This document shows, piece after piece, positions 1 through 64,000 of a stretch of DNA of 64,000 nt. The notes beneath the pieces were generated by a model. The model searched no databases and was not told the DNA's origin. It was given only the letters and a program-made list of their open reading frames with translations. Every line of letters starts with the position of its first letter. The first letter of the stretch is position 1. Both the position numbers and the translations under genes were made by a program. This stretch comes from Sediminicola luteus. Lineage in GTDB: Bacteria; Bacteroidota; Bacteroidia; Flavobacteriales; Flavobacteriaceae. Where the stretch lies: contig NZ_NBWU01000004.1 of the NCBI RefSeq assembly GCF_002514735.1, positions 124,001-188,000 on the forward strand. Reading direction: 5' to 3'.

Positions 1-168
1 AAAAATAGTTCGGATAGCAAATGGAAAAAATATAAGGCCCTGAAAGAAATCAGAAAAAACAAAGATGCCGAAATGAAGGCTTTGCTCAGCAAAGATCAAT
101 TTAAGGTGTACGAAAAAATGCAGGCTGAGGCCAAAAAGAAATTCAAGGAGCAGCGAAACAAGAATTGA
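1..168 (+). CDS. C-terminal end of a small charged helical protein (partial)
   Basis: The reading frame is open from the first base and ends with TGA at 166-168, so only the last 55 residues are present. The sequence is very rich in Lys and Glu, looks fully helical, and contains LLSKDQFKVYEKMQAEAKKK. This resembles the tail of the small periplasmic Spy-like or DUF4890-like proteins common in flavobacteria, in which a helix with a D/E-QF-xxYE pattern recurs. The protein encoded at 6347-6760 has a similar tail (LSSAQYAKHLEW). A strong terminator follows 20 bases later, so this is the last gene of its transcript. The family is an inference from a short tail. Confidence 0.6.
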   Translation, partial: KNSSDSKWKKYKALKEIRKNKDAEMKALLSKDQFKVYEKMQAEAKKKFKEQRNKN

Positions 169-188
169 TCGTTGCCTAAATGAGCACG

Positions 189-220
189 AAAAAGGGAAGG
201 AGCGATCTTTCCCTTTTTTT
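189..220 (+). terminator. Rho-independent terminator
   Basis: AAAAAGGGAA at 189-198 pairs with TTCCCTTTTT at about 209-218, and the T-run continues to 220. It ends the transcript of the partial gene at the window start and separates it from the histidine kinase gene at 237. Confidence 0.75.
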
Positions 221-236
221 ATAATGGCACCATTCG

Positions 237-1283
237 ATGCAGTTCAAAAGAAAACGTAACTTATACCCAATGTCAAAACCCATTTTTTATAAAGCGATCC
301 GTATAGCCCTATTCACCTCCATATTGGTGAACCTACCCCGGATCTTGGGGGTTTTAGCCCAGACCAAAGAAACATTGATTCCGGTTTCGGCACCCGATAC
401 CGCATTAAGGTTGGTGTTCGTGTTTCTTTTTAGTTTGGTCGTTCTTGGGGTACATCTAAGACCCATGCTTCAACTGAATAAGCCCTCCATACAATTTAAA
501 AACGTGGCGGTAACGATCTTGGTCATGATATTTTTCGTAATCGGGTTCCGAATAACCGAAAAGTGGGTCAATGACGGAACCATGACCCTCTTTCCCCGAT
601 TTACCAACTATGTCTATTTATTACTTTTGGTCTGTCTCACCATTATGGCCCGGGCCATGGTCTTGGAAGAAAGACGAAAGATCACCGCCTTTGAAACCGA
701 ACGTTTAAAGCGAAAAGCCATATTGGCCGAATTGGAAAGTCTAAAAAACCAAACCAACCCCCATTTTTTATTCAATGCCCTGAACTCCTTGACCCATTTG
801 GTAAAGCAAGACCAAAACACGGCGATCATGTTCATTGAACAACTATCGCAGACCTACCGCTATATCTTAAAAGCAAAGGACCAACATGTGGTTACCCTTT
901 CGGAAGAACTTGAATTTTTACGACACTACCTTTTCTTGATACAACAGCGTTTTGGCGACAAGCTACAGCTAAGCTTGGATCTTCCAACTAGCGTACATCA
1001 GCACCAATTACCCGTATTGGCACTACAGCCCTTGGTAGAGAACGCCATAAAACACAATGAGGTCTCGAAGGCTTTTCCGCTTCGGATAAAAATCGAAATG
1101 CATAAGGACACCCTTTGGGTCAGTAATCCCATTAAACCCAAAATAGGGTCATCGGAAAGTTTTGGTATCGGTCTGGACAATTTAAACGAGCGATTCCATT
1201 TACTCTTGGGCGAAAATATTGAAATCGTAAATGAAGACGGACATTTTAAGGTAGGTCTACCCCTAAAACCCACAATAATATGA
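237..1283 (+). CDS. LytS/YehU-type sensor histidine kinase
   Basis: Membrane sensor kinase of the family that phosphorylates LytTR response regulators. Hydrophobic segments near residues 20-40, 58-75, 88-106 and 125-142 give about four membrane passes with no large periplasmic domain. A short coiled linker follows, then the His_kinase domain with the phospho-acceptor in NPHFLFN (His176). The N-box is LVENAIKHN (Asn269) and the G-box is GIGLDNLNERF near the C-terminus. The stop overlaps the start of the downstream regulator by four bases (ATGA), so the two are translationally coupled partners. ATG at 237 gives this length. The in-frame ATG at 270 is an equally possible start, and neither has a clear ribosome binding site. 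Confidence 0.9.
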   Translation: MQFKRKRNLYPMSKPIFYKAIRIALFTSILVNLPRILGVLAQTKETLIPVSAPDTALRLVFVFLFSLVVLGVHLRPMLQLNKPSIQFKNVAVTILVMIFFVIGFRITEKWVNDGTMTLFPRFTNYVYLLLLVCLTIMARAMVLEERRKITAFETERLKRKAILAELESLKNQTNPHFLFNALNSLTHLVKQDQNTAIMFIEQLSQTYRYILKAKDQHVVTLSEELEFLRHYLFLIQQRFGDKLQLSLDLPTSVHQHQLPVLALQPLVENAIKHNEVSKAFPLRIKIEMHKDTLWVSNPIKPKIGSSESFGIGLDNLNERFHLLLGENIEIVNEDGHFKVGLPLKPTII

Positions 1284-2035
1284 AAGTAGCCATAGTAGAA
1301 GACGAAGCCCTGGCGGCGCAAAGGTTACAAGCCTTACTTCTTGAAGCAGACCCTAATATTGAGGTTAGTACCACCCTCGATACCGTTCGTGCGGCGGTTT
1401 CCTATTTTTCTACCAAGCCCGATCTAGATTTGATCTTTATGGATATCCAACTGGCCGATGGGTTGGCCTTTTCCATCTTTGACCAAGTCCAAATCGATAT
1501 CCCTATTGTTTTCTTGACCGCATATGACCAATATGCCCTGAAGGCCTTTGAAGTGAATAGCATCCATTATCTTCTTAAACCCATTACCATGGAAGCTTTG
1601 GAAAGGGCCTTACAAAAACGGGAAGACCATCATCAATCTAGAAATACTCCCTTGTTAAGGCAGTTGGCCGAACAGCTACAGAACCCACGAAAATTCAAGG
1701 AAACCTTTTTAGTCAATCATCGCGACCGGCTGCTCCCCATTTCCATTGATAAAATCGCCTATTTCCTCATTAAGGAACAGGTTGTGTTCTTATTTGAAAA
1801 ATCAGGAAAAAACTACAAAACAGACCAAAAACTCGAAGAACTGGAACAGGAATTGGATCCACGTTGGTTTTTTAGGGCGAACAGACAGTGTATCGTACAC
1901 AAAGATGCCATCCATAGCCTTCAACATTACTTTAACGGGAAGCTCATTCTCAATACGGATCCCCCTTGTCCGCAACGTTTGGTCATAAGTAAAAGCAAGG
2001 CCCCTTTAATAAAAAGTTGGCTCACCCAAAGTTGA
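1280..2035 (+). CDS. LytTR-family response regulator
   Basis: DNA-binding partner of the kinase at 237-1283. The N-terminal receiver domain (about 1-120) has the acidic pair near residues 8-9, the phospho-acceptor Asp55 in FMDIQLADG, Thr in VFLTAYD and Lys in LLKPIT. The LytTR domain occupies about 135-251, with the typical FLVNHRDRLLPISIDKIAYF start and the FFRANRQCIVH signature. The start codon overlaps the kinase stop. The target is unknown. The nearest candidates are the hydroxylase at 2127 and the TonB receptor operon at 3081, which lie downstream on the same strand. Confidence 0.92.
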   Translation: MKVAIVEDEALAAQRLQALLLEADPNIEVSTTLDTVRAAVSYFSTKPDLDLIFMDIQLADGLAFSIFDQVQIDIPIVFLTAYDQYALKAFEVNSIHYLLKPITMEALERALQKREDHHQSRNTPLLRQLAEQLQNPRKFKETFLVNHRDRLLPISIDKIAYFLIKEQVVFLFEKSGKNYKTDQKLEELEQELDPRWFFRANRQCIVHKDAIHSLQHYFNGKLILNTDPPCPQRLVISKSKAPLIKSWLTQS

Positions 2036-2126
2036 AAACCGACGCTTCACCACCCTTTTCGGTCACTTGGCACAACTAGGCCCAAAACTTACCGACTGCC
2101 CATAGTAGTTTTACCGAAAAACAACT

Positions 2127-2921
2127 ATGGAAACCAGCATTGCCAGCATTTTATTCTATGTATTCGTGGGCTTGATCGCCTTGGAGGTATTGTGGGCCTT
2201 CCTCTCGAAAAAAAACAGCTATAACCTAAAAGACTCTTTGACCAATCTGTTTATTATCGCCATAGGCAAATTGATCAAACCCTTATCGCTTTTATGGGCC
2301 CTTTGGTTATTTGAATGGGCAGAGATCTATCGTATTTATGAGCTACCGACCAATGAATTGGTATTGTGCCTCACCTTTCTAATGGTAGAGCTGGTTTATT
2401 ATTGGTACCATCGGTTAAGCCACGAAATACCTTTTCTCTGGTCTATCCACCATACCCATCATTCCAGCATGTGGTTCAACCTTACGGCAGCGGGAAGACT
2501 AAACTGGTTCGGCAAGTTCATCTCTATGTTGTTTTATGTACCCTTGGTATTATTGGGCTTCGACCCTGTTTTGATCTCGTTGAGCTTGGCCATTAGCCTA
2601 TTTTATCAATTTCTTTTACATACCGAGGCCATAGGTAAACTGGGCGTCTTGGAGGGTATCTTCCTGAACACCCCTTCGGCCCATAGGGTACACCACGGAT
2701 CCAACCCCGATTATCTCGATAAAAACTATGGCGGAATGTTGATTCTATGGGATCGGATTTTCGACACCTACGTTCCCGAAACGGAAAAAGTGAATTATGG
2801 TGTCACTACCGGTTTTATAGGCCATAACCCCTTAATCATAGTATTCAAACCCATGGTCGATTACCTAAAAAGGACTTGGCAAGTTTTCGAGACCGACACT
2901 ATAACCAAAACCAAAAAGTAA
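2127..2921 (+). CDS. Fatty acid hydroxylase / sterol desaturase family membrane enzyme
   Basis: Integral membrane di-iron oxygenase of the FA_hydroxylase superfamily. It keeps the eight-histidine ligand set: HRLSH at about 95-99, HHTHH at 108-112, a single His at 165, and HRVHH at 186-190. Hydrophobic helices at about 8-28, 38-62, 78-94 and 128-165 place the histidine clusters on the cytoplasmic side. At 264 residues it has the normal length for bacterial members. Substrates of uncharacterised bacterial relatives include fatty acyl chains, carotenoids and sterol-like lipids, so the substrate here cannot be assigned. It starts 91 bases after the response regulator and may be under its control. 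Confidence 0.88.
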   Translation: METSIASILFYVFVGLIALEVLWAFLSKKNSYNLKDSLTNLFIIAIGKLIKPLSLLWALWLFEWAEIYRIYELPTNELVLCLTFLMVELVYYWYHRLSHEIPFLWSIHHTHHSSMWFNLTAAGRLNWFGKFISMLFYVPLVLLGFDPVLISLSLAISLFYQFLLHTEAIGKLGVLEGIFLNTPSAHRVHHGSNPDYLDKNYGGMLILWDRIFDTYVPETEKVNYGVTTGFIGHNPLIIVFKPMVDYLKRTWQVFETDTITKTKK

Positions 2922-3039
2922 CCCCCGGGCACTTCAGATAGGTATTCGCTTAAGCCAATATACTTGTTAGCATAGGAAAGGTATACTTCGTAAAAGTAAA
3001 TGCAACGCCCCAACCTATTTACCTACTGGATCTGCCCAA

Positions 3040-3065
3040 ATAGGCCCTCGAACCCGGGGGCCTAT
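3040..3065 (+). promoter_or_regulatory. Hairpin just upstream of the TonB receptor start
   Basis: ATAGGCCC at 3040-3047 is the exact reverse complement of GGGCCTAT at 3058-3065, with a 10-base loop. No T-run follows, so it does not look like a simple terminator. It ends 15 bases before the ATG at 3081, where it could affect ribosome access or mRNA stability. The 2922-3039 part of the gap shows nothing else clear. Confidence 0.45.
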
Positions 3066-3080
3066 ATAATCCCTTGATCA

Positions 3081-5459
3081 ATGAAGTACAAACTATTGTT
3101 TTGGGTGTTGACCACGCCTTTGTTTTTATGGTCCCAAAATCAAATCAGTGGTATCGTCAAAGACGATGCCAACGGGGAAACCATACCTTTTGCTACCGTT
3201 ATGGTAAAAGATACCGATACGGGAACCATGGGTAACTCCGACGGATACTTTAGTCTTTTCAATGTCCCCGAAGGTAGTACCCAGCTCCAAATAAGCCATG
3301 TAGGCTATAAGACACTTTATTATACCCTAGACGAAGCGACTGCGATGCCCATTGAGGTCCGTTTGACCGCCTTGGCCACGGAACTGGGTGAAGTGGTGCT
3401 TACCCACCATCAGAACAAAATACTAAATGTAGAGCAGGGGGTTAGCAAGGTAGTTATGGCCACCAACCAGCTCAAACTTTTGCCCAATGTGGGCGAGGTT
3501 GATGTATTTCGATCATTACAGCTACTCCCGGGGGTCAGTGCCACCAACGAAAATAGCTCGGGCCTTTTCGTTAGAGGGGGGACCCCAGACCAAAACCTGG
3601 TCCTTCTAGATGGTATGACCGTGTACAAAGTAGACCATTTCTTCGGGTTCTTTTCCGCCTTCAACACCAATGCCATCAAAGAAATACAATTATACAAAGG
3701 GGCATTTCCCGCCAAATATGGAGGTCGTACCTCTAGTGTCGTCGATCTTATGGGCAAGACCGGAAGCTTTGAAAAAATCGGCGGTCAATTCGGCATCAAT
3801 CTATTAAGTGCCAATGGATTTCTCGAAATTCCCTTACACGACAAATGGTCGATCTCCATGGCCGGTAGGCGGTCGTATACCGACATCATGGAAAGCCCTT
3901 TGTTCAATTCCATTTCCGACAACCTTTTGGACAGTGACGCCCCCGCCACCTTGACCAATGCCGAAATACAACAAGTAGAACCTGATTTTTATTTCTATGA
4001 TTGGAATACCAAACTATCGTACCGACCGAGTTCCAAAGATTTGATCAGTTTAAGCACCTATAGCGGAAAGGATTATTTGGATGAATCAAGAATCCTGAAC
4101 CGGATCATTACCCCTCCCCAAACGGCTGCGATTACCATAGCAGGGGCCATCGATGAATTTACCAATTGGGGCAATAACGGGGCGTCATTGAAATGGTCAC
4201 GTCAATGGGATTCAAAATGGTATACATCTCTATTGATGGCCGGTTCGGAATACTTTAGCAATTATGATCGTCAAATCGGTTTTTTGGTAACCCGCGATGG
4301 GGAGCCCGAGCCCATACAAGATTTCAATACCCAGATTATTGAAGACAACAAAGTCGAAGAACTAAAGGCTTCCATAGACACCGAATATGCATACAACGGC
4401 AAACATAAAATCGGTTTTGGGGCCTCATACACCCAAAACCATATCGATTATAGTAATGTTAGGGACGAAGACACCATTATTTTAGAGCGCTCGCAGCAGG
4501 CCCATTATCTAGCGGCCTACCTCTCCGATACTTGGGTACCGACCGAAAAACTGAATATTGAGATGGGACTTAGGGCCAGTTACTACAACCTGACCAACGA
4601 CTTTTTACTGGCCCCACGTTTTTCGATGCGTTATCAACTAAGCCCTAAAACCCAATTAAAGGCAGCCTATGGTAAGCATTATCAATTCACCAACAGGATC
4701 ATAAACGACAATATTACCGAAGGCTCCCGGGATTTCTGGATGTTGGCCGAAACCGACATTATCCCCATCAGTGAGGCCGATCTTTATGTTCTTGGGATTT
4801 CCTATGAGACCCAGGGCTGGCTGTTCGACATCGAAGGCTATTACAAATACCTATCGGGTCTTTCGGAATTCTCACAGCAGTTCCGAAGGACCAATGGCAA
4901 TGGCGAGGCCCAACTTTTCTTCTTTGGGACCGGTATAACCAAAGGGCTCGAATTTCTGATCCAGAAAAAAAGCGGTGCCTATACCGGATGGATCTCTTAT
5001 ACCTTGGCCCAGGTGCGCAATACCTTTCCCGAACTAAATTACGGCGCTTCTTTTCCGGCCTTGCACGACCAGCTCCACGAACTGAAATGGGTTCAGAATT
5101 ACGAACTGGGTCGGTGGAATTTTTCGTCGACTTTTACCTATGGTTCCGGTAAACCCTACTCAGAGCCCCAAGGGCAATACAGTATTGACCTGCTAAATGG
5201 CGACGGTCTCGGGTTCGTTGATGTTGGTTCTAAAAACGGATCGCGTTTGCCTGCATACCATAGGTTAGATGTGGCCGCCATGTATCGTTTTCCCCTGGGT
5301 AAACGTATTCAATCGGAAGTTGCCCTATCCGTTTTCAACCTTTATAACCGCAAAAACGTTTGGTATTACGAGTACGATTTTAACCAAAGTCCGGTATTGG
5401 TAACCCAAATCAATTATCTGGGTACCACCCCGAACCTATCCTTCAATCTAAAATTTTGA
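3081..5459 (+). CDS. TonB-dependent outer membrane receptor with carboxypeptidase-like N-domain
   Basis: Outer membrane beta-barrel transporter energised by TonB. A signal peptide (about 1-18, ending LFLWSQ) is followed by a CarboxypepD_reg-like domain (about 22-107, with the GxVKD...PFATVMVK pattern), a plug domain (about 118-225, including LFVRGGTPDQNLVLLDGM), and a barrel to the C-terminus, which ends in Phe (LSFNLKF). At 792 residues it is smaller than SusC proteins, and no SusD follows. It overlaps or abuts a DUF4249 lipoprotein gene, a pairing common in Bacteroidota whose substrates are mostly unknown. Substrate: not assignable. Confidence 0.93.
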   Translation: MKYKLLFWVLTTPLFLWSQNQISGIVKDDANGETIPFATVMVKDTDTGTMGNSDGYFSLFNVPEGSTQLQISHVGYKTLYYTLDEATAMPIEVRLTALATELGEVVLTHHQNKILNVEQGVSKVVMATNQLKLLPNVGEVDVFRSLQLLPGVSATNENSSGLFVRGGTPDQNLVLLDGMTVYKVDHFFGFFSAFNTNAIKEIQLYKGAFPAKYGGRTSSVVDLMGKTGSFEKIGGQFGINLLSANGFLEIPLHDKWSISMAGRRSYTDIMESPLFNSISDNLLDSDAPATLTNAEIQQVEPDFYFYDWNTKLSYRPSSKDLISLSTYSGKDYLDESRILNRIITPPQTAAITIAGAIDEFTNWGNNGASLKWSRQWDSKWYTSLLMAGSEYFSNYDRQIGFLVTRDGEPEPIQDFNTQIIEDNKVEELKASIDTEYAYNGKHKIGFGASYTQNHIDYSNVRDEDTIILERSQQAHYLAAYLSDTWVPTEKLNIEMGLRASYYNLTNDFLLAPRFSMRYQLSPKTQLKAAYGKHYQFTNRIINDNITEGSRDFWMLAETDIIPISEADLYVLGISYETQGWLFDIEGYYKYLSGLSEFSQQFRRTNGNGEAQLFFFGTGITKGLEFLIQKKSGAYTGWISYTLAQVRNTFPELNYGASFPALHDQLHELKWVQNYELGRWNFSSTFTYGSGKPYSEPQGQYSIDLLNGDGLGFVDVGSKNGSRLPAYHRLDVAAMYRFPLGKRIQSEVALSVFNLYNRKNVWYYEYDFNQSPVLVTQINYLGTTPNLSFNLKF

Positions 5460-5461
5460 CC

Positions 5462-6298
5462 ATGAAAAGATTCATATTCCTACTCTATTGCTTGCCTTTT
5501 TTTGGCTGTACGGAAGATAACTCCCTAAACGATATCGACAATTTTATCGTAGAAGGCTACCTCACCAATTTAGAGGGAATAAAACAGCTTCGGGTTAAGG
5601 AGGTTTTCGATTTGAATGCCACATCGGACCCCATGCAAGACATAACGGATGCCCAGATCGAACTGGTTAAGGCCGGTGAGGTCTTTACGTTGTATTATGA
5701 CGAAAACCTAGCAGGCTACACCAACCCGAATGTGTATGTGGACAGTGGCGATATTTTTGGGATTTCGGTCGAAAGAAATGGGCGTACGGCATCTGCAACT
5801 ACCCAGGTTCCCATGCCCACCAAAGACTTGGGCATTACCCCTGAGACCATCGAAATTCCTGAAATAAAATTGGAAATAGGGATTCAGGAAACCTTACAAC
5901 AATTAATGCAGAACGCCAGGTTTACCGTAAACTGGAGCAATCCGGATCAATTGCCCCATATACTGATTTTTGAACTGATACAAGGTGAAGGCCCCATCTT
6001 TCCCGAAAATTTTCCCTTACCGGAAAATATCGAATCGCTTTTAAGAGGTTTTTCATTGGTATCCAACCCTATTATAACCGATACGTACACGGTTCCTGCA
6101 CTAAGTTTTCCAGAATATGGTGAATACCGCGTATATGTGTACCGGGTAAACCAAGAATACGTAGATCTTTTCGACACCCAAAAGCAAGATTCGCGTGAAT
6201 TGATCGTAGCCCCAAGCAATGTAGTGAATGGTTTAGGCATTTTTACGGCCATGTCGGGTGAGGTAGTAACCTTTCGTCTCTCTAAACCCCTCCCATAA
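5462..6298 (+). CDS. DUF4249 family lipoprotein
   Basis: Likely surface or periplasmic lipoprotein partner of the receptor encoded just upstream. The signal peptide is MKRFIFLLYCLPFFGC, with the lipobox Cys at residue 16. It is followed by the typical DUF4249 opening (DNFIVEGYLTNLEG) and beta-rich sequence. An in-frame TTG at 5456 overlaps the receptor stop, but the ATG at 5462 puts the signal peptide at the very N-terminus and is preferred. DUF4249 genes are recurrently found next to TonB-dependent receptors, in a position like that of SusD, but their biochemical role is unknown. A bidirectional terminator follows. Confidence 0.88.
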   Translation: MKRFIFLLYCLPFFGCTEDNSLNDIDNFIVEGYLTNLEGIKQLRVKEVFDLNATSDPMQDITDAQIELVKAGEVFTLYYDENLAGYTNPNVYVDSGDIFGISVERNGRTASATTQVPMPTKDLGITPETIEIPEIKLEIGIQETLQQLMQNARFTVNWSNPDQLPHILIFELIQGEGPIFPENFPLPENIESLLRGFSLVSNPIITDTYTVPALSFPEYGEYRVYVYRVNQEYVDLFDTQKQDSRELIVAPSNVVNGLGIFTAMSGEVVTFRLSKPLP

Positions 6299-6300
6299 AG

Positions 6301-6323
6301 AAAGCCCCAATTACGGGGCTTTT
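6301..6323. terminator. Bidirectional rho-independent terminator
   Basis: AAAGCCCC at 6301-6308 pairs with GGGGCTTT at 6315-6322, followed by T on the plus strand and preceded by an A-rich stretch that reads as T-rich on the minus strand. It lies between the convergent DUF4249 gene and the gene at 6347-6760 and can serve both. Confidence 0.8.
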
Positions 6324-6346
6324 AAGATAAATTCTTGCGTTCGAAT

Positions 6347-6760
6347 CTACATACGGTTAAGGTGCTCCAACACACTTTTGTTCAAGATTTCACTCCATTC
6401 CAAATGTTTGGCATATTGAGCACTACTCAAGATTTTCTTAACTTCTTTGTTTTGCTTCTTTTGCAATTTCAGGTATTCGCTATACACCTTGTCCTTACTT
6501 AAACCTTTATCCTTATCGTTCAGGCGTTTCATCTTAACCACATAATACAGCACCACTGAGTAATACTCATCCCGTATCTCTTGTTCCGGAATGGCACTTT
6601 TGGTTTCATTGTAAAACCAAATCTGAAGGTTATCGCGTTCTTCATCGGTAAAAATCTCAACCTTGTTATCTTCCTTGTCCGATTGGGCCGTCTGCGCCTG
6701 AACACTTTCCGTACCCAAAACAAATAATATTAGGGCCGGGAATAAAACTAAAAACTTCAT
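6347..6760 (-). CDS. Small secreted helical protein of unknown function
   Basis: Starting at the ATG at 6760, the product is 137 residues with a signal peptide (MKFLVLFPALILFVLG...VQAQ). The mature part is helical and highly charged, containing TDEERDNLQIWFYNETKS and ILSSAQYAKHLEW. The frame stays open upstream to 6892 with ATGs at 6769 and 6772, but those starts would bury the signal peptide. The tail resembles the partial protein at the window start, suggesting the same Spy-like/DUF4890-like periplasmic type. This is an inference from composition and pattern. No enzymatic motif is visible. Confidence 0.7.
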   Translation of the reverse strand: MKFLVLFPALILFVLGTESVQAQTAQSDKEDNKVEIFTDEERDNLQIWFYNETKSAIPEQEIRDEYYSVVLYYVVKMKRLNDKDKGLSKDKVYSEYLKLQKKQNKEVKKILSSAQYAKHLEWSEILNKSVLEHLNRM

Positions 6761-6920
6761 AAAGTTCATCATCTGAATTAGGATAGTAAAACGCAAGAAA
6801 ACAGGCTTTAGTCTGCCCAATCTTTTACTTTTTTCCATATTCTGTAACCTCTCGTTGGTAAAACCGTCAAACCCTAATTGATCAAAGGCCAAATCTTGGC
6901 CAGATTAGAATCGACCAAAA

Positions 6921-7415
6921 ATGAAAAGCATGAAACCAGTATTACGAATTTTAAGCGTATTTGTATTAAGCGGAATGGCCTACGCCCAGGAACCCAGTTT
7001 GGAAAACACCATTCAAAAATTGGATAGTTTGCTATTTGAGGCCGGTTTTAACCAATGCCATATACAAACCATGGCCCAATTAATTGCAGAAGACTTGGAG
7101 TTTTACCACGACGAAGGCGGTGTTTCCCATGGGAAGGACGTCTTTTTAAAGATCACGGAACAGAATATCTGTGGTAATCCGGATAAAAAGCCATTACGGG
7201 AATTGGATAAGGCCAGTCATAAAATATACCCTTTATACGATCAAGGTAAACTCTATGGGGCCGTACAATACGGTATACACCGATTTTATATCAAAGAGCC
7301 CCAAAAGGACAAATACTTGACCAGTACGGCTCAATTTACACACCTCTGGTTAAAAAGAGGAAACCAATGGGTGTTAAAACGGGTACTGAGTTACGACCAC
7401 AAAGCACCACAGTAA
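6921..7415 (+). CDS. Secreted NTF2-like (DUF4440/SnoaL-type) protein
   Basis: The 164-residue product has a signal peptide (about 1-22, ending MAYAQ) and a single NTF2-like domain. Features typical of DUF4440 proteins are the early DLEFYHDEGGVSHGKDVF pattern and the late FTHLWLKRGNQWVLKRVLSYDH strand pair. Members of this fold bind small ligands or act as enzymes, but no catalytic residues can be assigned here. It is divergent from the small secreted protein gene at 6760, with about 160 bases between the two start codons. A hairpin follows the stop. Confidence 0.78.
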   Translation: MKSMKPVLRILSVFVLSGMAYAQEPSLENTIQKLDSLLFEAGFNQCHIQTMAQLIAEDLEFYHDEGGVSHGKDVFLKITEQNICGNPDKKPLRELDKASHKIYPLYDQGKLYGAVQYGIHRFYIKEPQKDKYLTSTAQFTHLWLKRGNQWVLKRVLSYDHKAPQ

Positions 7416-7419
7416 ATCC

Positions 7420-7449
7420 GATTTTTCCCCTGCAACGTTGCGGGAAATC
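7420..7449 (+). terminator. Hairpin after the NTF2-like gene, probable terminator
   Basis: GATTT...CCC at about 7420-7429 pairs with GGGAAATC at 7442-7449, and between them GCAAC/GTTGC (7432-7441) closes the inner stem. Only a modest AT-rich stretch follows. It lies 5 bases after the stop at 7415. Confidence 0.5.
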
Positions 7450-7462
7450 TCAAATTTTACAA

Positions 7463-7516
7463 AGTAAAGTATATTTTACTATTTTATCTGTATATTTGAC
7501 ATATAATCAAATATAC
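7463..7516 (+). promoter_or_regulatory. Promoter with palindromic operator for the membrane protein/XRE operon
   Basis: GTATATTTGA at 7490-7499 and TCAAATATAC at 7507-7516 form a perfect 10+10 inverted repeat. Its left arm contains TATATTTG (7491-7498), which matches the Bacteroidota -7 box TAnnTTTG. A second GTATATTT copy lies at 7469-7476, exactly 21 bp (two helical turns) upstream, inside another small dyad (AGTAAA/TTTACT, 7463-7480). An operator lying over the -7 box fits autorepression by the XRE regulator encoded second in the operon (inference). Confidence 0.65.
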
Positions 7517-7521
7517 TTATT

Positions 7522-7968
7522 ATGACATCATCAAAATTTCACGAACAGGAAAGACGTCGTTTCGACCGAATGACACGTTGGCAATTGCCCTACAGTTACA
7601 AAAACATTGGGTTGGCCCTCACCGCCATGGCCATTTTGGCCCTTATAGGCACTAAAATCTTTTGGGACGAACGCCCCGAGGGTCTAAAACTCGCCCTCAA
7701 TATCGTATTGGTGTTGGGTATGCTCATCATTTCCTTGGCCAAGGAAAAAGTAGAGGACGAACTTATGCAAAGCCTCCGTACCCAAAGTTACCGTTGGGCC
7801 TTTGTTACCGGAGTGGTATACGCTTTGGTACAACCTTGGATCACCGTTGGTGTTAGCTCATTATTGGGCAGTAGTGAACATGCTACCGAAATGGGCGCTT
7901 TTCAGCTGCTGTTTTTTATGCTCTTCGTTCAACTCTTGTCGTTTTGGAACCTAAAACGAACGGCCTAA
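7522..7968 (+). CDS. Four-helix membrane protein of unknown function
   Basis: 148 residues with hydrophobic helices at about 28-48, 57-73, 92-112 and 125-143. A charged N-terminus (KFHEQERRRFDRMTRW) and a charged loop (AKEKVEDELMQSLRTQSYR) lie in the cytoplasm if the N-terminus is inside. The gene is followed 10 bases later by a 68-residue XRE regulator, a common two-gene arrangement in Bacteroidota and Firmicutes in which the regulator controls its membrane partner. The KVEDELMQSLRTQSYRWA segment is the recognisable motif of this membrane family (DUF2178-like pattern, tentative). Function unknown. Confidence 0.75.
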   Translation: MTSSKFHEQERRRFDRMTRWQLPYSYKNIGLALTAMAILALIGTKIFWDERPEGLKLALNIVLVLGMLIISLAKEKVEDELMQSLRTQSYRWAFVTGVVYALVQPWITVGVSSLLGSSEHATEMGAFQLLFFMLFVQLLSFWNLKRTA

Positions 7969-7978
7969 AACCTGTCCC

Positions 7979-8185
7979 ATGAAAAACCGTTTAAAAGTTG
8001 AACGGGCCATCTTGGACCTTACCCAAGAAGAATTGGCCCAAAAAATTGGGGTATCTCGCCAAACCATAAGTTCCATAGAGAAAAACCGTTATGTGCCCTC
8101 TACGGTGCTGGCCTTAAAACTATCACGATTGTTCGAAAAACCGGTCAACGATTTCTTTGAGTTGGAACCTAGTGACCTCGAATAG
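7979..8185 (+). CDS. XRE-family helix-turn-helix regulator (YozG-like)
   Basis: A 68-residue single-domain regulator. The HTH_3 fold covers almost the whole protein: LDLTQEELAQKIGVSRQTISSIEKNRYVPS holds the two DNA-reading helices, and the tail KPVNDFFELEP is typical of the YozG/YvaO-like small regulators. No sensory domain is present, so its signal must come from a partner, most likely the membrane protein encoded 10 bases upstream. The palindrome over the promoter at 7490-7516 is its most likely binding site. Confidence 0.9.
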   Translation: MKNRLKVERAILDLTQEELAQKIGVSRQTISSIEKNRYVPSTVLALKLSRLFEKPVNDFFELEPSDLE

Positions 8186-8207
8186 GGGAATAGGCCGTGA
8201 ATAACAC

Positions 8208-8215
8208 TATCTTTG
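8208..8215 (+). promoter_or_regulatory. -7 promoter element of the DEAD-box helicase gene
   Basis: TATCTTTG matches the Bacteroidota TAnnTTTG box, 16 bases before the ATG at 8232. This predicts a leader of about a dozen bases. No convincing -33 TTG element is visible. Confidence 0.5.
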
Positions 8216-8231
8216 CGGCATAAAGCTTACT

Positions 8232-9350
8232 ATGTCCGATTTTAAATCTTTGGGGGTTACACCACATTTCGTAAAATCCCTTGCCGAAATAGATATCAAG
8301 CGTCCGACCCAGATACAGGAAAAGACGGTTCCGTTTTTGTTGAACGAAATCCGTGATTTCGTAGGTCAGGCCCCAACAGGCACAGGAAAAACAGCCGCCT
8401 TTGGCTTGCCCTTATTACATCAGATAGATCCTGATAAAGCGGTGGTACAAGGCTTGATCTTGGCGCCCACCAGAGAGTTGGCCCAACAGATCAAAAAACA
8501 ATTGTTCAAGTTCACCAAATACGCCCCTAAGAAGATATTCGTAGAGGCCGTTTTCGGTGGAGCCAAGATAGAACCTCAAATAAAGGCCCTAAACCGTACC
8601 ACCCATATCGTTGTAGCCACCCCGGGTAGGTTGTTGGAATTGGTAGAAAAAGGGGTACTCGACATACAACAAGTAAAGACTTTGGTCTTGGACGAGGCCG
8701 ATGAAATGCTCAGCTTAGGTTTTAAGCAAGATCTGAACCGTATTCTAAAATATGCGGCCGGCCAACGTAAAACTTGGTTATTCTCAGCCACCATGCCCGA
8801 AGACATCAAAAAGATCATTCGTAACTATATGGCCTCAGATGCCATGCATATCCGTTTGGAGGAAGGCGGCAAATTGAATCCGAATATAGAACACCGTTTT
8901 ATTCAACTCCCGGTCAAGGAAAAATTCAGGGTGCTGACCATTTTTCTAAGACGCAATCGCGATGCCCATGGGGTAATTTTCTGTAAGACCAAGGCCGAAG
9001 TTCGCAACCTATTCGAATCTTTGAACGAACAAGGTTTTCAAGTAGCCGCTTTGGAGGGCGATATGACCCAAAAAGATCGCGATAAAGTCATGCGGGCCTT
9101 TAAAGGCAAAAAACTAAAAGTATTGATCTCTACCGATATTGCCGCTCGCGGAATCGATGTACGGGATTTGGCCTATGTGATCCATTACCGTTTGCCCGAA
9201 CAATTGGAATATTATACCCACCGGAGTGGCCGTACGGCTAGGGCAGGTAAAAGTGGAGTGTCCCTCGCCTTTATCGTAAACGAGGAAATGCCCCTAATGC
9301 GCCGCATTGAAAATGAATTGGATATTAGATTTAAGAAACTGGAAATATAA
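8232..9350 (+). CDS. DEAD-box ATP-dependent RNA helicase
   Basis: RNA-unwinding ATPase with both RecA-like domains. The Q-motif (RPTQIQ), motif I APTGTGKT (47-54), motif Ia PTREL, motif II DEAD (154-157), motif III SAT (185-187) and motif VI HRSGRTARAG are all intact. At 372 residues it is a minimal core that lacks the basic C-terminal extension of many RhlE/DeaD proteins. Substrate-specific targeting must therefore come from elsewhere. The stop shares a base with the start of the DUF1456 gene, so the two are coupled. A role in RNA folding or ribosome assembly is inferred from the family. Confidence 0.93.
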   Translation: MSDFKSLGVTPHFVKSLAEIDIKRPTQIQEKTVPFLLNEIRDFVGQAPTGTGKTAAFGLPLLHQIDPDKAVVQGLILAPTRELAQQIKKQLFKFTKYAPKKIFVEAVFGGAKIEPQIKALNRTTHIVVATPGRLLELVEKGVLDIQQVKTLVLDEADEMLSLGFKQDLNRILKYAAGQRKTWLFSATMPEDIKKIIRNYMASDAMHIRLEEGGKLNPNIEHRFIQLPVKEKFRVLTIFLRRNRDAHGVIFCKTKAEVRNLFESLNEQGFQVAALEGDMTQKDRDKVMRAFKGKKLKVLISTDIAARGIDVRDLAYVIHYRLPEQLEYYTHRSGRTARAGKSGVSLAFIVNEEMPLMRRIENELDIRFKKLEI

Positions 9351-9613
9351 TGGCACTTACCAATAACGACATATTTAAAAAACTACGTGTTGCCCTAAAA
9401 CTACGCGACGACGAAATCGTAGACATTTGTGCCCTGGCCGATTTTAAAGTGAGTAAAAGTGAGATCGGCGCCATTTTCAGAAACGAAAACCATCCTAAGT
9501 ATATGGAGTGTGGTGATCAGTTCCTTCGGAATTTCCTCAACGGATTAATCATTTACAAAAGAGGCCCCATGCCGGCCAAAAAGGAAAAAACACCTCAGGA
9601 TAAACGTGCGTAG
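9350..9613 (+). CDS. Single-domain DUF1456 (YehS-like) protein
   Basis: The 87-residue product carries one DUF1456 repeat: LTNNDIFKKLRVALKLRDDE, ALADFKVSKSEIGAIFRNE and YMECGDQFLRNFLNGLIIYKRG match the YehS pattern. E. coli YehS has two such repeats (about 156 residues), so this is a half-length form. The ATG overlaps the helicase stop by one base, which suggests joint expression and perhaps an RNA-related role (inference). The 3' end overlaps the convergent ATP-grasp gene by 19 bases. Confidence 0.85.
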   Translation: MALTNNDIFKKLRVALKLRDDEIVDICALADFKVSKSEIGAIFRNENHPKYMECGDQFLRNFLNGLIIYKRGPMPAKKEKTPQDKRA

Positions 9614-10488
9614 ATCAGTTGGGCCAAAACCGTAGCGGCCTCTGGTCGATGACGGAACCACAGCTCAGGCTCTACCAATTCCACTTCAGACAACACCCAG
9701 CAGCCTTCGTTTTCCCAAATAAGGTCTACCCGGGCATATAACGGCATTTCGGGACAAGCCTGTAAAACGGTTTCCCCTAAAGGGATTACCGCCTTGTCGG
9801 GATCGTATTCGGCCACCGAACCCCCAAAATCGTCCTGTACTCGAAAATCACCCGCTTTGGCTTTTTTGATTACCGCATGGGAGTATTGGCCCCCAAAATA
9901 CATCAGCGAGATTTCACCATGACTCAGAATATGCTGCTGAAAAGGTTGCAATAAAAAGTCCTCCTGGGCCGAAAGTTCTAGAAACAAGGACGCATATCGA
10001 TCTATCTCCTCAGCTGTTATTCGATAGGTATGTCGCCCCCCGGCCGAAATACATGGTTTTAGCACGAATTCATCCCATTGGTGCTTCAAAATCCATTCCT
10101 GTAAGGGTTTTTGGTTCCCCTGGGGTACCAATACAGAGGGACAAACCGGCACGCCCTTTTTTTCTAAATCGAAGAGGTAGCGCTTGTCGGTATTCCAACC
10201 CACGATTTCCCGCGAATTAAAAAGCTGCACGCTTATGGGCAATTGTGCCAACCACTTGGTAAACTCCTCAAAGCGATCCATATAGTCCCAAGTACTTCGA
10301 ATGACCAGGCCTTGGCATTGGCCCCAATCGAAATCGGGGTCACTCCACGATTTTCGGGTCACTTGTAACCCAAGAGCTTCCAAAGCCTGTGCCAAGAGCC
10401 CGTCTTCTTGCAGTACATTGGCCAAAAGCCCGGTGGCATCGGTAGTAGTAAGATGAGCGTCGTCGGTAAGAATGCAGATGTGATACAT
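9595..10488 (-). CDS. ATP-grasp domain protein (RimK/glutathione synthetase-like)
   Basis: 297 residues with an N-terminal pre-ATP-grasp region (about 1-95, with LVIRSTWDYMDRFEEF) and an ATP-grasp fold. The nucleotide-binding Lys lies in EFVLKPCISAGGRHTYR, and the acidic metal-binding residues near the end lie in RVDLIWENEGCWVLSEVELVEPELWF. These proteins form carboxylate-amine bonds using ATP. The pattern RSTWDY...KP..SAGG...E.EL.EP is that of a widespread uncharacterised ATP-grasp group. Substrates are unknown. No partner genes suggest a natural product cluster. It converges on the DUF1456 gene. Confidence 0.82.
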   Translation of the reverse strand: MYHICILTDDAHLTTTDATGLLANVLQEDGLLAQALEALGLQVTRKSWSDPDFDWGQCQGLVIRSTWDYMDRFEEFTKWLAQLPISVQLFNSREIVGWNTDKRYLFDLEKKGVPVCPSVLVPQGNQKPLQEWILKHQWDEFVLKPCISAGGRHTYRITAEEIDRYASLFLELSAQEDFLLQPFQQHILSHGEISLMYFGGQYSHAVIKKAKAGDFRVQDDFGGSVAEYDPDKAVIPLGETVLQACPEMPLYARVDLIWENEGCWVLSEVELVEPELWFRHRPEAATVLAQLIYARLS

Positions 10489-10770
10489 GGGTGAAGCGCT
10501 ATATTTTCTTCAAAAATATCGCAAATGTATCTAAGCAACCTACAGTAAAGATTCTATTATTTGAAATCACAACTTTAATAGGGCACCTTTCCGGGATGAA
10601 AATTGACAAAGATAACTTACCGGACGCTTTAGCCTGAACTCTATCAATTGTATTCCCCCCAGTTTAGAGTTGTATAATGGGGTAAAGGGCCTTTATAAGA
10701 TTAGTGACACTATGACATATTATCCGTTATGGAATAGTATTCGTAGATTATGTGTTAAATTATTAATTGT

Positions 10771-10935
10771 ATGACAAACATTGAAGATGACATAACGCTA
10801 AAGATGCAAGACAAGACGATTGCTAAAGTTAGGAGGAACATTGAAGAAAACACCACTAAAAGCTTTAGAGAAAAAGCCCTAAGGATTTTAACTGATTCCG
10901 AAATACTAAATGACTTACATAGAATTAACAGCTAA
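10771..10935 (+). CDS. Possible 54-residue small protein
   Basis: ATG to TAA reading frame encoding a charged, probably helical peptide (starts MTNIEDDITLKMQDKTIAK, ends LNDLHRINS). It contains no membrane segment or known motif. It lies alone in an AT-rich gap with no clear ribosome binding site. Composition is compatible with a real coding sequence (few rare residues, amphipathic spacing), but length alone cannot exclude chance. Confidence 0.35.
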   Translation: MTNIEDDITLKMQDKTIAKVRRNIEENTTKSFREKALRILTDSEILNDLHRINS

Positions 10936-11156
10936 TTATAACGCTATATAGATTCTGAGTTTCTTCCCTTCTAATGCCAAAATATGCCTTTGTAACGGTC
11001 AGAGCTTTTTCTTTGGTTTTACTATCTATAATTGGTATTGGGCTTGAATGAACTATAATAGCATAAATATTCAGTTAGTACCGGACATCCAGTCTTTTCA
11101 ACAAATACGGTTGATAAGTCCTAAACCATGTTTTTATATACGACCGACACATCGTT

Positions 11157-11164
11157 TATTTTTG
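11157..11164 (+). promoter_or_regulatory. -7 promoter element of the TM-coil-TM protein gene
   Basis: TATTTTTG fits the TAnnTTTG consensus and ends 23 bases before the ATG at 11188. A -33 element is not clear. Confidence 0.45.
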
Positions 11165-11187
11165 ATATGCAACCATAATCAATAATA

Positions 11188-11706
11188 ATGACCGCCGTAC
11201 CGTTACCTACTGATAACTTATACAAATTCATCGCCTTGTCTGGGGTTACCATTTTTATTTTTGGGTTTTACACCATTAATAACGAATCAAAAAGCGTAAA
11301 CACTCTTGCTGAAGAAATTACAAATTATTCAATTAAGGATAGCATTTGGTTGGTGAACTTCGATTTCGAGCTTGAATTGGCGAAAATGCATTTGACTGAT
11401 AGTACACTCAAAATTCACAGGAAGAAGAAGTTAATGAAAACTATTGATTCATTATCAAAGGAATTACAAGATTTCAATAGAAGAAGTGCTAAGTATAAAT
11501 CTGATAAGTTTCAAGCCGAAAGACTAAAAGACAGAATTGAAATGGGATGGAAAGTAGTTTATGGAGGGATACTCCTAATGTCATTTGGGTTCGTGACGTG
11601 GTATCAAAAACATCAAAAGTATCTTGATTATGAAAGAAAACTAATTGGTTTAAAGGCAGAACAAAAGCTAAGAAAAGTTGATAATAAAGAAAAGTCCAAA
11701 AACTAA
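11188..11706 (+). CDS. Unknown membrane protein with a central coiled coil
   Basis: 172 residues: a hydrophobic helix at about 12-28, a long charged helical stretch (about 35-110, KKKLMKTIDSLSKELQDFN) that looks like coiled coil, a second membrane helix at about 118-136, and a basic tail (KAEQKLRKVDNKEKSKN). The topology would place the coiled coil on one side of the membrane, like a hairpin. The sequence uses more AT-rich codons than its neighbours and stands alone, suggesting acquired DNA. No known family recognised. Confidence 0.65.
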   Translation: MTAVPLPTDNLYKFIALSGVTIFIFGFYTINNESKSVNTLAEEITNYSIKDSIWLVNFDFELELAKMHLTDSTLKIHRKKKLMKTIDSLSKELQDFNRRSAKYKSDKFQAERLKDRIEMGWKVVYGGILLMSFGFVTWYQKHQKYLDYERKLIGLKAEQKLRKVDNKEKSKN

Positions 11707-11793
11707 AGGGCCCAATCCTACCTTACGAACCCAAAAAAATTCATCGTTGCTACCACGCGCATGCTCGAATAGGTTGGCGAAGTATGAAAAACA

Positions 11794-12477
11794 TTATCCC
11801 ATACTAGTATTCCCTGCCCCTTTCAACACCCCATTCTTAAAATCCATAGAATAACTGATGCCCTGTTCCTCAAACTCGATTTCAAAGGTTGAGCTATAAG
11901 CCGTATCCCCAGTAGGGAACCAATCTTTGATGTGCTTGTTTATACCAATGAACAATCCGTTTTCATCACCCATGGCACAAAAACGTTCAAAACTACCATC
12001 GTAAATAGGCAGATCTACCGTGGATCGCAGGCTTTTATAGGTTTGGGCAATATCGGTAACCGGGACACCGATTTCTGAAATATTAAGCAAAGCGGACTCA
12101 TCAAAAGGCCGTTGACTCTCGTTCCTAAGGTTTCTACGGGCAATACATTCCACGATATTCCCATCGGCATCATAAAAATAAATGGCTTGGGCATTCCATT
12201 TTTGGAAATCCTGTATTTCATGGGGACCATCTTTTAAAATAGGCAGCCTGCCTGCCAGCCACCTGTGGGCTTCCTTTGCTTTATTCGCCGGAATATTGAT
12301 GGCAAAATGATAGGGGGTAAACCCAGCGGAACGTATCAATCGCAAGCGCGAATCCCCTATATCAAAAACCACCGAATCTTCTTGCTGCTCAACCAAGGAC
12401 AAGCCTAGAGTTGTGGTATAAAAATGGGTCTGTCCCGGTAAATCGGCACAATACAAGGTCAAGGCTTTGATTTTCAT
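11794..12477 (-). CDS. Tandem VOC (glyoxalase/dioxygenase fold) protein
   Basis: From the ATG at 12477 the product has 227 residues and two vicinal-oxygen-chelate modules. The first (about 1-115) begins KALTLYCADLPGQTHFYTTTLGL, and its closing strand (IYFYDADGNIVECIAR) carries a Glu in the usual metal-ligand position. The second (about 128-227) is more degenerate. The frame also stays open to an ATG at 12522, which would add 15 residues outside the domain. VOC proteins include glyoxalases, extradiol dioxygenases and antibiotic-binding proteins, and the reaction here is not assignable. Confidence 0.8.
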   Translation of the reverse strand: MKIKALTLYCADLPGQTHFYTTTLGLSLVEQQEDSVVFDIGDSRLRLIRSAGFTPYHFAINIPANKAKEAHRWLAGRLPILKDGPHEIQDFQKWNAQAIYFYDADGNIVECIARRNLRNESQRPFDESALLNISEIGVPVTDIAQTYKSLRSTVDLPIYDGSFERFCAMGDENGLFIGINKHIKDWFPTGDTAYSSTFEIEFEEQGISYSMDFKNGVLKGAGNTSMG

Positions 12478-12659
12478 AACATCCGGTTTTTTCGATGGGG
12501 TACCCCATACATTAGCTGCCATTCAAAGTTCGAGACAAAAAGTAGCGCCACCAATCAATTTTTAAAATGAAAAATGATAGCCCTATCACAAAAAGCTATA
12601 GGAAAGGAAATCGCACTAATAATGAATCCGCTAATTTTACTTTACCATATTAAAAATCC

Positions 12660-13922
12660 ATGGCAAAAAACGACCCCTACGCCGCATTGCGTTTTCCTGA
12701 ATTCAACCGCTTTTTAATGATGCGGTTCGCTATGGTCTTTGCCTGGTCTATGCAGTTCGTGGTCATAGAATGGGAGGTGTACCGCCTTACCAAAGATCCG
12801 CTATCACTAGGAATTATAGGGCTTATGGAGGTGATTCCGGCCGTTTCTTTGGCCCTTTTTGCGGGCCATATCGTAGATCAACGCGAAAAGCGCCGCTTAC
12901 TGTTATGGTGTATAGCAGCCTTTATGGCTATAAGTGCAGGCTTGTTCATGCTGACCCTCCCCACATCTTTGGCGCAGCTGGGCACCCAATATAGTCTATA
13001 CGGCATTTATGCCTTGGTATTCGTAGGCGGTATTATAAGGGCTTTTGTGGGACCGGGTATATTTTCATTATTAGCTTTGATCGTACCCAAACAAGCCTAT
13101 CCGAATGCCGCCACCTGGAGTAGCTCGGTTTGGCAAATGGCCGTGGTATTAGGCCCTGCCTTGGCGGGGTTTGGCATACATTGGTTAGGCGTACCCGCTG
13201 CCATGGCGGTTATCGTGGCCTTTGCGCTATTGGCCTTTGTTTGCTTGTATAGCATTCCCGAAAAACCGGTGTTGAACACCAAAATAGGCGAGCCCGTTTT
13301 TCAAAGTTTAAAGGCCGGGTTGACCTTTGTCTATTCCAACAAAGCCATTTTAGGGGCATTGACCTTGGATATGATCGCCGTTTTGTTCGGTGGGGCCATA
13401 GCGCTGCTCCCCATTTTCGCTACCGATATTTTGGGGGTAGGGGCCAAAGGTTTTGGTATTTTACGTGCCGCCCCGGCCGTTGGAGCCTTGATTACTATGT
13501 TTAGCTCGGCCTATTTTCCGGTAAGCAAACGGGCCGGACTCAAACTTTTGGGGGCTGTTTTTGGTTTTGGGCTCTCCATCATACTTTTCGGGTTATCGAC
13601 CTCATTTTGGCTTTCGGCCTTTGCGCTTTTCTTAAGCGGACTCACCGATGGGGTATCCATGGTAATCCGGCAGACTATTTTACAGCTCAAGACCCCAGAT
13701 GCCATGCGGGGTAGGGTAGCGGCCGTAAACTCTATGTTCGTAGGTTCTTCGAACGAACTTGGGGCCTTTGAAAGCGGGCTAACCGCCAAATGGATGGGTA
13801 CGGTTACCGCTGTGGTATTTGGTGGTAGCATGACCTTGATCACCGTAATTATCACTACTTTGGCTTCACCGAAATTTAGAAAATTAGATTTAACAAAAGA
13901 TATAAAGAGACTGGATACCTAA
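12660..13922 (+). CDS. MFS transporter (EntS/MFS_3-like)
   Basis: A 420-residue major facilitator protein with about 12 hydrophobic helices. The loop between helices 2 and 3 reads AGHIVDQREKRRLLLW, the MFS signature for this branch, and the N-terminus (ALRFPEFNRFLMMRF) matches EntS-like exporters with the start pattern LR-x-x-x-FRxxW/L. Such proteins export siderophores, macrolides or other small molecules. The substrate cannot be predicted. The EamA transporter gene begins one base after its stop, so the two genes are probably co-transcribed. Confidence 0.88.
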   Translation: MAKNDPYAALRFPEFNRFLMMRFAMVFAWSMQFVVIEWEVYRLTKDPLSLGIIGLMEVIPAVSLALFAGHIVDQREKRRLLLWCIAAFMAISAGLFMLTLPTSLAQLGTQYSLYGIYALVFVGGIIRAFVGPGIFSLLALIVPKQAYPNAATWSSSVWQMAVVLGPALAGFGIHWLGVPAAMAVIVAFALLAFVCLYSIPEKPVLNTKIGEPVFQSLKAGLTFVYSNKAILGALTLDMIAVLFGGAIALLPIFATDILGVGAKGFGILRAAPAVGALITMFSSAYFPVSKRAGLKLLGAVFGFGLSIILFGLSTSFWLSAFALFLSGLTDGVSMVIRQTILQLKTPDAMRGRVAAVNSMFVGSSNELGAFESGLTAKWMGTVTAVVFGGSMTLITVIITTLASPKFRKLDLTKDIKRLDT

Positions 13923-13923
13923 T

Positions 13924-14850
13924 ATGGCTACACGTTCGAACAATCTTATGGTAATCTTGGCCTTTTTGGCCATCTACATCATATGGGGCTCTACCTATAT
14001 GCTGAATAAAATCGCCGTAGCCGAAATTGCCCCCTTCCTTTTGGCCGGCATCCGGTTTACTATAGCGGGTCTCCTTATTTTTGTTTTGGCGAAATTGATG
14101 GGGCATTCCCTAAAAATCACCAAAAAGCAATTGGTGAATACCATAATCGCCGGGTTCTTATTTCTCACCTTTGGAAACGGACTGGCCGTTTGGGCCCTGC
14201 AATATGTAGATAGTAGTTTTGTGGCGTTGGAAATATCGGCCCAGCCTTTGATCGTGCTTTTAATGATGTGGGCCCTACAAGGTAAAAAGATATCGTCTAT
14301 GTCGTTAATCGGCATCGCTTTGGGCATCGCCGGAATATTTATTCTAGCCTCCCAAAATGAGCTGGTCACCTCTGAAGGGGCCCTAATCGGCTTTTTCGTG
14401 GTTCTGTTGGCCATGCTCAGTTGGGCCTATGGCAGCCTTTTTGTTGGCAAAGCCGATTTGCCCCAGAACTATTTTATCAATACCGGATATCAGATGTTGG
14501 TTGGCGGATTGATGCTTTTTATAGCCAGTTTCGCCCTGCAAGAACCGATTTCTGCCCCAGAAAACTGGAGTGGTAAAGTGGTATTCTCTGTAGTGGCCTT
14601 GATTATTTTTGGAAGTATTATCGCCTTTACTTCCTTCAATTTCCTCTTAACCAAGGTATCCCCTGAAAAAGTGGCTACCAACACCTACATCAACCCCATT
14701 GTGGCTATTATCCTTGGTTGGTATTTTCTAGATGAAAAGATAACCGGAACCACCATAATCGCAGCCATCGTATTGCTTACGGGGGTATTTTTTATCAATA
14801 GTGGGAAGACCTTGAAACTGCCTAAAAAAAGCCGCAGACGTTGGGTATAA
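13924..14850 (+). CDS. EamA-family (DMT) transporter
   Basis: 308 residues and ten membrane helices arranged as two EamA repeats. The first repeat begins FLAIYIIWGSTYMLNKIAV and the second near residue 160 (LLAMLSWAYGSLFVGKADLP). The IYIIWGSTY motif is typical of the YedA/RhtA-type branch, whose members export amino acids or metabolites. The tail is basic (LPKKSRRRWV). It follows the MFS gene with a one-base gap and ends convergent to the LytTR regulator gene at 14909. Confidence 0.9.
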   Translation: MATRSNNLMVILAFLAIYIIWGSTYMLNKIAVAEIAPFLLAGIRFTIAGLLIFVLAKLMGHSLKITKKQLVNTIIAGFLFLTFGNGLAVWALQYVDSSFVALEISAQPLIVLLMMWALQGKKISSMSLIGIALGIAGIFILASQNELVTSEGALIGFFVVLLAMLSWAYGSLFVGKADLPQNYFINTGYQMLVGGLMLFIASFALQEPISAPENWSGKVVFSVVALIIFGSIIAFTSFNFLLTKVSPEKVATNTYINPIVAIILGWYFLDEKITGTTIIAAIVLLTGVFFINSGKTLKLPKKSRRRWV

Positions 14851-14908
14851 AACTTTTGTGTTTGACACTCATTTAGAAAGGGTAGGGGAGTAAAATGTAT
14901 TGCTGGTT

Positions 14909-15616
14909 TTACTTACAGTAAGCTAAAAATGCTTCCTTAAATTTTCTACCTATGGGCAAGGTAACCGAACCAATTTGTATGGTTTTGGTAGAATAATTAG
15001 AAACTTTGTCTATAGATACTATAAAGGACTTATGGACCCTACAAAATCTATGTTGCGGCAAATTATCTAATATGCCTTTCATGCTTTGTTGGGTAAGGTA
15101 AAAACGTGAGGAGGTATAAATTTTCACATAATTATCCATGGCCTGTATATACAGAATATCATCATGGAAAATCTTAACGTTTTTATATTCAACCTTAATC
15201 TGAATCGCTTCCCTATTTGTTTGCAAAGACGGCAATTTAGTTAGGGCAATATGTTTTCGAACTTTAACAATCGCCTGATTAAACCGCTCCAAATCGAAAG
15301 GTTTTAAGAGATAGTCTACCGCAGATATATTGTAGCTTTCAACGGCAAAGCCACTGTGGGCAGTAGTAAAGATTATTGGCGGTATATCTGGAAACATTTT
15401 CACTAATTGTATTCCATTTATATCAGGCATATTAATGTCCATGAGTATAAAATCCGGCGGATCATTTTTAATATAGTGAATTGCCTCTAGCGGGTTTGCG
15501 AAACTATACTTCAACCCGACATTAGGAATTTTATCACAATAAGATTTTAATATTTCTAAGGCAAAAGGTTCGTCATCTACAGCCATGCCGTAGATTGTTT
15601 TATTATTCAATATCAT
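14909..15616 (-). CDS. LytTR-family response regulator
   Basis: Starts at the ATG at 15616, one base after the kinase stop (TGA-T-ATG). An upstream TTG at 15625 would overlap the kinase but is a poorer start. The receiver domain (1-120) has the VDDEP acidic pair, phospho-acceptor Asp60 in LMDINMPDING and Lys in LLKPFD. The LytTR domain (about 135-235) has IQAMDNYVKIYTSSRFYLT and HRFCRVHKSFIVS. It is the cognate partner of the kinase at 15618 and sits in an operon led by an outer membrane receptor, so it probably responds to a signal linked with that receptor (inference). Confidence 0.92.
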   Translation of the reverse strand: MILNNKTIYGMAVDDEPFALEILKSYCDKIPNVGLKYSFANPLEAIHYIKNDPPDFILMDINMPDINGIQLVKMFPDIPPIIFTTAHSGFAVESYNISAVDYLLKPFDLERFNQAIVKVRKHIALTKLPSLQTNREAIQIKVEYKNVKIFHDDILYIQAMDNYVKIYTSSRFYLTQQSMKGILDNLPQHRFCRVHKSFIVSIDKVSNYSTKTIQIGSVTLPIGRKFKEAFLAYCK

Positions 15617-15617
15617 A

Positions 15618-16646
15618 TCAACCAAGGCTAGTATTTAGATCGATCGCCAATTTCACCTCATAGAAACCTTGAGTTGTTTTTATATCCAAAACATGGGCAT
15701 CAGGATAAACAAGTTCTAACCGACGGGCTACATTTTTAATGCCAATATTCACCCCATCGGTTTTCTCTATTTTTGGAATAATTTGATTTCTAACGAGAAA
15801 TTTTAAACGATTGGCATTAGCGGTAAATTGAATAAAAATTTGGGAAGATTGAATGGTACTCACCCCATATTTAAAGGCATTTTCTACAAATGGGATCAAT
15901 AACATTGGAGCCACCTGTAAAGATTCGTTTTCTACATCTATTACTACATCTACAACTGTATGATTGGGAATTCTAAGCTTTTGTAAACTAATATATTTCT
16001 CTATATAGTTTATCTCATTACCAAGGGGGACCAAGTCTGACCCGGGTTCGGTTAAAACATATCGCATCATATCAGACAAGGCCATTAATGCTTTTGGTGC
16101 CCGGTCGTCTTTAGTAGAGGTTAAAAAGTAAATGCTGTTTAACGAGTTAAACAAAAAATGGGGATTGACTTGAGATTTAAGAAGGCCTAATTCAGCTTTT
16201 GTTTTTTCAGCCTCTAAGCGCGCCTTCGATTTTTGCACATCTGCCAAGCTACTCAAAATACTCGAACCCAAGACCAAAGCCAAATACATTAACAAAGCAA
16301 ACCTAATCTTTGCTTGTCGGTACAGGTCTTGTTCTAAAAAAGATATGGTAAAGGGCGTGTCAGGAAAAAGCGAACAGATTAATATTGGCAGATAAAGATA
16401 CACTATGGTAATAAATCCCACAGCGAGCAAATAGTAAAAAACACTGCCTTTTAGAAGTAATTGCGGTGTTAACTTAAAATAAAAAAGATGATAAAAAACA
16501 ACCAGCAAAATACAGGAGATAATATAGTGTAATGGTACGTAGCCATAAAGGCGTTGAATATCGTCAAAAACCAATGTGGCACCCGACATTAATACAACAA
16601 GTAATACCGATCTAATTATCAATTTTATATTCGCCTTTCTAAACAT
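15618..16646 (-). CDS. LytS/YehU-type sensor histidine kinase
   Basis: 342 residues. Four membrane helices in the first 135 residues (about 10-28, 40-58, 70-95, 115-133) leave only a short extracytoplasmic loop containing DTPFTISFLEQD. A coiled linker (KARLEAEKTKAELGLLKSQ) leads to the kinase domain with His163 in NPHFLFN, the N-box PFVENAFKYG and the G-box GVNIGIKNVARRLEL. It lies between the receptor gene (14 bases upstream) and its regulator gene. Codon use is more AT-rich than in the kinase at 237, consistent with a separate origin of this locus. Confidence 0.91.
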   Translation of the reverse strand: MFRKANIKLIIRSVLLVVLMSGATLVFDDIQRLYGYVPLHYIISCILLVVFYHLFYFKLTPQLLLKGSVFYYLLAVGFITIVYLYLPILICSLFPDTPFTISFLEQDLYRQAKIRFALLMYLALVLGSSILSSLADVQKSKARLEAEKTKAELGLLKSQVNPHFLFNSLNSIYFLTSTKDDRAPKALMALSDMMRYVLTEPGSDLVPLGNEINYIEKYISLQKLRIPNHTVVDVVIDVENESLQVAPMLLIPFVENAFKYGVSTIQSSQIFIQFTANANRLKFLVRNQIIPKIEKTDGVNIGIKNVARRLELVYPDAHVLDIKTTQGFYEVKLAIDLNTSLG

Positions 16647-16660
16647 TAGCTTCCCTTGCT

Positions 16661-19066
16661 TTAAAATGCTTCCATTTCGGTTTCCTTACGCTCTATTTTT
16701 TCATAATTATTGAACCTATAGCTTAGATTTAAGGAAAGTACGGGCCCAATTGAAAATTGTTTTGAAGAATTATACAAAGTTGGGGTTTGTACAACGGAGG
16801 CCCTTGTTCCTGTGGCAAACACATCGCGTAACTGAAATGTAGCAGATAATCTACGATTGAAAAAATCATTCCTTACCCCCATATTTATAGTATAAAACTC
16901 TTTTTCTTCACCTTGAACTGAAACGGAAGGGGAGTAGTAACTACCATCTAATTGTAGTTTACAGTTTAAACCCAGGTAAAAAATATTACTAAACCTTAAG
17001 TTCCAATTAAAAGAGTTATCGCCAAGATTGCCCGATTCCTCTATCTCGCGTTTAATTCTATAATCGAATAGGTTACCACTAAGGTTGGCCTCCCACCATT
17101 TGATGACTTTTATGTTGTACATGGCTTCAAGACCAAGGGCAAAGTCAGTACCTATATTATCGGGTTTTGCTAAAATAACCCCTTCTTGATAGACTGAGCT
17201 TATACGATCGATTTTATTATGGGTTATGCGGTAATAGGTTTCCAACGAAAGTCGACTGTTTTTCCAGTTTCTAATGTAATTTACCTCAAAAGCGTCGATA
17301 TACTCGGGCAAAAGATCCGGATTACCTTGACGCACGTTAAAAAGATCGGACCAAGTAACAAAGGGCTCTAAATACCAACTTCTAGGCCTATTTATACGTC
17401 TGGTATAATTGGTCATTAACTGATTGTCGTCGTTTACATTCAGGGACAAATGTAGTGTTGGGAAAAAATCCAAGCGATCTACATTAAAGGTTGCAGGATC
17501 GGTCGAAGCCTTTATTTCCCTATAAGTATATTCTGAGCGCAATCCTAATTGATAGCCCCATTGCTCTTGTTGCCCCTTATATACCCCATATACCCCATAA
17601 ATGTCTCTTGAATAATCTATATCGTTACTTTTATCGGGTTGAATGGCGAATGCATTAGTATCTAAATCGTACTCATATATCCTAATATCATCAGTAATCT
17701 TTCTGAGTCTAATATGGCTTCCAGCTTCAAGTAGCGATTCATTGCGTAAGGGCAAGGTATAATCTAAACGAATTTCCCAGCCCCCACTTGGGCCCATCTC
17801 AGAATTTGAGAACCCACTTTCAATTTCCTTGGTATTTCCATTTCTTAAAAAAGTCGTATTTTCTTCATCATTATCACCAATACCATAGTTTACCTGAACC
17901 ATTAATTTCTCATTTTCCCTACTAAAATTATGGACGAAATTTCCAGTAAAATTGGTGTATATGCCCCCTCTTTTCCAATGACCGTCCGATAGCTCTATAA
18001 GCTGTGGTAACGCAGAATTTTGCGATGTAATATATTCTGCATTGGAATGGCCCAATGACCTTCTATACCCAATTCTACCCTCTAAAGAAAACGTATTATT
18101 GGCATTTAAGGTATAGTCCCATCCTCCTCTAAAACTCCACCCTTTACTTGTACGTTCTCCTAATCCGGAAGAAGCGATAGTAGTTTCGGTACCATTATCA
18201 GTTGTGCGCCTAAGGGCTTGTGATTCATTGGGGCTATTCCTTTCCCTGACTTCTGCACCTAAGAAGAAGTTAGATTTTTCTTTATTGTAATTGAGTAGAA
18301 AATCGCCACCGAAAGAGCCAAAAGACCCGGCACGTGCATTGATTAACCCAGATGTACCTTTGATTTTATTCTTCTTCAAGATCACGTTAACTATACCACC
18401 ACTACCATCGGGTTGGTATTTAGAAGAAGGATTGGTTATTATCTCTATGTTTTGAATATTGGAAGCCGGAATTTGTTGGAGCACCTCACTGGGTTCTAAA
18501 ACAGTAGGCTTTCCATCGATCAAGACTACAAAACTACTACTACCCCGTAACAAAACATTACCTTCTAAATCTACTCGAATAGAGGGAACGTTCTCTAAAA
18601 CTTCTACGGCGGTTAAAGAAGACGATGTGAGCTCTTTGGTTACCGAGACAACTTTTTTGTCAATTTTGTATTCTACCTCATTCGTTTGTGATAATACAAC
18701 AACCTCATCCAATTGTTCCCTATCTTCTTCTAAGAATATGGTTCCCAGGTCAATCGAATCGGAATTAATTTGAACATCTTTCAATAGTTTATGTGCAAAA
18801 CCAATAAATTCAATTTTAACATCATAGCTTCCATTTTCCAAGCCTCGCAGACTAAAATTACCATTGGTATCGCTTATAGTGCCTGTTAAAAACCCTGGAT
18901 CATCCTTTTTGGTTAGGCTTATAGTCGCATATTCTATAGGGGTCTGGGTTAGTTTGTCTTTAACATTACCCTTTATTTCACCTTTTCCGGCATTATCTGA
19001 ACCTGTGGCCTTAAAGGTTCCTAAAACCAATAAACATATAACGGCCCAAAACTTAATCAATTCCAT
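16661..19066 (-). CDS. Outer membrane beta-barrel receptor (TonB-receptor-like, OMP_b-brl_3 type)
   Basis: 801 residues: signal peptide (about 1-22), CarboxypepD_reg-like domain (about 31-110, with IEYATISLTKKDD), a plug-like domain (about 125-215, with LLRGSSSFVVLIDGKPT and IEIITNPSSKYQPDGSGGIVNVILKK) and a barrel. The ITNPSxKYxPxGxGGIxNIILKK motif marks the outer membrane beta-barrel family often encoded beside LytTR or ECF signalling genes and implicated in peptide or small-ligand uptake. It leads an operon with the kinase and regulator genes. The arrangement suggests ligand sensing coupled to gene control, but no TonB-box-like signalling domain is evident. Confidence 0.9.
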   Translation of the reverse strand: MELIKFWAVICLLVLGTFKATGSDNAGKGEIKGNVKDKLTQTPIEYATISLTKKDDPGFLTGTISDTNGNFSLRGLENGSYDVKIEFIGFAHKLLKDVQINSDSIDLGTIFLEEDREQLDEVVVLSQTNEVEYKIDKKVVSVTKELTSSSLTAVEVLENVPSIRVDLEGNVLLRGSSSFVVLIDGKPTVLEPSEVLQQIPASNIQNIEIITNPSSKYQPDGSGGIVNVILKKNKIKGTSGLINARAGSFGSFGGDFLLNYNKEKSNFFLGAEVRERNSPNESQALRRTTDNGTETTIASSGLGERTSKGWSFRGGWDYTLNANNTFSLEGRIGYRRSLGHSNAEYITSQNSALPQLIELSDGHWKRGGIYTNFTGNFVHNFSRENEKLMVQVNYGIGDNDEENTTFLRNGNTKEIESGFSNSEMGPSGGWEIRLDYTLPLRNESLLEAGSHIRLRKITDDIRIYEYDLDTNAFAIQPDKSNDIDYSRDIYGVYGVYKGQQEQWGYQLGLRSEYTYREIKASTDPATFNVDRLDFFPTLHLSLNVNDDNQLMTNYTRRINRPRSWYLEPFVTWSDLFNVRQGNPDLLPEYIDAFEVNYIRNWKNSRLSLETYYRITHNKIDRISSVYQEGVILAKPDNIGTDFALGLEAMYNIKVIKWWEANLSGNLFDYRIKREIEESGNLGDNSFNWNLRFSNIFYLGLNCKLQLDGSYYSPSVSVQGEEKEFYTINMGVRNDFFNRRLSATFQLRDVFATGTRASVVQTPTLYNSSKQFSIGPVLSLNLSYRFNNYEKIERKETEMEAF

Positions 19067-19435
19067 CTAATCAAACATTTCAGGCAAATTTGTAGCGCAA
19101 TCTAATGTACGCCAAAAGATAATGGTCAATGACATGGTTGTATGGGTGTACGATAATGTCCTAAGAATAAGTTTCAGCAGCCAGGCCTAAGGTTCTTAAC
19201 AATTTATGGCAGCCTCACCAACGAATAAACACTGTTACTAGCCACTAAAACGGTGGTAAGCGTAGTGCATACACAACTACAATATTGTAGTTCACCATTT
19301 TAGTTTTGTATTTCACAGAACCTGTGGCAATTTTAAAAAGTATAGGCCAGGTCATTACCGATTTTATTAAGATCCGATCACAGATTTAATAACGGAATAG
19401 GCATATGGCCAAGACATTCCCTCAAAAACAAACAT
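19067..19435. other. Divergent intergenic region of the receptor and phosphoesterase genes
   Basis: This 369-base AT-rich region must hold the promoters of the leftward receptor-kinase-regulator operon and the rightward phosphoesterase gene. An 18-bp perfect palindrome (19275-19292) and a TAGTTTTG box (19301-19308) matching TAnnTTTG on the plus strand lie in it. I see no small gene. Confidence 0.6.
19275..19292. promoter_or_regulatory. Perfect 18-bp palindrome, candidate operator
   Basis: AACTACAATATTGTAGTT reads the same on both strands, and its centre lies between the divergent receptor operon and phosphoesterase gene. It sits 8 bases upstream of the TAGTTTTG -7-like box at 19301-19308, where an upstream regulator or RNA polymerase -33 contact would fall. 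LytTR regulators usually bind paired direct repeats, so a different dimeric factor may be involved. Confidence 0.55.
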
Positions 19436-20554
19436 ATGTTTCATTTTACGATATTCATAGTTTTGATATTTGGAATAACCTACTTGTCATTTAGGCTAAT
19501 ATTACCCTTAAGGTTATCTAAGCAATTCGAGACGGCCGCATTATCCATTACCCTATTGCTGGGGTTATCTTACCCAGCTTACCAACAACTGGAATATTTA
19601 GACTACGCTTGGTTTAAACCTGTTGAAAAATGGAGTTATTTCTCGTTGGGTTTTATATCGCTATTATTTTGCATTACACTTTTAAAAGACCTAGCGTGGC
19701 TCTTGATCAAAATTTTTAAAAAGAAATTGATTTCAGAAAAATGGAAAAAAGGGCTTCTATTTTCTGTACCGATTATTTCTTTGGCACTATCGATACTTGG
19801 GTATTCGGCAGCCTTAACGCCCTACATTATAGAAATTCAAATACCTATTTCTGCCAACAACTTTAAAGACTTAACCATAGTACAATTATCCGACATTCAT
19901 TTGTCTAGGGCCAAAAACCGAAACTGGTTTCCAAAAGTGGTTGAAACCGTAAACCGCCAAAAAGCTGACATTATCGTTATTACTGGGGATTTTGCGGATA
20001 TGGTGCTACCAGACGAAGATAATATTTTGGATGATTTTGGTAGGTTAAAGGCCAAATATGGCGTCTTCGGTGTTTTAGGAAATCATGAATATTATGGGGG
20101 ACAGGTTAAAGAATGGTCCGAAAAGCTCAATGCGCTGGGAGTGTCGATGCTAGAAAACGAGCATAAGATCATAGATCATAAAGGAAGCCAAGTTTTATTG
20201 GCGGGTGTTACCGATTATATTGCGGAAAGCAGGGATTTACCAATTCCCGATATTACCAAAGCCCTTTCATGTGAATCGCCGGCTTCTATTAAAATACTTT
20301 TATCCCACCAAGCTAAAAACCTAGAGTTTGCTTCAATGTCTGGGGTAGACCTACAATTATCTGGCCTTACACATGCCGGCCAATTTTTCCCATTTAACCT
20401 CTTAATTGGCTTCGCACATAAATATGTTAAAGGGCTATATAAAATAAATAATATGTACCTCTATATAAACCAAGGTACTGGTTATTGGGATATTCCCAAC
20501 CGTTTGGGCACCCAATCGGAAATCACCTTATTCACTTTAAAATCAAATAATTAA
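19436..20554 (+). CDS. Membrane-anchored metallophosphoesterase with a substituted metal ligand
   Basis: YkuE-like calcineurin-type phosphoesterase of 372 residues. Four N-terminal membrane helices (about 4-20, 34-48, 66-92, 107-128) precede the catalytic domain. Motifs are DIH (153-155), GDF (184-186), GNHE (215-218) and SHQ (290-292). The final metal-binding motif, normally GHTHGGQ, reads GLTHAGQ (310-316): His311 is replaced by Leu. This loses a usual metal ligand, so activity may be changed or lost. YkuE relatives hydrolyse phospholipid-type substrates such as UDP-diacylglucosamine, but the substrate here is not assignable. It is divergent from the receptor operon. Confidence 0.87.
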   Translation: MFHFTIFIVLIFGITYLSFRLILPLRLSKQFETAALSITLLLGLSYPAYQQLEYLDYAWFKPVEKWSYFSLGFISLLFCITLLKDLAWLLIKIFKKKLISEKWKKGLLFSVPIISLALSILGYSAALTPYIIEIQIPISANNFKDLTIVQLSDIHLSRAKNRNWFPKVVETVNRQKADIIVITGDFADMVLPDEDNILDDFGRLKAKYGVFGVLGNHEYYGGQVKEWSEKLNALGVSMLENEHKIIDHKGSQVLLAGVTDYIAESRDLPIPDITKALSCESPASIKILLSHQAKNLEFASMSGVDLQLSGLTHAGQFFPFNLLIGFAHKYVKGLYKINNMYLYINQGTGYWDIPNRLGTQSEITLFTLKSNN

Positions 20555-20639
20555 CACAAAACCATAATCTATAAGAATACACTTTTAATTTTCTTTTACA
20601 AACAACTAAGCAATTAATAGAAACACATAAAATAAAACG

Positions 20640-21137
20640 ATGAAAAAAACAGTACTTACCCTAGTAACCCTAGTAATGGCCATATATCTGGGTGTGGCCC
20701 AAAAAGGCCCGACACTAAAATTCTCTAAAGCCACCATTCCCGGAAAATGGAAGGTTGAATCGTGTAAAAAAGAGAGTGGCGAGACGAATTATGCAAAGGA
20801 CAGTATTCTTTGGACTTTTGGACAAAACGGAGTTGCCGAAATTGAAGGTGCCGGTTTACCCCAAATGAACGATTATTACGACGTTAGCTATATGATGTTT
20901 AATCGTGACATGATTATTATTTTAATGAGGGAACTAAAAACCGTAGCTAAATTTACCTGGCAAAAATTTGTGGTACGGGAGATCTCGGAAGATGGGAATA
21001 CATTATTTCTGGGAAATGTTAGTGATACATTTCTATACAAACTAAAACGGGTATCCGATAAGAATGAAACAGTAGAGGTAAAAAAAGATATGACTAGAAA
21101 AGATAGTAAGTATACCAAATACAAAAAAGGTAGTTAA
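20640..21137 (+). CDS. Small secreted lipocalin-like protein
   Basis: 165 residues with a signal peptide (MKKTVLTLVTLVMAIYLGVAQ). The beta-rich core begins IPGKWKVESCKKESGE and includes the strand SILWTFGQNGVAEIEG, a layout like the lipocalin-like proteins of Bacteroidota, in which a GKW motif opens the barrel. The C-terminus is very basic and charged (DMTRKDSKYTKYKKGS). It lies 85 bases after the phosphoesterase gene and directly abuts the next membrane protein gene. Family assignment is tentative and no function can be given. Confidence 0.65.
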   Translation: MKKTVLTLVTLVMAIYLGVAQKGPTLKFSKATIPGKWKVESCKKESGETNYAKDSILWTFGQNGVAEIEGAGLPQMNDYYDVSYMMFNRDMIIILMRELKTVAKFTWQKFVVREISEDGNTLFLGNVSDTFLYKLKRVSDKNETVEVKKDMTRKDSKYTKYKKGS

Positions 21138-21587
21138 ATGGCTATGAAACCATCATCCGTATTAATCCAAAACACACTTCTTTTTTTAACGATTCTTTTT
21201 CTAACCATAGGAATTATCGCATTTTTAATACTGCTTGTCCAGTTTGGTAAAGGCGGGGTTTACACCTCTCCTGAAATTACTTTTTTTGAATTCATCGTAT
21301 CGCTAACTGCATTGGTTATAAACCTAGTATTTGGAGGTATTTGTTTTGGACACTATACCCTATTGGCCAAAAAGCATCAATTTCAATATAAAGTACAGGA
21401 GTTTTTAAAATATCTTGGAATAGTTACATTTTTATTAGCCATTGGCATAACCTATTTTATTGGAGATTTATTCTGGGGAAAACCTTTAATAACAATAAGG
21501 ATTTTAGCCGCCTTCTTATTTACCGCTGTATTCGCCATACTATGTTTTTCCTTAAGTAAACAAATTGAAAATGAATACATGACTTAA
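21138..21587 (+). CDS. Four-helix membrane protein of unknown function
   Basis: 149 residues with hydrophobic helices at about 12-36, 49-70, 88-105 and 118-138. The ATG immediately follows the stop of the lipocalin-like gene, so the two are almost certainly expressed together. Composition is AT-rich, as across the whole 14.9-21.6 kb locus. No family was recognised and no charged or catalytic motif stands out. Confidence 0.68.
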   Translation: MAMKPSSVLIQNTLLFLTILFLTIGIIAFLILLVQFGKGGVYTSPEITFFEFIVSLTALVINLVFGGICFGHYTLLAKKHQFQYKVQEFLKYLGIVTFLLAIGITYFIGDLFWGKPLITIRILAAFLFTAVFAILCFSLSKQIENEYMT

Positions 21588-21698
21588 AAAACACTGGCGA
21601 AACTACAAAACGAAACAACAAAAGCTGTCTGGTATTACTTTATAAGGCATAATCCGTCGAGGACCAATATCTCTGAAAACAAAGGAAATGTATACCTC

Positions 21699-22703
21699 TT
21701 AGGAAAACGGAATCCCATAGTCCGAAATTTCCGGGCTGGGCCTATTCCCCAAAGGTGCCAAAGGCATTCCCGTGGCTTCCGGTGAAGGGGCTACCCATTG
21801 GCTTTTGGTACCCTGAAGCTCCATTTTCCCTCGGGGATCTAATCGTACAAAAGCGAACAAAGCATCTTGGTAGGTGGCCATTTGCGATAAATATTTATGC
21901 TTTTCATATAGAGCCTTCGGAAAACGTTCGGTATTCTTATAGGCCGGGGCCATCCAATGGTACGAGGCACTGTTCACTTCAATATAATCGATACCATTCA
22001 GTTGATGATGGAAATCGATATGGTTATGTCCGTTTAAACAACAGACGATCTTTTCGGAATGTGCCTCCAAGAGTTGTTGTACCTGCAGCCTGTTTTTAAC
22101 CCCCCATTCATAATGCCATAGACTTTGATGCGAAAACACCAATGTAGGTAATTCGTTTTGCGCAAGATCTTGGGCCAGCCACTTCAACTGGGCCTCGTCG
22201 ATAAAAGTGCGGTATTTACCATCGATATAAAAATTGGCCTTTTCGTAATCTATATAGGTACCATCCTTATAAAGAAAATTGGCATCGAGCACGATAAAAT
22301 GGAAGCCGTTTTGGTCAAAAGAATAATAAGGTTGGGGCATTTGCCAATAGGCCAACATTTCGGTTTTGGAGTGGGCATCCATATCATGGTTGCCCAAAAC
22401 ATGGTACTTAGGCCCTTTGAATTGGTTCCAAATGGCCATAAACCCATCATTCTCAGGCTTGGCCATACAAAAATCCCCCAATTGGATTATAAAATCAACC
22501 TCCCGTGCCTGGGCCTCTTTTATAAAACTTGCCAAACGGGCATCGGCATCGGGCATAAGGTCTTTATGCACATCGGTGATAATACCGAATTGCAGGTCCC
22601 GGGCCCCTGTTTGGGACTTCGGCGTAAAAGAAAGTTGGGTAGTGGGTAATAACATAGCGCCGATTCCCTTACTCACAGTGGTGGAAAATTTCCTTCTATC
22701 CAT
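21699..22703 (-). CDS. Exported calcineurin-like phosphoesterase
   Basis: 334 residues. The N-terminus DRRKFSTTVSKGIGAMLLP looks like a Tat signal (twin arginine then hydrophobic stretch). Catalytic motifs of the metallophosphoesterase family are all present: GIITDVH, QLGDFC, LGNHD, FSHQS and NGHNHID. The closest recognised type is the periplasmic purple-acid-like or alkaline-phosphatase-like group with N-terminal DxH. The gene lies just downstream of the EEP hydrolase gene (48 bases) on the same strand. Together they look like a secreted phosphodiester or phosphate-scavenging pair (inference). Confidence 0.87.
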   Translation of the reverse strand: MDRRKFSTTVSKGIGAMLLPTTQLSFTPKSQTGARDLQFGIITDVHKDLMPDADARLASFIKEAQAREVDFIIQLGDFCMAKPENDGFMAIWNQFKGPKYHVLGNHDMDAHSKTEMLAYWQMPQPYYSFDQNGFHFIVLDANFLYKDGTYIDYEKANFYIDGKYRTFIDEAQLKWLAQDLAQNELPTLVFSHQSLWHYEWGVKNRLQVQQLLEAHSEKIVCCLNGHNHIDFHHQLNGIDYIEVNSASYHWMAPAYKNTERFPKALYEKHKYLSQMATYQDALFAFVRLDPRGKMELQGTKSQWVAPSPEATGMPLAPLGNRPSPEISDYGIPFS

Positions 22704-22751
22704 TTCTTATTTCATTGTTTGATACTCCATTTATTCCTTGAAACCAGTTAA

Positions 22752-23795
22752 CTATTCCACCCTAAAATGGGTCAAAACCGCACCATGATCAGAAGGGAAC
22801 AACGGAAATCGTTGGGTGTTATCTTGAAAATGTCGGGTAATGGTTCGTGATTCCATAACCTGTATTTTGGTGCCGGTGGCAAAAATATAGTCGATACGCG
22901 TATACGGGTTTTGATATTCGGGCGATGGGTGTTCGGCCACGGGCATAAAACCTTCCCCGGACACATAGGTATAGTCGGTACCCACGGTGGTCCAGGTATA
23001 ACCCAAATTATCTTCATTAATCACTGGGTGAACCGACCTATACGTATCCCTAAAACCTAGATCGGCCATGGCCATGGAAGTTTCGGCCTCTAAAATCCTA
23101 CCATAATTCAGCTTTCGTTTCCGGGTGGCTTCGGTATAATCTAAATGGGAAACACAATTAAAATCGCCTGCGACGATCAATGGAACCATATCTCTTCGCT
23201 GCCAATCTTCTTTAAACTCTTTATGGTCCAACAACTGCTTCAAATGGTGGTAACGTACCGTATCGCCAGCATTAAATACCGAGTCGGACACCTTTTTATT
23301 CTTAATCTCCACAATATGTCTGCCTTCACTGGTAAGCCAAATATTGTACACCCGAACCTTGCTCCCGTTAGGTAAATTTACCGAAGCAGCGATAAAGGAA
23401 AAGGGGGATAGCCCATGAAGTGTTCCGAAATCTACGAGTTCGTAACGGCTAAAAATACATAGGTTGGCATCCGGTTTTGGGGTGTAATAATAAAACCCCA
23501 GGCTTTTGGCAATGTCGGCTGCCGAACCATAAGCCTCGGTCATGGTAACGATATCGGCCCCACTGTGTTTAATAATATCGATTACGCGTTGCCTGGCACT
23601 AACACCTTCAATTTCATATTTAGGTTCCAAATTCAGTTTACCCCAGATATTCCAGGTCATCACTTTAAGCTCAACAGCCTGTTTCTGTTGGGATTGGGCA
23701 GAAATATGCGTGTAATCTGGCCATCCTATAAGAAATCCAATAGTCAATAGTAGCTGTATACAGAGTGTATTTTTATTAAAAGTCAAAGTTTTCAT
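22752..23795 (-). CDS. Secreted endonuclease/exonuclease/phosphatase-family hydrolase
   Basis: 347 residues with a signal peptide (about 1-34, ending HISAQ) and an EEP domain. The landmark residues are visible: MTWNIWG (Asn), DIVTMTEAYG (metal Glu), AGDFNC (Asp, Asn) and the final SDHGAVLTHF (Asp-His pair). Members cleave phosphodiesters in DNA, sphingomyelin or inositol phosphates, and the extracellular location fits nutrient scavenging. The gene is the first of a two-gene unit with the phosphoesterase at 21699. Substrate not assignable from sequence. Confidence 0.87.
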   Translation of the reverse strand: MKTLTFNKNTLCIQLLLTIGFLIGWPDYTHISAQSQQKQAVELKVMTWNIWGKLNLEPKYEIEGVSARQRVIDIIKHSGADIVTMTEAYGSAADIAKSLGFYYYTPKPDANLCIFSRYELVDFGTLHGLSPFSFIAASVNLPNGSKVRVYNIWLTSEGRHIVEIKNKKVSDSVFNAGDTVRYHHLKQLLDHKEFKEDWQRRDMVPLIVAGDFNCVSHLDYTEATRKRKLNYGRILEAETSMAMADLGFRDTYRSVHPVINEDNLGYTWTTVGTDYTYVSGEGFMPVAEHPSPEYQNPYTRIDYIFATGTKIQVMESRTITRHFQDNTQRFPLFPSDHGAVLTHFRVE

Positions 23796-23879
23796 TAGTT
23801 GGGTTGGCCCCTGTTTTCTAAAGCCCTCAAGATAGCATTTAAAGTGTTATGGGTATAGTCTAAAATGGAATGGTTATAC

Positions 23880-23887
23880 TATTTTTG
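23880..23887 (+). promoter_or_regulatory. -7 promoter element of the cyclase gene
   Basis: TATTTTTG matches TAnnTTTG and lies 47 bases upstream of the ATG at 23935. No certain -33 element. Confidence 0.4.
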
Positions 23888-23934
23888 AAGTAGCTATCCG
23901 ATTTTTACGTTAAACGTTACAAGACCTTTTAATT

Positions 23935-25008
23935 ATGCATTTTTCGTGGAAGGAATTTTTGCGGTTTCTCTGGCAATCAGTACTCTTTTGGACCTTTGCG
24001 TACTTGTTTTTCGAAATGATGCAACTCAATGGCCCCGAGGTATATGGTAGCCAAAACCGGGTGGCTGCAAAACTGACTTGGTGGGATCGTTTAAAGATCA
24101 GTGTCTTGGCCGGAGGCACCATGGGATCTCTTTATGCTATAATCGAATATGGCTTTCAGTTGTATTTGGTACAGCGTTTTCCCCTGTGGAAACTTACCTT
24201 GAGTAAAATTCTGGTGTATTTTGTCGTTTTGGTCATTTTTTTCTCAGGCTTTCTTTCCCTGATGGATGACTATATAAACATGCCCATAGAGATAAAGATC
24301 GGTTGGTGGCGCCAAAGCGAAGTGTTTTGGGTGGGCATTCTATTCTTTATGGTGGCCTCCTTCGTTTTTGAACTCATCCGGATCATCAACAACAAATTTG
24401 GGCCCGGGGTCTTTTACAAATTGATGATGGGGAGTTACCGTACCCCCAAGGAGACCAAACGGATCTTTTTGTTCATCGACCTTAAATCATCCACGGAAAT
24501 CGCGGAACGCCTAGGGCATTACAAATACAGTAGGTTTATTCAAGATTGTTTTCTTGACCTGAATGCGGTCTATCAGAAATTCGATGCGGATATCTATCAA
24601 TATGTTGGCGACGAGGCCGTATTGACTTGGGCCTACGACTCCGGTCTAAAGGATAATAATTGTGTGGCCTTATTTTTTGCCTTTAGGGAACAAATCGAAA
24701 CTCGAACCAACTATTACCAAAAAAAATATGGGACCATCCCAGTATTTAAAGCAGGCCTACATGGTGGCACCTTGATTGCGGCAGAGGTAGGGGGTACCAA
24801 AAGGGACCTGGCCTATCATGGCGATGTAATCAATACTACAGCCCGTATACAGGCCAGTTGCAATGGTCTTGGAGTCTCTTTTTTAATTTCTGATGAAATG
24901 CTGGCCCATTTAGCTTTGGGTCCGGAGTTCAAAATCGAATCCCTAGGAAGTCAATCGCTTCGGGGGAAGCAGAAAAATATGGACCTCTCGGCCTTATCGC
25001 TACAGTAA
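23935..25008 (+). CDS. Membrane-bound class III adenylate/guanylate cyclase
   Basis: 357 residues. About four membrane helices occupy residues 10-32, 56-76, 90-110 and 130-150. The catalytic domain starts near 170. The two metal-binding Asp residues are visible in LFIDLKSST (Asp182) and YVGDEAV (Asp226), and the transition-state region is DVINTTARIQASC. These support a functional cyclase making cAMP or cGMP. The purine-specifying residues cannot be fixed without an alignment, so the nucleotide is uncertain. The gene stands alone and converges with the TetR gene 21 bases downstream. Confidence 0.88.
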   Translation: MHFSWKEFLRFLWQSVLFWTFAYLFFEMMQLNGPEVYGSQNRVAAKLTWWDRLKISVLAGGTMGSLYAIIEYGFQLYLVQRFPLWKLTLSKILVYFVVLVIFFSGFLSLMDDYINMPIEIKIGWWRQSEVFWVGILFFMVASFVFELIRIINNKFGPGVFYKLMMGSYRTPKETKRIFLFIDLKSSTEIAERLGHYKYSRFIQDCFLDLNAVYQKFDADIYQYVGDEAVLTWAYDSGLKDNNCVALFFAFREQIETRTNYYQKKYGTIPVFKAGLHGGTLIAAEVGGTKRDLAYHGDVINTTARIQASCNGLGVSFLISDEMLAHLALGPEFKIESLGSQSLRGKQKNMDLSALSLQ

Positions 25009-25029
25009 TAATAGCAGTTGGAAGAAAGC

Positions 25030-25608
25030 TTATACTTCGCCTTCCTTGAATAATTCTATAGTTCGGGCGATTACCGAATCGAACTTTTCCCAAGTGGCTT
25101 CGTCACTTAAATCGGTATTGATAAAGTATTTGTTGAACTTGGAAAGCAGGGTAAAATAGACATAACCCCCTATCATTAGGTTCAGGGCTTGGGTCAAAGA
25201 GGTATCTTTCCCGTTCATGGGAAAAGCTTTGCCGATTTGGGCATTGGTAAATTTAAAGAGGTCTTTGGTATGTTCGTTATTCTCTAAGAGTTGCCATCTT
25301 AGAATTTCTTGGCTAAGGGCATTTTCTCGCAATTCCTTGGTACCTTTTTGGGTAAAGATCTTTAGGGCATCGAGGCTACCTTCCTGTTCTTGATCTATAT
25401 CTAAAATAGTTTTGAAAAAATCCCCTTTTTGGGCGTATTGCAACAACAGGCCTTTGAGTCCGCCAAAGTAACGGTATATCAACTCTTTCGATACCCCAGC
25501 CGTTTTAGCGATGGCATTGATACCCACCCCTTGTGGTCCGCGTTCTTCCAAGACTTTTAAAAAAGCCTGATAAATCTTCTCTTCCGTTGCCGCCCTATCT
25601 TTTTTCAT
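25030..25608 (-). CDS. TetR-family regulator, probable control of fatty acid oxidation
   Basis: 192 residues with an N-terminal TetR HTH (about 8-55: ATEEKIYQAFLKVLEERG, then VGINAIAKTAGVSKELIYRYF) and a helical ligand domain. It lies 50 bases downstream of the transglutaminase gene on the minus strand and about 860 bases from the promoter of the divergent beta-oxidation operon. Ligand-responsive TetR regulators that bind acyl-CoAs commonly control such operons, so that role is the natural guess. The imperfect dyad at 26426-26441 is a candidate operator. Confidence 0.88.
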   Translation of the reverse strand: MKKDRAATEEKIYQAFLKVLEERGPQGVGINAIAKTAGVSKELIYRYFGGLKGLLLQYAQKGDFFKTILDIDQEQEGSLDALKIFTQKGTKELRENALSQEILRWQLLENNEHTKDLFKFTNAQIGKAFPMNGKDTSLTQALNLMIGGYVYFTLLSKFNKYFINTDLSDEATWEKFDSVIARTIELFKEGEV

Positions 25609-25658
25609 ACAAAATGCTCCCTACTTAGTTATGCTCAATCCCATGATTTCGGACAAAA

Positions 25659-26321
25659 TCAAAGCCTTGACAAGTCCAAAACTTCTCCCAATGTTACGTT
25701 ATTTTTTTTGATCGGGGGGTAATATTTTTGCAATAGTTCCAGCATAAACGCTAAAGGAACCGTATCAAAAGCCCCATAATCTTCCATATATTCCATAAAG
25801 GCCCTTTCGCCTTTTACATCATACTCCTGAAAAAGGGAGTCGTTGGTACCATCGAATTCCAAGGGGTGTACCCCCAACATATCGCAAAGCCCTTTATTGA
25901 AGGCCGGGGTGGCTTTAACCCATTTCCCTTCCAACCAAATCTCTATATACCCATGGGGAACCAAAACATCGTTTCCAAACTTTTCCACAATCTGTTCCAC
26001 CGCAATATGGTTACGTACTTTGGCCAAGCCCAAGCGCGCCGGAATCTTATGGGCCCGTAATAAGGCGATCATGATGATTACCTTATCGATACAGTGCCCT
26101 TGTTTGCGAACCACTAAATTGGAGGCCATCCAATCTTTTTCAATGAAACTGAATCGGTAGGGGTAATAGGCCCAATGGTCGCGTACGAAATAATAAATGG
26201 CCACGGCCTTTTCTCTATCGGTCATACCCGTATCAACCTCCAATTCATTTAAAACCCGGGCCACTTCTGGGTGTGAATAGTCAAAAAAGCGCGCTTCGCA
26301 TATATATTGATTATCTTTCAT
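25659..26321 (-). CDS. Transglutaminase-like cysteine protease-fold protein
   Basis: 220 residues, no signal peptide. The transglutaminase-like triad is present: Cys in RKQGHCIDKVIIMIALLRAHKIPAR, His in PHGYIEIWLEGKWVKATPAFN, and an Asp downstream. Cytoplasmic proteins of this type may be peptidases or amidases, and the specific reaction is unknown. The gene is the first of a minus-strand pair with the TetR gene and is divergent from the fatty acid operon with 146 bases between the start codons. A functional link with acyl metabolism is unsupported beyond position. Confidence 0.84.
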   Translation of the reverse strand: MKDNQYICEARFFDYSHPEVARVLNELEVDTGMTDREKAVAIYYFVRDHWAYYPYRFSFIEKDWMASNLVVRKQGHCIDKVIIMIALLRAHKIPARLGLAKVRNHIAVEQIVEKFGNDVLVPHGYIEIWLEGKWVKATPAFNKGLCDMLGVHPLEFDGTNDSLFQEYDVKGERAFMEYMEDYGAFDTVPLAFMLELLQKYYPPIKKNNVTLGEVLDLSRL

Positions 26322-26425
26322 TGGTTCCTTTAAAGTCTATATTTCGTAATCGTAGATGGAATCCATAAAACCAATCTTAAAATGACACCTTAAATTTTGT
26401 CAAATCCGTAAAATTGATTTTATTT

Positions 26426-26441
26426 GTAACCACTCGGTCAC
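26426..26441. promoter_or_regulatory. Imperfect dyad, candidate TetR operator
   Basis: GTAACCACTCGGTCAC has the form GTnACC-N4-GGTnAC, with six symmetric base pairs per eight-base half. It lies between the divergent transglutaminase and thiolase genes, 26 bases before the thiolase ATG, directly after a TTTG (26423-26426) that could act as a -33 element. ACC/GGT half-sites are usual for acyl-responsive TetR regulators. Confidence 0.45.
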
Positions 26442-26467
26442 AAAAATAAGAAAAATTCCAGAAAACT

Positions 26468-27667
26468 ATGGATGCATACATATACGATTCCGTAAGAACC
26501 CCAAGGGGAATCGGAAAAAAAACAGGTAGTCTGGCGCAAGTCAGTCCGGTACAGTTAGCGACCCAACTTTTGACTGCCCTAAAAAAAAGGAACGATTTAA
26601 ACACCCAACTGGTAGAGGATGTAGTGTTGGGCTGTGTAACCCAAGCTGGGGAACAAGGCGGTAATGTAGCCAAAGTTGCCGCACAGATGGCCGACTACGG
26701 AGACCATTTAGCAGCAGTTTCCTTAAACCGCTATTGCGCTTCCGGACTAGAGGCCGTAAACCAAGCGGCCGCCCGGGTACGATCCGGCTGGAGCGATTTG
26801 ATCATCGCCGGTGGGGTAGAATCTATGTCACGGGTTCCCATGGGCATCGATGGGTCGGCCTGGGTAATGGAACCTGACGCGGCCTTTGGAAAATTCGTAC
26901 CCCAAGGAATCTCTGCAGATTTGATCGCTACCAAATATGGCTATAGCCGAAACGATTTGGATCAATTCGCCCTAAGTTCACAACAAAGGGCCACCGCCGC
27001 TAGGGAAGCAGGCCTGTTCAATAACAGTTTAATTCCCGTAATAGACGTTAACGGCATGCCCCATTTGTCGGAAGACGAATATATTCGTCCGAATACCACT
27101 TTGGAAGCCTTAGGCGCCTTACCGCCTGCATTTGCCAAAATGGGTCATATGTTATTTGACCAAACTGCTCTGGATACCTACCCTGAAATAGAGGCCATAG
27201 ACCATGTACACCATGCCGGTAACTCTTCCGGAATCGTAGATGGGGCCGCCATGATGCTGATCGGTAATAAGGAAGTTGGCGAAAAGTTAGGCCTGAAACC
27301 TAGAGCCCGCATTAAAATGGGAAGCATTATAGGTTCTGAGCCTTTGATTATGCTCGAAGGTCCGACCCCGGCGACCAAAAAAGCCTTGAACAAGGCCGGA
27401 ATGCAAGCCAGTGATATCGATCTATGGGAAATCAACGAAGCCTTTGCCGTAGTGCCCATGCGCCTTATGGAAAACCTAAAGGTAGATCACAGTATCGTTA
27501 ATGTAAACGGGGGCGCCATAGCCATGGGCCATCCGCTTGGGGCCACGGGTTGTATGATTTTGGGTACCGCTCTAGACGAACTGGAACGACGCGACCAAAA
27601 CACTGCCTTGGCCTCCCTTTGTGTTGGCGGGGGCATGGGAATCGCCACTATTATTGAACGCATCTAA
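26468..27667 (+). CDS. Acetyl-CoA C-acyltransferase (thiolase)
   Basis: Last step of beta-oxidation: thiolytic cleavage of 3-ketoacyl-CoA. 399 residues, normal for the family. The nucleophile is Cys90 in [12 protein letters not shown]. The active-site His is in [15 protein letters not shown] and the second Cys in [11 protein letters not shown]. First gene of a tightly spaced operon with the multifunctional dehydrogenase/hydratase 12 bases after its stop, an arrangement matching fadAB/fadIJ. Several thiolases act in anabolic directions, but the neighbours make degradation the likely role. Confidence 0.93.
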
Positions 27668-27679
27668 CCGAAAACTAGC

Positions 27680-29824
27680 ATGGAACACATTAAATACAAC
27701 ATAGACCCCCAAGGAATAGCCACCATAATCTGGGATGTGGCCGGTTCACCCGTAAATATCATGAACGCCCATACCATGGCCGAATTCTTTTCTGTTATGG
27801 ACCAAGCCTTGGGCGATGCTGCCGTAAAAGGCATAGTAGTAGGCTCGGCCAAATCGGATTTTATCGCCGGGGGCGACCTTAAATGGTTTTTGAACTACGA
27901 CCAAAGCAAAGCCGACTGTTTTGAGATGCTTATGGATACCCACAAGGCCATGCGCCGTATGGAAACTGGGGGCAAACCTATTGTTGCCGCCATGAACGGC
28001 TTGGCCCTGGGTGGAGGGGTAGAGATCGCTTTAGCCTGTCACCATCGCATAATGACCGACCACCCCAAGAACAAAATGGGCTTGGTAGAATGCTCGATCG
28101 GACTTTTCCCCGGCGCCGGTGGAACCCAAAGGTTTTTACGGATGATCGGGGTACAAAAAAGCATCCAATACATTACCCAATCGAAGAAACTGACGGCCCA
28201 ACAGGCCCTAAAGGACGGCCTTATCGATGCCGTTTGTGCCCCAGATGAAGATATTATCGCCAAAGCCAAAAACTGGATCTTGGCCCAAACCGAAGCCGTA
28301 GTACAGCCCTGGGACGTAAAGCGATACCAAATTCCGGGTACGCCCGTTGGGGTCGGACAGGTTTCGGGTATCACCGAATTTTATAGTGTATCCAATGCCA
28401 TGGCCTATAAAAACACCCATGGGAATATGCTACATATCAAAAATGTGCTCAGTGCGCTATACCATGGTGCCGGCTGTGCCATTGACAATGCCTTGGAGCT
28501 GGAAGCCCGTTACTTTGTAGACACCCTTTTTACCAAAGAGACCAAGAACATTATCCGTTCTTCTTTCATCTTTATCGGCGATGCGGCCAAGGGTAAAGGC
28601 AAGCCCAAAGGTTTTGAAAAAGCCGAATACCGTAAAGTCGGGGTGCTGGGTGCCGGTATGATGGGTGCCGGAATCGCCTATGTTTCCGCCAAGGCCGGAT
28701 TAGAAGTAGTACTTAAGGATACCGCCTTGGAAAATGCCGAAAAAGGTAAAGGATACTCCCAAATGATCGAAGCCAAAAAACTGGAGAAAAAGCGGACCAC
28801 CCCCGAAAAAATGGAAGCCTTATTGGGCAATATCCAACCCACCGATAAGGTGGCCGATTTGGCCGATTGTGACCTGATCATAGAAGCCGTCTTCGAGAAT
28901 GAAAAATTAAAGAACACGGTAACCCAAGAGACCGAAGCGGTAATCGGAAAAGAAGTGATCTACGCTTCCAATACCTCTACCATTCCCATTACCACCTTGG
29001 CGAAAGCATCATCGAAGCCCGATAAATACATCGGACTACATTTCTTTTCACCGGTAGACAAAATGCCACTGGTGGAAATAATCGTCGGCGAACAAACCTC
29101 AGATGCCACCTTGGCCGCGGCCATAGATTATGTTATCAAAATACGTAAGGTACCCATCGTTGTTAAAGACGGCCGAGGTTTCTTTACTTCTAGGGTCTTT
29201 GGCAAGTTCGTTAATGAGGGCATCAGTATGCTATCCGAAGGTATTCCGCCAGCGGTCATTGAAAATGTGGCCAAGAAAATTGGTATGCCCGTAGGCCCCC
29301 TGGCCATTTCAGACGAGGTGAACCTAAAACTGATGCTCGATATCATGGGCGAAGACCCCAACCTTACGGCCCATGAGAAACAGCTCGAAAAGACCATCGC
29401 CAAGATCGTATCGCACTATGGCCGTACGGGTAAAAAAGAAGGTCAAGGCTTTTACGAATACCCCAAAGGTGGTAAAAAGTACCTATGGCCACAATGGGCA
29501 GAGATTTTCCCAAGGGTCAGTGATTATGACGAAGCCGAAATTGGCCACAGATTATTGTTCGCCATGGTAATCGATGCCTACAAATGTTTGGATTCCGGCG
29601 TATTGCAGGCCCCCAAAGATGCCGATGTCGGTTCCATTCTAGGGCTCGGTTTCCCGATCCACACCGGAGGTGTCATGGGATATGTCGATTATATTGGAGG
29701 GGAGGCCTTTGCCGCCACGGCCCATGACTTGGCCCTAAAACACGGGGAACGTTTCGACTTGCCCGAAAGTTTAAAAGAACGCATCAAATCCGCTGGCGAA
29801 GCCCGCGTATTCTATAAAAATTAA
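27680..29824 (+). CDS. fadJ: Multifunctional enoyl-CoA hydratase / 3-hydroxyacyl-CoA dehydrogenase
   Basis: 714 residues covering steps two and three of beta-oxidation. The N-terminal crotonase domain (about 10-190) has the oxyanion-hole region DFIAGGDLKWF and the AMNGLALGGGVEIALACHHR stretch, plus the catalytic Glu region near GLVECSIGLFPGAGGT. The NAD-binding dehydrogenase begins near 315 with VGVLGAGMMGAGIAYVSAKAG and continues through the two C-terminal 3HCDH domains. Length and order match FadJ. It is coupled to the thiolase upstream and the acyl-CoA dehydrogenase downstream. Confidence 0.93.
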   Translation: MEHIKYNIDPQGIATIIWDVAGSPVNIMNAHTMAEFFSVMDQALGDAAVKGIVVGSAKSDFIAGGDLKWFLNYDQSKADCFEMLMDTHKAMRRMETGGKPIVAAMNGLALGGGVEIALACHHRIMTDHPKNKMGLVECSIGLFPGAGGTQRFLRMIGVQKSIQYITQSKKLTAQQALKDGLIDAVCAPDEDIIAKAKNWILAQTEAVVQPWDVKRYQIPGTPVGVGQVSGITEFYSVSNAMAYKNTHGNMLHIKNVLSALYHGAGCAIDNALELEARYFVDTLFTKETKNIIRSSFIFIGDAAKGKGKPKGFEKAEYRKVGVLGAGMMGAGIAYVSAKAGLEVVLKDTALENAEKGKGYSQMIEAKKLEKKRTTPEKMEALLGNIQPTDKVADLADCDLIIEAVFENEKLKNTVTQETEAVIGKEVIYASNTSTIPITTLAKASSKPDKYIGLHFFSPVDKMPLVEIIVGEQTSDATLAAAIDYVIKIRKVPIVVKDGRGFFTSRVFGKFVNEGISMLSEGIPPAVIENVAKKIGMPVGPLAISDEVNLKLMLDIMGEDPNLTAHEKQLEKTIAKIVSHYGRTGKKEGQGFYEYPKGGKKYLWPQWAEIFPRVSDYDEAEIGHRLLFAMVIDAYKCLDSGVLQAPKDADVGSILGLGFPIHTGGVMGYVDYIGGEAFAATAHDLALKHGERFDLPESLKERIKSAGEARVFYKN

Positions 29825-29836
29825 AAAGCCCACCTT

Positions 29837-31036
29837 ATGTTACAAAATGTATTGATGGAACGTAGCATCTATGCCTCGGAAGAGCATAAAATGATGCAGG
29901 AAATGATCCAAGATTTTATTAAGACCGATATCGAACCCCACGTAGACCAGTGGGAAAAGGATCAAATGGTAAGCCGTGAAGTATGGGAACGTGCCGGGGA
30001 ATTGGGCCTGTTGTGTATCGATATGCCCGAACAATACGGTGGGGGCGGACTCCATTTTAGTTTCAGCGCCCTTTTGATCGAGGAAATGGCGAAAAAAGGC
30101 ATCAGTGGACCCGGTTTCTCACTGCATTCCGATATCATTGCCCCTTACATCTTAAAATGGGGTAACCAGGCACAAAAGGAGAAATACCTACCCATAATGG
30201 CTACCGGAAAAATGATTACTGCCATTGGTATGACCGAGCCCAATTGCGGATCGGATCTACAAGCCATTCGAACCACGGCCGTAGATAAGGGCGACCACTA
30301 TCTGGTAAACGGACAAAAGACCTTTATTACCAACGGCTATATGTGCGACATGGCCATTGTGGCCGTAAAGACCCATCCGGGTACGGAGCAGGAAGGCGTT
30401 TCCCTGTTGATTATGGAAAGTGCTTGGGAAGGCTTTGAAAAAGGCGTTCCTTTCAAGAAGATAGGCATGAAATCCCAGGATACCTGTGAGCTATTCTTCG
30501 ATAATGTAAAAGTCCCCAAAGAAAACCTTTTGGGCGAAGAGGGGGCTGGCTTTAAGATCATGATGACCGAATTGGCCCGCGAACGCCTTTCGGTAGCTAT
30601 TGCCGCTATCGGTGGGGCAGAGGGTGCCATTACCGACACCTTAGAGTACACCAGTACCCGTACCGCCTTTAAACAACCCATCGCGGCTTTTCAAAATACC
30701 CAATTCAAATTGGCCGAGTGCGCAACCCAATTACAGTTGCACCAAGCCTTTGTAGATCGATGTATCTTGGCCATGCACGAGCATACCCTCACCGCCGAAA
30801 GTGCTTCCATGGCCAAGTTCTCGGCCAGTGATATGCACGGCAAGGTGGTAGACGAATGCCTGCAATTGTTCGGGGGCTATGGTTATATGTGGGAATATCC
30901 TATTGCCCGTATGTATGCCGATAATAGGGTAGCCCGTATTTATGCCGGTACCAATGAGATTATGAAACTACTGATCGCCCGGGGCCTTTTCAAGGAGCTT
31001 TTCCAACAAATGAAGGGCGCTCGCAAAAGAAAATGA
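29837..31036 (+). CDS. Acyl-CoA dehydrogenase
   Basis: FAD enzyme that introduces the first double bond in acyl-CoA. 399 residues with the usual helical N-domain, a beta middle domain (MTEPNCGSDLQAIRT, the FAD/substrate signature) and a helical C-domain with QLFGGYGYMWEYPIARMYADNRVARIYAGTNEI. The catalytic Glu of the medium/short-chain type falls in IYAGTNEIM. An in-frame ATG at 29855 (MERSIYASEEH) is an alternative start. The gene follows FadJ by 12 bases. Electron transfer partners are not encoded nearby. Confidence 0.93.
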   Translation: MLQNVLMERSIYASEEHKMMQEMIQDFIKTDIEPHVDQWEKDQMVSREVWERAGELGLLCIDMPEQYGGGGLHFSFSALLIEEMAKKGISGPGFSLHSDIIAPYILKWGNQAQKEKYLPIMATGKMITAIGMTEPNCGSDLQAIRTTAVDKGDHYLVNGQKTFITNGYMCDMAIVAVKTHPGTEQEGVSLLIMESAWEGFEKGVPFKKIGMKSQDTCELFFDNVKVPKENLLGEEGAGFKIMMTELARERLSVAIAAIGGAEGAITDTLEYTSTRTAFKQPIAAFQNTQFKLAECATQLQLHQAFVDRCILAMHEHTLTAESASMAKFSASDMHGKVVDECLQLFGGYGYMWEYPIARMYADNRVARIYAGTNEIMKLLIARGLFKELFQQMKGARKRK

Positions 31037-31037
31037 T

Positions 31038-31430
31038 ATGACCATAAACGACTTTAAGGTAAAGACTACCATTCAGGTACAATGGGGCGAAATGGACGCC
31101 TACCGCCATGTAAACAACGTATCCTACGTGCGCTGGGGCGAAACCGCCCGTATCGATTATTTTCTGGCCTTGGGTTATTTTACCAACGATCCCGAACAAA
31201 TGGCCCATGCGCCCATCCTCGGCTTCCAGTCGGTAAAATATATTGCCCCCTTGGAGTATCCGGACACCATACATATCGGTACCCGTACCGAAGAGATCCG
31301 CGAAGATCGGGTGGTTTTCCGTTCGTACTATTTCAGTGAGAAAAAAGAGCGTTTGGTCGCCATTAAACCCATGAAGTCGCCATTTTCGATTATAAAACGA
31401 ATAAAAAGGTCAATGTTCCGGCCGATCTGA
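31038..31430 (+). CDS. Acyl-CoA thioesterase (4HBT hot-dog), frameshifted near the 3' end
   Basis: Hot-dog thioesterase with VQWGEMDAYRHVNNVSYVRWGE, where Asp is the catalytic residue of the 4HBT type. The frame stops at 31430 after an unusual tail (KPMKSPFSIIKRIKRSM). Reading from 31370 in the other frame gives HEVAIFDYKTNKKVNVPADL and then the residues up to a stop at 31472-31474, four bases before the next gene. Restoring one base near 31365-31370 (AAAACCC from AAACCC) yields a normal 145-residue thioesterase. The base loss is in a homopolymer, so it may be a sequencing error or a real mutation. The conserved core survives either way. Confidence 0.85.
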   Translation: MTINDFKVKTTIQVQWGEMDAYRHVNNVSYVRWGETARIDYFLALGYFTNDPEQMAHAPILGFQSVKYIAPLEYPDTIHIGTRTEEIREDRVVFRSYYFSEKKERLVAIKPMKSPFSIIKRIKRSMFRPI

Positions 31431-31477
31431 TCGAAGACATCAAAATACTGGAACATTTCCCAAACCACCTATAGCCC

Positions 31478-32548
31478 ATGCAAGAGATAGCCCCTTTGGA
31501 AGGCCTACGTATATTGGATTTCAGCCGTTTGTTACCCGGCCCTTTGGGTACCCATTTTTTGAGTGATATGGGGGCCGAAGTGGTTAAAGTGGAACATCCG
31601 CAACGTATGGATTATACCCGTTATTACGAACCCAAACGGGAAGGCAATTCCGTTATGTTCCATTTGATGAATCATAACAAGGAATCGCTGATAGTGGATT
31701 ATACCACCAAAGCGGGAAAGGATACGATTATGGACGAGATAAAAAAGGCCGACGTACTCATAGAGCAATTCCGCCCAGGGGCAATGGCGCGTTTCGGGTT
31801 TTCCTTTGAAGAGGTCAAGCGTATCAACCCCAAGATCGTTTACATTTCCATCACGGGTTACGGTCAACAAGGTAAAAAGGCCGATAAAGCCGGACATGAT
31901 ATCAACTATATGGCCACGGCAGGCTTGTTGGACCTAAACCGCGATGAAAAGGGCAAGCCGGTAATACCCGGGTTTCAGGTGGCCGATATTGCCGGGGGCT
32001 CCTATATGCTCTTGGCGGCCTGTACATCGGGGGTATTGGCCCAGCAGCGGCATCAAAAAGCCCAGTTCATTGATCTGGCCTTGGCCGATGCCACTTTACC
32101 CTTGGCCTCCATAGCCCAAGGCATGCAACAAGGCGGCATTCCCTATGCCAAAATGCCTTTGTTAAGTGGGCTTTTGGTCAATTATAATGTATACGAATGT
32201 GCCGATAACAAATGGATTGCCCTAGGCGCCTTGGAACTTAAATTTTGGAATGCCTTTTGCGAATTGGTGGGCCAACCCGATTGGAAGGCCAAAAGTGACC
32301 AAGAGCTTATCGTTGGGGTGTTCGATAAAAGCAAGGTCACCGCCCTGTTCCGTACCAAAACCCAGGCCGAATGGGTGGCATTGACCGAAGCGCACGACGT
32401 ATGTTTGTCACCCATACTCACCCAAGCCGAAGTTATCGCCTACCAAGACCGAATGGAACGTGATTCTTTTGCGGAAATCAGTGTTGGGCCTCACAAAATG
32501 CATCCGTATAAAATCCCTTTCAAGACCTATATGGCCGAAGATTCGTAA
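31478..32548 (+). CDS. CaiB/BaiF CoA transferase or alpha-methylacyl-CoA racemase
   Basis: 356 residues of the class III CoA-transferase fold, beginning LEGLRILDFSRLLPGPLGTHFLSDMGAEVVKVE. The catalytic Asp of the family lies near 155 in KAGHDINYMATAGLL, and the ITGYGQQG segment follows the usual order. Racemases of this fold convert (R)-2-methylacyl-CoA to the (S) form before beta-oxidation of branched chains. CoA transferases swap CoA among acids. The beta-oxidation operon context favours the racemase-type role, which sequence alone cannot prove. A gap of four bases separates it from the repaired thioesterase frame. Confidence 0.87.
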   Translation: MQEIAPLEGLRILDFSRLLPGPLGTHFLSDMGAEVVKVEHPQRMDYTRYYEPKREGNSVMFHLMNHNKESLIVDYTTKAGKDTIMDEIKKADVLIEQFRPGAMARFGFSFEEVKRINPKIVYISITGYGQQGKKADKAGHDINYMATAGLLDLNRDEKGKPVIPGFQVADIAGGSYMLLAACTSGVLAQQRHQKAQFIDLALADATLPLASIAQGMQQGGIPYAKMPLLSGLLVNYNVYECADNKWIALGALELKFWNAFCELVGQPDWKAKSDQELIVGVFDKSKVTALFRTKTQAEWVALTEAHDVCLSPILTQAEVIAYQDRMERDSFAEISVGPHKMHPYKIPFKTYMAEDS

Positions 32549-32576
32549 TTTGTACGGATACCAAACCAAAAACCCT

Positions 32577-34343
32577 ATGGAACAACCCACCCGATTATTC
32601 GATCTGCCGTATTACCAGTTGGCGCAATATCCGCAGCAAAAGGCATTCAATACCAAATTAAACGGTGAATGGGAATCCGTTACCATTGCCGAGTATATTG
32701 ATCGCGCCAATCAGGTCAGTCGGGCCCTATTACATCTAGGTGTAGGTCCGGACGACAAGATTGCCGTAATCACCAAGGTAAATCGAATCGAATGGCATCA
32801 GCTCGATATGGGCATGTCGCAATTGGGTGCCGTTAACGTGCCCTTGTATGCCACCTTAAGTGCCAAGGACTATGCCTATATACTCAACCATTCCGATGCC
32901 CAATACTGTTTTGTGTCCGACCAAGAATTGTTGGATAAAGTCCGTTCGGTACAACATGAAACCCAGCTAAAAGGCATATATACCTTTGATACCGATACCG
33001 ATGGTGACACTTGGGAAAGCTTTATGGCCTTAGGAAGCGAAAATGGAAACCAAGAACAAGTAGATACATTAAAAACCCAAGTAAAGGCCGATGATTTGGC
33101 GTCGATAATCTATACTTCCGGTACAACGGGCACCCCAAAAGGAGTAATGATGAGCCATGCCAATTTAGTGTATACCGCAACACTCTGTAAAGACATTTTG
33201 GCTTTGGACGGTCCTGGAAAAAGGGTGTTGAGCTATTTACCCATCAGCCATATTTTCGAGCGTTTGACCACCTACTACTACGCCTATATGGGCTTTGAGA
33301 TTTATTTTGCCGAATCCATCGAAAAACTGGCCGATAACCTTAAGGAAGTCCAGCCCCATTTTATTCCCATAGTACCCCGATTATTGGAAAAGGTATACGA
33401 TAAGATTTTAGCCAAAGGGCAGGAGTTAAAGGGCTTAAAAAAGAAACTCTTCTTTTGGGCCGTGGATCTGGCCGAACGCTTCGAACCCAACCAAAACCAA
33501 GGTGCTTGGTATAATTGGCAACTCAAAAAGGCCGACAAGCTCATTTTTAGTAAATGGCGTGCCGTGTTCGGTGGACAGATCGAGTTTATGGTTTCGGGCA
33601 GTGCGCCTTTACAAGATCGTTTGATCAAAGCCTTTACCGCTGCCGGCCTGCCCATAATGGAAGGCTATGGTATGACGGAATCAGCCGGGGTCATTTCCAT
33701 AAACGATGCCCGTGGCGGAAACCTACGCTTAAAAACTGTGGGTAAGACCGTAAAGGGGGTAACCGTTAGTTTAGCCGATGATGGGGAGATATTGATCCAA
33801 GGCCCCAATGTACTGCAAGGCTATTATAAAAACCCGAAAAAGACCGCCGAAGCCATTCAAAATGGGTTTTTCCATACCGGTGATATCGGGGAATTCGATG
33901 ATGATGGTTTTTTACAAATCACCGACCGCAAAAAAGAAATCTTTAAAACCTCTGGAGGAAAATATATTGCCCCGGCCATGATAGAGAACTTGTTGAAACA
34001 GTCCGGTTTTATAGAGCAGGTCGTGGTGATAGGGGAGAACCGAAGAATGCCCGCCGCCCTGATCCAACCCAATCATGAATTCATTCAGGAATGGGCCCAA
34101 AAGCATGACTATACCTTAGAAAGTTTACATACCGACAGTAGGGTAATCGAACGTACACAGGAAGAAATAGACCGCTACAATGAAAGTTTGGGCAAATGGG
34201 AAAAAATCAAACGTTTTGAACTTACCGAAGATGTTTGGTCTATTGAAGCCGGACATCTGACCCCTACTTTAAAACCTAAACGCAAGGTAATCAAGGAAAA
34301 ATACGCCCATTTATATCAAAAGATCTATGGGGAGAAGTTGTAA
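32577..34343 (+). CDS. Long-chain fatty-acid-CoA ligase (AMP-forming)
   Basis: 588 residues from the ATG at 32577. The frame is open back to 32460, but the region would overlap the CaiB-type gene. Motifs of the ANL superfamily are intact: the P-loop IIYTSGTTGTPKGVMMSHAN, the adenine region SGSAPLQDRLIKAF and EGYGMTE, and the A8 hinge ITDRKKEIFKTSGGKYIAP. It activates fatty acids as acyl-CoA, feeding the pathway encoded upstream. Fatty acid uptake genes are not visible in the window. It ends 5 bases before a convergent gene. Confidence 0.92.
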   Translation: MEQPTRLFDLPYYQLAQYPQQKAFNTKLNGEWESVTIAEYIDRANQVSRALLHLGVGPDDKIAVITKVNRIEWHQLDMGMSQLGAVNVPLYATLSAKDYAYILNHSDAQYCFVSDQELLDKVRSVQHETQLKGIYTFDTDTDGDTWESFMALGSENGNQEQVDTLKTQVKADDLASIIYTSGTTGTPKGVMMSHANLVYTATLCKDILALDGPGKRVLSYLPISHIFERLTTYYYAYMGFEIYFAESIEKLADNLKEVQPHFIPIVPRLLEKVYDKILAKGQELKGLKKKLFFWAVDLAERFEPNQNQGAWYNWQLKKADKLIFSKWRAVFGGQIEFMVSGSAPLQDRLIKAFTAAGLPIMEGYGMTESAGVISINDARGGNLRLKTVGKTVKGVTVSLADDGEILIQGPNVLQGYYKNPKKTAEAIQNGFFHTGDIGEFDDDGFLQITDRKKEIFKTSGGKYIAPAMIENLLKQSGFIEQVVVIGENRRMPAALIQPNHEFIQEWAQKHDYTLESLHTDSRVIERTQEEIDRYNESLGKWEKIKRFELTEDVWSIEAGHLTPTLKPKRKVIKEKYAHLYQKIYGEKL

Positions 34344-34348
34344 TCCAC

Positions 34349-34966
34349 TTAATACGGCCCTATAATAAACTCATCGATACCCAACTCCGGTTTTAACTCA
34401 CGAAAAAGGGCAAAGGTCGATTTTAAAACCCTATATATTTCAGGCTCATAATATTTATCCGGATTATGAACACTGAGCTCAAATGTATCGCCTGTTGGAT
34501 CTAGTATAGAAACTGAAATTGACCGCCCATCCAAGATTATTCGCGTATCCGGAATTATTTTTCCAAATGTAGAGCGCTTGACCAAGGCATCAATCGCATT
34601 GCCATATTCCAAACTTTCAGATAAGTTGAAATCCAAACTATCCTTTCGGTAGATTTCGAACTGCCTTTTGTACTTTCTGAATTCAGAAACCACCAATCTT
34701 TTTTGCTCCTGCGAAATATCCTTTTGCATAAAAGTGGCCAAACGTTCTGTTCTGGAATCCAAGGCTTTTTCTTCATCACTATCCAAAACCCTATCCGCTT
34801 CCTTCACCTCCATAGCAACCCGGATTTTAGTCGTCGATTTATTGATATAGATGCTAAAACTCCCCAAGGGCCCGTACGAATCCAAAGTTATATGGATATC
34901 TTCTTGTGCAGTAACACCAACACATCCTAGTAAAAACGAAAACAGTAGAAGTCGAAGTTTTGTCAT
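34349..34966 (-). CDS. Secreted protein of unknown function
   Basis: 205 residues from the ATG at 34966 (the open frame to 34996 adds only ten residues before the signal). The signal peptide is about 1-21 (MTKLRLLLFSFLLGCVGVTA). The mature part has a charged helical stretch (REQKRLVVSEFRKYKRQFE-like, about 85-110) and beta segments (ISVSILDPTGDTFELSVH). No cysteine, catalytic or family motif was recognised. It converges with the acyl-CoA ligase gene and is the only minus-strand gene between two plus-strand blocks. Confidence 0.72.
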   Translation of the reverse strand: MTKLRLLLFSFLLGCVGVTAQEDIHITLDSYGPLGSFSIYINKSTTKIRVAMEVKEADRVLDSDEEKALDSRTERLATFMQKDISQEQKRLVVSEFRKYKRQFEIYRKDSLDFNLSESLEYGNAIDALVKRSTFGKIIPDTRIILDGRSISVSILDPTGDTFELSVHNPDKYYEPEIYRVLKSTFALFRELKPELGIDEFIIGPY

Positions 34967-35087
34967 AATCTGTAAATCCGGCTTAAAATACACCACCTAA
35001 GTTAACCATAGTCTGGCCCAAACCAAGTACCTAAAAACAAGATATGGTGCCATTTAGAAGTATATAACAAAACTGGATAGATAACCG

Positions 35088-35095
35088 TACTTTTG
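35088..35095 (+). promoter_or_regulatory. -7 promoter element of the second DEAD-box gene
   Basis: TACTTTTG fits TAnnTTTG and ends 17 bases before the ATG. A short GTCGC/GCGAC hairpin (35095-35099 with 35107-35111) ends one base before the start codon and could modulate translation. Confidence 0.45.
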
Positions 35096-35112
35096 TCGCA
35101 AATAAAGCGACT

Positions 35113-36459
35113 ATGGCTTCTTTTGAAGATTTCGGACTGGTAAAACAATTGGGCTATGCCTTGGACGATTTGGGTTTTAGCCAACCTACCCCCATCCAAG
35201 AACAGGCTTTTTCGCCCATACGATCCGGACAAGATGTGGTGGGCATCGCCCAAACCGGTACCGGTAAGACCTTGGCCTATATGTTGCCTTTGCTACAGGA
35301 TCTTAAATTCTCAAAACAACTGAATCCCCGAATATTGATCTTGGTACCCACGCGGGAACTAGTGCTTCAGGTGGTTAAGCAGATCGAGAGTTATACCGCC
35401 TATCAGAACGTACGGATCCAAGGCGTTTATGGGGGCACCAATATCAATACCCAAAAGGCCAGCTTGGCCCAGGGTTGTGATATTGTGGTGGGTACCCCGG
35501 GCCGATTGTATGATTTGGCCCTCAGCCGGGCCTTGGCCTTGAAATCGATTAAAAAGGTAGTCATAGACGAGGTCGATGTGATGTTGGATTTGGGTTTCCG
35601 TTTTCAATTGGTAAACATTTTTGAGTTACTGCCCGAAAGACGGCAGCATATTATGTTCTCGGCCACCATGACGGAAGATGTCGATCAATTGATCCAAGAT
35701 TATTTTATTCAACCCAAACAAGTGGCCATTGCCTTAAGCGGAACACCTTTAGATAATATAGCCCAAAGCTGTTATAAAGCCCCAAACTTTTTGTCTAAGG
35801 CCAGTTTATTGGCGCACCTATTAAGTGACCGGGAAGCTTTTTCCAAAGTACTGGTATTTGTGCCCAACAAACGTCATGCCGACCGTTTACACGGCCTATT
35901 GGAGGAATCTTTTGGTAGTACGGTAGATGTGATCCACTCCAACAAGACCCAAAATTATAGGATCAATGCCATTGAAGGTTTCGAAGAAGGCCAAACCCGT
36001 ATTTTAGTCAGTACCGATGTAATGGCCCGTGGTTTGGACCTGGACAGTATTTCGCATGTAATTAATTTTGATGTCCCCAAGTACCCCGAAAACTATATGC
36101 ACCGTATCGGTAGAACAGGTAGGGCCGAACACCGCGGACAGTCTATATTGTTTTATACCAAAAAAGAGGAAGACGGCAAAAATGCCATCGAAGATCTTAT
36201 GGACATGCAAATCGAGGAACTGACCTGGCCCGAAGAAGCCGAAATAACCAACGAATTACTGCCCGAGGAACGCGATACCCCAAGAGAACACCATAACCCC
36301 TTAAAACGCGATGAGCAGGGGGGAAGTGCCTTTCACGAGAAAAAGGAAAAGAACCAAAAAACCAATCAGGGGGGCAAATACCGACGGGAAATAGCCAAGA
36401 AGTATAAAAAGCCAAAAACCCGCGGCGATAAAAACTACAACAAACGGAAACGACGTTAA
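35113..36459 (+). CDS. DEAD-box family RNA helicase with a DEVD motif II and a basic tail
   Basis: 448 residues. The Q-motif (PTPIQ), motif I AQTGTGKT (46-53), PTREL, SAT and HRIGRTGRAEHRG are intact. Motif II reads DEVD (152-155) rather than DEAD, with Val replacing Ala and both acidic ATPase residues kept, so activity is expected. The C-terminus from about 375 is a charged extension rich in Lys, Arg, Glu and Gly (GGKYRREIAKKYKKPK, NYNKRKRR) typical of RNA tethering. Distinct from the tail-less helicase at 8232. Roles in ribosome assembly or mRNA turnover are inferred from the family. Confidence 0.92.
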   Translation: MASFEDFGLVKQLGYALDDLGFSQPTPIQEQAFSPIRSGQDVVGIAQTGTGKTLAYMLPLLQDLKFSKQLNPRILILVPTRELVLQVVKQIESYTAYQNVRIQGVYGGTNINTQKASLAQGCDIVVGTPGRLYDLALSRALALKSIKKVVIDEVDVMLDLGFRFQLVNIFELLPERRQHIMFSATMTEDVDQLIQDYFIQPKQVAIALSGTPLDNIAQSCYKAPNFLSKASLLAHLLSDREAFSKVLVFVPNKRHADRLHGLLEESFGSTVDVIHSNKTQNYRINAIEGFEEGQTRILVSTDVMARGLDLDSISHVINFDVPKYPENYMHRIGRTGRAEHRGQSILFYTKKEEDGKNAIEDLMDMQIEELTWPEEAEITNELLPEERDTPREHHNPLKRDEQGGSAFHEKKEKNQKTNQGGKYRREIAKKYKKPKTRGDKNYNKRKRR

Positions 36460-36473
36460 AATTCCCTAAAAAC

Positions 36474-36510
36474 TTTGTTGCCTTATCCTTTAATCGTAAT
36501 ATTGCAATAT
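36474..36510 (+). promoter_or_regulatory. Promoter and operator of the ArsR operon
   Basis: TTTG at 36474-36477 and TAATATTG at 36497-36504 fit the -33/-7 pattern with 19-base spacing. The palindrome ATATTGCAATAT (36499-36510) overlaps the -7 box. TTAATCGTAATAT at 36490-36502 is repeated before the next gene. ArsR repressors bind dyads in this position, so this is the likely autoregulatory site. Confidence 0.6.
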
Positions 36511-36521
36511 ATAATTGAACA

Positions 36522-36851
36522 ATGGGACTTACCAAAACGGAAATATTTACGGAAGAGCAGAACCAAATCGCCCAATGGGCCAAGGTTTTGGGGCATCCGG
36601 CCCGTATTGCCATATTGCAACATCTGTTTAAAACCGATGCCTGTATCTGTGGCGATTTGGTAGATGTTATCGGTTTGGCCCAACCTACCATATCCCAACA
36701 CTTAAAAGAATTGAAGAAAGTAGGTATTATACAAGGTACCATTGAAGGCACCAGTGTTTGTTACTGCATCAACCAAAAGGGTTGGCATCAAATGCAAACG
36801 GCCCTTAGTGGTTTTATGGACTTAACCCAAGGTCCAAAGGATTGCTGTTAA
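36522..36851 (+). CDS. ArsR-family metalloregulator
   Basis: 109 residues. A winged HTH with the ArsR signature: KVLGHPARIAILQHL, DACICGDLVDVIG (Cys-x-Cys in the alpha-3-type metal site, like ELCVCDL), and PTISQHLKELKKVGIIQG in the recognition helix. The C-terminus ends in a vicinal Cys pair (PKDCC). These thiols suggest As(III) or a similar soft metal as inducer. Typical arsenic operon members follow (DUF6428, arsenate-reductase-like phosphatase), but no ACR3 or ArsB efflux gene is present before the operon ends. Confidence 0.9.
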   Translation: MGLTKTEIFTEEQNQIAQWAKVLGHPARIAILQHLFKTDACICGDLVDVIGLAQPTISQHLKELKKVGIIQGTIEGTSVCYCINQKGWHQMQTALSGFMDLTQGPKDCC

Positions 36852-36866
36852 AAAAATTTAGAACAA

Positions 36867-36879
36867 TTAATCGTAATAT
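36867..36879 (+). promoter_or_regulatory. Second copy of the ArsR-operon motif
   Basis: TTAATCGTAATAT is identical to 36490-36502 and lies 5 bases before the ATG of the DUF6428 gene. An operator here could add control over the second gene or bind the regulator as a second site. Confidence 0.5.
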
Positions 36880-36883
36880 AACA

Positions 36884-37354
36884 ATGAAAGTTTCAGAGAT
36901 AAAAAAACAACTAGGCCAATTGGAGCAGATCGCTTTCCAATTGCCCAATGGCGATTTGGTTCCCAGACATTTCCACGTGACCGAAGTCGGGGAGGTACAG
37001 AAAAAATTCATTGATTGTGGGGGCACCGTTCGCGAAGAGAAACGCGTGAATTTCCAATTGTGGGAAGCCAACGACTATGACCACAGACTACACCCAGAAA
37101 AACTGGTCAAGATCATTGAACTGTCTGAACAAGTCTTGGGCTTGGGCGACCATGAAATCGAAGTGGAATACCAAGGCGAGACCATAGGTAAATACGACCT
37201 CGATTTCAATGGAACCCATTTTTTATTGATGGCCAAGGCCACCGATTGTTTGGCACAGGATAAATGTGGTATTCCGGAAGACAAGCTCAAAGTACGCCTG
37301 GCAGACCTACAAGAACAAACCGATTGTTGTACCCCAGGCTCCGGCTGTTGCTAA
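36884..37354 (+). CDS. DUF6428-type protein with C-terminal cysteine pairs
   Basis: 156 residues from the ATG at 36884 (the open frame starts upstream at 36842, overlapping the ArsR gene, but would add 14 residues with no support). The N-terminus MKVSEIKKQLGQLEQIAFQL and the central HVTEVGEVQKKFIDCGGTVR are characteristic of the protein usually encoded between arsR and the arsenate reductase-like gene in Bacteroidota. The tail DCCTPGSGCC holds four cysteines in two vicinal pairs, a plausible As(III)-binding site. Its function is unknown. A role as arsenic chaperone or sensor is inference. Confidence 0.8.
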   Translation: MKVSEIKKQLGQLEQIAFQLPNGDLVPRHFHVTEVGEVQKKFIDCGGTVREEKRVNFQLWEANDYDHRLHPEKLVKIIELSEQVLGLGDHEIEVEYQGETIGKYDLDFNGTHFLLMAKATDCLAQDKCGIPEDKLKVRLADLQEQTDCCTPGSGCC

Positions 37355-37365
37355 ATCCAAACCCT

Positions 37366-37968
37366 ATGTACCCGACCATTACCCAGCATCTAAACCAATT
37401 AGCAGCCGTACCCGAAGACCGTAAAGCCGTGTTGCAACCCTTAATAGAACAACTACAATCCAAAAAGGACAAGGGCGAGGCCATTCGTTTGAATTTTATC
37501 TGTACGCACAATTCCAGGCGTAGCCATCTATCACAGATATGGGCCCAAGTTGCCGCCCATAAATACGGTCTTGATAAGGTAGTTACCTATTCCGGGGGTA
37601 CCGAAGCCACGGCCATGTTTCCCAAAGTAGCCGAAACCTTGATCGATCAAGGCTTTACCATAGATACCCTATCCCAAGGCGATAATCCGGTGTATATGGT
37701 ACGCTTCGATGAAAACGAAGCCCCCATTATCGGTTTTTCGAAACGGTTCGATTATACCTTTAATCCGCAAAGTGGTTTTACGGCCATTATGACCTGTTCC
37801 CAGGCCGATGAAGGCTGTCCGTTTATAGCCGGTGCCGAAAAACGGGTCCCGATTACCTATGAAGACCCAAAGGTCTCGGATGGTACCCCGGAACAAGCGG
37901 TGGTATATGCCGAGCGCAGTTTACAGATAGCTAGCGAAATGGATTATGTGTTTTCGCAAGTGGTCTAA
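37366..37968 (+). CDS. Low-molecular-weight phosphatase / arsenate reductase-like protein
   Basis: 200 residues from the ATG at 37366 (an in-frame ATG at 37264 would overlap the DUF6428 gene). The phosphate-binding loop of the LMW tyrosine phosphatase fold is Cys-x5-Arg in ICTHNSRRSHLSQ, and a later MTCSQADEGCPFI segment supplies two further cysteines. ArsC enzymes of the thioredoxin-coupled class use such cysteines to reduce arsenate to arsenite. The ArsR context supports that role, while phosphatase activity is the alternative. The third gene of the operon, with an 11-base gap before it. Confidence 0.85.
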   Translation: MYPTITQHLNQLAAVPEDRKAVLQPLIEQLQSKKDKGEAIRLNFICTHNSRRSHLSQIWAQVAAHKYGLDKVVTYSGGTEATAMFPKVAETLIDQGFTIDTLSQGDNPVYMVRFDENEAPIIGFSKRFDYTFNPQSGFTAIMTCSQADEGCPFIAGAEKRVPITYEDPKVSDGTPEQAVVYAERSLQIASEMDYVFSQVV

Positions 37969-38034
37969 TTAAAGATTTATTTTGGTATGGTTCACCACCA
38001 GGCGACCATAGCCTGCTAATGAAAGCAATGTTTT

Positions 38035-38087
38035 GAGCGCGGTCTGTATCCAATTAGGAATTTTGGTACATCGTTTAGACCGCGCTC
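38035..38087. repeat. Long inverted repeat between convergent genes
   Basis: GAGCGCGGTCT at 38035-38045 is the exact reverse complement of AGACCGCGCTC at 38077-38087. Inside, GTA-t-CCAA and TTGGTAC extend the stem with one bulge, leaving a loop of about ten bases. It lies between the convergent phosphatase and sulfatase genes without a T-run. It may be a bidirectional terminator or a palindromic repeat element. Confidence 0.6.
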
Positions 38088-38101
38088 TTTATGATTTCGA
38101 A

Positions 38102-39421
38102 TTACAACGAAGATTCAAAATCGCTAATCAGCTTTTGCAATTTGGCCACGATCTTAGGGTTTTCTGCAGCCACATTATTGGACTCCGCGATATCGGCCTC
38201 CAAATTGTAAAGGGCTAGGGTAAAGGCACCTTGTTTTTTAACATCCCAACCCCGGGTCTTGGCGCGGTGTAGTTTCCATTTGCCCAAGCGAACGGCTTCC
38301 AACTCTCCGGCCCGGCCGTAGAAGAAATAGGGCCGTTCGGGTAGTTTTTTCAGTTTCCCCTTTTTAATTTTTCGGCTCAGGTCTAGGCCATCTATTTTCA
38401 AATCTTTGGGCATATCACTTTCTGATATTGAGGCTAGGGTAGGAAAAAAATCCATGGCATTCACATAGCCCCCATGTATCTGTCCACCTTTGATTCCGGC
38501 CGGCCAGCTCAATATAGCGGGTACCCTATGACCGCCATCCCAGGTTTCAGCTTTTTTTCCGCGTAGGGGTTCGGCCGAACCTAAACGAGGCCCATTGTCC
38601 GAGGTAAAAAGAATGAGGGTGTTCTCATACAATCCTTCTTCCTTGAGTGCTTTTACGATTTCGCCCATACTCCAATCGAGCTCCATAATGACATCGGCAT
38701 ATTTTCCCTGGCCACTTTTACCCTCAAAAGCAGGCGAAACGTGTATTGGGGTATGCGGCATATTATGGGCCACATACATAAAAAAGGGTTTATCCGATTT
38801 GGATTTTATCTGTTTTACCGCGGCTTCGGTATAGCGTTTGGTCAGGTAACGTTGATCGGGACCGTTTTCAATGACCTCTTGGTTACTATAAAAGGGGAGG
38901 GGTGGTGACTGAAAATCGTTGTGGGCGTAATAATGACTATCCATATCGTTGGAATAGGGTACCCCGTAAAACTGCTGAAAGCCTTGGTTCCATGGCATAA
39001 ACTCGGCCTTATGCCCTAAGTGCCATTTTCCCACCAAGCTGGTACTATACCCATTATCGCCCAAAAGTTCGGCCAAGGTGTATTCGCTTGTAGGCATGCC
39101 CCCTTCGGAAAATGGGAACAATACCGCCTCGTGCAATCCATAACGAACCGGATAGCGTCCGGTTAACAATGCGGCCCTAGAAGGGGTACACACATTGGCG
39201 GAGACATAAAAATCGGTAAAACGGATGCCTTCTTTTGCCAGTTTATCCAAATGCGGTGTCGTTACATTTCCGCCATAGCAACCCACATCGGCATAACCTT
39301 GATCATCGGTAAAGAAAATGATGATGTTCGGTCGGTCGGAATTTTTCTGTGCCCTAAGTCCAGTAACGGAAAACTGGAACAATAGGAGGAACAAAATCCA
39401 TGTTTTGGGAAAAAAGGCCAT
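38102..39421 (-). CDS. Secreted S1-family sulfatase (formylglycine-type)
   Basis: 439 residues with a signal peptide (about 1-25, ending LRAQ). The FGly-generating motif is CTPSR (Cys78 in NVCTPSRAALLTGRYP). The early metal ligands lie in IIIFFTDDQGYADVGC, and LFTSDNGPRLG holds the later Asp-Asn pair. It removes sulfate from sulfated glycans or similar esters in the periplasm or outside the cell. The gene is monocistronic, with no glycan-degrading neighbours, so the polymer cannot be named. A sulfatase-maturing enzyme must be elsewhere. Confidence 0.93.
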   Translation of the reverse strand: MAFFPKTWILFLLLFQFSVTGLRAQKNSDRPNIIIFFTDDQGYADVGCYGGNVTTPHLDKLAKEGIRFTDFYVSANVCTPSRAALLTGRYPVRYGLHEAVLFPFSEGGMPTSEYTLAELLGDNGYSTSLVGKWHLGHKAEFMPWNQGFQQFYGVPYSNDMDSHYYAHNDFQSPPLPFYSNQEVIENGPDQRYLTKRYTEAAVKQIKSKSDKPFFMYVAHNMPHTPIHVSPAFEGKSGQGKYADVIMELDWSMGEIVKALKEEGLYENTLILFTSDNGPRLGSAEPLRGKKAETWDGGHRVPAILSWPAGIKGGQIHGGYVNAMDFFPTLASISESDMPKDLKIDGLDLSRKIKKGKLKKLPERPYFFYGRAGELEAVRLGKWKLHRAKTRGWDVKKQGAFTLALYNLEADIAESNNVAAENPKIVAKLQKLISDFESSL

Positions 39422-39486
39422 ACGCTAATTTTTGGTGAATGTAGTCCTTATCTTCAAATTTGACTCCACAAATCGCCCAATGCATA

Positions 39487-39494
39487 CAAAAGTA
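39487..39494 (-). promoter_or_regulatory. -7 promoter element of the sulfatase gene
   Basis: The minus strand reads TACTTTTG here, matching TAnnTTTG, about 66 bases before the sulfatase start. No clear -33 element is seen. Confidence 0.35.
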
Positions 39495-39567
39495 ACATGA
39501 ACAATAATTATCGTGGGTTTTCGTGCCAAATAGCATCACTACGACATCTTTCCCATTAAAACCTAAT

Positions 39568-39602
39568 AAAAAAATGGCCCTGAAACCGAAGTCCCAGGGC
39601 CA
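39568..39602 (-). terminator. Rho-independent terminator of the outer membrane barrel gene
   Basis: On the minus strand TGGCCCTG and CAGGGCCA (39575-39582 and 39595-39602) form a perfect 8-bp stem followed by seven T (A-run at 39568-39574). It ends transcription of the gene at 39631-40224. Confidence 0.85.
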
Positions 39603-39630
39603 CTGCAATCAACATAAACCAAATCAAAGA

Positions 39631-40224
39631 TCAACCCTTGTTGAACTTATATATCAAACCAACTTTAACATCTTGTAAACCGGCACCGAATTCTGTTTTC
39701 TTAGTAACGGGCGCACCGCTATAATCAGGCTTGGAACGTTCGAAAGACAAAACACCCAAAGAAGCCTCCAAGGCAAAATTCTTCGACATCCAAAAGGTCA
39801 TACCCCCAGAAAGTGCCGTAGCAAAACCTTTGGCATTAATTTCATTACCTCCTTGTTTCTCCTTTTTACGTACATAATCCAATTCACCTTGGACAAATAG
39901 GGTAAATCGTTTTTTAGGGGTAAAATAATACCGCCCAAAAACGCCGGCAGAGAAATTGTTTAATTTAATATCGGCCTCGTCGGCCACTTCTTTTTTCAAA
40001 TTTCCCACCTTAAAACCGGCACCTAGTGCCACATGGTCACTGATCATAAGTCCTAACGAGGGCGAGAATTCGAATTGATCGGTTTTAAGATCACCCACCT
40101 TATCGGCTCCAAAGGCAAAGTTACCGGAAACGGCTACGTCCCCTTTTTGAAGTCCGAAATCTTGCGCATATCCAAGGCTACTTATAAAGGCAAGTACTAG
40201 CGTAAATACAATTGTTTTTTTCAT
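39631..40224 (-). CDS. Small outer membrane beta-barrel protein
   Basis: 197 residues with a signal peptide (MKKTIVFTLVLAFISSLGYAQ) and alternating polar/aromatic strands typical of an eight-stranded OmpX/OmpW-like porin. The N-terminus of the mature protein (DFGLQKGDVAVSGNFAFGAD) and the C-terminal strand (DVKVGLIYKFNKG) fit the family. Function is not assignable. Upstream, three TTGA-N6-TCAA sites are shared with the divergent radical SAM gene, so expression may respond to oxygen, nitric oxide or a nucleotide signal (inference). Confidence 0.83.
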   Translation of the reverse strand: MKKTIVFTLVLAFISSLGYAQDFGLQKGDVAVSGNFAFGADKVGDLKTDQFEFSPSLGLMISDHVALGAGFKVGNLKKEVADEADIKLNNFSAGVFGRYYFTPKKRFTLFVQGELDYVRKKEKQGGNEINAKGFATALSGGMTFWMSKNFALEASLGVLSFERSKPDYSGAPVTKKTEFGAGLQDVKVGLIYKFNKG

Positions 40225-40301
40225 GACTTAAGAATTATTCCCGCAGCACGGGATGATTAAAAATGATGGTACAAAGTTGTTGCTGAAAACCCTTTTCGGC
40301 T

Positions 40302-40389
40302 TTGACCTAAATCAAATTTGGCTGAAGTGTTATGGTATTTTGACCTAGGTCAAAAAAACGGGTCAGCCTTCGATTTTGACCTAGGACAA
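40302..40389. promoter_or_regulatory. Three FNR/CRP-like sites in a divergent promoter
   Basis: TTGACCTAAATCAA (40302-40315), TTGACCTAGGTCAA (40340-40353, within an 18-bp palindrome 40338-40355) and TTGACCTAGGACAA (40376-40389) each fit TTGA-N6-TCAA, the third with one mismatch. The plus-strand ACTTTG box (TTTG 40416-40419) and the minus-strand mirror (CAAA at 40272-40275) put the inferred start sites near 40424 and 40267. The outer sites then centre about 41.5 bases upstream of each, the class II position of FNR/CRP activators. Confidence 0.7.
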
Positions 40390-40449
40390 AAGAATATTTA
40401 CATAAGTGGATGAACTTTGTACCCACGTTTAACCCCAAAATGTTTTGTT

Positions 40450-41655
40450 ATGAAAGTCTATTTGATAAAAGCCTCTGCAGGCTCTGACTATTCAAAGTAT
40501 AAAGCGGAAACGGGTGGGCCTCCACAGAACATATTCTCTACCGCTGCCGCAACACCGAATTGGGTGGAGTTGGAAATGACCGACGAAACCATAGGACAGA
40601 AAGCCAATCTAAAAAGTGAGGCTGAATTGGTGGCCATTTTCATGTCTACCCCCGATGCTTGGCGAGCCTATGAATTGGCCGAGCATTACCACAACCAAGG
40701 CAAGACCATAGTTTTGGGCGGATTACATACCAAATTCATGCCCGACGAGGCCCAAGAAAATGCCGATGCCCTTTTGATCGGGGAATCGGAAGGGGTTTGG
40801 GAAGAATTATTGGTAGATTATTACAAAGATGAACTCAAACCAAGATATCAGCGTACCGAACCGGTAGACCTGGCCCAACTGAATCCGTATCCAACGCATT
40901 TGATCGAACCCAGGGTGTATAACTACACCTGGTCGGTATTGGTTTCCCGGGGCTGCCCCAATAAATGCCAGTTCTGTTTAGTGCATAAGTTTTTCCCGAA
41001 GTTCCAGACCCGCCCCATTGAAAACATAGTCGAAGAGGTTCGGCATTTAAAGGGACTAGGCGTGGAATGGGTCGAACTACACTCCGATAATCTCACCCAA
41101 GACAAAGCCTATGCTATAGCCTTGTTCAAGGCCCTTAAACCCTTGAATATGAAATTCTATGGCGAAACGACGATTCTTATCGCTAGAGATCCAGAATTGT
41201 TAAATGCGGCCCGAGAAGCAGGGGTACGAAGTTTATTATTCGGTATAGAAACCCCTTCGGAAGAAGCCTTGAAAGCCCAGGGAAAGGCCTTTGTAAAACC
41301 CCATAAAATAAAGGAATACGTACAAATCGTTAAAGACCACGGCATAGAAGTTTGGGGCGACATTTTATTTGGATTCGAAGAGCATACCGAGAAAATATTC
41401 AAGCAAACCTGGGATTTTATCCGCGACATAAAATTGGACCGGACCATTCCGCATTTGGTCATCCCATTCCCAGGTTCCGGAACTTTTGAAAATTTAGAGA
41501 AAGAAGGCAGAATTTTAACCCACGATTGGTCTAAGTACGATGGTTCACATGTGGTGTACCAACCCAAACATATGTCGGCCACAACCTTGGAATATGGAGT
41601 AACCGATTTTTTCAACAAGTTGAACAACCCCATCAGAAGATGGTTAAATATTTAA
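40450..41655 (+). CDS. B12-binding-type radical SAM protein
   Basis: 401 residues from the ATG at 40450. A TTG at 40417 lies upstream of the predicted start site and is unlikely. The N-terminal B12-binding-like domain (about 1-130) ends near IGESEGVWEELL. The radical SAM core follows, with Cys-x3-Cys-x2-Cys in SRGCPNKCQFCLVH and the VWGDILFGFEE segment. The family includes BchE-like oxygen-independent cyclases and methyltransferases, acting on porphyrins, lipids or RNA. Substrate unknown. Placement beside FNR-like sites suits an oxygen-sensitive enzyme. The 62-residue membrane protein gene follows 4 bases later. Confidence 0.88.
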   Translation: MKVYLIKASAGSDYSKYKAETGGPPQNIFSTAAATPNWVELEMTDETIGQKANLKSEAELVAIFMSTPDAWRAYELAEHYHNQGKTIVLGGLHTKFMPDEAQENADALLIGESEGVWEELLVDYYKDELKPRYQRTEPVDLAQLNPYPTHLIEPRVYNYTWSVLVSRGCPNKCQFCLVHKFFPKFQTRPIENIVEEVRHLKGLGVEWVELHSDNLTQDKAYAIALFKALKPLNMKFYGETTILIARDPELLNAAREAGVRSLLFGIETPSEEALKAQGKAFVKPHKIKEYVQIVKDHGIEVWGDILFGFEEHTEKIFKQTWDFIRDIKLDRTIPHLVIPFPGSGTFENLEKEGRILTHDWSKYDGSHVVYQPKHMSATTLEYGVTDFFNKLNNPIRRWLNI

Positions 41656-41659
41656 TAGC

Positions 41660-41848
41660 ATGGATTTGAATTTTATTATAGGTGGTGGACTCCTATTGTG
41701 GGTATTGTACGATTTTTTTCAAGGTACCACATGGACCTACCGAAAAATCTATCGGGCCTATGAACCGGTTTTGTACTGGATTGTATTCTTGATTTGGCTT
41801 GGCATTGCTTTGGCTACCCTTTGGTCGAGTTCGTTTGTTTGGGATTAA
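41660..41848 (+). CDS. Small membrane protein of the radical SAM operon
   Basis: 62 residues with two hydrophobic helices (about 4-19 and 39-57) and a basic loop (TTWTYRKIYRAYEP). It starts 4 bases after the radical SAM gene stop and so is likely co-expressed. No known family. A membrane role for the radical SAM enzyme product, such as a lipid modification partner, is only a guess. Confidence 0.65.
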   Translation: MDLNFIIGGGLLLWVLYDFFQGTTWTYRKIYRAYEPVLYWIVFLIWLGIALATLWSSSFVWD

Positions 41849-41883
41849 AATAGTTAATTACATATGTTATAATGACTTAGCAT

Positions 41884-41941
41884 TTTATTCCTAAATGAAA
41901 TAGGCAGTATCACTCATAAATACTGGATTATCAGGAATAAA
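41884..41941. other. Structured hairpin in the 41849-42283 gap
   Basis: TTTATTCCT (41884-41892) pairs with AGGAATAAA (41933-41941), and CAGTAT (41905-41910) pairs with ATACTG (41920-41925) inside it. Five bases later the terminator-like stem at 41951 begins. Beyond 41980 a weak AAGGGA/TCCCCTTTTT hairpin lies near 41993-42011. The rest of the 435-base gap holds nothing I can assign. Confidence 0.4.
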
Positions 41942-41945
41942 TCTG

Positions 41946-41980
41946 AAAAAGGTCGCCCAGAATGGGTATTCTAGACGACC
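41946..41980 (-). terminator. Minus-strand terminator-like hairpin
   Basis: On the minus strand a 13-bp stem (two G-U pairs) spans 41980-41951 with a 4-base loop and is followed by five T (A-run 41946-41950). Two mismatches replace the G-U pairs on the plus strand, so it acts on minus-strand transcripts. The nearest such gene ends at 42284, leaving an unusual 300-base 3' tail. Confidence 0.6.
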
Positions 41981-42283
41981 TCAACTTAAACCAAGGGAAT
42001 TATCCCCTTTTTCACCAATTTAAACTGCTGTCATTAGTGAAATACTGGAAAACGCCTAGGTTGAAAAAATGGGTTGTTCATCAATTGCGATACCCACTAT
42101 TAGGGTTTCGCAATCACAGAAGGCTTGCGCAAAAAAAGATTCAGCAATAACAGATTAGTGTTACAACAGTCGGACTCATTTTGAGAATTGGTTTCTGTCA
42201 TTTAAAAAACTCCAGTTAACCCGTTGGTCCATGAGATTATTGGTATGGTATTAAACCAAGTAAAGCGCTTAATTCTAAAGACC

Positions 42284-43621
42284 TTAATATTGCCTTAATA
42301 TTTTTTTAGCCTCACGAATACCACTTAAATAGGCGCCATGCACAGTACCTCTATAATCGACAATGGTGTGCTCTCCAGCGAAGAAAATTTTATTGTCCAC
42401 AGGTTCTTCGAATACTTCGAAGTCAGCTGCCGTAGTGCCTTTTGTAGCAAAAGAGTATGAGCCAAAAGTATAGGAATCTATATTCCATTTGGTACGTAGC
42501 ATATGCGTAGGCTCTGGAATATCTTGGCCATAAATGATTTTTAAATGCCCCATGATTTCATGGGTAATCGCAGCATCTGACATGCTTTCGGTGGCTTTGG
42601 AATAATCCCCAAAAGCAAACGTCATTAAAGCATGAGCGTTAGTAAACTTACTTACATTCAGAAAGTAATTGAATTTACCCTTTTGTTCAGGCGTATACCC
42701 AATATACTGTAGCTGGTTATCCCAAAACGGGGCATCCCAGGTTAAAAGGAATTTGTTCACGGATCCCATTTCCAAGCCGTTGATAGCATTTTGCGTAGGT
42801 TTTGGCAAACTTGGGTTGAATGTAATAACACCTTGCTTTAAAACCCCTAAAGGAACAGTAACCAATACATAGTCGGCTTCAAACTGGCCTTGGCTCGTGC
42901 TTATAATCGTTTTTTCTTGGGAATAGTCAATTTTTTGAACCTTAGTATTCAACCTTACATCGATTCCCTTTGCAAGAAAATCAGTAACTCTATCAAATCC
43001 ATTGGTAATTATAACGTCATCCCCTCTAAATGCTTCATCATCGTAGAAATAGGTAGATGAGAGTTTGTTTATATCACCACCCGTATCAAATTCAAGAAAG
43101 GCAGACAACATATAGGTCCATAAGCGATCATTGCGCAGTTGGGGATGCTGCCCATAAAATGCATCTCCAAAACTTTGGTGGGTATTGCCATTTAGACGGT
43201 TTAGATTTTTTCTGTATTGGGCCTCTGCCTTATCAAGTACAGATTCAGCATAGGGCGTTCCGTTAAAATCGTAAACCTTGACGAGATCGTCTCTAGTTAA
43301 AAAAGTATTCGCCCCAGATTCGGTGGCCAAAGATGTTATTGGGTTACCTTTGGGACCATGGATCCAGCTTGCGCCTTCATCGAAGGCAATACCCAAACTT
43401 CGATCGGTTCTCAATCTGCCGCCAATTTTATCACTGGCCTCTAATACTATGGGGTTTACCCCTTTATCCTTAAAATAATTGGCAGCGGCCAAGCCTGATA
43501 TACCTGCGCCCACGATGACGACTTTTTTTGAGGAATCGCTCGGATCGTTATTTATGCTTTCGGAATTATTACAGGAACCGATAGATGTTAGTAGAAAACA
43601 AGTTGCGATTAAGAAGTTCAT
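42284..43621 (-). CDS. FAD-dependent amine oxidase, probable lipoprotein
   Basis: 445 residues from the ATG at 43621 (the open frame to 43660 adds 13 residues before the signal). The signal peptide MNFLIATCFLLTSIGSC has lipobox ISC-like residues IGSC with Cys17 as the lipid-bearing residue. The Rossmann motif VVIVGAGISGLAAANYF and RLRTDRSLGIAFDEGASWIHG are typical of flavin monoamine/polyamine oxidases, and the C-terminal FAD motif is FFAGEHTIVDYRGTVHGAYLSG. FAD enzymes are rarely exported by Sec. It oxidises amines or related compounds in the envelope (inference). Confidence 0.87.
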   Translation of the reverse strand: MNFLIATCFLLTSIGSCNNSESINNDPSDSSKKVVIVGAGISGLAAANYFKDKGVNPIVLEASDKIGGRLRTDRSLGIAFDEGASWIHGPKGNPITSLATESGANTFLTRDDLVKVYDFNGTPYAESVLDKAEAQYRKNLNRLNGNTHQSFGDAFYGQHPQLRNDRLWTYMLSAFLEFDTGGDINKLSSTYFYDDEAFRGDDVIITNGFDRVTDFLAKGIDVRLNTKVQKIDYSQEKTIISTSQGQFEADYVLVTVPLGVLKQGVITFNPSLPKPTQNAINGLEMGSVNKFLLTWDAPFWDNQLQYIGYTPEQKGKFNYFLNVSKFTNAHALMTFAFGDYSKATESMSDAAITHEIMGHLKIIYGQDIPEPTHMLRTKWNIDSYTFGSYSFATKGTTAADFEVFEEPVDNKIFFAGEHTIVDYRGTVHGAYLSGIREAKKILRQY

Positions 43622-43716
43622 ATTTTGAAATTTCAATGGTGTGTTTTTTATAGTATTCACTTTAATGGGTACGTTTAAGTTAACGAAATATTTGCAAATT
43701 GCTACCCCTCAGATGT

Positions 43717-45120
43717 TTACCGAAGTAACTTATTTACTTTTTGAGCGGTTATGTAACCACTTAAAATGGCCCCATCGACCACGGCGTATTTCATATAGTC
43801 GCCCGTCAAGAAAATGGTTTTGTTCAATGAGGAGTCGTTTTCAAGTTTTTGCAAGAGGGAATAGTACCCCAACCCAAATACGGGATAGGCATAATTGAAG
43901 CGTTGAACATCGAAACCCAAAACAGATTTAGAAATCCCAGGAAAATAATGTTCCATGTCTTTTAGTGTTTTTTGTAAGACATCTTCATCCGATTGAAGTA
44001 TAAACGTTTTATCCTTGGCCGTCGTACTGGGTATGTAGGCACTAATAATGCTCTTTCCATTATAATCCTCCGTGGTTTGTGTTCGTGTTACATCATAAAT
44101 AGAGGTGAAATAGTTATCTAGACAGGAGACGGTCCAAGCTTCTTTTAACCACCTCTTTTCGGTGAAAATATTTATGGTTATATACTGGCCGTAATCCACT
44201 TTACCCAATTGCTCCAGTGCTCGGGTCGAAATACTATTGGCCAAAATCTTTTTGGCAATAGGAGCAGGTGTAGTACAAATTACCTTTTTGGCTTTATACA
44301 CCTTTTTTTCACCTTGGGATCGGGCTATTACCTGCATGCTACCATCGGGTTGTTGGTTAACCGATATTACTTCTGTGCCGTACTTTATCTTGGCTTCCAG
44401 TTTTTCAGATAGGGCATTACTTAAATCTACCATACCGTTTTCAAACGTGAATACCTCGCTCTCCCAAAAATCTTTGGGACTGGGTAGGTTGTAAGCCATT
44501 TCATTAGCATTGTACAAAATGGAGAGCTCTTCATTGTTGGCACTGAAAAGGCCAAGGTTCTCGATTTCGATATACCGTTGAATAAGAGGGTGGATCTGGT
44601 TTTCGCTTAACCATTGCGCAACCGACACATCATCTAGGGTGCTATATGTATCTATATCTTCACCCTCCCAGAGCACCCCTTCGGTAGCTTTGTCCAATTT
44701 TGATAGTTTACGCTGTAATGCCTTAAATTGGTTCCTGTCTTTTTTGGTGGGCAAAAAATCAAGGATTCCCGCTTTGGTATAAATTGTGCCTTTATAACCT
44801 ATACCATCGGTAGGCGGGGGAATCTGGATTACATCTAAATCCAAGTCGGTTATCAGTTGTTTTAAAACACCTTCGGGTTTGCCCATGTATTCGGTCCCTT
44901 TTGGGTAATGGAAACCGTTCCATTGCCCATCGATTATCCTACCTCCGGCCTGGGCCTTTCTTTCAAGTATCAGCACATTGTTGGTCTTCAAATAATATGC
45001 TGAGGTAAGTCCAGATAAACCGGCCCCAATGATAATAACCTCATGGGTTTTTTCTTGGCCATTGACCGATACATTAAGTATTACCGAAAGTAGCAACCCT
45101 AATAAACTTGCTTTTCTCAT
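43717..45120 (-). CDS. Exported FAD-dependent amine oxidase-like protein
   Basis: 467 residues with a Sec signal peptide (about 1-21, SLLGLLLSVILNVSVNGQ). The FAD domain begins VIIIGAGLSGLTSAYYL, followed by RKAQAGGRIID and the FAD-binding end near FLTGDYMKYAVVDGAILSG, where the Gly-Glu of oxidases reads Gly-Asp. It is similar in order to the neighbour at 42284 but differs strongly in sequence and length. The 95-base gap between the genes suggests one operon. Protoporphyrinogen oxidase/phytoene-desaturase-like activity is an alternative. Substrate unknown. Confidence 0.84.
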   Translation of the reverse strand: MRKASLLGLLLSVILNVSVNGQEKTHEVIIIGAGLSGLTSAYYLKTNNVLILERKAQAGGRIIDGQWNGFHYPKGTEYMGKPEGVLKQLITDLDLDVIQIPPPTDGIGYKGTIYTKAGILDFLPTKKDRNQFKALQRKLSKLDKATEGVLWEGEDIDTYSTLDDVSVAQWLSENQIHPLIQRYIEIENLGLFSANNEELSILYNANEMAYNLPSPKDFWESEVFTFENGMVDLSNALSEKLEAKIKYGTEVISVNQQPDGSMQVIARSQGEKKVYKAKKVICTTPAPIAKKILANSISTRALEQLGKVDYGQYITINIFTEKRWLKEAWTVSCLDNYFTSIYDVTRTQTTEDYNGKSIISAYIPSTTAKDKTFILQSDEDVLQKTLKDMEHYFPGISKSVLGFDVQRFNYAYPVFGLGYYSLLQKLENDSSLNKTIFLTGDYMKYAVVDGAILSGYITAQKVNKLLR

Positions 45121-45334
45121 GTTCTAGGATTTAATTAATTATGATTTAGTAAAGGAGCCTTTGGCGGTCCGTTTAAGTTTTAAAAGAAACCTCTCGAAAT
45201 GTCCGTTCCGAGCTTCGCAATAGTCCCAGCCATGATTCAGTTCTTCGAACAGTCGTTTTATATCCAACATACGATTATAGATATTGATTGATGACTGCAA
45301 AGGAAGTGTGAATCTGGCGAATTTTTGTTTTGAC

Positions 45335-45380
45335 TCCTAAATCAGGACAATTAAGAATGTCCTGTTTTCCTTAATCGGGA
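45335..45380. promoter_or_regulatory. Paired TCCT-N5-RGGA sites, candidate AraC regulator binding
   Basis: TCCTAAATCAGGA (45335-45347) is a near-perfect dyad, and TCCTTAATCGGGA (45368-45380) repeats it 33 bp downstream, about three helical turns. A CAGGACA/TGTCCTG inverted pair (45343-45364) connects them. They lie between the start of the exported amine oxidase gene at 45120 and the AraC-regulator gene's end, a likely target region. The rest of the 45121-45555 gap shows only a TGTCC match at 45200 and a poor -7 box. Confidence 0.5.
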
Positions 45381-45555
45381 CGTTTTAAAAGAGTAGCTAC
45401 AAATGCTGGGTAAGTTCTCTTCTATAAGGGTTTAGGCTTAAAGACCCTCCTAGCAATACTGTCTTAAGCTTGTAGGAGGTTATCATTTTTGTGGAAAAAG
45501 TTAAGAAACAATATAAAAGCTGTCACTCTTGAAATTGAGTAATAGGTGCGCTTCT

Positions 45556-46692
45556 TTAAAGTTTGGAAGGGGTTGTGTTATTTATCTTCTTAAAAGCATT
45601 ATAAAAAGCAGACCTCGAATTAAAACCTACCTCAAAGGCTATAGCTTCATATGTATAGTTCTGGTAATTTGGATCTTTCAAGATTTTCATGGCTTCCTTG
45701 ATCCTATAACCGTTTATGAATTCATAAAAATTCTGTTCGAACGATTCGTTCAATACCTGAGATAAATGATGTGTCGGAATTCCTGTAGCATCCGAAAGTT
45801 CTTTGATACGAAGCTGCGGTTGTAAATACGGTCGATGATCTTCCATATAACGAATCAAACGAGATCTAATCTCTTCTGAAGATTCTTTAGTAAGTCCAGA
45901 ACTGGCGTATTTCTCATTTTCTTTTTTAACTGGGAGAAGGGTTGGTGTTAATTGGTTACGTATAATATAACGATGCGACAAAATCGCATCTACACTAACG
46001 AACATTAAGACTATACCACTTAACAGATTTATATAAAGATAGGTCCTATGGTAATAAGGAAAGCCGTAATAAGTGAAATAGACAAAAAGTAATTCAATTA
46101 AATACAGCACCAGACATACTTTTACCAACACCAATGTAGGGTGCAGGTTAGATTTGGCGATGTTAGAGAGTTGTTCTTTTAACTTTGTATCATACTTCCT
46201 TAATTCACGGATGGTGCGAAGAAGAAAGTACATGTTTACAGTTAAATAAAAAATCCATTCCCAAATGTAGGTGCCAACATCGAACAACGTATTGCCTTCA
46301 TTACGTAACCGGGTCAATTTATTCTCTGGGGTCTGAATTAAATCAGGTATATAAACGAAGAGCGCCAAAACAAAAGGAATCAAGGCCAATATGTCACTTT
46401 TTTTTAAAAGGAACCGTTGGTGCGCCTGATTTCTGGCATAGAGAAACAGCAGCGGCCCATACAACATAAAAAAAGGTTCGTTTAGGTCAATTAAATGCGG
46501 AAAGTCTGCTATACCACCTGTTTCCACCAATACCAATATTGCCATCTCGAACACCATGAGAAGGGTAAAAAATAACAACGGTAGATAAATCTTGGTTTTA
46601 CGGGTTAAATGAATCAAAAAAAGAAAAAGAATGAAAGCGAACAAACCTTCCAAAGAAAGTAACACGCTATACATTGTAAATCGATCTAACAT
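45556..46692 (-). CDS. AraC-family regulator with a 7TM-like membrane N-terminus
   Basis: 378 residues. About seven hydrophobic helices cover the first 245 residues, with a small loop (VETGGIADFPHLIDLNEPF). The AraC domain follows (about 275-378): LQPQLRIKELSDATGIPTHHLSQVLNESFEQNFYEFIN then YEAIAFEVGFNSRSAFYNAFKK. Flavobacterial regulators of this type are thought to sense a membrane or periplasmic cue. The paired sites at 45335-45380 and a related half-site at 46981 upstream of its own start suggest control of the adjacent amine oxidase genes and autoregulation (inference). Confidence 0.85.
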   Translation of the reverse strand: MLDRFTMYSVLLSLEGLFAFILFLFLIHLTRKTKIYLPLLFFTLLMVFEMAILVLVETGGIADFPHLIDLNEPFFMLYGPLLFLYARNQAHQRFLLKKSDILALIPFVLALFVYIPDLIQTPENKLTRLRNEGNTLFDVGTYIWEWIFYLTVNMYFLLRTIRELRKYDTKLKEQLSNIAKSNLHPTLVLVKVCLVLYLIELLFVYFTYYGFPYYHRTYLYINLLSGIVLMFVSVDAILSHRYIIRNQLTPTLLPVKKENEKYASSGLTKESSEEIRSRLIRYMEDHRPYLQPQLRIKELSDATGIPTHHLSQVLNESFEQNFYEFINGYRIKEAMKILKDPNYQNYTYEAIAFEVGFNSRSAFYNAFKKINNTTPSKL

Positions 46693-47176
46693 ATTGATTC
46701 TTTTCTAATAATAATTAAAGCGATAATACCTCAATTTCTTTATCGCTCTCGGATTCGCCCACCGATCTAATCAGATTTACTTTCGTTTTAGTCGATTAAC
46801 GACCAAAGGCATACTTGTACAAAGGTAATTATAGTCGTAACGTTATTAAACGCGGAAAGATCCGATGACTTTTATTACCCATACTCCTTTAGGTATTAAC
46901 CAAAGTTAAAAACAAACTATTCAACTAGTCTTCAACAATGTTTCTAAAATTGCTTGAGCTGAATTTAATCCAACTTTTGTTGTCCTGAATTAACAGTTAA
47001 CACAAAATAGAGTTTTAAATACGCTTCCTTTGGTTGCCTACACGGGGAGAGCCAAATCTTAGGAGCATCACTTGTTTGTATTGGCTTAATCTTGTTTGAC
47101 TATTTGTTTTTCTTTAAACTCTAAAGAATCCCTACGCCCTCTTAAACCAGTAATAAATCACTAAAAACCCAATACC
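46693..47176. other. Divergent intergenic region of the AraC regulator and transglutaminase genes
   Basis: This 484-base AT-rich region carries a TGTCCTGAATTAACA motif at about 46981-46995, resembling the sites at 45335-45380 on the reverse strand. A GTTAAC palindrome follows shortly after. I see no small gene and no strong -7 box for either gene. Confidence 0.4.
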
Positions 47177-48325
47177 TTGAAAAAACTATTCATCTTTCTA
47201 ATTACGTTTTACTTGATTTCCCCTTGCCAATCCCAGTCAAAATACAACGATATTCCAAATAGGTATCATTCGTTACTGGATTCTTCTTTAATTAAGGCTG
47301 GTTCGAATACACAGGAAATTTTAAAAGCTCTGAACAATGTTCCAAAACTTCAAAAAGAAGGCATGGCTTTTTTAATCAGTTATATGCCCAAAAGGGATTT
47401 AACGACTTTATCGGCCGAATTCATTCTTGAAAATGTCGAATATGCATACAAAGCAAGGGAAAAATACCCTTGGTGCAAAGCACTGCCCGATTCCATTTTT
47501 TTTAATGAGGTATTACCATATTCCAATGTTACCGAAACGCGTGATCCTTGGCGAAAAGACTTTTATGAACGCTTTGCGAAATACGTGGAAAATGAGACCA
47601 ACTTAAAAGATGCCATCTTCGCTATCGCCAACCCTATAAATAAAGAAGTGAATGTTGAATACAATGTTGAACGCTCTATAGTAGATGCCAGCCCTAAAGA
47701 GGCCATGGAAGAGCAAATGGCCACTTGCACAGGCTTATCCATCCTTTTAACAGATGCATTCCGCGCCGTGGGAATTCCTTCTAGATTGGCTGGAACGCCC
47801 ATGTGGACAAATATGAGAGGTAACCATACTTGGACCGAGGTATGGATCGATAATGAGTGGAAGTTTATTGAATATTACCCTAAAGATCTTAACAAATCTT
47901 GGTTTTTGGCCGATGCCGGAAAAGCGGACCCCAACAACCCTATACATTGGATCTATGCCGTTTCTTACAAGCCAACCGGTCAATATTACCATGCAAGCAA
48001 ATACGGTTTTATACACCTATACGACGAACTAGGTCCTGATGGTATACCCAAAGAATTCCAAGAATATATTGAATGGGAAAAAGAGAATTCAGAGATAGAT
48101 GAACCATACATTCATGGTGTAAATGTAACCCAGCGCTACATAGACCTCTACAGGAAATCTTTGGATAACAAAAAACTAAATGATGATGAGATGTTGGCAG
48201 GTTTTGTCATTTTTAAAGATAATGATCTAACAAATAGCAGTTCAAGAATGGATTGCCGTGTTGATGTATTTAAAGGGGACAAAAAATTAATTTTGGATTC
48301 TCGCCCAGTGCCACCGACGATATGA
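47177..48325 (+). CDS. Secreted transglutaminase-domain protein, TTG start and late frameshift
   Basis: The product begins with a TTG codon (MKKLFIFLITFYLISPCQSQ if initiated there), giving a signal peptide. No in-frame ATG precedes it, and a stop lies five codons upstream. The transglutaminase triad is seen in MATCTGLSILLTDAFRAVGI (Cys), TWTEVWIDNEWKFIEY (His region) and a later Asp. The frame ends at 48325. From 48310 the other frame reads ATDDMNMLLKIKLKKNTDYE and continues to a stop at 48463-48465, giving 429 residues if one C is restored in CCC near 48304-48306. This may be an error or a decaying gene. Confidence 0.8.
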   Translation: MKKLFIFLITFYLISPCQSQSKYNDIPNRYHSLLDSSLIKAGSNTQEILKALNNVPKLQKEGMAFLISYMPKRDLTTLSAEFILENVEYAYKAREKYPWCKALPDSIFFNEVLPYSNVTETRDPWRKDFYERFAKYVENETNLKDAIFAIANPINKEVNVEYNVERSIVDASPKEAMEEQMATCTGLSILLTDAFRAVGIPSRLAGTPMWTNMRGNHTWTEVWIDNEWKFIEYYPKDLNKSWFLADAGKADPNNPIHWIYAVSYKPTGQYYHASKYGFIHLYDELGPDGIPKEFQEYIEWEKENSEIDEPYIHGVNVTQRYIDLYRKSLDNKKLNDDEMLAGFVIFKDNDLTNSSSRMDCRVDVFKGDKKLILDSRPVPPTI

Positions 48326-48718
48326 ATATGTTGCTGAAAATAAAACTTAAAAAGAATACCGATTATGAAGTTCGTGTAAGTCATTCGAAAAAGGACATAG
48401 GGCAAACGTTTTCCATTACTACAGGTAGTACCCCGGATCAAGAATTTAAATTGGTTTTAGAATAAAAAAAATAGCCTTGTACTTGAATTAGGATGCACCA
48501 TGTTTTACGGAAAGAGAAACTCTAAATGATTTCCTTTTTCTAAAACGATGTACTCATTGCACCTTTCTACCCTAAACTAGATACTTAATCACACGCCCTC
48601 CATGAATTAAACCCAAATACATGGATTTACGAAATGTCCGCTCTACAATTAAAAGAATCATTTATTAACAATTCAAAAGATCGAAGAGCGGGATAAACTA
48701 AATACCAATGGAGTATTT

Positions 48719-50191
48719 ATGATCTCAAAATTAAAATTGCCTCTACTATTATTACTGACCATATTTAGTAATCCTTTATTTTGCCAACAGTCAAAAAAAA
48801 TAAAAAATGTATTGTTGATTACGGTCGATGATATGAATTATAACTCTGTAGGCGTTTATGGGGCAAGCGTTCCAGATATAACCCCGAACATTGATAAATT
48901 GGCAGCCCAAGGCATGCGTTTTGAAAATGCACATGTAAACATTGCCGTATGTGCCCCTTCTAGAGGGGTATTGGCCACGGGTATGTATCCACATAAGAGT
49001 GGAATCGAAGGATTTTTTAAGACCGATAAAAATGTGACCTCTATTGTTGAGGTATTAAAGGATGAAAATTTCCTGACGGGAGTACTAAGTAAAGAAGAGC
49101 ATTCTTCCCCTGAGGAAGATACACCATGGGACGTTAAGCGTTCCAGAGCCAAACATTTAGGTAATGGCAGGGACGCCAACAAATATTATAATGAGGTAGT
49201 TTCCTTTATAAAAAGGGCGAAGCGTGAGAACAAACCTTTTTACCTTATGGCCAATGCCAATGACCCACATCGGCCCTTTTCTGGTAGCGATCAAGAGCAG
49301 CGGGCATGGAAAAATCAAAGCATTGCACCCCCTTCCAAAATATACTTGCCAAATGAGGTAGAGGTACCGGCATTTTTACCCGATATACCAAAGGTAAGGC
49401 AAGAAATTGCGGAGTACTATACCTCTGTACGCAGGGCGGACGACGTGGTCGGAGCTATCTTAAAAGCCTTGGACGAAAGTGGGAAAGCCGATAACACCTT
49501 AGTCATGTTTCTGTCAGATCATGGTATGGCCTTACCCTTTGCCAAGACCAACTGCTATTTAAACAGTACCAAAACCCCTTGGATCGTTCGTTGGCCGGAA
49601 GTCGTAAAGCCTAAGTCCGTTGACAATACCCATTTTATATCGGGAATAGATTTTATGCCAACCGTATTGGATATTTTGAATATTGAAACACCCAAAGAAA
49701 TCGACGGGCGTTCTTTCAAAAAATTACTTTTAGGCGGAAAACAAGAAGGAAGAACCTATGTATATACCCAATTTCATGAAACATCGGCCCGTGAACGCTA
49801 CCCCATGCGTGCCATTCAAGATAATCGATATTTATACATTTTTAGCCCATGGGCAGATGGTAAAAGGAAATTTCGAAACGAATCGCAGAACGGGCGCACC
49901 TTTAAGGCTATGCGTGAAGCGGCCTTTACCAATGAAGCTATCGCCAATAGGGTGGATCTGTTCGTAAATCGGGTAACGGAAGAATTCTATGATCTTGAAA
50001 AAGACCCGGATGCCTTACATAATCTCATACATAACCCTAGCTATAAGAAAAGAATTGAGGCATATACGGCCAAACTTCGAAAATGGATGATTGATACGGA
50101 AGATTTGGCCCTAGAGGCTTTTGACAATCGCTATTCCAAAGAGTTTTTGGCCCTTTATATGAATAAGGATCAAGCAAGGAACAGAAAATAG
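48719..50191 (+). CDS. Secreted S1-family sulfatase
   Basis: 490 residues with a signal peptide (about 1-23, ending FCQQ). The FGly motif is CAPSR (Cys78 in IAVCAPSRGVLATGMYP). Metal ligands lie in LLITVDDMNYNSVGVYG and MFLSDHGMALPF, where the usual Asp-Asn reads Asp-His as in one S1 subgroup. It hydrolyses sulfate esters. The sequence differs clearly from the sulfatase at 38102. A CGAAATGTCCG match at 48630-48640, about 80 bases upstream of the start, also occurs upstream of the exported amine oxidase gene. This suggests joint control (inference). Confidence 0.91.
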   Translation: MISKLKLPLLLLLTIFSNPLFCQQSKKIKNVLLITVDDMNYNSVGVYGASVPDITPNIDKLAAQGMRFENAHVNIAVCAPSRGVLATGMYPHKSGIEGFFKTDKNVTSIVEVLKDENFLTGVLSKEEHSSPEEDTPWDVKRSRAKHLGNGRDANKYYNEVVSFIKRAKRENKPFYLMANANDPHRPFSGSDQEQRAWKNQSIAPPSKIYLPNEVEVPAFLPDIPKVRQEIAEYYTSVRRADDVVGAILKALDESGKADNTLVMFLSDHGMALPFAKTNCYLNSTKTPWIVRWPEVVKPKSVDNTHFISGIDFMPTVLDILNIETPKEIDGRSFKKLLLGGKQEGRTYVYTQFHETSARERYPMRAIQDNRYLYIFSPWADGKRKFRNESQNGRTFKAMREAAFTNEAIANRVDLFVNRVTEEFYDLEKDPDALHNLIHNPSYKKRIEAYTAKLRKWMIDTEDLALEAFDNRYSKEFLALYMNKDQARNRK

Positions 50192-50421
50192 TAGTTTGAA
50201 TACCCCTGAATTCATACATGAATCCTAAAAAGAATTCCCCGCCACATAAAAAGAAAGCCAAAACTGTAACAGTAGTAAGGTTTTGTAATCTGTTAATCAG
50301 ATGTTTTGAAACATATGGATCAAAGGGTTAATGAAATTTCCTCCATACTTATTGATCACCGAAAAGGATAAAACGGAAAACCCATATCGTTTCAATGCCT
50401 GTATTTAAACTCATTGTTACT

Positions 50422-51897
50422 ATGAAATACAAGCTGTTCTTTGTTTTTGCCCTTGTGATGGCAAACCATAGTTTTGCGCAATCCCCGATTATCGAATTCA
50501 TCGATTCGCTGGCCCTGAATAAAATGAAAAATTTTCAGGTACCCGGTCTGGCCATCGGTATCATACAAAACGACACGGTTTTATATGCCAAAGGGCTAGG
50601 GGTAAAATCGATTAACGACCCAGAGCCATTAACCCAAGAATCGCTTTTTCATATGGCTTCGGTCAGCAAGCCGTTTACAGCTACAGCCCTGATGCAATTG
50701 GAAAGCCAAGGAAAATTGGAGCTAAAAGATAAACTCTTCGATTGGCTTCCCGAATTTAAAATGCGGGATCCCGAGTACAAACTGATCAGCCTAAAACATA
50801 TATTGACCCATACCTCCGGAATTCCCGATGTTGTCGATTATCAATGGGATAAGGCTGAATACGATTCGGGATCCGCCTTCCGTTATGTCCGATCTTTTTC
50901 CGAAAGTGAATTGGACTTTACCCCAGGTACTGGTTTTAATTATAGTAACGCCGCATTCGATCTCTTGGCGGCGGTAATCCAAAAAGCAAGCGGACAAACT
51001 TTTGAAGATTATTTGCAAGATCATATTCTTGGGCCTACTCGCATGGTTAATAGTACATTCCTGAAAAAGGAAGTACCCCCAGCTTTGGCGACCAGTCCGC
51101 ATGTTTTCGACGATAAAATGCGTCTAATTAAAAGTCCGGTTTACCCATACAACCGTAGGCATGCCCCTAGTTCTACCTTACACTCCAACATAGATGACAT
51201 ACTGCAATGGGCCAGGTTACAGCTTCAAGAAGGCAATTTTGACGGAAAGCAAATCATTTCGCAAAGCGCCTTTAAGGCCCTTACCAAAATACAAAAACCA
51301 TTGGGAGAAGATCGTGGCATTTGCTTGGGTTGGTTTCAGGATAAAATAAACGATGAGGTAATCATTAAACATTCCGGTGGAGATGAAGGTTACAGTGCAT
51401 TCTTTGGCTTTCTACCAGAAAAAAAATTGGCAATTACGATTATGGCCAATAATGACCTGATCATTACCGAACATTTGGCCACGGTGATTCTTCATAAAAT
51501 ACTTAACGGCAAATCGTTGAACTATAAAACACCGATACATATTGCTTTAGGCCATCTCATTTATGAAAAGGACATAACAACTTTCAAAGAGACCTATTAT
51601 GCCTACAAAAATCAGCATGCCGATGCCTTCGGTTTCGGTAATGGGTATTTAGATGGTTTGGGTTATCAGTTATTGGATGATGGCATGTATGAAAAAGCGG
51701 TAGACATCTTTAAACTTCAAGTATCGGAACATCCGGAAGAACCTGGTTTCTATGATAGCGTAGGGGATGGCTACCGGGCTTGGGAAAGGCAGAAAATCGC
51801 CTTAAACTGGTATCTCAAAGCCAATCAAAAAGACCCTGAAGGTAAAATGTCCAAGGAGAAAATTGACGAAATCAAAATCGCCCTCATTAAGGAATAA
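50422..51897 (+). CDS. Secreted serine hydrolase of the beta-lactamase/class C fold
   Basis: 491 residues from the ATG at 50422 (the frame is open to 50395, adding nine residues). The signal peptide ends HSFAQ. The class C catalytic residues are visible: SVSK (Ser80-x-x-Lys83), YSN (Tyr174) and HSGGDEG (near 322). The C-terminal 130 residues look helical with possible TPR-like features (KAVDIFKLQVSEHPEEPGFYDSVGDGYRAWE). Families of this type hydrolyse D-amino peptides, esters or beta-lactams. No substrate can be assigned. It may belong to the 42-52 kb cluster by position only. Confidence 0.88.
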   Translation: MKYKLFFVFALVMANHSFAQSPIIEFIDSLALNKMKNFQVPGLAIGIIQNDTVLYAKGLGVKSINDPEPLTQESLFHMASVSKPFTATALMQLESQGKLELKDKLFDWLPEFKMRDPEYKLISLKHILTHTSGIPDVVDYQWDKAEYDSGSAFRYVRSFSESELDFTPGTGFNYSNAAFDLLAAVIQKASGQTFEDYLQDHILGPTRMVNSTFLKKEVPPALATSPHVFDDKMRLIKSPVYPYNRRHAPSSTLHSNIDDILQWARLQLQEGNFDGKQIISQSAFKALTKIQKPLGEDRGICLGWFQDKINDEVIIKHSGGDEGYSAFFGFLPEKKLAITIMANNDLIITEHLATVILHKILNGKSLNYKTPIHIALGHLIYEKDITTFKETYYAYKNQHADAFGFGNGYLDGLGYQLLDDGMYEKAVDIFKLQVSEHPEEPGFYDSVGDGYRAWERQKIALNWYLKANQKDPEGKMSKEKIDEIKIALIKE

Positions 51898-51976
51898 TTG
51901 AGAGTTCCTTATGGTAAATCAATCAAAGGTTTGCATAATTACTTAACGTTAAATTAAAGTTTAGGTAAAGATAATT

Positions 51977-51984
51977 TATCTTTG
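51977..51984 (+). promoter_or_regulatory. -7 promoter element very close to the porin start
   Basis: TATCTTTG matches TAnnTTTG and ends 5 bases before the ATG at 51990. If the start site is about 5 bases downstream of the box, the transcript is essentially leaderless. No other in-frame ATG precedes the signal peptide core. Confidence 0.5.
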
Positions 51985-51989
51985 CCCGC

Positions 51990-53198
51990 ATGAGTATTAG
52001 CAGGTATACCAGACGGACATGGATAGGAGCAGCAGTATTATGTATCAGCTACCTGTCTCAAGCACAACAAGATAGCACAAACAACAAAAAAGTTAATATT
52101 AGCTATACCGACAAAGGTTTTCAGTTTAAGACCCAAGATGGAAAACATAGTCTTCATATAGAATCTAGGTTACAATTCCGTTTTGCGACCCCGGGTGACC
52201 AAAACCCTTTGGATTTTGAGGAACTCTACGATTCGGAACAATCGGTTTTCAAGATCAATCGGGCCCGTTTAAAGGTTGGGGGCAATGCCTTTCAACCCTA
52301 TTTAAAATACTATTTCGAATACGAGCTTAGTCAAGGCAACCTATTGGATTTTCGGGTAATGTTCGAAAAGTGGGAAGCCTTTAAAATTAAAATAGGGCAG
52401 TGGAAAACCTATTATGGTCGCGAGCGTGTCATTTCTTCCGGAAAACAACAATTGGTAGATCGTTCGATTATTAACCGTCCCTTTACTTTAGATCGTCAAC
52501 AGGGCATAGAATTCTATGGTAGGCTATTCCCGGGTAGTTTGGCCGACCTTAGCTATCATGCCTCGGTACTCACCGGAAATGGCCGTGGGGCGACCATTAA
52601 CGACGATGATCATTTAATGTATGCCGGAAGGTTACAATGGAATTTCTTGGGCAGGGAACTTAAAATGAATGGTTCCGATTTGGGGCTGTCCCAAAAACCT
52701 ATAGGTCTAATTGCCATAGCCGGGGCCACCAACCGGAGTCCGTATACCCGTTTTTCCCAGGCCGGTGGGGGACAATTAGAAGGTTTCGAAGAAGGTGTTG
52801 CCGGGCAATACCGGGTAAACCAGGCCATGTTGGAGACCGCTTTTAACTACAAAGGTTTTTCTTGGCAAAACGAATGGCATACCAAAACCATTGACGATAC
52901 GGTAAACAACACCCAAACCACCATGGTCGGGACCTATTTTCAAGCGGGTTATTTTTTGGGGCAAAGCTTCGATTTTATACCTAAACCCTTAGAGTTGGCG
53001 GCCCGTTATGCCTATTACGAACCCAATACCGATATGTCCGACGATCAAGAATCGGAAACCTCGATCGCTTTGAATTGGTTCTTTAAAAAACATAGGAACA
53101 AACTGACCATGGAAGTGACCAACTTTAAATTCGAGGAGCCCAATGGCGACCAAGATAACGGCCTACGGTTTCGAGTGCAGTGGGATATTTCTTTTTAA
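51990..53198 (+). CDS. Phosphate-selective porin O/P-like outer membrane protein
   Basis: 402 residues with a signal peptide (about 1-25, ending LSQAQ). The mature part begins with the linker KKVNISYTDKGFQFKTQDGK and goes into alternating barrel strands (LHIESRLQFRFATPGD). The OprO/OprP family forms trimeric channels for phosphate or polyphosphate, but many Bacteroidota members are annotated on fold alone. No phosphate uptake genes lie nearby. The patatin gene follows after about 110 bases. Confidence 0.85.
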   Translation: MSISRYTRRTWIGAAVLCISYLSQAQQDSTNNKKVNISYTDKGFQFKTQDGKHSLHIESRLQFRFATPGDQNPLDFEELYDSEQSVFKINRARLKVGGNAFQPYLKYYFEYELSQGNLLDFRVMFEKWEAFKIKIGQWKTYYGRERVISSGKQQLVDRSIINRPFTLDRQQGIEFYGRLFPGSLADLSYHASVLTGNGRGATINDDDHLMYAGRLQWNFLGRELKMNGSDLGLSQKPIGLIAIAGATNRSPYTRFSQAGGGQLEGFEEGVAGQYRVNQAMLETAFNYKGFSWQNEWHTKTIDDTVNNTQTTMVGTYFQAGYFLGQSFDFIPKPLELAARYAYYEPNTDMSDDQESETSIALNWFFKKHRNKLTMEVTNFKFEEPNGDQDNGLRFRVQWDISF

Positions 53199-53225
53199 AT
53201 TCCAACAAATTACGAGGTATTCACA

Positions 53226-53266
53226 GTTAATTTTAACTCTGTTTACCGGGGTAATCAAGATTACCC
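53226..53266. promoter_or_regulatory. Two dyads upstream of the patatin gene
   Basis: AGTTAA/TTAACT (53226-53239) and GGGTAATC-AA-GATTACCC (53249-53266, perfect 8+8) lie between the porin stop and the patatin ATG at 53312. The two-base centre is too tight for an RNA hairpin of full length, so an operator is more likely than a terminator. A TATCTTG box is visible near 53284. Confidence 0.4.
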
Positions 53267-53311
53267 TATCGTAGAAAATATTCCTATCTTGTTGATTAGA
53301 AATTCTATATT

Positions 53312-55198
53312 ATGCCTGATCAACAACCTACTTTTCATTTGGGAATAACTATGGCCGGCGCGGTTTCAGCCGGTTGTTATACCGCTGGGGTCATGGACTA
53401 CCTATTCGAAGTACTTGACCTTTGGGAACGTGCCAAAAATGGGGATATAGCGGAAATTGATGCCAAATCAATTCCACAACACCAAGTATGTATAGAAGCT
53501 ATGGGGGGTACCTCGGCCGGAGGTATGGCCACCATAATGTCTGCCCTATATGCTTTGGATGGCACTATAAATCCGGTGACCGAAGTACCTAAAAATCCGT
53601 TGGAATCTTATAATGTACTCTACGACAGTTGGGTACATTTAGACGATGATGAAAACGGGGATACCTTTTCTAAAATGTGGGAAACGGAAGATTTGGAATC
53701 CGGTTTTCGATCCGTGTTGAACACCCAACCCATAGACCAAATTGCCCAAAAGGTTTTTGATAGGTATCCCCCAACCGATTTAAAATCTCATATCGAACAT
53801 AAGTTACCTGGCTTCATTTCAAAAGATTTGGAGGTTTTGTTGGCCCATGCACTTTTAAGAGGAGTACCCTTAGCTGTCGATTTTAAGACCGAGATCGCCC
53901 GGAAACTAAAAACCTCGCCTAAGCATAATACCTTTGAGCACTTTATGATGTCCCATTTTAAACTGAACCATGGGGCAGGGGTAGACCCCAAGCAAGCCTT
54001 ATGGCTGAACCCATTCGAAAAAGAGCATGCCCAACGGATGAAACTTTCTACCTTGGCTACCGGTGCCTTTCCGATTGGATTGGCCTATCGAAAGTTTGAT
54101 CAGTCCCATTTTAACGACGACTATATCAAACACACGGTAAAGAAAATAGTACATGGCGATTTTGGAATGGAGAAACCCGATGTTTCGGAACAGATCGACT
54201 TTCACAATTTCCCGGAGCAATTCGAGACCATTTCTGTAGATGGGGGCGCCATTAACAATGAACCCTATAGGGAAGTGGAAAGTATTTTGAAAAGAAAGTT
54301 TGAAAAGGAGGAAGCCACCTACCAAAACTTTGGTATGGTCATGATCGATCCATTCCCCGATAACGACGATATCAAAAGAACCTATACCGAACCATCTGAT
54401 CTTGTAGGTCTGGTCCCGCATTTAATTAAAACCCTCTGGAATCAATCACGGGTAAAACGCAAGGAAATGTTGGAACAGTATAACACCAATTATTTCAGAG
54501 GGGTAATCTATCCGCGTAAACATATTACAGACGCCCAGGGAAACTATAGGTTTCGCGACAAAAATCCTTTGGCTTCTGCGGCTTTTGGGGCCTTCGGCGG
54601 ATTTTTGGACATCAATTTCAGGGTACACGATTTTTTCTTGGGACGCAACAATGCGAAAAACTTCATTCGTTTTTTTGGGAGCTTTCCCTATGAGCCCGAA
54701 AAAGATAATGTACATCCGATCCATAGAGATTGGACTACCGACATGATCAACACCTTTTCCATAAAACGGCCTGGGGATCCTAGGATTTTCCTACCCATAA
54801 TCCCTGATATGAATATCCTATTAAGAGATGGTGGTACAGGCGATACCCGTTACGAATACGATATGCCCAAAAAGCCGAAATTAGATCCCACAGCACTTAT
54901 TGCATTGGGCCCAAAAATCAAAAATCGTATTCGTATGATTTTAGATTTACTGGTCCATCGAAAAAATACCTCTAAAAAAGAAAATGGAAGGCATAATGCC
55001 GAACAATGGTTGCAAACTATCGAGAAAAATGGTTGGTGGTCTCGGTTAAAAGGAAGCATAGGACGTTTATTGTTTAGGTGGGCGAAAAAACCGGCCTTAA
55101 AGAGTATTTCAAATAAATCGACTGAACTTTTCTATCAAACCATTTTTGAAGAACTTGACGCCCTCGAACAATTACAAGCGCGGGAAAAGAAGAAATAA
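53312..55198 (+). CDS. Patatin-like phospholipase
   Basis: 628 residues. The N-terminus (GITMAGAVSAGCYTAGVMDY) is the oxyanion-hole region of patatins. The nucleophile is Ser68 in GGTSAGG, and the catalytic Asp is in SVDGGAINNEPY near 310, so the dyad is intact. There is no signal peptide. The C-terminal 150 residues are charged (KKPKLDPTALIALGPKIKNRI) and could be a regulatory or membrane-binding part. Patatins hydrolyse acyl esters of phospholipids or act in anti-phage or envelope remodelling. The large size matches Bacteroidota members, whose function is not settled. Confidence 0.86.
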   Translation: MPDQQPTFHLGITMAGAVSAGCYTAGVMDYLFEVLDLWERAKNGDIAEIDAKSIPQHQVCIEAMGGTSAGGMATIMSALYALDGTINPVTEVPKNPLESYNVLYDSWVHLDDDENGDTFSKMWETEDLESGFRSVLNTQPIDQIAQKVFDRYPPTDLKSHIEHKLPGFISKDLEVLLAHALLRGVPLAVDFKTEIARKLKTSPKHNTFEHFMMSHFKLNHGAGVDPKQALWLNPFEKEHAQRMKLSTLATGAFPIGLAYRKFDQSHFNDDYIKHTVKKIVHGDFGMEKPDVSEQIDFHNFPEQFETISVDGGAINNEPYREVESILKRKFEKEEATYQNFGMVMIDPFPDNDDIKRTYTEPSDLVGLVPHLIKTLWNQSRVKRKEMLEQYNTNYFRGVIYPRKHITDAQGNYRFRDKNPLASAAFGAFGGFLDINFRVHDFFLGRNNAKNFIRFFGSFPYEPEKDNVHPIHRDWTTDMINTFSIKRPGDPRIFLPIIPDMNILLRDGGTGDTRYEYDMPKKPKLDPTALIALGPKIKNRIRMILDLLVHRKNTSKKENGRHNAEQWLQTIEKNGWWSRLKGSIGRLLFRWAKKPALKSISNKSTELFYQTIFEELDALEQLQAREKKK

Positions 55199-55355
55199 AA
55201 TGGACGCAGTAAGATCAATCACATATGTTTTTATATGGTCACGTTAGGCCGATTTCTTTAGCCCTCCTACACTAAGCAGGCCAAGACACTGACAAATGAA
55301 GGAAAAATCATTGTGCCCCATAAACCTATACCTTCAAAACACTCTAAAACTTGCT

Positions 55356-55382
55356 AAAAATACCTAGTAATGGGTATTTTTT
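55356..55382 (+). terminator. Rho-independent terminator in the patatin-downstream gap
   Basis: AAAAATACC (55356-55364) pairs with GGTATTTTT (55373-55381), followed by T. It lies 158 bases after the patatin stop. The rest of the 55199-55629 gap shows nothing else I can assign. Confidence 0.6.
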
Positions 55383-55629
55383 GATATTAAAATTTTAACT
55401 ACTTTAAGGGAAAGCTTTCCTCCTAACACCAAGCTCCCAATATTTATAAGGGGAATAGGGGGTAAATCTAATTAACGAACAAACTCAGTATAATACGGCC
55501 GTAATCATCGGCAAAGGTATTCGCATGGCTAATTGTCTGCCCATACGGACAAAGTTCAAATAACCAAGTATTCCAATAGGATAATTGGGAATTATATATA
55601 AAATATTTAACCCCCTCACAGCAATCAAC

Positions 55630-56514
55630 ATGAGTTGTAAATGCCAAACCCAAAATTCCGTCACTTCACTAATTGAACACCAACTACCCTTGTTTTACCT
55701 TAAACAAGAGCTTATGATATCGCCCGAAACAGGCGATTTCACCTTAAATCGAATCAAGCATCCCGGAAACCTATTACACGACGAATTTTTAATGGAATTG
55801 GTACGTCTGGCCCCAGAAATGGTATATCCGCATGATCAATTGGAAAGGTTCAGACTGGAATATGCCCGTAAGGGTATGGATCATCATCAATCCGAACTAA
55901 AGATTTTTAGACAATGCTGTAATTTCTTTTTGTCCAAAAAACCGCCACATGCCCTTTTTTCAGAACTGGTTTTAAAAGCCCTGATGAAAGGCTATTTCAA
56001 CGGTAAACCATTTCTTTATAAAAACCCGGTCCAACAGGGAACTTACCTAAACAAAGAACAAATCCAGGGAATACAAATCGCAGAGGACCATGCCCAGAAC
56101 CTGTATCAGATCTATATCTCTGAAAGTCATGCCTCGGAGCAAATATTACCAGACGCCATTCAAATGGCTTTAGATAGTAACATCAGGTTACTTTACCATG
56201 TCTTGGAAGAAAGACGGGCCTTATTAACCCACGAATCGTATTTATTGGATTACCATAATTTTCTTTTCGATGCATGGGCCCGTAATCCCAATGAAGGTTT
56301 TGCACTGAACTTGGTCAACGTAATCTCATATAAAGATGCCGGTTGTGATTGTGATATACATAAAGCCATACAAAGTAGTACCATAGCCAACCAAAACCGA
56401 TTAAATTCCGTTTTAGGCCCATCATCCATCAGTTTGAACCAACATTTTATCTTATTCCCTATGGAAGATTTGGACTGGATCATACATGATTTATGTAACC
56501 GCCTACTTATTTGA
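55630..56514 (+). CDS. Cytoplasmic protein of unknown function
   Basis: 294 residues from the ATG at 55630 (a TTG at 55585 is in frame but weak). No signal peptide or membrane segment. The N-terminus has a Cys-Lys-Cys pair (MSCKCQ), and a Gly-Cys-Asp-Cys-Asp motif occurs near 250, which could bind metal. Much of the sequence is helical (ERFRLEYARKGMDHHQSELK). No family recognised. The next gene follows after 39 bases and may be in the same operon, but that says little about its job. Confidence 0.65.
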   Translation: MSCKCQTQNSVTSLIEHQLPLFYLKQELMISPETGDFTLNRIKHPGNLLHDEFLMELVRLAPEMVYPHDQLERFRLEYARKGMDHHQSELKIFRQCCNFFLSKKPPHALFSELVLKALMKGYFNGKPFLYKNPVQQGTYLNKEQIQGIQIAEDHAQNLYQIYISESHASEQILPDAIQMALDSNIRLLYHVLEERRALLTHESYLLDYHNFLFDAWARNPNEGFALNLVNVISYKDAGCDCDIHKAIQSSTIANQNRLNSVLGPSSISLNQHFILFPMEDLDWIIHDLCNRLLI

Positions 56515-56553
56515 TTTCGGCGCCATAGTAGTATCTTCGGGAAAAAACAAGGC

Positions 56554-57501
56554 ATGAGTCCGATTACCAAGGAAAGACTGGAGACCATACACCTACGTAT
56601 GCTACCCTTTGTACATAACACCCCTATACTAACTTCAGCTACAATTAACCGTATCTGCGATGCCCAAGTCTATTTTAAATGTGAGAACTTCCAGAAAATG
56701 GGAGCCTTTAAAATGCGTGGGGCCTTAAATGCGATTCTATCATTACCCGAATCTGAAAGAAAAAACGGCGTAGTGACCCATTCTTCAGGAAATTTTGCCC
56801 AAGCCGTATCCTTGGCGGCCAAAAATTTGCAAGTTCCGGCATATATCGTAATGCCGGAAACGGCCCCTATAGTAAAAAAGGAAGCCGTATTGGGTTATGG
56901 CGGACAGATAACCGAATGTACGCCCACCTTGGAGGCCCGAGAGCAAACCAGTAAAACCATAATGGATCGAACGGGTGCCACGTTTATCCATCCCAGTAAT
57001 GATATGGATGTGATTTTAGGCAACGCTACGGCCGCTATGGAGTTGATAGAAGTCCATCCGGATCTGGATTGGGTCTTATGCCCGGTAGGTGGGGGTGGGC
57101 TAATAGCCGGAACCGCACTGGCCGTAAATACCTTTACCGATTCTTGTAAAACCTGGGGAGGCGAACCCCTAAATGCCGACGACGCCTATAGGTCGATGAT
57201 ATCAGGAAAAATTGAGACCAATACCAATCCACAAACCATAGCAGACGGCCTAAAAACGCAATTGGGACACCTCAATTTCCCCATAATACAAGAATATGTC
57301 AGTGGCATAACCCGGGTAAGCGAGACCGAAATCAAAAACGCCATGCGTTTGCTTTGGGAGCGTATGAAAATAGTTGTTGAACCCTCTAGTGCCGTGGCTT
57401 TGGCCGCCATTTTAAAGGAAACCGATGCCATTAAGGGTAAAAAAGTAGGCATCATACTTTCTGGCGGTAATGTTGATTTGGGAAAATTACCTTTCCAATA
57501 A
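56554..57501 (+). CDS. PLP-dependent threonine ammonia-lyase / serine racemase-like enzyme
   Basis: 315 residues of the fold type II PLP family. The PLP Lys lies in KCENFQKMGAFKMRGALNAI (SFK-like motif), and the phosphate-binding glycine loop is CPVGGGGLIAGTALAV. The family includes catabolic threonine dehydratase and serine racemase, which share this size and motifs. There is no C-terminal ACT regulatory domain, so the biosynthetic IlvA type is excluded. Eliminating threonine or serine to 2-oxo acids plus ammonia, or racemising serine, are both possible. Confidence 0.88.
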   Translation: MSPITKERLETIHLRMLPFVHNTPILTSATINRICDAQVYFKCENFQKMGAFKMRGALNAILSLPESERKNGVVTHSSGNFAQAVSLAAKNLQVPAYIVMPETAPIVKKEAVLGYGGQITECTPTLEAREQTSKTIMDRTGATFIHPSNDMDVILGNATAAMELIEVHPDLDWVLCPVGGGGLIAGTALAVNTFTDSCKTWGGEPLNADDAYRSMISGKIETNTNPQTIADGLKTQLGHLNFPIIQEYVSGITRVSETEIKNAMRLLWERMKIVVEPSSAVALAAILKETDAIKGKKVGIILSGGNVDLGKLPFQ

Positions 57502-57589
57502 TTGATCGTCACACTCCTTTTATTCGTCTAAATATTTGGTTTTCATTGGTCTATTTTCATATTTTAAGAGAGAACCAAAAAAGACCGAA

Positions 57590-60322
57590 ATGGCCAACCC
57601 GAAAATCTATGTACCCCTAAATCGTTTTTTTTATCTGCTTTTGCTAAGTTGGTCCTGTACCCAACTGAGGGCGCAAGCTTTACAAGAAAACCAATCAATA
57701 GCAGGTAAGGGTCCGGAAAAAATCTATCTACAAATTCCGACAACCATGGTGGCCAACGACCAAACCCTATGGTTTAAAGCCTTGGTAAGTTATGCCGAAT
57801 CCCATTGGCCCACTACCCAAAGTGGTATACTCTATGTAGATTTGGTAAACCCTTATGGAAAAGTGGTCTCCCACAAAATCGTAAAGTTAGAACATGGCGT
57901 AGGGCAGGGGGGCTTCGAGCTGGACAAAGACCATTTTCCCGGGCGTTATCAGCTTAGGGCCTATACCCAATGGAACCGCAATTTTGGTGATGATTTCCTT
58001 TTTACGGAATATGTACAAATCGTAAGCCTAGGGAGGAACGACCACTTGGCGATTGAACAGGGCAGATGGGAAGAAAACCCAGAGGGCGGCTATACCCTAA
58101 AACTAACCCTTAACCCCAGCCAACTAGATAAATACAAACAAAAGAAAAAGCTCTGGTTGTATTTCGATAACGGTCAAACCAGAGATAGTGTTGCCTTAAA
58201 AAATAAAGGGGAACCCATAGCTTGGGAACGGCATTTTGAACAACGTCCCGATTGGCTAACCCTTACCCTAGACTCGGGTATGGGACAAAAATTCAGCAAG
58301 ACCTTATACGCCAGTACCCCGGCACCCGACCTACAATTCTTCCCGGAGAGCGGTTCTTTAGTCACCGGTATCATGACCAAAATCGGGTTCAAATCCGTGG
58401 GTATCGATGGTAAAGGGGCCACCGTTACAGGTGTAATATATGACCGCGATGGTAATCAAGTCATTGACTTTAAGTCTAATGAACTAGGCATGGGCTATTT
58501 TTCATTTGTACCCGAGTTCGATAAAGGTTATTATGCCAAGGTAGAATTAGAATCCGGCATCAACTCTTTGGAATATGCATTACCCCAAGTAGCACAACAT
58601 GGCTATGTTATGAATATTTTTAAGCTGGGCGATCATATACGGGCGATGGTAAACACCAAAAATGTTCCGGATAAAAATCTATCGATATATGTCTCGGGCC
58701 GGGGCCGTAATCTATACACCTTGGACGGACATATAAAAAAGGGGCGTTTCCATGCTCAAATACCTTATTCGGAACTCCCAGAGGGAATTTTGATTTTTAC
58801 CTTAAAAGACCAAAATGGACAAGCTGTTGCTGAAAGACTCTTTTTTAATACTATTCCAGGCGAGGACTTAGTAAACATAGATACGGACAACTATCAGTTG
58901 CGGAAACGGAAAAAATCGACCCTTTCCTTGGCCCTTAATAGCAAAGATAGACAACTACCCGTTGAAAGTTCGGTATTAATAATGAATAAATCGGAACGCA
59001 TACCTCCTGCACATATTCGCTCTTTTATGCTGTTGCAGTCCGAACTAAAGGGTACCATTGAGACCCCCAATTTTTATTTCCAAGAAAATAGTATTCGAAA
59101 AAACGATTTAGATGCCTTATTACTAACCCAAGGTTGGCGTAACTATAAATATCCGGCTAAGCGGGTGGGTAACTCCTATTTCTGGCCACAAAAAAACTTA
59201 GCGGTCAAAGGTAAGGTACTATCCAAGGGCCTTCGCAAAAATCCACTGGCCGGGGCCCAGTTAACCTTAGCAGCCTTAGGAAACCCCTTTCTTTTCGAAA
59301 ACCAAACTTTAGATAGTCTGGGGCAATTTCAATTCAATCTGGCCGAAACATACGGAATCGCCCAAAAACTTTGGCTGCAGACCAAACACCCCAAGACCAA
59401 GGGACAAGGTTATAAAATAGTTTTGGACAGTTTTCAACCCCCAAAAGTCGTTTACGAACATAGCCCTATACCTGCCGAGCGCATACAAACCAAAACCTTG
59501 GCCATTAAACAAGCCCAAACCGATCGGGCCCGGGTAGAAATGGTTTTCGACTCCCTTTTCGGGGTTACCCAATTGGATGAGGTAATACTCGAAGATTTTC
59601 ATCTTACCCCCGAAAAAAAGGCCTTTTATAAAAAATATGGAGAACCCGATGTTATCATAGAAGGGGAGGCTATAAAGGCCAAAGAAAAGGATTGGTCGTA
59701 TGGCCTGTACAGTATTTTGTTGTTCAACTATGGCCATATCGTAAAAATTGAACAATTCCCAGATGGTTTTATGCTAGCCCATGTACACGGGGCCGGGCCC
59801 ACCCTGATCATGGTCGATGGACGTTTGATCGAAAAATATGAATATGAATGGTTGCCCCATATGGATCCCGACATAGTCGAAAAAATCGAGATTATTCGTC
59901 CGGCCAAATTTTTCAGGTCCAGATTTTTGGAGGTTTTTCCAGAAACCCACCCCCTTGAGGCGCCCAGTATCGGTAATATCATTGCTGTGGAAACCAAAAA
60001 CAAAGTCGGGGTATATGCCAATTATAGACCGACCCCCGGAACCACCACCGCCTTAGTGCCGTCGTTTTCACCAATTAAGGAGTTTTATGAACCAAAATTT
60101 GCCGAGATGAAAACGAACCAACCCGACCTACGGACCATTTTACAATGGATACCCCAAGTGGAATGGGATGCTTCCGGTCATGCCCAAATTCCTTTTTACT
60201 CTAGTGACCAAGCCGGAAAATATACTATTGTTGTAGAAAGCTATACCCCTAATGGCCAAGTGGAATATTTGGAAAAAGAAATTGAGGTATTGGATGAGGT
60301 CTCCCCGAACCCCAATTATTGA
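57590..60322 (+). CDS. Large secreted MG2-domain protein with a TonB-plug-like segment
   Basis: 910 residues from the ATG at 57590 (18 upstream in-frame residues from 57536 would precede the signal peptide and are unlikely). The signal peptide is about 1-29 (LLLLSWSCTQLRAQ). An MG2-like beta-sandwich opens the mature protein (EKIYLQIPTTMVANDQTLWF), repeated strands follow, and a plug-like segment sits near 740-780 (PTLIMVDGRLIEKYEYEW, IVEKIEIIRPAKF). No barrel follows. Such proteins are widespread in Bacteroidota, annotated as alpha-2-macroglobulin- or TonB-like, with unknown function. Confidence 0.78.
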   Translation: MANPKIYVPLNRFFYLLLLSWSCTQLRAQALQENQSIAGKGPEKIYLQIPTTMVANDQTLWFKALVSYAESHWPTTQSGILYVDLVNPYGKVVSHKIVKLEHGVGQGGFELDKDHFPGRYQLRAYTQWNRNFGDDFLFTEYVQIVSLGRNDHLAIEQGRWEENPEGGYTLKLTLNPSQLDKYKQKKKLWLYFDNGQTRDSVALKNKGEPIAWERHFEQRPDWLTLTLDSGMGQKFSKTLYASTPAPDLQFFPESGSLVTGIMTKIGFKSVGIDGKGATVTGVIYDRDGNQVIDFKSNELGMGYFSFVPEFDKGYYAKVELESGINSLEYALPQVAQHGYVMNIFKLGDHIRAMVNTKNVPDKNLSIYVSGRGRNLYTLDGHIKKGRFHAQIPYSELPEGILIFTLKDQNGQAVAERLFFNTIPGEDLVNIDTDNYQLRKRKKSTLSLALNSKDRQLPVESSVLIMNKSERIPPAHIRSFMLLQSELKGTIETPNFYFQENSIRKNDLDALLLTQGWRNYKYPAKRVGNSYFWPQKNLAVKGKVLSKGLRKNPLAGAQLTLAALGNPFLFENQTLDSLGQFQFNLAETYGIAQKLWLQTKHPKTKGQGYKIVLDSFQPPKVVYEHSPIPAERIQTKTLAIKQAQTDRARVEMVFDSLFGVTQLDEVILEDFHLTPEKKAFYKKYGEPDVIIEGEAIKAKEKDWSYGLYSILLFNYGHIVKIEQFPDGFMLAHVHGAGPTLIMVDGRLIEKYEYEWLPHMDPDIVEKIEIIRPAKFFRSRFLEVFPETHPLEAPSIGNIIAVETKNKVGVYANYRPTPGTTTALVPSFSPIKEFYEPKFAEMKTNQPDLRTILQWIPQVEWDASGHAQIPFYSSDQAGKYTIVVESYTPNGQVEYLEKEIEVLDEVSPNPNY

Positions 60323-60394
60323 GACCATACTTGTACTTATGAATTAATATAAGCAAACCGCCATTTGTATTCAAGCTTCCGCCCTATGTATACA

Positions 60395-60423
60395 TTTGAA
60401 GAGGGTAGTGCTCTGTAATTTTG
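60395..60423 (+). promoter_or_regulatory. Consensus Bacteroidota promoter for the SDR gene
   Basis: TTTG at 60395-60398, 17 bases, then TAATTTTG at 60416-60423 match the -33 TTTG and -7 TAnnTTTG elements. The start site should be near 60428, giving a short leader before the ATG at 60443. Confidence 0.7.
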
Positions 60424-60442
60424 CGTTATAAATTCTGAAATC

Positions 60443-61219
60443 ATGAAAAACGTTGCATTAATTACAGGAGCTTCTAGTGGTTTAGGTACCGAATTCGCTC
60501 GTATTCATGCCCAAAATGGCGGCGATATGTATATCGTGGCCCGAAGGGTTGAAAAACTCGAGTCCCTTAAAGCTGAATTGGAACAACAATATGGGGTAGA
60601 GGTACGGGTTTTGGCCAAAGACTTAGGCTTACCAGACGGTCCGAAAGAGATTTATGACCAAGTAAAACAAGACGGAGTAACTATTGATTACTTAATCAAT
60701 AATGCCGGTTTTGGGGGTCGTGGAAAGTTTCATGAACGCGATTGGGACCAAGACCGTGGCATGATCCAATTAAATGTTATGGCCCTAACGGCCCTTACCC
60801 GCTATTTCTTACCCCATATGGTCGAGCGTAACCAAGGTAAAATACTGAATGTGAGCTCTACGGCCAGTTTTATGCCCGGTCCGTTACAAGCCGTATATTT
60901 TGCCACCAAGGCCTATGTAACCTTTTTCAGTAATGCCCTTGCCGAAGAATTACACGACACAGCCGTTACCGTAACCAACTTAATGCCCGGTGCCACCGAA
61001 ACGGAATTTGCCAGTACTTCAGGTATGGACAAAACCGACCTATTCGACAAGACGGCAACCGCGCTTTCAGTGGCCCAAGATGGCTACCAAGGTATGCTTC
61101 GGGGAAAACTCGATGTGGTATCCGGTCTTACCTTTTCCCAAAAACTGATGATGGGTATGATTCCGTTTACCCCTAAGAAAATAATGCTAAAACAGATACG
61201 TCAAATGCAGGAAGTGTAA
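60443..61219 (+). CDS. Short-chain dehydrogenase/reductase
   Basis: 258 residues of the classical SDR fold: the nucleotide-binding TGASSGLGTEFA, the NNAGFGG motif, the catalytic Ser in NVSSTASF and the Tyr-x-x-x-Lys-like YFATKAY (Tyr and Lys four apart). The N-terminal pattern with RRVEKLES suggests NADP preference, by the basic residues at 33-34. Substrates range from sugars to ketones and lipids. The gene has its own promoter and is followed 110 bases later by an AraC regulator gene of the same orientation, perhaps its controller. Confidence 0.9.
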   Translation: MKNVALITGASSGLGTEFARIHAQNGGDMYIVARRVEKLESLKAELEQQYGVEVRVLAKDLGLPDGPKEIYDQVKQDGVTIDYLINNAGFGGRGKFHERDWDQDRGMIQLNVMALTALTRYFLPHMVERNQGKILNVSSTASFMPGPLQAVYFATKAYVTFFSNALAEELHDTAVTVTNLMPGATETEFASTSGMDKTDLFDKTATALSVAQDGYQGMLRGKLDVVSGLTFSQKLMMGMIPFTPKKIMLKQIRQMQEV

Positions 61220-61329
61220 GGGTAATACCTACATTCATTTTAAGCAGGACGCTAAAAAAGTAGGGCTACTATTTCCTATCGGAAAATTGGTTTAGGTCAT
61301 ATTCCGTATTTTAAACAAAAAGTATTGAA

Positions 61330-62226
61330 ATGAAATCGATTGAAAGTATTTTCGAGGTACATAGCCTAATGGGGTTAGCCCCTCCTTCACATCCCTTGGT
61401 TTCAGTTATTCCGGTACGGGATCTGCCCCGTGAAATGGTACAAGACGAACGCATTCGTTTCGATCTCTTTTTTGTTTCCTTGAAGGATGGGATTACGGGT
61501 TCTATGGGGTATGGCCGTAATTCCTATGATTACGAAGATGGCACCATGATCTTTAGCAAGGCCGGACAGGTATTGCAGCCCCAGCACGAGATTATCTCAG
61601 ACGATGCCAAAGGGTGGGTGCTTTTGTTCCATCCGGATCTGATAAGACGTTCGGATTTGGGCCGTAGTATTGGCCAATATACCTTTTTCGATTACGAAAC
61701 CCATGAGGCCCTCCACCTTTCGGAAAAAGAACAGCAAACCGTAACCGAAATCGTAGCTAAGATCCGTGATGAATACGAAAGACCGATTGATAAACACAGT
61801 CAAAAACTGATCGTTTCCAATATTACCTTATTACTCGATTATTGCACCCGCTATTATGATCGGCAGTTTATTATACGTACCGATCTTAACCAAGACCTAA
61901 TGGCTGATTTTGAGGTCTTACTAAGGGACTATTTTGAATCGGAAAACCCGAAGGAATTAGGATTACCTACGGTAAAGTTTTGCGGCCAGCAATTGGGCCT
62001 ATCGCCCAAATACCTCAGTGACCTACTAAAAAAGGAAAGTGGTAAAAGTGCCAAGGAACATATTGATGCCTTTGTGATCAACCGGGCCAAAAACCAATTA
62101 TTGGGCAGTTCGCATAGTATTGGGGAAATCGCTTTTGACCTAGGTTTTGAATACTCCCAACACTTTAGCAAACTGTTTAAAAAACGTACTGGTATGAGTC
62201 CGAAAACATATCGGCAACTCAATTAA
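61330..62226 (+). CDS. AraC-family regulator with a cupin-like N-domain
   Basis: 298 residues. The N-terminal half (about 1-165) has the sensory domain of the flavobacterial AraC group with YGRNSYDYEDGTMIFSKAGQ, in which the ligand-binding cupin fold reads FDLFFVSLKDG. The AraC HTH pair occupies about 190-298: LPTVKFCGQQLGLSPKYLSDLLKKESGKSAKEHI and IGEIAFDLGFEYSQHFSKLFKKRTGMSPKTYRQ. It lies just after the SDR gene, which it may regulate, or it may be autonomous. Confidence 0.89.
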   Translation: MKSIESIFEVHSLMGLAPPSHPLVSVIPVRDLPREMVQDERIRFDLFFVSLKDGITGSMGYGRNSYDYEDGTMIFSKAGQVLQPQHEIISDDAKGWVLLFHPDLIRRSDLGRSIGQYTFFDYETHEALHLSEKEQQTVTEIVAKIRDEYERPIDKHSQKLIVSNITLLLDYCTRYYDRQFIIRTDLNQDLMADFEVLLRDYFESENPKELGLPTVKFCGQQLGLSPKYLSDLLKKESGKSAKEHIDAFVINRAKNQLLGSSHSIGEIAFDLGFEYSQHFSKLFKKRTGMSPKTYRQLN

Positions 62227-62286
62227 TTGGCAAGAAACCGTTTTAATTGAAAATTATACTTCCAAAATCAGGGTCAAGCTTCGAAC

Positions 62287-63234
62287 TTAATCGATTACCA
62301 AACGCTGTCCTATGCGCAGGGTAGAGGTACTTTTAATATGGTTGGCTTTACAGATGGCCGAGATACGGGTTTGGTTCTTTTGGGCAATTCGCGAAAGGGT
62401 ATCGCCCCGTTTTACGATATAGATTTTCTTTTGGGCCTTAATACCCGCCAGAGCCTCGGGTTCGGTGGTATATAAATCCAATTTTGGTTTACGACGGCTA
62501 CTATAGCGGTAGGCTTGGGTCCATTTTTTGGTCACCCAAATGGTTTTGGCCCTTACGGCACGGCTATCGTCAAAAGTAAACAGGTATTCGGGGTGAATGG
62601 GTACCCCTTTATATTTGGCCTCTAAATGTAAATGGCTCCCACGGGCATTGCCCGAACGCCCGCCATAGCCTAAAAAAGCCCCTTTGCTTATACTGTCGTT
62701 GGCTTTTACAGTGCCATATTTGGACATATGGGCATAGGTAGTTTCCAAACCATTGTAATGCCGTACTACCACGGTACGTCCATGACCCGAACTATAGCCC
62801 ACAAAACGCACCACACCATCGAACAGACTATAAATGGAGTCGCCACTGATCAAATCGATATCTATACCATTGTGGTTCCTTCGCCAACGCCAACCATAGC
62901 GGGAGGTAACCACCATCTTCTTTCCGATAGGATTGTGATAGGTTGAATCTTGGAATTCGATTTTAAACGGAAAATCGACTTTTACATTTTTATGCGCCCT
63001 AACCTGGGTGGTATCCCAATACTGGGCGGTAATATCAGGTGCTTGATTCGTTGGGGTCGAATCGATTTCTTTTTGACCTTGGGGCAAATAAGCCTCCAAA
63101 GCCTCTAGATCGAATTCAGGCTTAATGATATCGGTGCCCGGAATCTGGCGCGAATCGACTCTTTTTGTTTGGCCATAGGCCATATAAATACTGGCCAGTA
63201 GACAAACTACCAGGGTTTTATTTATCCGTTTCAT
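62287..63234 (-). CDS. LysM and M23-peptidase domain protein
   Basis: 315 residues from the ATG at 63234 (an upstream ATG at 63261 adds nine residues). The signal peptide is about 1-21. The M23 zinc-peptidase domain (about 100-205) has the metal ligands in RNHNGIDIDL (His-x3-Asp) and the HLHLEAK pair. A LysM domain closes the C-terminus: YIVKRGDTLSRIAQKNQTRISAICKANHIK. It cuts or binds peptidoglycan, acting in cell wall turnover or as an amidase activator such as EnvC/NlpD. It lies downstream of the M56-M23 fusion gene. Confidence 0.9.
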   Translation of the reverse strand: MKRINKTLVVCLLASIYMAYGQTKRVDSRQIPGTDIIKPEFDLEALEAYLPQGQKEIDSTPTNQAPDITAQYWDTTQVRAHKNVKVDFPFKIEFQDSTYHNPIGKKMVVTSRYGWRWRRNHNGIDIDLISGDSIYSLFDGVVRFVGYSSGHGRTVVVRHYNGLETTYAHMSKYGTVKANDSISKGAFLGYGGRSGNARGSHLHLEAKYKGVPIHPEYLFTFDDSRAVRAKTIWVTKKWTQAYRYSSRRKPKLDLYTTEPEALAGIKAQKKIYIVKRGDTLSRIAQKNQTRISAICKANHIKSTSTLRIGQRLVID

Positions 63235-63302
63235 ATAGTGTTCTCGTGCTTTTTGGGCCATGGCCCTAAACTGCTAAAAGCAGGGCAAAATACTGATTTT
63301 GT

Positions 63303-63334
63303 AACAACTGGGCCAAATCAAACCCCCAGTTGTT
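63303..63334 (-). terminator. Perfect hairpin between the two M23 genes
   Basis: AACAACTGGG (63303-63312) and CCCAGTTGTT (63325-63334) form a 10-bp stem with a 12-base loop. No T-run follows on the minus strand. It lies 12 bases after the upstream gene ends at 63347, so it is a candidate terminator or processing site. Confidence 0.5.
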
Positions 63335-63346
63335 GGTTATTCCTTT

Positions 63347-64000
63347 TTATTCCAGATAATCCAAGGGATCTACACGTTCCCCGTTACGTTTAATTTCAAA
63401 GTGTAGATGCGGACCTGTGGCCAATCCGGTTTCCCCTGCCTTTCCAATGCGCTCACCTTGACTTACAGACTGTCCGTTTTTAATATCAAAGGCATCTAAA
63501 TGGGCGTACCAGGTTTCAAAGCCGTTGGCATGGCTGATAATGATCAACTTACCCCAATTGCCTTGCTCGACAGCTTTGATAACGATTCCATCGGCCGCCG
63601 CAACCACCGGGCTACCCAACTTGGCCCTTATATCGATACCGCCATGAAATCCATTTTTATGGACATGCCGTTTAGATTTTACCCCGAAAGTGCTACTGAT
63701 CTGATCACGATTGGCCCCTAATAAGGGAAACGAAAAAGGCGGTAAGGGATCTACCGATTCCGGAATCACCACCATAGGGGAGACATATACCGGGCTTTTA
63801 AAACCTAAAAGACAAACCAATACTACTAGGGCAGGCAATAGATAGCGCCATTTGTGATTTGGGTTCGACGGTGTTTTGCACAACATACGTACCCGCTGTA
63901 ACATTACCGGTTGACTAAAATAACTCAGGCCCGTTTGCGGACGAAAATCTTGCGAGACTCCCATCAACAACTCCAAATACTCGGGCAACACTTGAGTATC
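63347..64000 (-). CDS. M56 (BlaR1-like) membrane peptidase fused to an M23 peptidase domain (partial)
   Basis: The frame is open through 64000, so the start lies outside the window. The visible part begins QVLPEYLELLMGVSQDF and holds the M56-type stretch SYFSQPVMLQRVRMLCKTPS, then a membrane helix (YLLPALVVLVCLLGF). An M23 domain follows, with HGGIDIRAKLGSPVVAAADG (His-x3-Asp) and HLHFEIKR. A gene fusing a BlaR1-type regulatory peptidase to a cell wall peptidase is unusual. It suggests a wall-sensing or remodelling protein. The N-terminal metal motif cannot be seen. Confidence 0.85.
   Translation of the reverse strand, partial: DTQVLPEYLELLMGVSQDFRPQTGLSYFSQPVMLQRVRMLCKTPSNPNHKWRYLLPALVVLVCLLGFKSPVYVSPMVVIPESVDPLPPFSFPLLGANRDQISSTFGVKSKRHVHKNGFHGGIDIRAKLGSPVVAAADGIVIKAVEQGNWGKLIIISHANGFETWYAHLDAFDIKNGQSVSQGERIGKAGETGLATGPHLHFEIKRNGERVDPLDYLE

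Follow-up and report, generated by a model that had tools for sequence, protein, structure and literature searches.

At class II promoters of the E. coli type, a palindromic CRP/FNR site centered at -41.5 replaces a good upstream promoter element, and paired or tandem sites occur. The E-x-x-S-R arrangement of the recognition helix, as in FNR, fits TTGA half-sites. To our knowledge, short Crp-type proteins are numerous in Bacteroidota genomes, and their targets and signals are mostly unknown. The -7 element described for Flavobacterium johnsoniae reads T-12 A-11 T-8 T-7 T-6 G-5 (PMC6847099). In the delta-proteobacteria, the Crp/Fnr-family regulator HcpR recognizes TTGAC half-sites around a 4-base center and targets hcp and frdX (PMC1274295).

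We examined a 225-bp gap between two divergent genes of Sediminicola luteus in the window, the whole stretch of 64,000 nucleotides that was analyzed. The gap resembles the E. coli-type class II promoters in the -41.5 placement of a palindromic site for a Crp-family protein, but its core promoters are of the Bacteroidota TAnnTTTG type rather than a -10 TATAAT, and the candidate regulator is a short form of ~190 aa whose model lacks the C-terminal wing. With delta-proteobacterial HcpR it has in common the half-site, the 4-base center and the regulator family, whereas the genome has no hcp. The kind of system is already known. The regulon and the regulator clade appear to be undescribed in the literature searched, which held no description of the motif, the regulon or the protein families in Bacteroidota and covered few of the subscription journals.

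Genes and predicted promoters of the divergent gap

The gap separates the genes for an outer membrane beta-barrel protein of 197 aa (OMP_b-brl; 39631..40224, minus strand) and a B12-binding/radical SAM protein of 401 aa (40450..41655, plus strand). The first-pass annotation had called both products in these terms, and Pfam matches bore it out (PF13505, 8.9e-08, for the barrel; PF04055, 1.1e-17, and PF02310, 6.6e-06, for the enzyme, its B12-binding match being weak). The start of the radical SAM gene at ATG 40450 agrees with its orthologs. Against NCBIfam, the protein falls near BchE, Sden_1168 and HpnJ at 84-94 bits, where the cut-offs are 481-578 bits; it belongs to none of the known B12-radical SAM families (BchE, HpnJ, PhpK and others; best score 93.5 bits vs 481), and its matches to solved structures are weak at best. 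It shares with BchE, HpnJ and Sden_1168 the radical SAM core, the CxxxCxxC motif and a weak B12 domain but, unlike them, is part of a distinct family of ~400-500 aa that occurs in several phyla. The gene is rare (3/99 genomes, the own included). A scan of 84,980 genomes yielded 39 related loci at 50-71% identity in Flavobacteriaceae, Bacteroidales/Marinilabiliales, Vibrio, Colwellia, Thiotrichales, a Hahella MAG, Desulfobacterales and others, a scattered pattern that suggests horizontal spread of the gene. A divergent barrel gene is also present in an Aureivirga relative; homology between the window's barrel and the barrel family of the relatives was undetected, with no BLASTP alignment between them.

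Two neighboring clusters in the window carry no site. One, upstream of a sulfatase gene (36522-37968), looks by eye like an arsenic-resistance cluster (an ArsR-like regulator, a small protein and a low-molecular-weight phosphatase/arsenate reductase-like protein) and lies outside the regulon. The other, adjoining the radical SAM gene (42284-45120), is a tandem pair encoding exported flavin-containing amine oxidase-like proteins.

Three activator sites are predicted in the gap. Site 1, TTGACCTAAATCAA (40302-40315, no strand), is centered at -41.5 of the barrel gene; site 2, TTGACCTAGGTCAA (40340-40353), is common to both promoters at about -77.5/-79.5; and site 3, TTGACCTAGGACAA (40376-40389, no strand), is centered at -41.5 of the radical SAM gene. 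Re-reading the positions in the sequence gave the spacings of 38 and 36 bases that had been claimed, and the palindrome said to enclose the middle site is present as a perfect 18-base TTTTGACCTAGGTCAAAA (40338-40355, no strand). The third site is imperfect, with GACAA for GTCAA, one base off the palindrome. TTGAC...CAA sites occur three times in the gap and in none of 5000 dinucleotide shuffles of it. Further, the pattern TTGACNTNNNNCAA has four strand-matches in the window (0.56 expected), all of them in this gap, and TTGAYNTANRTCAA was found at 12 places in the 4.56-Mb genome compared with 0 for the reversed control.

Each gene has a -7 box facing its nearer outer site. The box of the barrel gene lies at 40272-40279 on the minus strand (TTTG 40275-40272) and that of the radical SAM gene, GAACTTTG, at 40412-40419 on the plus strand (TTTG 40416-40419). 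The distance from site center to the first T of TTTG is 33.5 bp for both site 1 and site 3. From TTTG and the F. johnsoniae -7 element (PMC6847099), we predicted transcription starts at 40267 (minus strand, barrel gene) and 40424 (plus strand, radical SAM gene). Because of the shared 33.5-bp distance and the published F. johnsoniae numbering (PMC6847099), the outer centers fall at -41.5 for both genes, a figure that depends on the position of the published Flavobacterium -7 box and on predicted starts. The symmetric class II placement at about -41.5 that had been proposed therefore holds with respect to predicted starts. Two marks of class II promoters are found, namely a palindromic site centered at -41.5 from the (predicted) start and rigid spacing across the regulon. 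As read from the sequence, the gap is a putative divergent double switch, with a CRP/FNR-family protein equidistant from both promoters.

Conservation of the site-to-TTTG spacing

To assess conservation, we scored radical SAM loci for a TTGA[CT]...[GA]TCAA-type site in the direction of the gene, no more than 1.5 kb upstream and with TTTG exactly at center+33. Such an arrangement precedes the gene in 17/19 Bacteroidota loci but in 0/21 elsewhere, where no upstream region held any such site (Fisher p 1.9e-9; many rows are related genomes, so that this and the other p-value given below overstate independence). Of the two remaining Bacteroidota loci, one misses this spacing by 1 bp and the other has just 611 bp of contig upstream. 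TTTG stands exactly at center+33 in 49/75 site-gene pairs and in 47/60 of the sites nearest a gene, against a background of 0.9%. When the spacer was left free (14-38) and 99 genomes were scanned without selection, a spacer of 26 accounted for 36 of the 150 matches listed, and the other 24 spacers averaged 4.75 among the same matches. Likewise, TTGAYNTANRTCAA-N26-TTTG matched 43 times in the 99 relatives and 0 times when reversed. In the Aureivirga relative (G033), the barrel and radical SAM genes likewise diverge and have three sites, of which the outer two are at +33 of both genes. Polaribacter-type relatives have an extra site 48 bp upstream at the barrel promoter.

Outside Bacteroidota, a gene for a small membrane protein of ~75-130 aa usually precedes the radical SAM gene (L041, L043-L046, L049, L051-L054, L056, L057, L061, L065, L066). 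Several of these loci include a TetR-type gene and TTGA sites are absent. This minimal module seems to spread horizontally.

Candidate regulator and its predicted targets

The best candidate for the regulator is a ~190-aa Crp-family protein encoded in the same genome at G000:C2:244596-245192, to which its clade, its co-occurrence with the regulon and its helix (QETLSR) point. The gene is on a contig other than the window's, where the nearest site is about 3.9 kb away. Crp-family genes lie near regulon genes in 14 loci, and one clade (support 97/97) unites the regulon-linked Crps of Flavobacteriaceae and Bacteroidales; C2:244596-245192 is its single member from the own genome. Among 99 relatives, the closest homologs of the candidate are in exactly those five genomes that have genes or sites of the regulon (G000, G059, G033, G061 and G071).

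The candidate has the features of the CRP/FNR superfamily, namely a cNMP-binding-type beta barrel, a dimer helix and an HTH (PF00027, 1.6e-11), and its AF2 model (pLDDT 91.8) matched 3dn7, FNR and CRP in Foldseek. The model stops at the recognition helix and the usual C-terminal wing is missing. Its nearest solved relative, the cyclic-nucleotide-binding-type regulator 3dn7 of Cytophaga hutchinsonii (2.1e-22 over 187 residues), has the same short architecture but a helix ending in EYLSEIR rather than ETLSRIR. The N-terminal CxxC and further Cys of a [4Fe-4S] FNR are lacking, the protein having two Cys, none invariant in 17 homologs. A Porphyromonas Crp homolog has been reported to bind DNA without ligand (PMC12040651), so that the short Crps of Bacteroidota cannot be taken to be ligand-dependent.

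The ETLSR helix stands at the end of 17/17 aligned homologs, so that the candidate pairs an E-x-x-S-R recognition helix with a TTGA half-site in the manner of FNR-type proteins. In a set of 20 homologs, a site adjoins the Crp gene in 11/13 with the ETLSR helix vs 0/7 without it (p 0.0005). The rule looks general for this type of helix, because several ETLSR homologs are paralogs that drive other neighbors, such as TolC-like genes. In three genomes (L092, L096 and L102, of G002, G013 and G031), paralogous ETLSR-type Crps lie beside TolC-like genes with a -41.5 site of their own, an arrangement which suggests that they may be one-target local efflux activators.

Strict sites in the own genome number 12, the window's included (reversed control, 0). 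One stands before the ABC_membrane_3 gene and one before the operon divergent from it (C2:240553 and 240636), which encodes two lipoproteins that match no Pfam family, a CxxCH protein, YceI and DUF5777. Others are upstream of the genes for a small exported protein and an OlsE-like FA_hydroxylase (C2:239395), of the gene for a 480-aa lipoprotein with a cytochrome-like end (C2:235974), of two genes for GbcA-like Rieske oxygenases, one of them followed by a PaaE/GbcB-like reductase gene (C1:405019 and C1:411921), and of another barrel gene (C1:23173). Three more (C2:659504, C5:111098 and C6:128592) are inside or behind genes and look incidental. In the own genome, the box at +33 is degenerate for four sites, those of ABC_membrane_3, of both Rieske genes and of the 480-aa lipoprotein. 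In relatives, the same gene families have sites, as do DUF1800/DUF1501 pairs and a di-heme peroxidase gene; no strict site precedes the Rieske genes of G033 and G071. A loose scan with two mismatches found 37 places vs 18 in the reversed control and was too noisy for extending the regulon.

Two readings of these genes were rejected: the small lipoprotein as a 'DUF2147', for it has no such Pfam match, and a link of the regulon to light, for the photolyase/TspO-like genes that adjoin it in the own genome have no sites and are not conserved neighbors. The lipoproteins share a conserved G(H/Q)W(V/L)G segment and fall in no Pfam family (L021:9143-10294 and L021:4034-5476); as a family they are conserved in the regulon across genera, and one member has a C-terminal cytochrome-like CxxCH. 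Near the radical SAM gene, DUF1800/DUF1501 pairs are found repeatedly in Bacteroidota and Vibrio (L035, L045, L053, L054, L073 and L145:6425-9460), and those of G071 have the -41.5 site as well, which points to a putative functional link. Old-yellow-enzyme-type (NADH:flavin oxidoreductase) genes (L093, L095 and L099, of G049, G014 and G028) also have this site, at identical spacing.

Rival regulators and the proposed pathway

Another Crp-family paralog could bind the sites, for the genome has 13 matches to the cNMP domain and a second of its Crp-family proteins, encoded in the C5:99155 region, likewise ends in ETLSR, a helix that generally goes with such sites, those of the TolC-like paralog promoters included. 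We consider this unlikely: only the C2 protein is in the clade that adjoins and co-occurs with the regulon in Flavobacteriaceae and Bacteroidales.

Activation of both genes at low oxygen by the 4-Cys FNR-type protein of the genome (C1:331408-332097, beside a ccoI-like gene; Cys 6, 9, 55 and 108) is quite unlikely. FNR boxes, TTGATnnnnATCAA, are close to the motif, and di-heme peroxidase genes in relatives have the site. Against this, the FNR type is present in 64/99 relatives and the regulon in about five, the region between the fnr-type and ccoI-like genes has no TTGA site, the recognition helix reads ATESAIR rather than ETLSR, and the regulon contains Rieske and diiron-type oxygenases that depend on O2. 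FNR itself, after which the first-pass annotation had named the sites, is not supported: the regulon-linked Crp is short and lacks the 4-Cys cluster, and the genome's own 4-Cys protein is of a type widespread without the regulon. An oxygen, NO or heme signal fared no better: the site scan that had been suggested for identifying it found no sites before hcp/nor genes or the respiratory oxidase genes of the own genome, hcp itself being absent. What stood of this expectation is that some regulon members carry heme motifs (cytochrome domains and, in relatives, the di-heme peroxidase), and the regulon may, given these members, have a redox role. Furthermore, the enzyme core outside Bacteroidota is often beside a TetR gene and without sites, a finding that speaks against oxygen or NO as an obligatory signal.

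The sites overlap the region bound by RNA polymerase and could be read as repressor operators over the -33 region. This is very improbable, for a repressor needs no single phase and the placement here is fixed to the base pair; a base-exact -41.5 across dozens of promoters is a signature of class II activation, not of repression. An HcpR/NnrR-type NO sensor is the most improbable regulator, since, for all that the core motif is identical to the published delta-proteobacterial one, TTGACnnnnGTCAA (PMC1274295), the genome has no hcp (PF03063) for it to control, nitrogen-oxide genes had no site upstream in the scans, and HcpR2 of Bacteroides and others has another motif, GTAACnnnnGTTAC (PMC1274295).

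The coordinated class II activation of both genes by a CRP/FNR-like protein that had been proposed is, as a prediction, well supported by spacing, conservation and clade. Sites, rigid spacing, conservation, and the clade and co-occurrence of the regulator were obtained by computation; from these we infer binding, activation rather than repression, and the starts. We consider it likely that two divergent class II promoters occupy the gap, with the C2 Crp as the most probable activator of both genes and of the regulon. A homodimeric Crp-family activator, most likely C2:244596-245192, would bind the outer TTGAYNTANRTCAA-type sites at -41.5, where the dimer would stand in for the -33 element and contact or recruit RNA polymerase at both TAnnTTTG promoters. 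A dimer at the middle site (about -77.5/-79.5) would provide an upstream accessory site for both. The barrel and the B12-dependent radical SAM enzyme would then be switched on jointly with the other promoters of the regulon, co-activating ABC_membrane_3, the lipoprotein-cytochrome-YceI-DUF5777 operon, the OlsE-like hydroxylase, the Rieske oxygenases with their reductase, and another barrel.

Because membrane proteins and oxygenases come together here with a B12-radical SAM enzyme, we guess, with low confidence, that the regulon serves to modify, by oxidation or radical chemistry, a (lipid-like) substrate associated with the membrane or envelope. A broader reading, possible but somewhat short of probable, is an undescribed Bacteroidota regulon in which a clade of wing-less short Crps, acting at -41.5 sites, would join a horizontally spread module (B12-radical SAM enzyme, ABC_membrane_3 and small membrane protein) with Rieske and diiron oxygenases in one envelope-modifying pathway under a new signal. 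Synteny, co-occurrence and a promoter rule exact to the base tie one short-Crp clade to a defined target set. This rule (TTGAYNTANRTCAA, 26 bases, TTTG) is usable for reading such regulons directly from sequence, and it gives a handle on a family of B12-dependent radical SAM proteins common to Vibrio, Colwellia and others.
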